This document shows positions 1-29,376 of a stretch of DNA of 29,376 nt, one piece after another (the first letter of the stretch is position 1; each line of letters starts with the position of its first letter). The stretch lies in IMG/VR virus record IMGVR_UViG_3300021182_000213, positions 1-29,376 of that record; one strand, written 5' to 3'. The position numbers and the translations under genes were made by a program. The notes below the pieces were generated by a model. It had not been told where the DNA came from and did no database searches. It saw only the letters and a list, made by a program, of their open reading frames with translations. Source of the stretch: a virus.

Positions 1-53
1 AAAGGTTCAACGGTTTTCGAGACCGCCCGATTCAACCGCTCTCGCACCTCACC
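1..53 (-). tRNA. tRNA-Ser(CGA), partial (3' end outside window)
   Basis: Read on the minus strand from position 53, the sequence gives an acceptor arm beginning GGTGAGG, a D-arm and an anticodon arm with stem GCGGT/ACCGT. The seven-base loop is CTCGAAA, so the anticodon is CGA, which decodes UCG serine. The start of the window cuts the gene before the long variable arm and T-arm, so the identity rests on the 5' half only. Its lack of any link to the phage genes suggests that it belongs to host chromosome flank. Confidence 0.8.
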
Positions 54-80
54 GTAGCTTCATTCTACCCGATTTCCCCG

Positions 81-212
81 CTACTTGCCGAAGCATCGCG
101 AGTCGCCATGTTTGCGCCGCGACCGAAACGCGCAGTTGTAGTACACTAAAGTCTTGTGGGACGCGTTCGAGAGGTACTTTCGTTCGTCTGAAAGCTCTTC
201 GAACTGTTCCAT
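81..212 (-). pseudogene. Remnant resembling a tyrosine recombinase/integrase N-terminus (43 aa)
   Basis: A 43-residue minus-strand frame starts at an ATG at 212, directly after an in-frame TGA, and stops at 81, 27 bases before tRNA-Ser. Its middle part, ERKYLSNASHKTLVYYNCAF, resembles the SAM-like core-binding domain of tyrosine recombinases (pattern: YL ... S.KTL..Y..A/F). The catalytic domain with its R-H-R-Y residues is absent, and neither other frame continues it before the tRNA. It lies between two tRNA genes, which are classic integration sites, so I read it as the decayed end of an older integrase. With only about 20 informative residues, a chance resemblance or a real small protein remains possible. 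Confidence 0.35.
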
Positions 213-262
213 ACGTCAGGCGGTCCGAACCTGGTGGCCTGCCTACAAATCGTTGAAAATGC

Positions 263-307
263 GCGCCCGTAGCTCAGTTGGATAGAGCGTCTGGCTACGA
301 ACCAGAA
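263..307 (+). tRNA. 5' half of tRNA-Arg(ACG), truncated at the anticodon stem
   Basis: The sequence starts with acceptor strand GCGCCCG, then TA, D-arm GCTC/GAGC and anticodon stem TCTGG/CCAGA around loop CTACGAA (anticodon ACG, arginine). After about position 307 the variable loop, T-arm and complementary acceptor strand (expected CGGGCGC) are missing, and A/T-rich unrelated sequence follows. Truncation just after the anticodon arm is what an attachment-site junction of an integrated element would leave. The missing 3' half was not seen elsewhere in the window and would be expected at the other element end. Confidence 0.7.
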
Positions 308-446
308 TTTAGAAACCGCTCCTTTTCGATTGATTCTACACCATTTACCGGCACTTTTGCAACCCAGTTTTTTAACGCACAGTACCTCTAAATCACACCC
401 CTATTCACTCCGGCCGCGCTGGGGAGTACAATGGCTCACGACCCAA

Positions 447-959
447 ATGCCATCCCCGAAGCCTCTGCCAAACCATCTAGCACAAGAACTTTCGAAACTC
501 CGCCTATGGGCATTCGTTGGTGCAGTCTATCTTATCCTCAGACTTGAACTCTTCAGCAACGTATATCCCATTAAAAAGCCGATTGTTGATTACTCAGTCG
601 AATGGTGGAACGCTATTTTGAATCTTTCTACTGCTTTTATGCTTTCGTTAAGCCTTTATCTTTTATTGATGCGCGACTTTAGTGATTTTAAGAACAGAGA
701 GAAACACCGGAATCGTTGTGGTTGGCTAGGGGCAATAATATTTCTCATCGCGATAGTGGGCAATATAGCTTCCCGCAAGTATTCAGGATATGGCTTTTAT
801 TCGGCAGCGACTACTCTCACAACAGTTGACCCTATACTTTGTTTGGTTTTGGTTTTTACCATTTGGTTCGGTATCATTCCAGATGACAAATTGAGAAAAC
901 TGGAGGCTATGGATGACTCACTCGGACGTGGAAAGACTAGGAAGAAAGTTAAAAAATGA
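447..959 (+). CDS. Hypothetical four-helix membrane protein, first gene of the coupling-ATPase operon
   Basis: This 170-residue protein (from the ATG at 447) has four hydrophobic segments at about residues 20-36, 57-75, 93-108 and 127-144. A basic tail ends GKTRKKVKK. The frame is open upstream to a TTG at 330, but that N-terminal extension does not look like protein. No good Shine-Dalgarno precedes 447. A GGGGAG at 421-426 instead fits an out-of-frame ATG at 431 that encodes only 38 residues, so the start is uncertain. The 3' end overlaps the next gene by 47 bases. The downstream coupling ATPase has no membrane helices of its own, so this protein could be its membrane anchor (inference). I do not recognise the family. 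Confidence 0.6.
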   Translation: MPSPKPLPNHLAQELSKLRLWAFVGAVYLILRLELFSNVYPIKKPIVDYSVEWWNAILNLSTAFMLSLSLYLLLMRDFSDFKNREKHRNRCGWLGAIIFLIAIVGNIASRKYSGYGFYSAATTLTTVDPILCLVLVFTIWFGIIPDDKLRKLEAMDDSLGRGKTRKKVKK

Positions 960-1764
960 GTATCCTGGCAGATGGGACTCCGCATCCGATTACGATGTGG
1001 GAATGGAAGCTGTACGACTAAACCTTGAAGATATTGTACTGGAGCCCCCGTCTTGCCCCACTCAGAAAAAGCCTGTCGCTCACACTCCTCCCAGCTTTGG
1101 CGAACGCGCTCCCGAGCCTGGTTTCCTTTTTCCCGGCCGGCAAGCCGATTATCACCAAAACCAGCTTCGCGATTTTAGCGCCAAGGTTGACTTGCAGATT
1201 GCGCAAGAAAACTATGCCGCGAAGATGGAGATTAACGCCCGTTCCGTTGACCATGAACTTACGGAACAGCCAAAGCGTTTAGCTCAAGAGACTGAAGTCC
1301 GCGACCTAACGCACAGACAAACCATAGAGCAAACTCAAGCCACCCACGATTTAAACGTTAATGTTCTCATTCCCGCCGCGAAAGATAAAACTCTGGATGT
1401 TCCTACATTAATGGTAGTCAGGGTAGAAGAAGAGCGTTCAAGAATTGCTTTGGAAGCCGAACGTCAGAAGGTCTCCATTGAAGTTGACAAAGTAAGGCAA
1501 CTTGAAGACAATCGCCTGTATGGCTACGAGCGTGAGGCCAGAATTGACATCCAAGCTGCTCTAGGAATGCATCTAAAGTCAGTTGAGACGATAGACTATG
1601 TAGGCTACAAGATAGAACGGCTTCGAGCTGAGAATGCCAACCCCGACCGCATAAAGGTTCTGGAGAGAATCCGTGACCAAATGGAGAAACGATTACTCGA
1701 AGCACCTGAACAAGAAGGTCTGGGAGGAATTGATCCGGCGCCCGAAGGCGAAGCAGGTAGTTGA
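913..1764 (+). CDS. Hypothetical charged coiled-coil protein
   Basis: This 283-residue protein starts at an ATG with GGAGG at 902-906, six bases upstream. The N-terminal 35 residues (ERLGRKLKNEYPGRW...) look like a small folded segment. A proline-rich stretch follows at about 42-70. From about 75 to 260 the sequence is rich in E, K, R, Q and A with heptad-like spacing, which suggests a long helical coiled coil. There are no signal peptide or membrane segments. It overlaps the upstream gene by 47 bases and the coupling ATPase by 92 bases, so it is almost certainly co-translated with them. I do not recognise the family. A structural or adaptor role beside the ATPase is plausible but unproven. 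Confidence 0.65.
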   Translation: MTHSDVERLGRKLKNEYPGRWDSASDYDVGMEAVRLNLEDIVLEPPSCPTQKKPVAHTPPSFGERAPEPGFLFPGRQADYHQNQLRDFSAKVDLQIAQENYAAKMEINARSVDHELTEQPKRLAQETEVRDLTHRQTIEQTQATHDLNVNVLIPAAKDKTLDVPTLMVVRVEEERSRIALEAERQKVSIEVDKVRQLEDNRLYGYEREARIDIQAALGMHLKSVETIDYVGYKIERLRAENANPDRIKVLERIRDQMEKRLLEAPEQEGLGGIDPAPEGEAGS

Positions 1765-3247
1765 GTCCTTAATCCAGCAAGCACAAAGCAATTATCCTCT
1801 GCGAAATCTCGGCTCTATTCCTGAAGGCTATCTTGAACTCTCCGAAGAATCCCGCGCCGCCCACATCCACATTCTCGGCACTACCCGCGAGGGCAAGTCC
1901 AAGTTCCTTGAAATGCTCCTCACTCAGGATATGGGAAGGTTCGGCGCCACCCTACTTGACCCCTCTGATAATGGCCAGACGGCCTACAATGTGCTGAAAT
2001 CGGCAATAGCGCGGGGATATGAGAAGGTCTGCCTGATTGACCCGCACGACGCCAAGTTTGCAGTCCCGTGTCTTAATCCTTTGCGCTGGCGCGGCGCTCC
2101 GGCCACCGACTCCGTTGTCCAGAACATCATGGAGTCTATCCGGCTGCTTTGGGGCCAGAGCAGCTTCTCCGATACCCCCAGAATTGAAATCTATTTGGCC
2201 GCTGTTCTATCTGCCCTTTACGCAGCGAAGGCTACCATACCAGATGCCGACTGTTTTTTGGTTAAGGAAAGTCGTTATAATCAATATAGGCGAGCAAAGA
2301 TTTTGGACCATCTTCCGCCTTATGATAATTCCAGGCAAGTACTTGAGGAAGTGTTCAACGCTAAAGGCCAGCAGCTTTTCTTGGGAGAGTTTAAGCCCTC
2401 TATCCGTCGTCTAAAGCCATTCTTCGATTACCTGCCTCGGCTCATCTACGGATCAACTGAAACTCCGCTGGATTTCCGCCAGCTCATCAGCGACAAGTGG
2501 ATAATACTGGTAAACCTCGATGACACGCGTCTTTGGGGTACGGCTCACCAAAGGGTGCTAGGCACGCTTATCATTAACGAGATAATCTCCGCCGTTTCTG
2601 ACCTTACCGAGCACGGCTGGAAAGGCCGGCACTACCTTTACATTGATGAGGCTGGCCAGTTTGCCACGCGCGGCCTGTCCAAGATAATGGCCTACAAAGG
2701 CAAGAGCGGGCTTTGGGCAACAGTCTCTCACCAGTATTACAGCCAGTTTGAGGATAAGGTGGTATTGGACGCAATCGAGAATTTGTGTAAAATAAAGGTA
2801 ATGTTCTACACCCCGAACTCTCAGGACAGGCAGCGGATGATTCGGGATATGTATACGGGCGACCTCAAGCTAACGGCCGGCGACGCCCACGCCACCTTAA
2901 AGAAGCAGCACGCCGTTATCAAAATCGGCAAAGAGCCGCCCCAAACCGTCGCTATCCGCGACATCAATACCCCTGACATCTCGGCCGATGTCTTGGGCAG
3001 GTGGAAAGAAGAGAAGATTTATAAAGCTAATCCCTGGTATCGCACCGCCGAGACGATACAGGAAGAAATCCATAACAGATTTGCCGTACCAACTTCGCAG
3101 GCGCGAGCGGCTAGACCCGCTCCAACTGCCCAGCCAACAAATAACTCCCAAGGACCTCCTGGAGAGCAGAGTGCAGAGCCTAGCCCGCCAAAGGATACTT
3201 CAAAGCCTAAGAGAAAATCGGTATTTGACGATATCGCAGGTGGCTGA
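1673..3247 (+). CDS. Type IV coupling protein-like ATPase (VirD4/TraG/TraD family)
   Basis: Proteins of this family are hexameric ATPases that bring DNA to a type IV secretion channel. The 524-residue product has Walker A GTTREGKS at residues 69-76, and a Walker B strand ending IDEAGQ at about 324-329, followed by a typical TraG-D C-terminal ATPase region. It ends in a Pro/Ser/Lys-rich tail. The start is a GTG at 1673, chosen because GGAGAG lies at 1662-1667 with about six bases of spacing. There are no N-terminal transmembrane helices, unlike classical VirD4, and the 4-TM protein at the operon start may compensate. It overlaps its upstream and downstream genes. In a phage-like contig it points to a plasmid or conjugative ancestry of the left end. 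Related DUF87/FtsK-like translocases are the alternative. Confidence 0.85.
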   Translation: MTKWRNDYSKHLNKKVWEELIRRPKAKQVVESLIQQAQSNYPLRNLGSIPEGYLELSEESRAAHIHILGTTREGKSKFLEMLLTQDMGRFGATLLDPSDNGQTAYNVLKSAIARGYEKVCLIDPHDAKFAVPCLNPLRWRGAPATDSVVQNIMESIRLLWGQSSFSDTPRIEIYLAAVLSALYAAKATIPDADCFLVKESRYNQYRRAKILDHLPPYDNSRQVLEEVFNAKGQQLFLGEFKPSIRRLKPFFDYLPRLIYGSTETPLDFRQLISDKWIILVNLDDTRLWGTAHQRVLGTLIINEIISAVSDLTEHGWKGRHYLYIDEAGQFATRGLSKIMAYKGKSGLWATVSHQYYSQFEDKVVLDAIENLCKIKVMFYTPNSQDRQRMIRDMYTGDLKLTAGDAHATLKKQHAVIKIGKEPPQTVAIRDINTPDISADVLGRWKEEKIYKANPWYRTAETIQEEIHNRFAVPTSQARAARPAPTAQPTNNSQGPPGEQSAEPSPPKDTSKPKRKSVFDDIAGG

Positions 3248-3953
3248 GCTGTTTTACTCTGTCCGCAAGGACGGTTCCGCCCCAAAGCCGTTTCCACGGC
3301 AACCGCGCAAAGGCCAGTATTATGAGCTTGTGCCCGGTTATGATTCCGCCCGGCAGCGGGTTTTGGCTATGCAGGACGGCGGGGAAGTCAAGCTTGTTCC
3401 ATGTAAAACAAACTCCGGCAAAACCCTGACCAACATCGACAAGCTGATAATGTTTCCGAAAGACCGGCCGCCCTCCACTATGGGGTGGCAGCACGAGATT
3501 GACCGCGGCGACCTATATGTCGCCCTCCACAAGACCGGCAAACTGACCAGCTACCGCTGGAATTGGCATATTGACGAATACCGGGGCTTTGCCAAAGACC
3601 ACAGACTTAATCCGGATGGCCGCTTTGAGCTGGAAGGTAGCGACAAGGTGTTTTTCCTGGAAGTAGACAGAGGCACAGAGTTTTGGACGGACGAGCTGGA
3701 TACCAAGATTGAGAAGTATGCCGGCCTCCAGGATTCCATGCCCCAAAACCAGTTTGTGGTGCTGTTCACTTTGCAGGCAAAGCCAGGGATGGATATTCGG
3801 GAGCGCGCGGAGAAGTTCCGCGATAAATTCCACCAGCTCGGCCGTGGCCACAGTTTCGTCATCACCCCCCACGTCCTGTTCCTAAAAGACCCCCTCGCAC
3901 TGGCGCTGGACTTTTACAAGTCCGATGAGCCGTGCTCTCTGCTGTCGCTCTAA
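3171..3953 (+). CDS. Replication-relaxation (Replic_Relax) family protein
   Basis: Replic_Relax proteins are found on plasmids and mobile elements and are linked to plasmid replication initiation or relaxation. The 260-residue product has an N-terminal winged-helix-like segment (RQRILQSLRENRYLTISQVA, about residues 6-25). It also carries the family signature FFLEVDRGTEFW near residues 160-171, followed by a helical region. The frame is open back to 2988, but I chose the GTG at 3171, because GGAG at 3161-3164 is spaced six bases away and the protein then begins right at the winged helix. The 77-base overlap with the ATPase gene shows tight coupling. Coupling ATPase plus Replic_Relax is a familiar pair on plasmid-like elements. 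Confidence 0.8.
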   Translation: MQSLARQRILQSLRENRYLTISQVAELFYSVRKDGSAPKPFPRQPRKGQYYELVPGYDSARQRVLAMQDGGEVKLVPCKTNSGKTLTNIDKLIMFPKDRPPSTMGWQHEIDRGDLYVALHKTGKLTSYRWNWHIDEYRGFAKDHRLNPDGRFELEGSDKVFFLEVDRGTEFWTDELDTKIEKYAGLQDSMPQNQFVVLFTLQAKPGMDIRERAEKFRDKFHQLGRGHSFVITPHVLFLKDPLALALDFYKSDEPCSLLSL

Positions 3954-4030
3954 ACGCTCGCGCCAAACGCTCGCTACAAATCGCAATTCATACGGTTTGA
4001 AGTGGTTGCTGTCTAACGACTTGGCTTGCT

Positions 4031-4050
4031 CTTGGCTTAAAAAAGCCAAG
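4031..4050. repeat. Perfect 8-bp hairpin
   Basis: CTTGGCTT and AAGCCAAG face each other across AAAA, giving an 8-bp stem with a four-base loop. No T-run follows on either strand, so it is not a standard intrinsic terminator. It could still end transcription of the upstream operon weakly or be part of a replication or transfer site. Confidence 0.6.
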
Positions 4051-4076
4051 CTTGCTATTCCGTCTGCCTGCTCTCC

Positions 4077-4157
4077 GAGCAAGGCCACTTTCCCCAGCCT
4101 TACGGTTTCGCTAACCGCTTCAGTCATTTACATTCCCCGGTGAAAGTGGCCTTGCTC
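4077..4157. repeat. 15-bp perfect inverted repeat with 51-base spacer
   Basis: GAGCAAGGCCACTTT at 4077-4091 is repeated exactly as its reverse complement at 4143-4157. The spacer contains no open frame of note. A chance 15-bp match at this distance is unlikely. A cruciform, nick region or small element end is possible. Confidence 0.7.
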
Positions 4158-4494
4158 ACGCTCGGCATCCGGAATCTGGCCTCCGGCCCCTGCCTCCGGC
4201 GTCTGGCCGCTGCCGCTGGCCAGCTCCCAAAGACCGGCCTGGCGGCACGGCTACCCCCACTGAAATGCACTGTGCTTCGCTTCTTTGTCGCCTGACCGGC
4301 TCTTTGACATCCTGGCTCGCTCCGCTCGCCTTAATACCCTCTCGCTTTGTGTCTCCTGTCTTGTGTTCACTTTTTTGCACTAATCCCGCCTGTTGTGGGC
4401 GGCTTCGCAGATCCGATACTTCGTGGCAGTCGCTTGAGGTAAATGTCATCGGCAGGAAGTGAAGAAGCCGATTCAATAGGTTGTTTACAATGGG

Positions 4495-4523
4495 TTGTCA
4501 ATCAAGAGTGAGAGATTTATAAA
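4495..4523 (+). promoter_or_regulatory. Sigma-70-like promoter for the SymE-like cassette
   Basis: TTGTCA (4495-4500) and TATAAA (4518-4523) are separated by exactly 17 bases. Each hexamer matches the consensus at five of six positions. Transcription would start near 4530 and read through a roughly 180-base structured leader into the genes at 4708 and 4865. Confidence 0.55.
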
Positions 4524-4570
4524 TTAAGGATTGAGCAGTCCCAGCGAGACAACCGTAAAGAGGGAGGCAT

Positions 4571-4699
4571 ACAGTTTTAGAGATAGGACTGTTGCGGCTA
4601 CCGCCGTCAACGTAGGCAAAGGTTTGAGATTTGCCAAGTAGTGGGCTCCCTCGGGCGCGTTTGACCTGGCTTTCCTTGCAGGAAAGCAGGTAGGAAAGG
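4571..4699 (+). repeat. Left copy of a diverged inverted duplication (structured leader)
   Basis: This stretch matches, in inverted orientation, the sequence at 5115-5268. The best core is 25 bases at 4633-4657 (begins GCCAAGTAGTGGG), which matches 23 of 25 bases of the reverse complement of 5173-5197. Similarity extends on both sides with gaps. Read in the frame used by the right copy, it shows QVVGSLGRV and then a stop, with other stops upstream, so this copy cannot encode the full protein. It also contains a strong hairpin at 4664-4691 just upstream of the ribosome site at 4698-4701. Confidence 0.55.
4664..4691 (+). promoter_or_regulatory. Strong hairpin directly upstream of the 4708 ribosome site
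   Basis: ACCTGGCTTTCC (4664-4675) pairs with GGAAAGCAGGT (4681-4691) apart from one bulged G, leaving loop TTGCA. The Shine-Dalgarno GGAG begins only seven bases after the stem. This could control translation or transcript stability of the small cassette. The same stem core (CTTTCC/GGAAA) is present in the inverted copy near 5125-5150. Confidence 0.5.
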
Positions 4700-4707
4700 A
4701 GCAGGGG

Positions 4708-4875
4708 TTGAGGTTGACGGTTGTGCGGTGTGTTTTTGTTTTGTTGTTAGGTTTAGTGTTTGGTTTTGTTGTTCAGAGTGTTGCGGGTTTAGTTTTAGCT
4801 GTGGATAGTTTCAGTAGAAGTAGCGGAAGTGCCAGTATTTCGGTAGATGGACAGGGGGTGAGTTATGCGAGATAA
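4708..4875 (+). CDS. Small hydrophobic peptide (55 aa) overlapping the SymE-like gene
   Basis: A TTG start at 4708 is preceded by AAAGGAG (GGAG at 4698-4701) with six bases of spacing. The peptide starts with basic residues and has a hydrophobic segment (VCVFVLLLG-like, about residues 5-32). It then turns polar with SFSRSSGSASISVDGQG. It could be a signal peptide plus a short secreted part, or a single-TM peptide. Its stop overlaps the ATG of the next gene (4865) by 11 bases, implying coupled translation. Codons are strongly T- and G-biased, unlike the neighbours to the left. In-frame GTG at 4723 is an alternative start. I do not recognise a family. Confidence 0.45.
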   Translation: MRLTVVRCVFVLLLGLVFGFVVQSVAGLVLAVDSFSRSSGSASISVDGQGVSYAR

Positions 4876-5050
4876 TTTAGGTAAGAGATTGACTGTTAGT
4901 AGCGTTTGGAATAATAGTGCTTTTAAGAGTGTTCCGATGATTAGGCTACGAGGTGTCTGGTTAGAGGCATTCGGTTTCCACGTTGGAGATATTTTTGAGC
5001 TGATATTCAGTTTCGAAGATGGTTGCTTAATTATTAAAAAGGTTCAGTAA
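4865..5050 (+). CDS. SymE/AbrB-like small protein (toxin-antitoxin-type fold)
   Basis: This is a 61-residue protein. The C-terminal half, IRLRGVWLEAFGFHVGD followed by FELIFSFEDGCLIIKK, matches the pattern of SymE-type toxins and related swapped-hairpin AbrB-like proteins (P.IRL.G.WL..AGF..GD...V....G.L.I). SymE in Escherichia coli is an SOS-induced RNA-targeting toxin controlled by an antisense RNA. Whether this copy is toxic cannot be told from sequence. The start overlaps the preceding 55-aa gene. Like that gene it is G/T-rich. It is flanked by inverted copies of a structured sequence, which would suit acquisition as a small mobile cassette. A plain AbrB-like DNA binder is the main alternative. 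Confidence 0.65.
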   Translation: MRDNLGKRLTVSSVWNNSAFKSVPMIRLRGVWLEAFGFHVGDIFELIFSFEDGCLIIKKVQ

Positions 5051-5054
5051 AGGC

Positions 5055-5351
5055 CTATGCACAATTTACCAAGAGATTACATACCGCAGCGAACCGTCCG
5101 GCTCGTCCCCTACTCTTCCCAGCCAGCTTTTCCAGAGGCAGGAAAGCCCACCCTGCCTGTACACCCACCACACGCCCGAGGGAACCCGCTACTTGGCGAC
5201 AGAAATCTTCAAGAGCCTTATAATTACGGTAGCGGCGGGTAGTCCACACAGCTCGACTATCTAAAAACATCAGGCATAGTATAGCCTCAATATCCGGTTT
5301 ACTGTTGTTGCTTTGGGGTACACCTCGGAAACGGGGGCGTATTGAAAACAC
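5055..5351 (-). CDS. Hypothetical 98-aa protein within the right inverted copy
   Basis: The minus-strand frame starts at a GTG at 5351, with an in-frame ATG further in. The middle section (RRYRNYKALEDFCRQVAGSL) looks protein-like, with charged helical character. The decayed left copy at 4571-4699 retains the equivalent of QV-GSLGRV before a stop. No Shine-Dalgarno is evident and no family is recognised. The alternative is that both copies are a structured RNA and this frame is accidental. It converges on the SymE-like gene, with only four bases between their ends. Confidence 0.35.
   Translation of the reverse strand: MFSIRPRFRGVPQSNNSKPDIEAILCLMFLDSRAVWTTRRYRNYKALEDFCRQVAGSLGRVVGVQAGWAFLPLEKLAGKSRGRAGRFAAVCNLLVNCA
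5115..5268 (-). repeat. Right copy of the diverged inverted duplication
   Basis: On the minus strand this copy carries the core GCCAAGTAGCGGGTTCCC..., at 5173-5197, with 23 of 25 bases shared with 4633-4657. It also carries a related CTTTCC/GGAAA hairpin. It is longer than the left copy by a gap of roughly 14 bases after the core. The two copies point toward each other with the small cassette between them. Confidence 0.55.
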
Positions 5352-5483
5352 GTTGATACGGCCATTGCCGGGTAGTGGTCAAAGGTGTGACGTGTGGCGG
5401 GGACTTCCTCCGGCCTTTGGAGATGTCCACTTCGTTGTGTTTACTGCCCGTCGCTGACTAGTCTAATCATTAACAAGCTAAAA

Positions 5484-6086
5484 ATGCAATTCTTCAACGA
5501 TTATTGGAGTGGTTTGCCAATTGGTATTCTGATTGGCTGTTTGGTTATGCACAGTTTTGAGTTAAAGAAAAGCCGCGCTCACGAGGAGGCGGCTAAAGTT
5601 GGCACGTGCTGTCAGTTTGGTGATTTCGGCGACGGCCACAAGTGTGCTAAAGAGCCAGCATTACTTCCTTCGTCAGACTCTCCGGATCTTCGCACGCGGC
5701 TGGAAGTGGCGGGGCTTTCACCCACAGATGCCGCGATATACGAAGCAGTGTTTCAGCACACGACTCGGCTTTGTTCCTGTCAGGCAGGTAGACAATGCCT
5801 TTGGCTAGAGTACAAAGAAGCGAAAGCTGCTCTTCCGCTATACTCCACCCATACGCCGCCACAGCCGGCAGCCCGTACATCGCAAACTTCATCACGCAGA
5901 ACGGCGACTCAACCAGGTAAACCCGTTTCAACGGCACCGGGCCGAACGTCCCCGCCACCAGTTCCGCGGCCCCAAATAGGAAGCGCGACTTCGGCAGGTT
6001 TTTCGGAAACAGATATTTGGGATTGTCCGGGTTGCCCGAGGTGTCCCTACCAAGATAGCCGTACAGAACGCCAGCAGAATCCTTAA
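5484..6086 (+). CDS. Doubtful small membrane protein overlapping the primase gene antisense
   Basis: An ATG at 5484 begins a frame with one hydrophobic segment (PIGILIGCLVMHS, about residues 11-25), followed by a charged stretch. After about residue 55 the frame runs antisense through the primase-like gene and its composition (Thr/Pro/Arg-rich) looks accidental. There is no clear ribosome site; only AAGCTAAAA precedes the start. I list it because positions 5352-5646 otherwise hold nothing recognisable. A real product, if any, is probably limited to the N-terminal part. Confidence 0.2.
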   Translation: MQFFNDYWSGLPIGILIGCLVMHSFELKKSRAHEEAAKVGTCCQFGDFGDGHKCAKEPALLPSSDSPDLRTRLEVAGLSPTDAAIYEAVFQHTTRLCSCQAGRQCLWLEYKEAKAALPLYSTHTPPQPAARTSQTSSRRTATQPGKPVSTAPGRTSPPPVPRPQIGSATSAGFSETDIWDCPGCPRCPYQDSRTERQQNP

Positions 6087-6579
6087 CCGGCAACATCACC
6101 CGGCCGCTGTACGCCGACTTCCGCGCCGGGTTGTTGTAGCAGAATACGCCGTAGCGTTCGCGAATGCCGGCGTCCGGTATCCGCTCCTCCAGCCATGGGC
6201 AGGCGACAGCGAGCTTGCGCCACGTGTCTTTGGCAAGCGGCTGTAAAGCACCGTCAGAAGCGACCGGAGCCCGTGTGGGCTCTGTTTTCGTGTCGGGTGG
6301 TGGTACGGAGCCCAGAAACTCTACGGCTTCCTTAAAGCCGATATTCTTGACGAGCTTGGCCAGGTCGATGGCGCCGCGGCCCTTGGCATCGCAGCTAAAG
6401 CAGTGGAAGCGGCCGTCATCGTTGTAGGCGAAGCAGTTGTTGTTGGATTTGGACTGGTGGATGGGGCAATAGCCCTGCCAGTCGGCTTTGCGGCGCTTGA
6501 AGCGCGTCATGTCCAGCCCGAGCGCGGCGGCGAGGGCTGGGAACGGAAGCGAGCGGACTTGCTCGTATTGGTCTGACAC
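5647..6579 (-). CDS. CHC2 zinc-finger/TOPRIM DNA primase-like protein
   Basis: The product is 310 residues. A CHC2 zinc-binding motif is visible as C38-P-I-H41 ... C60-F-S-C63, the DNA-binding element of DnaG-type primases. A TOPRIM-like C-terminal part starts near residue 220, with VYLVES (Glu 224) and LPDRN (267-269), where family members usually have a DxD pair, so the second acidic motif is altered. It is shorter than cellular DnaG (about 600 residues) and lacks a helicase-interaction domain. I chose the GTG at 6579, since AAGGAGG lies six bases upstream; the frame is open further but has no better signal. It probably synthesises primers for phage replication, or is a regulator built on the same domains. 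Confidence 0.8.
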   Translation of the reverse strand: MSDQYEQVRSLPFPALAAALGLDMTRFKRRKADWQGYCPIHQSKSNNNCFAYNDDGRFHCFSCDAKGRGAIDLAKLVKNIGFKEAVEFLGSVPPPDTKTEPTRAPVASDGALQPLAKDTWRKLAVACPWLEERIPDAGIRERYGVFCYNNPARKSAYSGRVMLPVKDSAGVLYGYLGRDTSGNPDNPKYLFPKNLPKSRFLFGAAELVAGTFGPVPLKRVYLVESPFCVMKFAMYGLPAVAAYGWSIAEEQLSLLCTLAKGIVYLPDRNKAESCAETLLRISRHLWVKAPPLPAACEDPESLTKEVMLAL

Positions 6580-6640
6580 CGATTTCCTCCTTATACACTC
6601 ACCCCTTGCGTTTGGTAAGAGGACAGGGTACAAAGGGCTT

Positions 6641-6907
6641 ATGGACTTTTCAGTGCGCGTTGTATATGACTGGCATGGTGAGGAAACGCTTTGTACCGGG
6701 AAAGAGGTGACTGCGTTCTTCTTTATGGAGCATCCATTTTTGCCAGGGAGTCACTTGTCGGAATATACAGATGACGAAGGCGTAGCCTATTTTACGTGCG
6801 ACTGGGATACTGATGAAGAGGATATTCAGATTGGTGTTGGTTCGATGGAGCTTATGAAGTATCACGTAGAGGACGGCGACCAAATAACCGTTAATTGCGA
6901 ATTGTAG
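6641..6907 (+). CDS. Hypothetical acidic 88-aa protein
   Basis: The ATG at 6641 follows AAAGGG (weak ribosome site, 6632-6637). The frame is open upstream, but that part is antisense to the primase start. The product is acidic and aromatic (DDEGVAYFTCDWDTDEEDIQ), with no membrane segment, and is likely a small beta-rich domain. It runs opposite to its neighbours and its 3' end overlaps the convergent gene 6891-7334 by 17 bases. No family is recognised. Confidence 0.55.
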   Translation: MDFSVRVVYDWHGEETLCTGKEVTAFFFMEHPFLPGSHLSEYTDDEGVAYFTCDWDTDEEDIQIGVGSMELMKYHVEDGDQITVNCEL

Positions 6908-7334
6908 TAAGCCTATTCTCCAGTAAGTAGCAAAGCATTTTAGCCCGTGCGTCGGCTTCGGTGTCAGCTTCTTTAACGAGCTGGAAGTCATTACCATCTT
7001 TGGGATTCTCATACCATACCCTAAATCCAGTATCGCCTTTTAAGCATTGTCTATACTCATATTCGTATTCGTAATATCGACCGTCTCCTTCAAGAATTAG
7101 ACTTGCTGGCAACATCTCCCCCAGCTCGGCTACGGTGAAGGCGGAATAAAAAGCCTTACTGCCATACGTCGGTTGTTGTTCAGCAAGTACAAGGTAAGAC
7201 CCATTATGTAGAATCTGTCCGCCAGCCACTATTTTTGCTTTAGGTGTCCAATGCCACAAACTCTCCTGCTTCAGTCCAAGCTCCTTTAGCCGTTTGGCAA
7301 GGTCTAAACTAACGCACTGTTCTTCTAAACGCAT
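6891..7334 (-). CDS. Conserved-type hypothetical phage protein (147 aa)
   Basis: The N-terminus, CVSLDLAKRLKELGLKQESL, followed by an internal AFTVAELGEMLP, resembles a common family of small phage and bacterial proteins of unknown function. The C-terminus carries ADARAKMLCYLLENR. The start at 7334 has AAAGGA a few bases upstream (on the minus strand) and overlaps the end of the gene at 7309-7710 by 26 bases, so the two are probably translated together. It is soluble, without signal peptide. Confidence 0.75.
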   Translation of the reverse strand: MRLEEQCVSLDLAKRLKELGLKQESLWHWTPKAKIVAGGQILHNGSYLVLAEQQPTYGSKAFYSAFTVAELGEMLPASLILEGDGRYYEYEYEYRQCLKGDTGFRVWYENPKDGNDFQLVKEADTEADARAKMLCYLLENRLTTIRN

Positions 7335-7710
7335 ACATTCCTTTTGAGATTGCCTTTTTGTGGGCAGTCGTTAATCGTTTATAGGTGCGCCCGGCTCGGG
7401 CGTTTCTTATCCATTGAGGTGTTTGGTCGTACTGGCGATGACACAGAGTACAAAGCATCCAAAAGTTCTCGCGCTTATGTGCATAAGGCAATCCCTTACG
7501 CTTTGCCCAGTGATAACGTCCAGTATGCTTATATGCAGTGATATTGTCGCAACGAGTAGCTTTGCCAAAGTGCCTGACCAGCCACTTATGGATTGCATCG
7601 TATCCACCACCGCGTAAACTTCGTGGGAGGCTCGCTAACATTCTAGTGTGTGCCTTCTGAGCTGGACTGCGCCTATGCTTGCCTGAGCAGACCTGTTTTG
7701 ATAATTCCAT
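7309..7710 (-). CDS. HNH-like putative endonuclease or zinc-binding phage protein
   Basis: The 133-residue basic protein contains a segment with W-x-K...REN-F-W-M-L-C-T-L-C-H-R-Q-Y-D (about residues 77-95). This resembles the second half of small phage HNH proteins, where a CxxCH knuckle ends in a YD motif. The expected first zinc knuckle is reduced to a single Cys (ATRCDN), so metal binding and catalysis are uncertain. The flanks are very rich in Arg and Lys. Such proteins often lie near replication or packaging genes. It is the upstream partner of the overlapping gene at 6891-7334, and a palindromic operator-like site lies 35 bases upstream. Confidence 0.6.
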   Translation of the reverse strand: MELSKQVCSGKHRRSPAQKAHTRMLASLPRSLRGGGYDAIHKWLVRHFGKATRCDNITAYKHTGRYHWAKRKGLPYAHKRENFWMLCTLCHRQYDQTPQWIRNARAGRTYKRLTTAHKKAISKGMYAFRRTVR

Positions 7711-7744
7711 GGTTGTTTTGTTAATGCTAAGGTGGACGGTGGTT

Positions 7745-7763
7745 AGTAAGTACGCTACTTACT
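7745..7763. promoter_or_regulatory. Operator-like perfect palindrome
   Basis: AGTAAGTA (7745-7752) and TACTTACT (7756-7763) form a perfect 8-bp dyad around CGC. It lies 35 bases upstream of the minus-strand gene starting at 7710. Its size and position fit a dimeric repressor site. A second, weaker dyad (GGTGTC at 7782-7787, GACACC at 7801-7806) lies beside it. The 7711-7866 gap contains no gene. Confidence 0.5.
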
Positions 7764-7866
7764 CCTAATAGTTTTTGTTACGGTGTCTTTAAGGTTTTCG
7801 GACACCCTGCGTTTATAATCCACCGCCCGCCCCAGCCGCCCATTCAGAGATGAGCGGGGGGAGATA

Positions 7867-8067
7867 TTAGTCTGGGTTCAGAACCACTCTATTGATGTTG
7901 AAAATCATCTCCGAGTGTCCGTCTTCAAAATAGACTGTCCAATACCATCTGTCACCTTCGCCTTGAGCTGCATGAGCTTCAATTTTTGTGACGCCGTTTT
8001 TACCTACTTCGCGCACTGTTTTGTATTGGTCATCTTGCCAGTCGTAAACAATATATTGTATTGTCAT
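7867..8067 (-). CDS. Small hypothetical protein (66 aa)
   Basis: The product is acidic and aromatic (MTIQYIVYDWQDDQYKTV, later RWYWTVYFEDGHSEMIFNIN) and likely forms a single beta-sheet domain. There is no signal peptide, membrane helix or obvious ribosome site. Its strand and size match the surrounding minus-strand block of early-type phage genes. The family is unknown. Confidence 0.55.
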   Translation of the reverse strand: MTIQYIVYDWQDDQYKTVREVGKNGVTKIEAHAAQGEGDRWYWTVYFEDGHSEMIFNINRVVLNPD

Positions 8068-8093
8068 GTCGTAGGCAGTAGGATGCCAGCCGT

Positions 8094-8303
8094 TTAATTC
8101 TTATCGTAGTATTCGTCAGCAAGCTTTCTTAAGTTAATGCCCAATCGTACGGCCCACGCCTCCATAGTTTTCGCTTGGGTGTCCATCTCCCGAAAGAACA
8201 AGGCGTCATTCGCCAGTCGGGCAACTTCTCTAAACCTACAAACCATATCGTATGCGCACGCCTTCTCAATATTTACCGCCTGACCGATTTTGGTGAAGTT
8301 CAT
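8094..8303 (-). CDS. Small hypothetical helical protein (69 aa)
   Basis: The product is predicted to be mostly helical (KACAYDMVCRFREVARLAND and then AWAVRLGINLRKLADEYY). The ATG at 8303 lacks a Shine-Dalgarno. Its leader TAACAAACTAAC resembles the leaders of the genes starting at 8783 and, partly, 7710. The family is unknown. Confidence 0.55.
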   Translation of the reverse strand: MNFTKIGQAVNIEKACAYDMVCRFREVARLANDALFFREMDTQAKTMEAWAVRLGINLRKLADEYYDKN

Positions 8304-8307
8304 ACAT

Positions 8308-8336
8308 TTGACAAGTTAGTTTGTTAGTCTTATGCT
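8308..8336 (+). promoter_or_regulatory. Near-consensus sigma-70-like promoter (plus strand)
   Basis: TTGACA (8308-8313) is the perfect -35 consensus and TATGCT (8331-8336) is a four-of-six -10, separated by exactly 17 bases. Transcription would begin near 8343 and read the small gene at 8371. The same DNA is also the leader of the divergent gene starting at 8303, so the divergent genes could be regulated together. Confidence 0.5.
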
Positions 8337-8370
8337 TAGGGCAACTGCCCTCATTTACTCCGAAACCAAA

Positions 8371-8577
8371 ATGGAGTTTAACCTAGCCAAAGCCATCATC
8401 ATGCCTTACGCGCGCCGGGGGAAACTGTTTCCCGCCAGTCCGGCTCTTTCGGCGATGGTTAATGAACGAATAGATAGGCTAACGCGGGAATTAGCAAGGC
8501 AAACAGCGGCCAGGGAAAGCCGAGCTCAGGCTCCGGCTGCCAGTGGCAGCGCAGAGCCGAGCGCAAGGGTAGCTTAG
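8371..8577 (+). CDS. Small hypothetical basic protein (68 aa)
   Basis: The N-terminus is MEFNLAKAIIMPYARRGKLF. A helix with NERIDRLTRELARQTAARES follows, then an Ala/Ser-rich tail. The frame is open to an ATG at 8332, but that codon lies inside the predicted -10 element, so I prefer the ATG at 8371. No ribosome site is seen. It ends four bases into the convergent gene at 8574-8783. The family is unknown. Confidence 0.45.
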   Translation: MEFNLAKAIIMPYARRGKLFPASPALSAMVNERIDRLTRELARQTAARESRAQAPAASGSAEPSARVA

Positions 8578-8783
8578 GCATATTCCTCCTCCAGTTCCTG
8601 CTCTACCGGCTCATCAGCCTTTTCCACGCAGTAGCGGCAGTTAGCGGAAGGGTGGCCGTTGTGGTCCCGCAGATGTTCCTGTAGCTCCAAATCCCCCTCG
8701 GTTGTAATATCCCGTAGCAGTTGCGCGGGCGACACGCTCAAGGCCTCAGATACGTCTAGATAAGTATTTTTCATATTTGACAT
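8574..8783 (-). CDS. Small putative zinc-finger-like protein (69 aa)
   Basis: The N-terminal half contains a short helix pair (YLDVSEALSVSPAQLLRDIT). The C-terminal half contains EHLRDHNGHPSANCRYCVEK, in which CxxC plus upstream His residues could bind one zinc ion. The tail is very acidic. The start at 8783 has no Shine-Dalgarno; an ATG at 8774 is an alternative. It is the first gene of the minus-strand block and could be regulatory, but nothing proves this. Confidence 0.55.
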   Translation of the reverse strand: MSNMKNTYLDVSEALSVSPAQLLRDITTEGDLELQEHLRDHNGHPSANCRYCVEKADEPVEQELEEEYA

Positions 8784-8976
8784 AAGGTTATAGGTTAGCT
8801 TGTTAAGTGGTTAGGGGGAAGGTTTAGGCTCTCTGTCTATCCAATCAATAGGTTTCAAGCCGCTGTCTTCCCCTCACATATTCATTTTAGCAAGCCTACA
8901 ATTAGCGTCAAGATAGCGTAAACATTGAGGATTTAGCATATTGATAGAAGTTATCCACAAGTAATTAATAGAAACC
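8784..8976. other. Gene-free A/T-rich gap before the late region
   Basis: This 193-base gap separates the minus-strand block from the rightward late genes. It begins with TTGACA (8777-8782) and a 17-base-spaced TTGTTA, a possible weak rightward promoter. It ends with TTATCCACA at 8951-8959, an exact match to the bacterial DnaA-box consensus. Only one such box was seen, so an origin is a weak suggestion. Confidence 0.35.
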
Positions 8977-9153
8977 ATGAACGGCAGGCAGGCTAAAAAG
9001 CTTAGGCAGTTAGCTCGCAGGAAAGAGAATAAGGAGCTTCTTGAAATACATCAGTCGGTGGAGAAGTATTTAAAGCAACTGGTTAAGCCGGCGCCGCGCT
9101 GGATACCGACTAAGGTATGGCGCGGAGTGGCGAAAGTGTTCTTGAATATTTGA
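8977..9153 (+). CDS. Small basic protein preceding the terminase genes (58 aa)
   Basis: The 58-residue product begins MNGRQAKKLRQLARRKENKE and ends with a basic segment PKPAPRWIPTK-like and WRGVAKVFLNI. It is predicted to be helical and strongly positive. There is no Shine-Dalgarno; the leader is TAATTAATAGAAACC. It lies 12 bases before the small terminase start. Its charge and place suggest a DNA- or packaging-associated role, but I do not recognise a family. Confidence 0.6.
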   Translation: MNGRQAKKLRQLARRKENKELLEIHQSVEKYLKQLVKPAPRWIPTKVWRGVAKVFLNI

Positions 9154-9165
9154 TTTTTGACCAAT

Positions 9166-9486
9166 ATGGCAAGAGGCGGAAAACGAGAAGGAGCCGGCAG
9201 ACCCGTGGCTCAACACACGATAGAGGCAGAGGCGGCAAAAGCGGCTCTCGTTGAGGCGTTTGTAAAAGACAAAGACAAGATTTTCGCCGCGCTCATTAAG
9301 CGGGCTAAGACCGCTGACGTTCCCGCGATAAAGGAACTGTTTGACCGGGTGTGGGGTAAGGCAGAACAACCGATAACCGGCAAAGGCGGCGGAGCAATTG
9401 AACTTGCATGGCTCAACGAATTACAATCCCCTACAATCCAAGGCACTGGGCCGAAACCCTCCACGCCAGCACAAAGCGCTGGATAG
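9166..9486 (+). CDS. terS: Putative terminase small subunit
   Basis: The 106-residue protein starts MARGGKREGAGRPVAQHT, the glycine- and basic-rich opening common to small phage DNA-binding proteins that precede large terminases. It continues with helices (AALVEAFVKDKDKIFAALIK and IKELFDRVWGKAEQPI). The small subunit recognises phage DNA and regulates the large subunit. The assignment rests on this N-terminal pattern plus position: its end overlaps the large terminase start by 79 bases. A TTG nine bases upstream (9157) is an alternative start. No strong ribosome site is present. Confidence 0.65.
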   Translation: MARGGKREGAGRPVAQHTIEAEAAKAALVEAFVKDKDKIFAALIKRAKTADVPAIKELFDRVWGKAEQPITGKGGGAIELAWLNELQSPTIQGTGPKPSTPAQSAG

Positions 9487-10733
9487 TCCTGGTATTACAC
9501 CGCCGCGCCGGCAAGACCACAGCCGTACTGAATCACCTCCAGCGAGACTGTATTCGCACGCCGAACGCACAGTTTGCCTACATCGGCCCCACCTACAAGC
9601 AAAGCAAACGGGTAGCGTGGGACATTGCCAAGCATATCAGCCAAGACATTCCAGGTGTTGAGTATAACGAATCGGAATTAACAATTAAGTATCCCAATAA
9701 CAGCAAGCTCGTTCTCGTTGGTTCGGATAATCCTGATAGTTTGCGCGGTCCGGCCTTGTGGGGCGTTGGTTTTGACGAGTATAGTCAGCAGCCTTCGAAC
9801 ATCTTCTCCGAAATCATCAGCAAGTGTTTGGCCGACCACCTCGGATACGCAATCTTCTTTGGCACCCCAAAAGGTAAAAACGAATTTCACAGAATCTACC
9901 AGAACGCTAAGAACAATCCCGATTGGACAGCACAGTTTAAAACCATAGACGACAGTTTGCGCGAGGAGACCGGCGAAACCATAACCAACCTGAAGCAGGC
10001 GTTGGAGGATGATAGGAAGCTGGTCCAGCAAGGGCTAATGACACAGGATGAGTTTAATCAGGAATGGTACTGTTCGTTCGAAGCGGCAATCAAGGGAGCT
10101 TATTACGCCACCCAAATTGCCACCGCCCGCCAGCAGAATCGCATAAAGTTTGTACCTTACGATGCTTCCCTTCCTGTATTTATGGTTTCAGACTTGGGAG
10201 TCGGCCAGGCCTTCGCTACAGGCTTCTACCAGAAAAGTGGCGGCGAGCTCCGCATGATTGATTACTGGGAAGGGCAGAACACGGACGGCATACCGCAGGC
10301 AGTCAAAGCCGCAAAGGACAAGCCCTATATTTACCGCAAGTGGTTCCTACCGCATGACGCTCAAGCCAACAGCATAGATACCGGCCAGACTCGGGTTAAG
10401 ACCATTAAAGACCTTTGGCCTGATATCAAGGTTGAGATTGTGGAAAAGCTTTCGGTTGATGATGGAATAAACAAAGGTAAGTTGATGTGGGCGCACCTAT
10501 GGATTGACGAAAGCAAGTGCCACTTGTTCCTGGATTATATACCACAGTACAGACAGCGCTGGGACGAGAACCGGGGAATGTTCCTTGAAGAGCCGTATCA
10601 CGACTTTACGAGTCACGCCGCAGATGTTCACCGCATGTCAGCTATATCCGAAAACAAGATGAGAAATGAAGCTTATGGGAATAACACCCAAGCAGGCGGC
10701 ATCGCTAGACAATATCCCCATTTAGGCATATGA
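9408..10733 (+). CDS. terL: Terminase large subunit
   Basis: This is the ATPase/nuclease motor that packages DNA into the procapsid. The 441-residue protein has a P-loop HRRAGKTT (31-38), a Walker B strand with catalytic acid pair GFDEYS (D123-E124), and a coupling motif FGTPKGKN (151-158). A C-terminal RNase H-like nuclease domain follows, with acidic residues in MVSDLGVG (D262), PHDAQ (about 330) and SHAADVHR (about 418). The length is normal for the family. The gene overlaps the small subunit by 79 bases and ends in an ATGA overlap with the next gene. All key residues appear present, so it should be functional. Confidence 0.95.
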   Translation: MAQRITIPYNPRHWAETLHASTKRWIVLVLHRRAGKTTAVLNHLQRDCIRTPNAQFAYIGPTYKQSKRVAWDIAKHISQDIPGVEYNESELTIKYPNNSKLVLVGSDNPDSLRGPALWGVGFDEYSQQPSNIFSEIISKCLADHLGYAIFFGTPKGKNEFHRIYQNAKNNPDWTAQFKTIDDSLREETGETITNLKQALEDDRKLVQQGLMTQDEFNQEWYCSFEAAIKGAYYATQIATARQQNRIKFVPYDASLPVFMVSDLGVGQAFATGFYQKSGGELRMIDYWEGQNTDGIPQAVKAAKDKPYIYRKWFLPHDAQANSIDTGQTRVKTIKDLWPDIKVEIVEKLSVDDGINKGKLMWAHLWIDESKCHLFLDYIPQYRQRWDENRGMFLEEPYHDFTSHAADVHRMSAISENKMRNEAYGNNTQAGGIARQYPHLGI

Positions 10734-10891
10734 CCAAACCTCTAAAACTATGGTTAGTGAAACGCAAAGTGTTGGCAACCAGCCTACAACAGGCTCTCCG
10801 CGCAAAAGGCCGAGTTTACTCAGTCGATGAAGCAGCTAAGGAGTTTCAACCAGAAGACAAACCCAAGAAGAAAGTAGGCTTTACCAAATAA
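10730..10891 (+). CDS. Small hypothetical basic protein between terminase and portal (53 aa)
   Basis: The ATG at 10730 overlaps the terminase stop as ATGA. The product begins MTKPLKLWLVKRKVLATSLQ, continues QALRAKGRVYSVDEAAKEFQ and ends in KPKKKVGFTK. It is soluble, basic at both ends, and fits the class of tiny proteins often placed between terL and portal genes. Function is unknown. Confidence 0.65.
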   Translation: MTKPLKLWLVKRKVLATSLQQALRAKGRVYSVDEAAKEFQPEDKPKKKVGFTK

Positions 10892-10900
10892 CCGTTTTAC

Positions 10901-12637
10901 ATGAAACAAGTGGACTACTCCACAATTCCATACGATGACAACGAACGCAGCGCGTCCAAGTTTCGTGAACGCCGCCACCAAGAGTGGACGGACAACTACG
11001 AGCTCTATCGCAACAAAGTCATCTTAAACCGCCTCACCCAGCGCCAGGCTGTCAACATCCCGTTGATGAAAGAAACGCTGAAAACCATCCTTGCAAACAC
11101 GGATGAGTTTCCGGCTATTGAGTACGAGGAATTGGGTAACGACAAGGACAAGGAAATCCTGTTCAACGAGGTTTGGAAAGACTACACCATCCAGGACAAG
11201 CTGGAGCTGAAAGACATCGTTGACAAGAAGCAGGAGTATCTCTACGGCCGCACGTGGCGCAAGCTGAACATCAGAAACGGCAAGATTGAAACTGAAATCA
11301 AGGAGCCCTTTGACATGCTGGTGGACAGGTACGTTGACCCCACTGACCTTGAAACCGCCCGCCATATCATTGAGAGCGGCATTTTCCAAAGCATTGATGA
11401 GTTGGAAAGCAACCCGTTGGTAAACAAGCAGGCTTTAGACCGGCTCCGGCTGTTTTACAGCGCCACTGACATGGGCTTACAGCGCGCCGAGGAAATCACC
11501 AAGACCATGCTGGCACGTAACCAGCGCCTCATTGACATGGGTGTGCCGGACATGAACATGCCCATGCTGGGGCAGACCATGATTGAGCTGAAAGTCCACT
11601 ATGTCAAGATTTACGACGAGGATGACAAGCAGGACCACATCCACGTCATTGTGCGGAGCGTGGGCGCTTTGGGCGGCTCACCTGGTGGCGACATTTCCAG
11701 TGGCTCCGAAGTCCTATTCGGCAAGCCCTTAAAGGAACTCTTGGGCGTGGACTTCTACCCGTTCGTTACGTGGGCTGACGACCCGGAGCGCAACGACTTC
11801 TACAGCGATGGCGTGGCCGATATCGTCCGCATACCCAACCAGGTGCTCAATGTTTGGTTTTCCCAGCTCGTGGAGAACCGGACTTTGCGCAACTTCGGCA
11901 TGCACTTCTTTGACAGCACCGCCAACGAGAATTGGTCACCGCAAGGCTGGACACCGGAGCCGTGGGGCTTCTATCCGCTGCCCGGCAGGCCGGAGGACAT
12001 CCTCAAACAGGTGGAGATTCCCGAGCTGGACAACGCCATGGAGGAAATGGACTATATCAAGCAGCTCGTACAGGGCGCCACGGCCGCCACAGCCGTTAAG
12101 CAAGGTCAGTCCGACAAGGGCGAACAAACCCTCGGCGAGGTGCAGCTCACCACGGCCGCGGCCAACGAGCGCATTACCTCAATTTCCAAATTCTACATGC
12201 TGGCCCAGCGCGAGTTTGGCTGGAAGTGGGCCCAGCTCATGATTGCCAACGCCGACAAGCTGGACGAGATTAAGGTCTACAAGAAATCGTTTAAGGGCAA
12301 TTACTTCAAAAAGGTCATCAAGTCCAAGGACTGGAAGACCAATGAGGGCTATACCTGCCGCGTGGTTTCCTCTGCTGAGCGGGAGCAGGACGACATCAAG
12401 ACCTTGCAGAAGTTTCAGGCAGTCGCCAGCCAGTTCCAAGGTAACGCTGCCATGGGGCGGATTTATCAGGAGAAGATGTTGGATTTCCTCGGTCTCACGC
12501 CCGACCAGCAGAGCGAAGTGATGAACGCTCAAAAGCAGCAGCAACAGGCGCAGCTCATGGGGTCTGGTGGTCAGCCAGGCCAAGGCGCGCCACAATCGCA
12601 GCCGACGCAACCCCAGCCAGTTCCCCAGCCAGCCTAA
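10901..12637 (+). CDS. Portal protein
   Basis: The portal is the dodecameric ring at the capsid vertex through which DNA enters and leaves. The 578-residue protein sits immediately after the terminase and has the typical layout: a charged N-terminus (RRHQEWTDNYELYRNKVI), a wing/clip region with an FDMLVDRYVDP stretch, a stem with DFYPFVTWADDPERNDFYSDG, and helical crown sequence with YIKQLVQGATAATAVKQGQS. It ends in a Gln/Pro-rich tail. The size and features look like the portals of short-tailed phages. The assignment combines order and pattern; I see no single diagnostic motif. The leader ACCGTTTTAC has no ribosome site. Confidence 0.85.
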   Translation: MKQVDYSTIPYDDNERSASKFRERRHQEWTDNYELYRNKVILNRLTQRQAVNIPLMKETLKTILANTDEFPAIEYEELGNDKDKEILFNEVWKDYTIQDKLELKDIVDKKQEYLYGRTWRKLNIRNGKIETEIKEPFDMLVDRYVDPTDLETARHIIESGIFQSIDELESNPLVNKQALDRLRLFYSATDMGLQRAEEITKTMLARNQRLIDMGVPDMNMPMLGQTMIELKVHYVKIYDEDDKQDHIHVIVRSVGALGGSPGGDISSGSEVLFGKPLKELLGVDFYPFVTWADDPERNDFYSDGVADIVRIPNQVLNVWFSQLVENRTLRNFGMHFFDSTANENWSPQGWTPEPWGFYPLPGRPEDILKQVEIPELDNAMEEMDYIKQLVQGATAATAVKQGQSDKGEQTLGEVQLTTAAANERITSISKFYMLAQREFGWKWAQLMIANADKLDEIKVYKKSFKGNYFKKVIKSKDWKTNEGYTCRVVSSAEREQDDIKTLQKFQAVASQFQGNAAMGRIYQEKMLDFLGLTPDQQSEVMNAQKQQQQAQLMGSGGQPGQGAPQSQPTQPQPVPQPA

Positions 12638-12653
12638 TTAACTCATTTACACA

Positions 12654-12992
12654 ATGGATTCCTTGCTAGACAAATTTGGCGTAAAGTTTGAAGACTTAAA
12701 CGCCGCCGAACGCGAGACGTACAGCCAATGGCTCCAGTCGCTATCAAAGAACACGCTCACAGTCGGCTCAGTCCGTGATTACATTCAGGCGATGAAAGAC
12801 CAGGTGGAAGCCGAGCTGGTAACGTTTACCGAACCAAAGACACTTTGGGATTTCCTTTTTAGACGGAAGAAGGACGTCTATTTGACCGCCCGCCTCAGAA
12901 ACTATATGCTTTTGTTAGCATTCCTTACGGGCCCCGAGAAAGCCAAAGCGGCTTTAGAACGGAGCCTCTCAAACATCAAACCTAAGCATTAA
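12654..12992 (+). CDS. Conserved-type small phage protein (112 aa)
   Basis: The product starts MDSLLDKFGVKFEDLNAAER and contains two long helices (ETYSQWLQSLSKN and VRDYIQAMKDQVEAELV), followed by a hydrophobic stretch YMLLLAFLTG. Similar small proteins follow portal genes in several uncultivated phages; the function is unknown. Its place suggests a head-assembly or scaffold-related role. The leader ACTCATTTACACA has no Shine-Dalgarno. Confidence 0.65.
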   Translation: MDSLLDKFGVKFEDLNAAERETYSQWLQSLSKNTLTVGSVRDYIQAMKDQVEAELVTFTEPKTLWDFLFRRKKDVYLTARLRNYMLLLAFLTGPEKAKAALERSLSNIKPKH

Positions 12993-13005
12993 CACAATAA
13001 CTTAT

Positions 13006-13275
13006 ATGGAAGACAGCGACAAAACCAAGCTTGATGAGCTGCGGAAGAAACATCCCGGCTCACTCACCGAGTCAGACCGCGCGTTCCTCACCGCCCGGCG
13101 CTCCTATCTGCAACCTCACGAATTGCAGGCTTTCGGCATCGTAGAAGCCGAGCTACAAGACCCGGACAAACAACCGGAAGAAGCCAAGGACGAAGTTATC
13201 CCAGAGGACGCGCCAGTTCCGGTAAAGCCAGCCAAGAAGCCCAAGGCGAAAGCCAAGGACGAAGTTGTAGAGTAA
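13006..13275 (+). CDS. Small hypothetical Lys/Glu-rich protein (89 aa)
   Basis: The N-terminal half (KTKLDELRKKHPGSLTESDR and AFLTARRSYLQPHELQAFGI) looks folded and helical. The C-terminal half is a low-complexity acidic/Lys-Pro tail (PVPVKPAKKPKAKAKDEVVE). It is in line with the surrounding head genes and has no ribosome site. The family is unknown. Confidence 0.6.
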   Translation: MEDSDKTKLDELRKKHPGSLTESDRAFLTARRSYLQPHELQAFGIVEAELQDPDKQPEEAKDEVIPEDAPVPVKPAKKPKAKAKDEVVE

Positions 13276-13310
13276 TTTAAACAGTAACCTCTAATTGAAA
13301 GGACAGTATT

Positions 13311-13502
13311 ATGTCAGACGAAAGACAAACCTACCGTGTGTTATCCGAGGTTAAAATCTTGGACACGGTGTATCCAGTAGGCGAATTAGTGGATTTAACA
13401 GAGGAACAGGCCGCGCCTCTTTTGGCCGCGACACAGATTGAGTTGAAGACAGCCCCGACACCCGAAACCCCGCCCACTCCTCCAGTGCAACCCACAGTCT
13501 AG
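13311..13502 (+). CDS. Small hypothetical SH3-like protein (63 aa)
   Basis: The sequence YRVLSEVKILDTVYPVGELV followed by DLTEEQAAPLLA resembles the common phage pattern in which a small beta-barrel precedes a short helix. The C-terminus is Thr/Pro-rich. The start follows AAAGGACAGTATT, a real ribosome site that is nearly repeated before the gene at 13562. It may be a small head-associated protein; function is unknown. Confidence 0.65.
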   Translation: MSDERQTYRVLSEVKILDTVYPVGELVDLTEEQAAPLLAATQIELKTAPTPETPPTPPVQPTV

Positions 13503-13561
13503 TTTCTTTTACCTTAACAAGCCCAACCCCTCTTGCAGGGACGGCATTCAAAGGACAGTTT

Positions 13562-14362
13562 ATGCCAGACAACATCCCAACCCCGCCCGGCGGGACGGAA
13601 GACCTGGAACCGGTCACTCCACAAGCTGACCAAGAAGTAGTGCCCGAGACTCCCGCTCTAGAACCCGAGCCTCAACCGCAGGAACCGCAGCCACAACCTG
13701 AGCCAACTCCTCAGCCGGCACCGGAACCCGCACCCGCCACGCCAGCTCAGCCGACCGTTGAAGAACGCTACCGGCAAAGCTCCAGCGAGGGCATAATTCT
13801 AAACTCCAAGAACAAGAGTTTGGAAGATATCCTTCATAAATTAACCAGCGAAGACACACCCAACGAGCCAGAACTTCTTGCCGAATACCCGGATTACAAA
13901 GCGTACAATGCCGTCACCCAAAAGTTGATGCGCGATACGCTGGAAAACAAGAAGCGCCAGATGCGGATAAACCTCACGCTCATCGAGCAGGAGGCCAGCC
14001 GCAAATGGGAGGCGGACCTCAGGGCGCTCACACGCAGACCTGAATACACCACGCTTAGAGGCGACGAGAAGTTCGAGGAATTCGTTTTCAAACCCCAGCA
14101 CAAGGGCGTTGACATCCAAACGCTCGCAGACGCGTACCTTGTACGTTCCGGCCGCACGCAACCCGCGCAGCCACCTGTTACTCCTCCAGCCAATCCTTCC
14201 CCGGCGCAGCCCGCAGGCGGGTTACCCAGAGGCAGCGGAGGCCCGAGAGGACCTGTCAAGCAGCAGAAGATTACGCTTGAGCAGGCCAAAGTCATCAGGG
14301 AAACCAACTATAAAGAGTACATGCGCCTCGTTCGTGCGAACCTGATTGAAACCGAAGTCTAA
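13562..14362 (+). CDS. Putative scaffold-type protein, Pro/Glu/Gln-rich (266 aa)
   Basis: Residues 1-65 are low-complexity and acidic with PEPQPQ-type repeats. Residues 66-195 are a charged helical region (LENKKRQMRINLTLIEQEAS). A second Pro-rich linker precedes a basic helical C-terminus (TLEQAKVIRETNYKEYMRLV). Its place directly before the major capsid gene, its disordered N-terminus and its helical core all suit a scaffolding protein, whose C-terminal helices often bind capsid subunits. That role is inferred; no family motif is visible. AAAGGACAGTTT gives a ribosome site. Confidence 0.6.
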   Translation: MPDNIPTPPGGTEDLEPVTPQADQEVVPETPALEPEPQPQEPQPQPEPTPQPAPEPAPATPAQPTVEERYRQSSSEGIILNSKNKSLEDILHKLTSEDTPNEPELLAEYPDYKAYNAVTQKLMRDTLENKKRQMRINLTLIEQEASRKWEADLRALTRRPEYTTLRGDEKFEEFVFKPQHKGVDIQTLADAYLVRSGRTQPAQPPVTPPANPSPAQPAGGLPRGSGGPRGPVKQQKITLEQAKVIRETNYKEYMRLVRANLIETEV

Positions 14363-14404
14363 CCCTCACTTTCAGCGGTTTGTGTCTAGCTCCCAACTAA
14401 ACCC

Positions 14405-15517
14405 ATGCCATCCTCATACGGCACCAAGTTAGCGGAGGCCTTTTCGCAGAAGCTTGTAAAAGCTATTTACGAATACGCCCCCATTGAGGAAGTGGTCAAT
14501 CGCGATTACGAAGGGGAAATTGACGCTGTCGGCTCCAAGCTGAACATGCTCAACTTTGCCCGCTTAACCGAGCAGACCTACAACGGGGCGAACCTCACGC
14601 CCGCCGACCTCACCGAGGTCAATAGTCAGTTAACCATAGACCAGTGGAAATCGTTCTACTGGCGTGAGAAGACGATAAACAAGTTCCAGAGCTACATCAA
14701 GGAACCGAAAGGTACAGTCCTTGAGCAGACCGCCAACGAGCGCAAGAAAAACATCATGAAGTTCTTGATGGGTTTCTACACCAAAGCGGCTGCGGGCTCT
14801 GCGGTCGGTGTTGATTACACCACCGGCACTGTCACTGTTGACAGCTCCGGCAATGTCACCGGCTCCGGCACCACCTTCACCGCTGCCATGGTAGGCTGCG
14901 GATTCCAGGCTACGGGTCAAACCGCCTGGTACCGAGTTGCTACGTTCACCGATACCACTCACATCACCATCGTCAATGACACCGACGACGATGTGGCCAG
15001 CGGCACCTACACCGGCGGCGCCATTGGCGCGGGTGCTTCCTATACCATCCAGGCCGCTACCGTCAAGACCATTGACGACAGCACTACCGGCGCGCATTTC
15101 CTAGATATGTGCACCACGCTGAAACAGCGCTTGGACGAGAACGAAGTCCCGGACGAAGACCGCTTCCTGTTTATTCCTCCGGCGGGCATGACTGCTTTGC
15201 TAAAGGACAGCAGCATCAAGCTGAACGTTCCGGCCGCTTACGAAGATTTGATTGTCAAAGGCTTCGTGACGGAATTAGAAGGCTTCAAGGTCTTCAAAGT
15301 CAACCGCCTGGTTGGCGACAACACCAACGGCTACCACGTGTTAGCCGGTCAGAAGAACTTCTTAACCTTTGCCGACAAAGCTTTGAACGTTGGCATGGAA
15401 GAAGACCTGATTGGTAACTTCGGATCAGCGTATAAGGATTTGTTCGTTTACGGCGCGAAAGTCGCCGATGAACGCCGCAAATTCGGCGCGACTGCTTTCG
15501 TCAAGTTCACCGCCTAA
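14405..15517 (+). CDS. Major capsid protein (HK97-type), with an inserted beta domain
   Basis: This 370-residue protein is the shell subunit judging from order and pattern: an N-terminal arm, a helix-rich early part (WREKTINKFQSYIKEPKGTV and ANERKKNIMKFLMGFYTKAA), and a C-terminal P/A-domain segment with VPDEDRFLFIPPAGMTALLK and LEGFKVFKVNRLVGDN. Residues 136-215 form a Gly/Thr-rich beta insertion (GTVTVDSSGNVTGSGTTFTA, then MVGCGF, TTHITI, ASYTI). A similar module occurs in the large tail protein at 19692. Such insertions usually project from the capsid surface. The gene is followed by an intrinsic terminator, as expected for a gene made in large amounts. Confidence 0.85.
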   Translation: MPSSYGTKLAEAFSQKLVKAIYEYAPIEEVVNRDYEGEIDAVGSKLNMLNFARLTEQTYNGANLTPADLTEVNSQLTIDQWKSFYWREKTINKFQSYIKEPKGTVLEQTANERKKNIMKFLMGFYTKAAAGSAVGVDYTTGTVTVDSSGNVTGSGTTFTAAMVGCGFQATGQTAWYRVATFTDTTHITIVNDTDDDVASGTYTGGAIGAGASYTIQAATVKTIDDSTTGAHFLDMCTTLKQRLDENEVPDEDRFLFIPPAGMTALLKDSSIKLNVPAAYEDLIVKGFVTELEGFKVFKVNRLVGDNTNGYHVLAGQKNFLTFADKALNVGMEEDLIGNFGSAYKDLFVYGAKVADERRKFGATAFVKFTA

Positions 15518-15526
15518 GTACAATAT

Positions 15527-15557
15527 CCCCGGCTCGCCCAAAGTGGGCCGGGGTTTT
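15527..15557 (+). terminator. Intrinsic terminator after the capsid gene
   Basis: CCCCGG (15527-15532) pairs with CCGGGG (15548-15553), with inner CCC/GGG pairing around AAAGT. TTTT follows directly. It lies 9 bases after the capsid stop. It probably reduces read-through so that capsid message exceeds that of later genes. Confidence 0.7.
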
Positions 15558-15583
15558 CCCCTATCAACTAATCTATTACTCTC

Positions 15584-16081
15584 ATGTCTCGTACTAAATC
15601 TATCGGCTTTCCGAACTCTGAGGGCGAATTGTCCACGGTGCTCGACAAGCTGCAAAGGTCAACAACCAGCGAACTGTTGACAACCGGAGCCTTGGCCATT
15701 CACGGTGCGGGCTCAGCGCTGGCAAAGACCGTCAACACCATCTATTTCATGATTGACGGCCAGGTCTACTCCAAGACCGCAGCCGACTGTGCCGCGCTTG
15801 TTGGTACCGTCACGAATGCCAAATTTAACGTCTTCGTGTTCTCCGTTAACGCCGCAGGTACCTTTGCCACACAAATGGGAACTGAGGCCGCCACTTTGGG
15901 CGGTGTCGTTTTCCCGGCCGTTCCTGACGGCTCCGTAGCAGTCGGCTTCGTCATCATCAACCCGACCGGCACCGGCAACTTCACCGGAGGCACCACGCCC
16001 TTGGACGATGCAACCGTTGTCCCGAACGCTGTCTACGTTAACACACTGGGCGATTTCTTCCCCCAGTATTCCACCCTCTAA
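15584..16081 (+). CDS. Putative minor head/decoration protein (165 aa)
   Basis: The product begins with a helical segment (STVLDKLQRSTTSELLTTGA) and then turns Gly/Ala/Thr-rich and beta-like (FNVFVFSVNAAGTFATQMGT, VVFPAVPDGSVAVGFVIINP). It has no membrane or signal segment. Its location just downstream of the capsid gene and its beta-rich composition fit a capsid decoration or accessory protein. The family is not proven. There is no ribosome site; the leader is CTAATCTATTACTCTC. Confidence 0.6.
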   Translation: MSRTKSIGFPNSEGELSTVLDKLQRSTTSELLTTGALAIHGAGSALAKTVNTIYFMIDGQVYSKTAADCAALVGTVTNAKFNVFVFSVNAAGTFATQMGTEAATLGGVVFPAVPDGSVAVGFVIINPTGTGNFTGGTTPLDDATVVPNAVYVNTLGDFFPQYSTL

Positions 16082-16099
16082 TCCGCTAATCCACTCACC

Positions 16100-16435
16100 A
16101 TGCCACAAAACTTCCTCACTCTGAGTGACTTGCCGGCAGACGTACAGGCGCAGGTTAACTCAATTCTGGCAATTCCATCCGCGAAGCGCACCGCTTCCCA
16201 AACGGCATTCTTAAACGCACGTGTCCCGCACTTGTCCAATGTGGTTATCCGCATGGACCCAGCGAACACGTATATTGCAGAGTGCTCAGGAACCTCGGTT
16301 CCGAGTAATGGGCTCTCCGGTTTTGCCAAGAACTGTTTCTTCTACAAGACCGACGCGGTGGCAGGAACCAGCGGCTTGTATACCAACGTCGGCACAATTT
16401 CATCCTGTGACTTCAAACTTGTCACTAACGCGTAG
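16100..16435 (+). CDS. Hypothetical head-region protein (111 aa)
   Basis: The product starts MPQNFLTLSDLPADVQAQVN, has a basic helix (IPSAKRTASQTAFLNARVPH), and ends with a beta-type segment (GTSGLYTNVGTISSCDFKLV). Its order among structural genes and small size suggest a virion component; no family is recognised. The leader GCTAATCCACTCACC lacks a Shine-Dalgarno. The 61-base gap after it contains a small CCCAG-GCT-CTGGG hairpin. Confidence 0.6.
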   Translation: MPQNFLTLSDLPADVQAQVNSILAIPSAKRTASQTAFLNARVPHLSNVVIRMDPANTYIAECSGTSVPSNGLSGFAKNCFFYKTDAVAGTSGLYTNVGTISSCDFKLVTNA

Positions 16436-16496
16436 TTCCCAGGCTCTGGGCTCTCCCCAGGGTTCAGGGTTTGAGAATTAATTAATCACCACATCT

Positions 16497-17135
16497 ATGA
16501 ACGATAAAGGTGCAAACGCGGAGGTCTCTGTGCCTCTGCAAAGGCAGACCGGACTGTTTGCCCGGCTGCTCAAGAAGTTCCTGCTCACTCAGGTTGGCAA
16601 ACACTTGGCTTTTCAGTTCGGACTGCGCGGCTTCAACCGTGTAGGCTACCAGCTCATTAAGTTTAAGGGTTTTGACAAAGACGGCAATAAGATTTACGCC
16701 AAGCCGGGGCTCTTGAACTTTGTCTACAACTCCCGTGTCAACAAAGGAGCGGCCTTGCAGGCTTCCCTAATGTCCGGCTCAGCATTGGGGAGCATCTCGT
16801 CACCGTTGCCGCCGCTATACATTGCGTTGTCCACGGCTTCGCTGACTCCCGCCTATGGCGACACCACTTTGACCTCTGAAACTGTTGTCGCTGGTATCGC
16901 TCGCGCTCTCGGCACAGCGCAAAACTATGTCTCGCCTGGCACTACCGTTGACGGGGCGGCCTCCTACGATGTCTACAAGCAGTTCACTTTGACCGGCGCA
17001 GGGACGACTGTAGTCTCTACGGGTCTATTTGACGCGGCCTCTACCGGCAACCTCTTTGCGGAAGTTAACTTCGGCACTTCGGCGGTTATGGCCACAAACG
17101 ATATCTTGCAGGTAACTTGGACGGTAAACATCTAG
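16497..17135 (+). CDS. Putative structural protein (212 aa)
   Basis: The N-terminal 60 residues are basic and partly hydrophobic (LFARLLKKFLLTQVGKHLAF). From about residue 95 the sequence resembles a beta-sandwich pattern common in phage virion proteins: PPLYIALSTASLTPAYGDTT, then ARALGTAQNY, and VYKQFTLTGAGTTVVSTGLF, ending NDILQVTWTVNI. It lies between head genes and the repeat fibre. It is likely a tail or neck protein; this is inferred from composition and order. Confidence 0.6.
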   Translation: MNDKGANAEVSVPLQRQTGLFARLLKKFLLTQVGKHLAFQFGLRGFNRVGYQLIKFKGFDKDGNKIYAKPGLLNFVYNSRVNKGAALQASLMSGSALGSISSPLPPLYIALSTASLTPAYGDTTLTSETVVAGIARALGTAQNYVSPGTTVDGAASYDVYKQFTLTGAGTTVVSTGLFDAASTGNLFAEVNFGTSAVMATNDILQVTWTVNI

Positions 17136-17149
17136 CTTAAAAGCTTTTT

Positions 17150-17172
17150 CTGCTTCCGAGTTTCGGGGGCAG
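17150..17172 (+). repeat. 10-bp hairpin in the gap before the fibre gene
   Basis: CTGCTTCCGA (17150-17159) pairs with TCGGGGGCAG (17163-17172), including two G-T pairs, around loop GTT. It is preceded by a small AGCTT-AA-AAGCT stem and a run of T, which could act as a weak terminator or processing site between the genes on either side. Confidence 0.45.
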
Positions 17173-17190
17173 GGATAAGGTTTTAACTTT

Positions 17191-19695
17191 ATGGCCGCAG
17201 TAGAACTATACTCAACTCCTCTCTATTCCGACGCTAACCTCGTTGCGTATTACCGTTTGGAAAATACCTCTGACAGTAAGGGAAGCAGAACACTCACAAA
17301 CAACAACTCGGTTACATTTACCAGCGCAAAATTCAACAATGGAGCAAACTTTGGAACAACACTTGCGAATGACCTATGGCTGTCTTACCTTGGCGATAAC
17401 TTAGGGATAAGCGGTGGAGCTTGCAGTCTGGTCGGGTGGATTAACGTCAACACCCAAATCAACGGCACGGCAGTAAACTATGATTTTTTCTCTCAAAGCG
17501 ATAATACTACCCAAACGGATTATTATATTGAGTATTATTACAATAGTGGCAGTCCCCAGCTAATTTTCGCCAGAGGACGTAGAGTAACAGGCGACCAGAC
17601 AATCCCATATAGTATTACTCTCACAGTCGGGACTTGGTATCATGTTGCCCTGACTTATAACGGAACCACATTAACAGGGTACTTAAATGGAAGCGTGGTG
17701 GGAACTCCAATCTCTGCCAGTGGAAATGGCAGTTCAACTCAATATACAAATGGCTGTAGTATTGGTGCGAGAGTTTACAATTCTTCATTCCTGAACCAAT
17801 CACTAATTACGGCTGATGATGTTGCTGTTTTCTCCCGTGCTCTTACCGCTACCGAAGTTTCCAACCTTTATAACGGTACCTGGAGTACCACTTACCCCCG
17901 CACCGCCTCGGTTTCAGTCAGCAAGTCAGCTTCCCGAGTGGCGACCGTAGCCAGACTGTTTACCGTCAAGCGTGCATCATCAGCCACCGTTTCCCGAGCG
18001 GCGAGTAGGTCAGCAACCGCCACTAGAGTAAAAGGGTTTGTTCGCACAGCAGCAGCCAGCGTTTCCAATACCGTCTCAAGGCTCGCTGCGGTTGGCCGAA
18101 AGCTCACGTATCTCCGCACCGCCTCTGCATCGGTATCAAACAGTGGAACTGGCATAGTAGACAGTTACAGCGAGACAAACTACTCTGGCAATTCCCAATT
18201 GGGCGGTGGAGCGGCTGAGAACACCAAGATTGGCCAGGCATTTCTCGCTACAGCAAACGTCTTGGATAGTTGCAAGTTCTACTTGATGAAGTCTGGCTCT
18301 CCCACAGGAAACGCAGTTGCGACTATCTATGCCTTAACCGGAACGCCGGGCACAAATGCCGTACCCACTGGCGCTGCCTTAGCTACATCGGGTTCAGTGG
18401 ATGTGTCCACAATAAGCGGGGTTACCCATCAGCTAATAACGTTTTCCTTTAGTGGGGCCAACCGTATTTCTCTTTCAGCCAGTACCTATTACGGAGTTAC
18501 GATTGAATACAGTGGCGGTGATAGCTCAAACTTTGTTTTCGTTGGTTCTGGTGGTACATATCACGGCAACCCATACTCTTGGTCTGGTTCCAGTTGGACA
18601 GCGGGCTTTGCGAGCAATGACCTCATTTGGTATGTCTATGGAGTCGTGGCCCGACTGGCCACCGCCAACCGAGTTAGGACTATTGTTCGCGCTGCGGCTG
18701 CCTCAGTGTCCAACACGGTATCGCGTCTGGCCGCAGTAGTTCGTAAAACCACCTTTATCAGAAAAGCGTCCGGTTCAGTATCCAATGCAGTATCCCGTCT
18801 CGCTACAGCAGTCAAACAACGCATTATCAAGAAGACCGCCGCAATATCCGCTTCCAACGCGGTCAGCAGACTTGCCACAGTTGTCAGAAAGACTACCTTG
18901 AACCGCGCCGCAGCGGCCACCACAAGCCGCGCAGCCTCAAGGAGCACAACGGTGGCAAGAGGCTTCGTCCTGATTCGCAAGGTCTCTGCCGCAGTGTCTA
19001 ACGCCGCCGGCAGGCTGGCTACCGTTGTGGCCGGTAAGATCCACATCATTATCCGCACAGCCTCGGTTTCAACTTCAAATGCAGTTGGCCGATTGACCGC
19101 TATCGCTCGCTCCTTGACCTCAAAACGCACTGCCTCCGCGGCGACGAGCCGTTCAGCCTCACGGAGTATCACCGCTACCAGAATCAGCACCATGACCCGA
19201 ATAGCGACAACGGCAGTATCCAACGCCGCCTCAAGGCTCGCTTCAGTGGCTAGAAAGCTAACCATACTGCGTCATCCTACAGCCACGGTCTCAAATGCCG
19301 CTTCAAGGTTTGCAACGGCCATTCGAGGGTTTACCTACATACGAAACGTCTCGGTCTCTGTCTCAAATGCAGCTACGCGATTTGCCAGCGCAGTAAAAGG
19401 GAAGATTGTCAAACGAATCGCCTCAGTAACGACCTCCTATGCCGCCGCCCGCTTGATAGTGGTAACCCGCTCAATGACCTTTATTCGGAATGCGGTAGCC
19501 ATGGTAAGCAATGCGGCAAGCAGACTGGCAAAGGTCAAAGTCTACCTCAATGGCCTCCTGGTAATGTACGCCAATAAATACTTCAAGCAGAACAGTTCCT
19601 ATGGCAACAAGTACAACCAGCAAGGCACGCCATACAGCGACAAGCTAAGTCAGCAAAATACTTCCTACTCTAACAAATATCAACACCCGCAATGA
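17191..19695 (+). CDS. Large tail/adhesion protein: LamG domain plus 24-aa repeats
   Basis: The 834-residue protein has an N-terminal LamG/concanavalin-like domain at about residues 8-230. Typical strands are visible in LVAYYRLE, CSLVGWINV, GTWYHVALTYNGTTLTGYLN and DDVAVFSRALTATEVSNLYN. It then has 16 copies of a 24-residue basic repeat (consensus R-TA-S-SVSNAASRLATV-RK-T-I; residues 237 to about 785). Copy 4 is split by an inserted beta-rich domain of about 167 residues, which resembles choice-of-anchor/adhesion domains (SGSPTGN, GAALATSGSVDVST, YYGVTIEYSGGDSSN). The end is a short NKY-Q-SY repeat tail. LamG and beta-anchor domains suggest host-surface or glycan binding as a tail fibre. It overlaps the next gene as ATGA. 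Confidence 0.75.
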   Translation: MAAVELYSTPLYSDANLVAYYRLENTSDSKGSRTLTNNNSVTFTSAKFNNGANFGTTLANDLWLSYLGDNLGISGGACSLVGWINVNTQINGTAVNYDFFSQSDNTTQTDYYIEYYYNSGSPQLIFARGRRVTGDQTIPYSITLTVGTWYHVALTYNGTTLTGYLNGSVVGTPISASGNGSSTQYTNGCSIGARVYNSSFLNQSLITADDVAVFSRALTATEVSNLYNGTWSTTYPRTASVSVSKSASRVATVARLFTVKRASSATVSRAASRSATATRVKGFVRTAAASVSNTVSRLAAVGRKLTYLRTASASVSNSGTGIVDSYSETNYSGNSQLGGGAAENTKIGQAFLATANVLDSCKFYLMKSGSPTGNAVATIYALTGTPGTNAVPTGAALATSGSVDVSTISGVTHQLITFSFSGANRISLSASTYYGVTIEYSGGDSSNFVFVGSGGTYHGNPYSWSGSSWTAGFASNDLIWYVYGVVARLATANRVRTIVRAAAASVSNTVSRLAAVVRKTTFIRKASGSVSNAVSRLATAVKQRIIKKTAAISASNAVSRLATVVRKTTLNRAAAATTSRAASRSTTVARGFVLIRKVSAAVSNAAGRLATVVAGKIHIIIRTASVSTSNAVGRLTAIARSLTSKRTASAATSRSASRSITATRISTMTRIATTAVSNAASRLASVARKLTILRHPTATVSNAASRFATAIRGFTYIRNVSVSVSNAATRFASAVKGKIVKRIASVTTSYAAARLIVVTRSMTFIRNAVAMVSNAASRLAKVKVYLNGLLVMYANKYFKQNSSYGNKYNQQGTPYSDKLSQQNTSYSNKYQHPQ
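17899..19557 (+). repeat. Protein-level repeat array, 16 x 24 residues (72-base units)
   Basis: Units start with R or K at 17899, 17971, 18043, 18115 (split), 18688, 18760, 18832, 18904, 18976, 19054, 19126, 19198, 19270, 19342, 19414 and 19486. All are 72 bases long except unit 9 (78 bases) and the merged last unit. Copies such as RTAAASVSNTVSRLAAV and RIATTAVSNAASRLASV show the consensus. The DNA has diverged more than the protein, so the array is old or under selection. Confidence 0.85.
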
Positions 19696-21602
19696 TTCAA
19701 GTTGAACCAATCCAAAACTTCAATGGGTTCGGGATAGGCGCCCAGCAGGGCGAGTATTTCTATTCTCAGGGAATGTGCAAAACCCAGTTTGGCCTCACGC
19801 CGAATTGGGCAACCACTGACGAAGTAACCTCCGGCACGCTTTCTGGGCTTAGCCTCACGAACTGGTTTGCGACGAACGGCAGTTCCGTGTTTGCCTATGA
19901 CCAGAGCGGAAATATCTACACTGCCAACCTGTTTTCGCTGAATTGGGCCAAAGCCTATACTCTGGCTACCAACTCGCATGGCAACGGCATGATTGTTGAC
20001 CAGACCGGCCGTGTCCTTATTGCCGGCGACCGCTACCTTTCCAAATGGGACGGCGCCACCGCAGCGACGACAGCAGGGACCGTCCAGGTAAATACGAGCA
20101 GCTCAGCGGTCATCGGGTACAGCACGAGCTTCACTTCGGCTATGGTCGGCAAACAAGTCACGTTCAGCCTTCAATCAGGCGTAATCTATACCGTCTCGAC
20201 GGTAACTGATTCTACCCACTTGACATTAAGCTCCAACTACACAGGCACAGGAGGTTTCGGCAACTATTCCATCTATATGGGTTCAACTGAGCAGTGGAAA
20301 GATTTCGGTTCAGCCTTTTCCACGTTAGGTCTGCGGCAGATGGACTTATACGAGGACTGGGTTGTAATGGCCAATGTCAATAATGTGGCCATATTGAACG
20401 TAACCGATGACTCCTTTAACAACCAAGGTCTCGAATTGCCGAGCGGATACACCGTTGCCACGCTAAGGGCCGGGCTTTCAGGCATCCTTGTCGGCGTAAA
20501 CACTAACACGAAAGGCGCGATATTCCTTTGGGACGCGGTTGCCAATGGTTCCATTTCAGAATGGATTTGGTTTAATGCCAACATCAAAGCCATCGTCCCC
20601 ACCAACGAAGGATATCTCGGCTATTACGTCATCACCACTCGCGGCATCTACCTGACTAATGGCTACATCGTCACGCCAATTTACGAGATGCTGCCGGACG
20701 ACCGCCTCACATTCAGCTATATCATCAACAACCTGACGCCAAACAGCATAACTCTAATTGGCAGGTACTTGGTCTTTTTTGGTGGTAGCGGCTTCGCGCG
20801 CAGAGGCCAGGGGATTTACATTTTCAATATTGAGACCAGATGTTTCGAGTTCGCGCCAGTTTCCAATGGGGTTCAATACAATCTCAGCATGGGAGGCGTC
20901 TTCTTTGACGGTGTCTATAACGTCCACCTCGGCTATTCGTCTGCTCATCCGGCCACGACCGCCATCGCGAAACTGGTAAACGCGCCTCCGACATCAGCCT
21001 ATTACATCACGGAGCCGAAAGGCTTAGGGGACGGCAAGACTTCGTTCGCCGGAAACGAGAAGACGGCTGACGCCGCCAAATTTACAATCCTTGAGAACCC
21101 CCGGTCAAGTTCGGTCGGAGCAAATACCTATTCGGTAGCACTGAAAGTCTATAACTTCCAGCGCTCCCTGTACTCAACCCTCACAACCGTAAGCGGGACC
21201 CTGAATACCACCCACATTACCGTTAACGGCACAGTCGCGGGAGGCATCCCAGTAGCGCAAATTGGGGATGAGGTAACCGTCCTTGAAGGAGTCAATGCCG
21301 GGCAGGTGGCGCACATCACCACCATAGCCAATCAGGGCACAAGCCAGGAAACCTGGACTGTCACCACCTTGCCCAACACGACCGAGGTCGGTGTCTCGAT
21401 TTCCGTCTCACCATTCAAGCTCGTGCAGACGTTCACTTTCTCAAATCTCGCCCAGCTTCGGGACGTGTACTTTGACATCAAGAACAAATACAAAGGCAAG
21501 CGGTTCTTGTTGAAGCTTCTTTTTACAAACATCAGCAACACCGAACTGGATATTACAGACGGCCAGTTCATATACTCAGACCAAGGACTCATAACATCAT
21601 AG
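19692..21602 (+). CDS. Large tail protein with repeated beta structure (636 aa)
   Basis: The sequence is beta-rich throughout with regularly spaced aromatic/Gly/Asp motifs (SSVFAYDQSGNIYTANLFSL, GRVLIAGDRYLSKWDGA, YYVITTRGIYLTNGYIV), a pattern typical of propeller-like tail proteins. Residues about 127-197 hold a module (GTVQVNTSSSAVIGYSTSFT, then AMVGKQ, STHLTLSSNYTG) similar to the insertion in the major capsid protein. A C-terminal beta part (FTFSNLAQLRDVYFDIKNKY) could join subunits. The start overlaps the repeat-fibre stop by four bases. It is probably a tail hub, needle or fibre-associated protein; the exact role is unknown. Confidence 0.65.
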   Translation: MIQVEPIQNFNGFGIGAQQGEYFYSQGMCKTQFGLTPNWATTDEVTSGTLSGLSLTNWFATNGSSVFAYDQSGNIYTANLFSLNWAKAYTLATNSHGNGMIVDQTGRVLIAGDRYLSKWDGATAATTAGTVQVNTSSSAVIGYSTSFTSAMVGKQVTFSLQSGVIYTVSTVTDSTHLTLSSNYTGTGGFGNYSIYMGSTEQWKDFGSAFSTLGLRQMDLYEDWVVMANVNNVAILNVTDDSFNNQGLELPSGYTVATLRAGLSGILVGVNTNTKGAIFLWDAVANGSISEWIWFNANIKAIVPTNEGYLGYYVITTRGIYLTNGYIVTPIYEMLPDDRLTFSYIINNLTPNSITLIGRYLVFFGGSGFARRGQGIYIFNIETRCFEFAPVSNGVQYNLSMGGVFFDGVYNVHLGYSSAHPATTAIAKLVNAPPTSAYYITEPKGLGDGKTSFAGNEKTADAAKFTILENPRSSSVGANTYSVALKVYNFQRSLYSTLTTVSGTLNTTHITVNGTVAGGIPVAQIGDEVTVLEGVNAGQVAHITTIANQGTSQETWTVTTLPNTTEVGVSISVSPFKLVQTFTFSNLAQLRDVYFDIKNKYKGKRFLLKLLFTNISNTELDITDGQFIYSDQGLITS

Positions 21603-21606
21603 TTTT

Positions 21607-22236
21607 ATGGACCAAGCCCAACTCAACCAAGAAGTCAAAAACGGCAATGTAAAGTTCATGGCGCCGTCTCAAGCCCAGCCACAGCCCGAAGAAGATGACC
21701 AGGTGATGAACCAGTTTTTAAGCCTGCTAACGACCATCAGGCAACTAAAGCAGCCGCTAACCGCCGCGCCGACCTCCGCCCCGAAATCGTTTCCCGACCA
21801 AATTCAGTTTGAGGATGACGGCACTACGAAATCTCTTTGGCTCTACATCAACAATGTATGGCAACAGTTTATTCCGAGCACGGGCACCTTTGTTGAGGTA
21901 GGAACAGCAGCAACCGGCCAGTATGCCTCAGCAGAACACGACAACGGGACGGTATCCGGAAGCGCCACCATTGACTGGAACAATGGCAACGTGCAGTACA
22001 TTACCCTATCGGCAGCCACGACTTTAACCTTCAGTAATCCCCTGTCCGGTGGTCGTTACCTTCTTCATGTCGCAGGAGCCTATGTCCCTACCTTTCCCTC
22101 AACTGTCCGCTGGCCCTCCGGTACCACACCAACAGCCACAGCCACCAGTGGCCACAAGGACATTTACAGCTTTGTCTATTCCTCAAAGGAAAGTCTTTAC
22201 GATGGAGCCCAAAACGCTAATTATGCCACAACCTAA
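21607..22236 (+). CDS. Hypothetical tail-associated protein (209 aa)
   Basis: The N-terminal 60 residues are charged and helical (MDQAQLNQEVKNGNVKFMAP, later QFLSLLTTIRQLKQ). The C-terminal part is a beta-rich module: IQFEDDGTTKSLWLYINNVW, then YITLSAATTLTFSNPLSGGR and DIYSFVYSSKESLYDGAQNA, seen in many phage fibre or baseplate proteins. An N-terminal attachment helix followed by a beta-rich head is a common fibre layout. It ends exactly where the next gene starts (TAA-ATG). Confidence 0.6.
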   Translation: MDQAQLNQEVKNGNVKFMAPSQAQPQPEEDDQVMNQFLSLLTTIRQLKQPLTAAPTSAPKSFPDQIQFEDDGTTKSLWLYINNVWQQFIPSTGTFVEVGTAATGQYASAEHDNGTVSGSATIDWNNGNVQYITLSAATTLTFSNPLSGGRYLLHVAGAYVPTFPSTVRWPSGTTPTATATSGHKDIYSFVYSSKESLYDGAQNANYATT

Positions 22237-22842
22237 ATGAACGTCACTTTTCTCGCAGCCAATACATATTCATCCGGCGCCAGCGTCAATCTCGTTGGCT
22301 CAAACCAAAACGTCGTGGCATGGGCTATTTGTTTGGCAGGTAGCGCGCCGACTGCCCCTACATATAACGGAGCGTCCTTTACTTCACTAGGCCAGATATC
22401 CTCCGTTTATGGCGCTTCCTTCTGGCTATTCTATCTGCCCAATCCGGCTTCCGGCACCAATACTCTTTCTTTGGGGGGAGCTTCGGAAATCATCCTTTAT
22501 ACCTTCTCCGGCCAAAGTCTTGCCGCGCCATATGACACCACTTCCATCGTCCTGTCAGCCGCAACGTTAATTAACAATATTACGCCCACTGTAAACAGCG
22601 GCCTAATTCTCTGCGGAGCAGTTAACGGCTCAGGTTCTTCTGCGATGTCTGCCGGTTCCGGCCAAAGTTACATCCAGTATGCCCTCACAGGCATCTTTGG
22701 CGTACAGAGTACCAGCGGCTCCGGTGTAAGTGTTTCAACTTCTTGGACTCCAGGCTCCTATAATTTCTCTCCGCGTTCAACCTTTTCTATTTCGCTGGCA
22801 CCGCCTATTAGTTCTAACGCCCTATTTTTTGCAGGTGACTAA
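22237..22842 (+). CDS. Hypothetical beta-rich tail/fibre protein (201 aa)
   Basis: The protein is Ser/Gly/Thr-rich with alternating hydrophobic strands (AANTYSSGASVNLVGSNQNV, SSVYGASFWLFYLPNPASGT, SGLILCGAVNGSGSSAMSAG), consistent with a jelly-roll or beta-sandwich. It follows directly after the preceding gene with no intergenic bases. It has few charged residues and no signal peptide. It is probably a virion receptor-binding or decoration protein. Function is inferred only from context. Confidence 0.55.
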   Translation: MNVTFLAANTYSSGASVNLVGSNQNVVAWAICLAGSAPTAPTYNGASFTSLGQISSVYGASFWLFYLPNPASGTNTLSLGGASEIILYTFSGQSLAAPYDTTSIVLSAATLINNITPTVNSGLILCGAVNGSGSSAMSAGSGQSYIQYALTGIFGVQSTSGSGVSVSTSWTPGSYNFSPRSTFSISLAPPISSNALFFAGD

Positions 22843-22861
22843 ACATTAAAAATCGCTTTTT

Positions 22862-23599
22862 ATGCAATTCTCCGAAGCCAAGTACGCCTTGGCAAGAAAA
22901 CTGGATATCAACTATGACGACATTGCCAATAATGGCCTTTTCAGCGACGCCGATTTGAGCAGCTACATCCAGGAAGGGCTAATCCGAGCTTGGGACTATA
23001 AGCCGTGGCCTTTTAGCCAGGCCGTGAAGACTGCCACGACAATCGCCAACACCGACTACTATGACTATCCCCAGGATGTAATGAACGGCAGTATTTACCT
23101 GCTAAGAGCGGGAAACAAGGAATACAAGAAGCTCCTCATCGAGGACTACCTCCGCTGGTTTGCGGTCAACCCGGCCGACAGCAGCCGCTACTGGGCCGAG
23201 ACCCAGACCTACATTTTCATAAACAAGAACGCCTACAGCCAGGGAGTCGATACCTTCGATTTGTACGGCAAGGCTATCGCGCCGAACCTGACGAACCCCA
23301 CCGACCTGCTGCCCTTCTCGCCCATCAGCGACAACGAGCAGTACAGCGGCAACGAAGCCATTATCCAACTGGCTTACAGCGAGGCTTTGGACAGCGAGAA
23401 GAAGAAGAATCCGCAAGCGGCAGAAGTCGAACGGAAGAAAGCCTATCAGAGCCTGGACTTACTTTGGAAGCCGTTTGCCGACACCAAAGCGAACTCCCAG
23501 CCACAGCGTTCGCTCTTCAATGTTCCAAACTACTTCCCGGATTATCCCAACAGCCGGCAGAGCCCGATTGGAAACTTTAACGTGCCCTTTTGGCCCTAA
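22862..23599 (+). CDS. Putative head-tail adaptor protein (245 aa)
   Basis: The protein is helical at the N-terminus (AKYALARKLDINYDDIANNG, SSYIQEGLIRAWDYKPWPFS), with a YYDYPQDV turn that recalls adaptor proteins attached to the portals of short-tailed phages. A beta/loop middle is followed by a long charged helix (SEALDSEKKKNPQAAEVERK) and a Pro/Asn-rich tail. Adaptors form the ring beneath the portal and close the DNA exit. The assignment is from pattern and gene order and is moderately sure. Confidence 0.6.
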   Translation: MQFSEAKYALARKLDINYDDIANNGLFSDADLSSYIQEGLIRAWDYKPWPFSQAVKTATTIANTDYYDYPQDVMNGSIYLLRAGNKEYKKLLIEDYLRWFAVNPADSSRYWAETQTYIFINKNAYSQGVDTFDLYGKAIAPNLTNPTDLLPFSPISDNEQYSGNEAIIQLAYSEALDSEKKKNPQAAEVERKKAYQSLDLLWKPFADTKANSQPQRSLFNVPNYFPDYPNSRQSPIGNFNVPFWP

Positions 23600-23618
23600 T
23601 TCTTAACGTCTCACTTCA

Positions 23619-25871
23619 ATGACAATGCTCTCAGTGATTCCCGCCAATTCAAACCTATTAGGACCCGCCGCCAGCAGCGTACCAGGCGTGGCGCAGGCGG
23701 GCAGCCAGTCCACAGCGAACATCTTGCAGCCAGCGGCTCCAGTTACCGCCCCAGCCCAAACCAGCACCACTACGGCGCAAAACGGCGGTTCTGGGGGGTA
23801 TTCTACGCCGGTTGCGACCTCGACGCCCGCCACTACTCCAGCAAAGCAGCAGCCAACTAGTCAACCAGCCCAAACCTTCTCTTTTGGTAACGGCAAGACC
23901 TATGACGTAAACGGCAACGAGGTGGACCAGAATGGCAATATCGCCAACAACGCGGGCCTGGCCGGCATGTCGTCAACGGACTACCTGAACCTTTTGGGTT
24001 CGGAGACTGCCACCAACACCGGAACCTATAAGCAGATTCAAAGTGACCTCGGAATTCCAGCAGCTTCCACCGCAGCTTTTGCCACGCCGCAACAGAGCAC
24101 GGTGGATGTCTACAACCAGGCCTACAACACCGCAGGGCTGGGCGACCTGAAACAGAAGATTTCCGACTACAACGACCAGATAGCGCAGACGAACCAGCAG
24201 TATATTGACGCGGTGGGCAAGGAGAACGAAAACCCGTTCCTTTCCGATGCCGCCCGTGTTGGCCGGACGTCCCAACTCTACAATACCGCGCAACAAACCA
24301 TCGGCAACCTGATCAACGAACAGGCCAACTACCAAAACCTATACGCCCAAGGCGTGAACGAGGCCAACAACATGGTGACGCGCTACACCAACGACTTCAC
24401 TACAAACCAATCGGTAAACCAGCAGAAACTCACTTACCTGCTCAGTCAGGCAGAAAAACAGCAAGGCGCCGCACAGAACACAGCCACCCAACAGCTTATC
24501 CAGCGCTACTACCCGGAGTATCTGTCAGCCTCCGCGCAGACCACAGCCGCGGAAAAGGTTTTTGGCACGCCGCAGACCGGACTTTACTCGTACGACCCGA
24601 CAACCAAGACCTACAAGCAGATTTCACCGCCCACTGGCCAATACAGCGCCATTACCACCCCGACCGGCCAGGTGTACGGCTTCAACTCGAATACAGGTCA
24701 GACCAACACCACCGGCACGAACACGTACAGTGGCCAGTCCGGCACAACCGCAAGCAGCGGGGTCGGCGGCTACACGGCACAGCCTTTGGTTTCTTCCACC
24801 GACACGCTTTCTAAACTCCTTGGAACGTATGTCAATGGCCCGAATTCCACTCAATCAGCAAGCTACGAATCCGGCGTTATCAGTACGCTTCAAAGCATGG
24901 GCGTGAACGTTAATTCCAACACGCCGGTCAGCCAGCTCCAGCAATACATCCCACAAATCTCTCAAGCCATTAGCACGAACGAGGGCTATAATACGGCGAA
25001 AGCTCCCTCCATTACTCAAGCCAACAATCCCGGCGCTATTGAATGGGCAGCAGCACAACAGTACGGCCTAGACAAGCAGTATGGAGCCGTGCCCTTTAAA
25101 GGACAGAACGGCATTACCTATGCCGGCTTCTCCAGCCCGCAAGTCGGGATGCAGGCATTGCAGAGCTACCTCGGCAGCATCATGGGCGTTAGCCAGCCGG
25201 CCAACAACAATGTCGGCGGCATGGCCAGTTCAGGCCAAGGCGGCTTGAGTGTTTCAAATGCTCCGGCCAATCAGGGAGATATCAGCGGCGTAACGCAACT
25301 AACACAGGCGTTTTCAAACCTCGCACCAAGTTTCAGCAGCACCCAACAACTCGCACTTTCAACATCCACGTTCCAAGGCTACCTACAGTCAGGGAATACC
25401 GAGGCAGCAGCAAATTTCATCAACACTCTGGCCTATAAGGCCATGCAGCCGAATACGCAGTCAAAGGTGGACAACGTTTCCGAGGCCATTGACGCCTACA
25501 CGCAGGCGCTCACTATTCTCAACAACCATCCGGAACTGAGCACGGGTGTCTACCAGAATATTGTCCAGAGCGCCAAGCCTTGGGCTGGAACCAACCCCAC
25601 CAAAGACTACCAGCAATTTAACCAGTTAATGAACGTTGGCAACTCACTTTTGGAAAATGGCTTGTATGGTATTCGCCTGAACCCCACCGACATTGGCCAG
25701 TCCTCACAGTTCCAACCGGGCCAGGATGACCCGACCGCAACTGTTATTACCAAGCTCAAAGGCGCTATCGGCTTCTTCAATTATGCCAATGCCAAGACCT
25801 ACTCCGCACAGACCGGCGTTCCCGCGCCAGCCCTCACAACATTTCTTCAACAGTCAGGCTATCAACAATAA
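23619..25871 (+). CDS. Large Gln/Ala-rich internal virion/ejection protein with lytic-like segment
   Basis: The 750-residue protein has a Pro/Ala/Thr-rich start (1-85), then GNGKTYDVNGNEVDQNGN at about 90-107. A long helical Gln/Asn/Ala-rich core follows (IAQTNQQYIDAVGKENENPF; TAQQTIGNLINEQANYQNLY). At about 465-528 it has a segment QANNPGAIEWAAAQQYGLDK followed by YAGFSSPQVGMQALQSYLGS. NNPGAI plus an F-S-SPQVGMQAL tail resembles a pattern found in phage structural lysozyme/transglycosylase-type modules. It probably enters the cell with the DNA and may cut the wall locally. No catalytic residue can be assigned with confidence. Confidence 0.6.
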   Translation: MTMLSVIPANSNLLGPAASSVPGVAQAGSQSTANILQPAAPVTAPAQTSTTTAQNGGSGGYSTPVATSTPATTPAKQQPTSQPAQTFSFGNGKTYDVNGNEVDQNGNIANNAGLAGMSSTDYLNLLGSETATNTGTYKQIQSDLGIPAASTAAFATPQQSTVDVYNQAYNTAGLGDLKQKISDYNDQIAQTNQQYIDAVGKENENPFLSDAARVGRTSQLYNTAQQTIGNLINEQANYQNLYAQGVNEANNMVTRYTNDFTTNQSVNQQKLTYLLSQAEKQQGAAQNTATQQLIQRYYPEYLSASAQTTAAEKVFGTPQTGLYSYDPTTKTYKQISPPTGQYSAITTPTGQVYGFNSNTGQTNTTGTNTYSGQSGTTASSGVGGYTAQPLVSSTDTLSKLLGTYVNGPNSTQSASYESGVISTLQSMGVNVNSNTPVSQLQQYIPQISQAISTNEGYNTAKAPSITQANNPGAIEWAAAQQYGLDKQYGAVPFKGQNGITYAGFSSPQVGMQALQSYLGSIMGVSQPANNNVGGMASSGQGGLSVSNAPANQGDISGVTQLTQAFSNLAPSFSSTQQLALSTSTFQGYLQSGNTEAAANFINTLAYKAMQPNTQSKVDNVSEAIDAYTQALTILNNHPELSTGVYQNIVQSAKPWAGTNPTKDYQQFNQLMNVGNSLLENGLYGIRLNPTDIGQSSQFQPGQDDPTATVITKLKGAIGFFNYANAKTYSAQTGVPAPALTTFLQQSGYQQ

Positions 25872-25886
25872 ATAATCTCAACACCT

Positions 25887-27563
25887 ATGGGAGCAATCAC
25901 AATTCCAAATTTAGGCCAACCAGGAGCAGGCGGAATTCCGCTGTCAGTACAATCCGCTCCGAGCGGGATGCCAACCCTCACGACGCCGGCAGCAGTTACG
26001 CCGGCCGCGACCACATCACCGTTAAATGCGCCGGCAACATCCGCAACGTCGGCAGCGTCTAGCGTTTCGCCGCTCTACCAGCAGTTCATTGCCAGCGCCG
26101 GCCAAGCAGGGCAACTGGCGCAGAATTTCCCGTCTGCCCAAACGGCGCCAGCCTCACAGCAGGGCTGGATACAAGACATCCTCGGTCCTGAATTGAGCGC
26201 GGTTGCCTCAGGCGCTCGGGGCCTCCAGGCCACACCCGACGTATTGGAAGCCGCAGGCGACACTATCATCGGCAATGGCCAGGGCGCCGCAGCTCACGAG
26301 CAGGCGGCCAATACCACCATGGCCAGTCCCATCGGCAACGTCAAAACTTTCAAAGGCATGAATAACGAAGAACTGCTTGGAGCAGCTACCCAAACGGCAG
26401 GCCAAGGGCTCATGCTTGGTGGCGCACCGGCCGCAGCGAGTTTTGGCGCGCAGGCCGGCGGCAGCGCCATGCAGAATGACAAAGGCCCAGTTCAGGTAAT
26501 TAAGCAAGGCCTGATTGGCGCTATTGGCGGCAAGCTGGGCGAAGCGGTAGCGCCGTATGCCGGGAAAGCCTTAGGCGCCGCCTACAGCGCCGTAGTTCCG
26601 CAGGCAGCCCAAGACATTATCGGCGGAGCAGCGGACGCAGTTAGCGGCGGCCTTCAAAAGCTTTCCCAAGCCATCAGTCCCACGTTGGACAAACTCATCC
26701 CGGACAAGACCACCAGCAACATCTTGACCCCGCTCCTGGATAAGGTCTCGCCCACTATCAGCAAGATGTTCACGTCCAGCGCCGGTGAAGCGGCCGATTC
26801 GAGCATAAGCAACGTCCTCTCTGCAAATGGAAAAGCCATCAATCTCCGTACGACGCTTGGTAGCGAACTCACCGACATGTCTGACACTCTGACGCAGCAA
26901 TTCCCGGACGCCAAAGTCACGCTCAATGCCAGCCAGGTGCAAGCCATCCAGAACGCCGCGACGAAAGCCGGGATTTCCTTGCCGAAGTTCATGGACACCG
27001 CAGCGACAGCCAGTATCGCTGGAGAAGATGTCACCTCCTCAGTTGGCGAGAAGATACCCAGCATTGACCTGACCATTTCGCAAGCCCAAGAACTTGGCAC
27101 ATCGCTCAACCAAGCCTACGAGAAGGGATACGTCGAAAGCGTCTATGGCGACTTGCGCCAGACTGTCAGAGATTCTCTCAACACTGCGCAACCCGGCCTC
27201 GGCACCGTCTATGACCAAATGTATGAAACCGCCTCCAAAGGATTCCGAGCGCTGGACAGCCTGTCAGATATCTTCAACACCAAACCGGGAGCTGTAACGG
27301 CCACCGACCTCAATGGCTCAATCGCCAAAATCCAAAACCTTTCTTCCACTCCTCAAGGGCAAAAGATTCTTCAGATGACAATGGATAACTTCAAAGCTAC
27401 GACCGGTGTTGACCTAAGCACCGAAACCAATGCGGTGGCGGCAGCGGGCAAAATAAAAGACCCGCTGGTAAGACGGGCCGCGAACGCAGCAATAGACCTC
27501 TTAAAGAAAAACGGAATGCTTGGAACGGCGATAGGCGCGTACGAAGTGTTAAAACACTTCTAG
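25887..27563 (+). CDS. Ala/Gly-rich ejection-type internal protein (558 aa)
   Basis: The first 90 residues are low-complexity Pro/Ala/Thr/Ser. From about 150 to 250 the sequence is Gly/Ala-rich and amphipathic or weakly hydrophobic (AGQGLMLGGAPAAASFGAQA; GLIGAIGGKLGEAVAPYAGK), like the membrane-active parts of podovirus ejection proteins. The rest is helical (LTQQFPDAKVTLNASQVQAI; LGTVYDQMYETASKGFRALD). It is the last gene of the long rightward block. An 18-base palindrome overlaps its end. Role by analogy: a channel component for DNA delivery through the cell envelope. Confidence 0.55.
   Translation: MGAITIPNLGQPGAGGIPLSVQSAPSGMPTLTTPAAVTPAATTSPLNAPATSATSAASSVSPLYQQFIASAGQAGQLAQNFPSAQTAPASQQGWIQDILGPELSAVASGARGLQATPDVLEAAGDTIIGNGQGAAAHEQAANTTMASPIGNVKTFKGMNNEELLGAATQTAGQGLMLGGAPAAASFGAQAGGSAMQNDKGPVQVIKQGLIGAIGGKLGEAVAPYAGKALGAAYSAVVPQAAQDIIGGAADAVSGGLQKLSQAISPTLDKLIPDKTTSNILTPLLDKVSPTISKMFTSSAGEAADSSISNVLSANGKAINLRTTLGSELTDMSDTLTQQFPDAKVTLNASQVQAIQNAATKAGISLPKFMDTAATASIAGEDVTSSVGEKIPSIDLTISQAQELGTSLNQAYEKGYVESVYGDLRQTVRDSLNTAQPGLGTVYDQMYETASKGFRALDSLSDIFNTKPGAVTATDLNGSIAKIQNLSSTPQGQKILQMTMDNFKATTGVDLSTETNAVAAAGKIKDPLVRRAANAAIDLLKKNGMLGTAIGAYEVLKHF
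27543..27560. terminator. Palindrome between convergent genes, possible two-way terminator
   Basis: GAAGTGTT (27543-27550) and AACACTTC (27553-27560) form a perfect 8-bp dyad around AA, right at the junction of the convergent late operon and minus-strand cassette. No T-run follows on either strand, so terminator function is only suggested by location. Confidence 0.35.
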
Positions 27564-27565
27564 GC

Positions 27566-27661
27566 CTATGCCTTGTTAACCCATTTCTGCAAACCGTCCA
27601 AGATTCCATTCCAAGCCTTATACAGCACGTACCATACCGCAATAAATGCTATTATGTTCAT
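27566..27661 (-). CDS. Tiny single-TM protein (31 aa)
   Basis: MNIIAFIAVWYVLYKAWNGI followed by LDGLQKWVNKA has one hydrophobic helix and a basic amphipathic end. The ATG at 27661 is preceded by AAAGGAG, a strong ribosome site, and the gene starts 10 bases after the stop of the secreted protein, so they form a two-gene operon. Peptides of this size and shape can act as holin-like, toxin or exclusion peptides; none of these is proven. Confidence 0.55.
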   Translation of the reverse strand: MNIIAFIAVWYVLYKAWNGILDGLQKWVNKA

Positions 27662-27671
27662 AGAACTCCTT

Positions 27672-28325
27672 TCACTTCGCCTTAGTTGTTATGGTATCTG
27701 TCTTAACATCCCACGCAGTTGACGTTTCGACTTGTAACGAATATGAGTGGTCACTACCAGGAGCTAAACCATCCTCAGAAAAAAGAGTATCCTTCAAACC
27801 TTTCGTCGCCAATCCCTGTTCTACGTCTGTCGGTTGAACTTCCGCCCCGTCAAACTCCAGCGTTACCGTCGCATCAGGAAGGGTCTTAATCATAATTGAG
27901 ATGTTGTCCGCAGTAACGCTGATCTGGCAGTTTGAGTAAAGCGTTGAAGTATCAATCAGGCTTGGGTCTTGAGGTAAACCGGAAGGAGTGTCTGAGCCAA
28001 TCGGTTGAGAACTTGACGGAATGGTTGATTGGACAGGCGCGGCGGATTGGTTAGGGTTTTGCACGACCGGCGTGGGGGTATCGGGATAGGGCGCATAAAC
28101 AGCCTGGGTATAAGACGGCTGAGGCTCAGCACCCAAAATCGCACTCATATCTACCAAAGCACCAGCCATATCAAAGCAGTTGCCGTCCATGAAGCAGAAG
28201 TACTTTAAAGCCCCGGTGACGTCGTAATACTTGCCGTCCCCGAAGCCGTATACATCCCCGGCCGCCCGGACATGCCACGGAATTATAAGAGCACATAGCA
28301 CCAGCACCAATATCAGTTTCTTCAT
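27672..28325 (-). CDS. Secreted protein with signal peptide and C-terminal beta domain (217 aa)
   Basis: MKKLILVLVLCALIIPWHVR then AAG is a classical signal peptide with a likely cut near residue 21-22. The mature N-terminus has two related motifs, FGDGKYYDVTGAL and MDGNCFDMAGALVD. A Pro/Ser/Gln linker (about 70-120) follows, then a beta-sandwich-like domain (CQISVTADNISIMIKTLPDA; HSYSLQVETSTAWDVKT). It is on the opposite strand to the late genes, with its own promoter and a ribosome site (AAAGGA). It would be exported by the host and may be a lysogenic-conversion (moron) product or an envelope-active phage protein. Confidence 0.7.
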   Translation of the reverse strand: MKKLILVLVLCALIIPWHVRAAGDVYGFGDGKYYDVTGALKYFCFMDGNCFDMAGALVDMSAILGAEPQPSYTQAVYAPYPDTPTPVVQNPNQSAAPVQSTIPSSSQPIGSDTPSGLPQDPSLIDTSTLYSNCQISVTADNISIMIKTLPDATVTLEFDGAEVQPTDVEQGLATKGLKDTLFSEDGLAPGSDHSYSLQVETSTAWDVKTDTITTKAK

Positions 28326-28345
28326 AAGAAAGTCCTTTCATCCAC

Positions 28346-28374
28346 ACTTTAATCCTTAATCAATAACCAGTCAA
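28346..28374 (-). promoter_or_regulatory. Sigma-70-like promoter for the secreted-protein cassette
   Basis: On the minus strand TTGACT (28374-28369) and TAAAGT (28351-28346) are spaced 17 bases apart, about 20 bases before the ATG at 28325. The match is five of six at -35 and four of six at -10. This would let the two minus-strand genes be expressed independently of late transcription. Confidence 0.5.
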
Positions 28375-28398
28375 ATCGGTTATCCCCTTTTTATACAC

Positions 28399-28716
28399 AT
28401 GCCCGACCTAACTTTGCCAAGTGACCACGATATCCTAAATACCCTCGTTGCCAATGTTTCCAACATGAAGGAGGGTCAAGATAGATTTCATCAAGAGATG
28501 AAGGAGAGTTTTAGAGACTTAAAAGAAAACTACGCCGACCGGTTAAGCAAAGTTGAAAATGGTTTGAGTAATGCTGACAAAGTGTTCTTGGCCAAAAAAG
28601 ACCAAGACGAAAAAGACGCAGCTTTAGATAAGCGGATTACCTGGCTGGAGAGGATTGCCTATGGAGGTTTAGGGATTATAGGGTTTATTGAACTTTACTT
28701 TAGAATTATTAAGTAA
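28399..28716 (+). CDS. XhlA/holin-like protein: coiled coil plus C-terminal TM (105 aa)
   Basis: The first 80 residues form a charged, heptad-rich coiled coil (NMKEGQDRFHQEMKESFRDL; LSKVENGLSNADKVF). They are followed by W-L-E-R and a single C-terminal membrane helix (residues 87-103, AYGGLGIIGFIELYF). This layout is that of XhlA/haemolysin-type phage proteins, which sit in the membrane and help lysis. It is followed 10 bases later by a cysteine peptidase gene, consistent with a lysis cassette. The leader has no Shine-Dalgarno. A virion or tail-linker function is possible. Confidence 0.65.
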   Translation: MPDLTLPSDHDILNTLVANVSNMKEGQDRFHQEMKESFRDLKENYADRLSKVENGLSNADKVFLAKKDQDEKDAALDKRITWLERIAYGGLGIIGFIELYFRIIK

Positions 28717-28726
28717 AAACAACTTT

Positions 28727-29376
28727 ATGATTGAACATTACGGCAAAGGTGCCATTATCGTCCAAGTTCTGCCCGAGACCCAACTCGCCGCAGCAATCCC
28801 GGTTGTTGATTTCACTATTCCCTTTCAGCTCCCCCAGCCGCCCGATACTGACCAGGGCTTGGCTGACTGCTGTGTAGGTGAGGGCTGGAGCAAATACCAC
28901 TGGCAGTTTGAGCGGACTCAATTCAGCGTCCGGTCGCTATTCGCCTTTATCGCCCAACAGTATGGCGCTGATATTGGCGATGGTGGAAGTCGGCTGGTGA
29001 GCTGTGGCCAAGAGACATTCGCCGAAGCTCCAGACCCAGACCCCAAGACTCCGGCGAATATGCGCGATAAGACCGGTCTCGATGAATCGCTCGCTCAGCC
29101 GAACGAGGAAGCAAACCTGCTTCAGCTCCAGCACGACGACATCAACACGCTTGCTTACGCCATTAAGAACTTCCAGGGCGCGGTGTTTGGCGTCCAGGGA
29201 ACAAACGCTGGCTGGCAGGACATGGAAAACCCCGTCCCGCCGACCGCCACCGAAGCCGCGACTATTGGACAGCCACACAGCCCCGTGTGGGGCCACTGCC
29301 TCTACGCCATGGGCTACCACGTCCACAGCGACGGCCAGCGCTGCATTATCGCCGCATCGTCCTGGTGCAACGAAGT
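28727..29376 (+). CDS. Papain-like (C1-type) cysteine peptidase, 3' end cut by window
   Basis: Within 216 visible residues, DQGLADCCVGEGWSKYHW (from residue 42) matches the papain Q-x5-C active-site box, with Q43 for the oxyanion hole and C49 as nucleophile. H190 in VWGHCLYAMGYHVH is the catalytic His. The expected Asn-Ser-Trp is replaced by SSWC near the window end, so the third catalytic position would be Ser. A middle helical part contains SVRSLFAFIAQQYGADIGDG. C1-type peptidases cut proteins, and some phage lysins use related cysteine folds against wall peptides. Its position after a holin-like gene suggests a lysin, but a virion maturation or host-targeting protease cannot be excluded. 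Confidence 0.75.
   Translation, partial: MIEHYGKGAIIVQVLPETQLAAAIPVVDFTIPFQLPQPPDTDQGLADCCVGEGWSKYHWQFERTQFSVRSLFAFIAQQYGADIGDGGSRLVSCGQETFAEAPDPDPKTPANMRDKTGLDESLAQPNEEANLLQLQHDDINTLAYAIKNFQGAVFGVQGTNAGWQDMENPVPPTATEAATIGQPHSPVWGHCLYAMGYHVHSDGQRCIIAASSWCNE

Follow-up and report, generated by a model that had tools for sequence, protein, structure and literature searches.

The two noncoding segments that flank a small SymE-like cassette in this virus, A and B, form one long imperfect inverted repeat whose arms coevolve; they are not copies of one RNA or gene. We infer that this repeat brackets a slot for accessory genes and that its arms are held alike at the DNA level mainly by template switching, a reading to which we give about an even chance of being right. 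The window, i.e. the whole stretch of DNA that was analysed, is the IMG/VR virus record IMGVR_UViG_3300021182_000213 (29,376 bases), whose genes include a terminase, an SU10-type portal and adaptor and a capsid protein; 14 kb of it is repeated identically in contig L004. Features of the locus are listed in Table 1.

Table 1. Features of the arm locus and its neighbours (window coordinates)
Feature	Position	Strand	Basis or remark
Replic_Relax (replication-relaxation) gene, left neighbour of the locus	2988..3953	+	PF13814, 39.8 bits
Conserved hairpins downstream of Replic_Relax: H0 (4031-4050), H1 (4055-4176)	4022..4190	+	model R2
Arm A, noncoding, overlaps the smORF1 start	about 4540..4733	+	local alignment with the reverse complement of arm B
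Core of arm A	4633..4660	+	pairs with 5170-5197
Cargo-proximal hairpin of A, GGCTTTCC-TTGCA-GGAAAGC	4668..4687	+	in five phages, three strands change in concert
smORF1, 55-aa membrane-type small protein	4708..4875	+	kept in the window, L006, L018/L007, L036 and L052
SymE domain gene, start overlaps the smORF1 stop	4865..5050	+	PF08845, 34.9 bits (cut-off 29)
Arm B, noncoding	about 5079..5317	-	local alignment with arm A
B' partner strand and conserved motif, CCACCCTG[A]CCTnnnCACCCA	5138..5167	+	one base short in the window
Core of arm B	5170..5197	-	pairs with 4633-4660
DnaG-like primase gene, right neighbour of the locus	5647..6633	-	PF01807 and PHROG DNA primase

The original prediction, that inverted and diverged duplicates flank the cassette, was confirmed; the likeness is understated there and extends beyond the limits given. 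Aligned in inverted orientation, the arms share 147 identities in 193 columns (∼76%), with 46 mismatches and several gaps. Local alignment of positions 4480-4780 with the reverse complement of 5060-5340 scored 99, whereas 1000 shuffles averaged 22.5 and never exceeded 41; among 400 control pairs of window segments with matching size and spacing, the best reached 36. The near-identical core noticed before is complementary at 25 of 28 positions, and is detected by blastn of the window against itself (E 7e-5). When the core was removed, its upstream flank was matched by 1 of 2000 shuffles and its downstream flank by none of 2000 under strict scoring, and under looser scoring neither flank was matched in 2000 shuffles. 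Both flanks are significant on their own, thus the shared similarity exceeds the core, as the claim of a wider gapped similarity held. The hairpin stem described as common to both duplicates was found as well, in B at 5123-5148. In a simple assembly chimera the arms would be near-identical; this origin was ruled out due to the ∼76% identity and the many indels. Altogether, the noncoding structured stretch covers roughly 750 nt before the cargo and 400 nt after it.

Relatives were collected by terminase, primase or upstream motif, and the same locus was found beside the DnaG-like primase gene in five further phage contigs (L006, L018, L036, L037 and L052; L018 has the same sequence as L007 here). 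The order is Replic_Relax, a noncoding stretch with H0 and H1, A, cargo, B and, on the opposite strand, primase. All of these parts are present in L006, L018, L036 and L052, and L037, whose contig ends before the Replic_Relax side, covers the part from A to primase. The genes between the arms differ. The cargo consists of smORF1 and SymE in the window, L006 and L036, the only phages of the six with SymE; of smORF1 and a short SymE remnant in L018; of smORF1 and an unrelated 57-aa ORF in L052; and of an 82-aa membrane ORF in L037. Its orientation is the same in all six phages, with no flip. smORF1 is vertically shared in five of them, and has no family in Pfam, PHROG or NCBIfam. At about 6396-6437 of L018 the start context of SymE is kept and its frame is lost (remnant MRGLMDSFLTAII), with smORF1 intact upstream.

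SymE (PF08845) is the protein partner in the SymE/SymR type I toxin-antitoxin system. The window cargo protein has the SymE domain and the L006 and L036 proteins are its relatives, but the NCBIfam equivalog model NF010128 is about twice as long and gives it 26 bits, far below the cut-off of 132. Moreover, SymE here follows a membrane smORF with an overlapping start, and no SymR RNA, the antisense antitoxin that overlaps the 5' region of symE, was identified. A SymE protein search of the viral contigs gave no match, and the alignment of the SymE pair matched among them only the contig of L006.

We compared the A of each phage with the B of each phage in a 6 x 6 matrix (36 pairs). Own A against own inverted B gave z = 21.6, 2.0, 6.7, 7.5, 6.2 and 12.5 in the six phages, whereas foreign pairs had a mean z of 0.2 and a maximum of 3.8; between several phages A resembles A, and B resembles B. 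Of the 720 possible pairings of arms, none but the true one reaches the observed sum; without the window it is 1 of 120. In each of the six phages, the own A/B score exceeded those of all 400 pairs of the same geometry from the same contig, and in every matrix row the duplex energy of the own arms is conspicuous. With the cargo-proximal hairpin left out the values were 16.9 for the window, 12.0 for L006, 7.1 for L052, 3.2 for L036 and 0.1 for L018, and 1 of 120 pairings reached the observed sum. The sample is six phages, some as fragments only, and among these the arms of L036 are weakly alike and those of L006 contain a tract matching at 21 of 21 bases. The arms are not alignable between phages, hence column covariation was countable for H0/H1 only.

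At the cargo edge of A, three segments change together. The left arm of the cargo-proximal hairpin is also complementary to B' at 5140-5148, and B' carries at 5138-5147 a direct repeat of its right arm and of some loop bases, so that A-left can pair either with A-right or with B' in mutually exclusive helices, with coordinated changes in five phages. In each of these five, A-left is exactly complementary to its own B' over 9-11 nt, and to a foreign B' over 3-6 nt except between the window and L036, which share arms. Palindromic hairpins are found at both cargo edges. Inside this otherwise variable pairing, the B' motif CCACCCTGACCTnnnCACCCA is near-invariant in four phages: L006, L036 and L052 have it exactly, and the window copy is one base short. 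In L018 it is diverged. The motif faces TGACC of A and has a variable helix on either side. Scans with the motif gave only chance matches beyond L006, L036 and L052.

The original prediction had offered a structured RNA, a duplicated gene with one decayed copy, or a mobile unit with these segments at its ends. Under the first, A and B would be diverged genes that encode the same small RNA and face one another. This would account for the shared hairpin and the collinear gapped similarity inside the window, but because the A of one phage does not resemble the B of another, A and B are not two copies of one functional RNA, and we consider such a gene pair very improbable. The mismatches have no RNA-strand signature, and the covariance model built from both copies recovers both, and beyond them only weak fragments in L036 and L052 (E 0.07-0.24), hence no convincing copy elsewhere. 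The earlier failure to match a known RNA family was upheld: in Rfam 15 no family reached the gathering score in the window, permissive thresholds gave only chance matches at the locus, and the sole match in the related loci was a tRNA elsewhere in them. Covariation within B was suspected at first and then dropped, as the RNAalifold consensus of the B alignment was poor (energy -5.3, positive covariation term) and B folds were no better than those of shuffles. The decayed protein gene is hardly credible at all. It could draw on an uninterrupted 98-aa frame on the minus strand of B, but copy A is stopped in all frames and no homologue of this ORF was found in six frames of eleven related loci. 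In the wider B region 5259-5425, which has 70% identity in L007/L018, the gaps are of 3, 2, 1, 1, 4, 1, 1, 1 and 1 bases and break the frame, and mismatches per codon phase are 19/18/20, i.e. there is no phase bias. Because the gaps are not multiples of three, the phases are equal and the ORF has no homologue, B evolves as noncoding DNA, and the 98-aa frame is not a gene. The third suggestion, terminal inverted repeats of a small cassette whose cargo is moved or exchanged as a unit via the arms, is improbable to a lesser degree. The constant place with varying cargo among phages and the palindromic hairpins at both cargo edges speak for it, and a repeat that encloses interchangeable cargo is partly in keeping with the earlier suggestion. 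Against it, the repeat is always found at one locus beside the same genes, no recombinase or transposase is enclosed, smORF1 is inherited vertically, and the arm sequences differ in each phage, which leaves no common recombinase site. No copies at unrelated sites were found in the collections searched, only the primase-side locus; a strict pattern of the 21-base core had no match in the viral contigs, and blastn of the element had none in phage and plasmid collections.

The main rival to template switching is functional pairing, in which A and B' would form a panhandle around the cargo in the plus-strand transcript, or a DNA cruciform, alternating with the local A hairpin; the structure would control cargo expression or replication of the region, and selection would keep the arms complementary. 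We regard it as possible but rather unlikely. In its favour are the three segments A-left, A-right and B', which change in concert in five phages, the near-invariant B' motif facing TGACC and the own duplex energies that stand out in each matrix row, and in the best predicted plus-strand folds of the window, L018 and L006 A is paired with B' around the genes. These fold energies owe part of their strength to the G+T-rich genes, however, B folds at the level of shuffles, and B' contains a direct repeat of loop bases from the A hairpin, a repeat for which pairing has no need. A helix selected at the RNA level should admit G-U pairs on the transcribed strand. Among the A/B mismatches, 24 are G-U-compatible on the plus strand and 21 on the minus strand, with 60 transversions; this is no excess on either strand and therefore no RNA signature. 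With similar reserve, the arms may be seen as a paired structure, either an RNA switch or an extruded DNA cruciform, with exchangeable cargo in the loop, a hairpin/panhandle switch and CCACCCTGACCTnnnCACCCA as internal-loop motif, which would be an undescribed phage device for control or cargo exchange.

We favour homogenisation of the arms at the DNA level, because the wobble mismatches have no strand bias and the H0/H1 stems are almost free of G-U. In this mechanism, the hairpin-rich intergenic region from Replic_Relax to primase would provide a slot for small accessory genes, with SymE and other small cargo genes as passengers that come and go between the arms, and during replication one arm would occasionally serve as template for the other through template switching at hairpins. 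The likeness of the arms could be held in this way with or without added selection for pairing, and the conserved hairpin element next to them may be origin-like. Template switching is well established as a process that homogenises the arms of inverted repeats (PMC8604942, PMC8794818). As in quasipalindrome correction (PMC8604942, PMC8794818, PMC7202029), the arms are closer within a genome than between relatives and share multi-base matching tracts, such as that of L006; different here are the distance of several hundred bases between the arms, with genes in between, the persistence across strongly diverged phages, and the lack of spacer flips. Several results oppose this reading. The near-invariant CCACCCTGACCTnnnCACCCA amid a variable paired region looks like selection and not like neutral copying, the L036 arms are only weakly alike, and the A/B pair was not found in L074, a distant relative that has H0/H1. 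Moreover, template switching can invert spacers, and flipped cargo was seen in none of the six phages. The locus is a clean natural case in which two distant inverted arms evolve together in six diverged phages with changing cargo. If homogenisation is true, the locus is a warning that inverted arms can covary with no RNA function behind it; if pairing is selected, this is an undescribed phage element for control or cargo exchange.

Upstream of the arms, H0 and H1 are real paired elements. Their model R2 scores 99-160 bits in six elements, the same six from which it was built (including L074 3555-3723 on the minus strand, in a genome of the Acidobacteriota), and 13 of 29 pairs are changed on both sides, compared with 3-7 when the pairing is slid. 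The stems are nearly free of G-U (8/308 and 10/315) on either strand, as expected for symmetry at the DNA level. Near H0/H1 lie a relaxase-type, a coupling-protein-like and a primase gene, which makes the region a plausible candidate for an origin, of replication or of transfer. TraD/VirD4-like ATPase and Replic_Relax genes are typical of conjugative elements, and here both (1673-3247 and 2988-3953) lie in a phage with an SU10-type portal and adaptor. The region thus resembles conjugative origin regions in its conserved hairpins directly 3' of the Replic_Relax and TraD/VirD4-like ATPase genes, but the genome around it is that of a phage, with genes for terminase, portal and capsid. With the large phage noncoding RNAs GOLLD and ROOL (PMC12286853) it shares a long intergenic structured stretch in phages; here, by contrast, no Rfam family matches and the conserved stems are almost without G-U on either strand. 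Titles and abstracts of the literature on large phage RNAs and on SymE contained no matching description.

The phage lineage with this locus is podovirus-like and little known. A primase profile found one broken remnant in the genome contigs (L049 8001-8436, in a Terriglobia MAG), which is probably a decayed integrated relative of the lineage, and the 396 genomes of the phylum of this MAG, the Acidobacteriota, contained one strong relative of the locus, L074, in which H0/H1, primase, Replic_Relax, coupling protein and synteny are kept and the cargo is another. Because of the remnant in the Terriglobia MAG and of L074 in the same phylum, Acidobacteriota are suggested as hosts.

Further small features lie around the arms. 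A zinc-ribbon-like small ORF (MYEHSxCCxAPVxAGGDxDTNYWVC..C) precedes A in L036 (about 8010-8120, minus strand) and L052 (about 4522-4630, plus strand), and in these two only, within an otherwise noncoding stretch. L052 alone has a gene between B and primase (5550-6086), which is HNH-endonuclease-like as judged from its sequence. An open frame at 5394-6086 (plus strand) of the window overlaps the 3' part of primase in antisense orientation; such a frame is present in the window, L006, L007, L036, L037 and L052, each time starting between B and the primase stop, and may be a real gene or follow from the codon pattern of the opposite strand. In L049, a tRNA end and an integrase-like fragment adjoin the broken primase.
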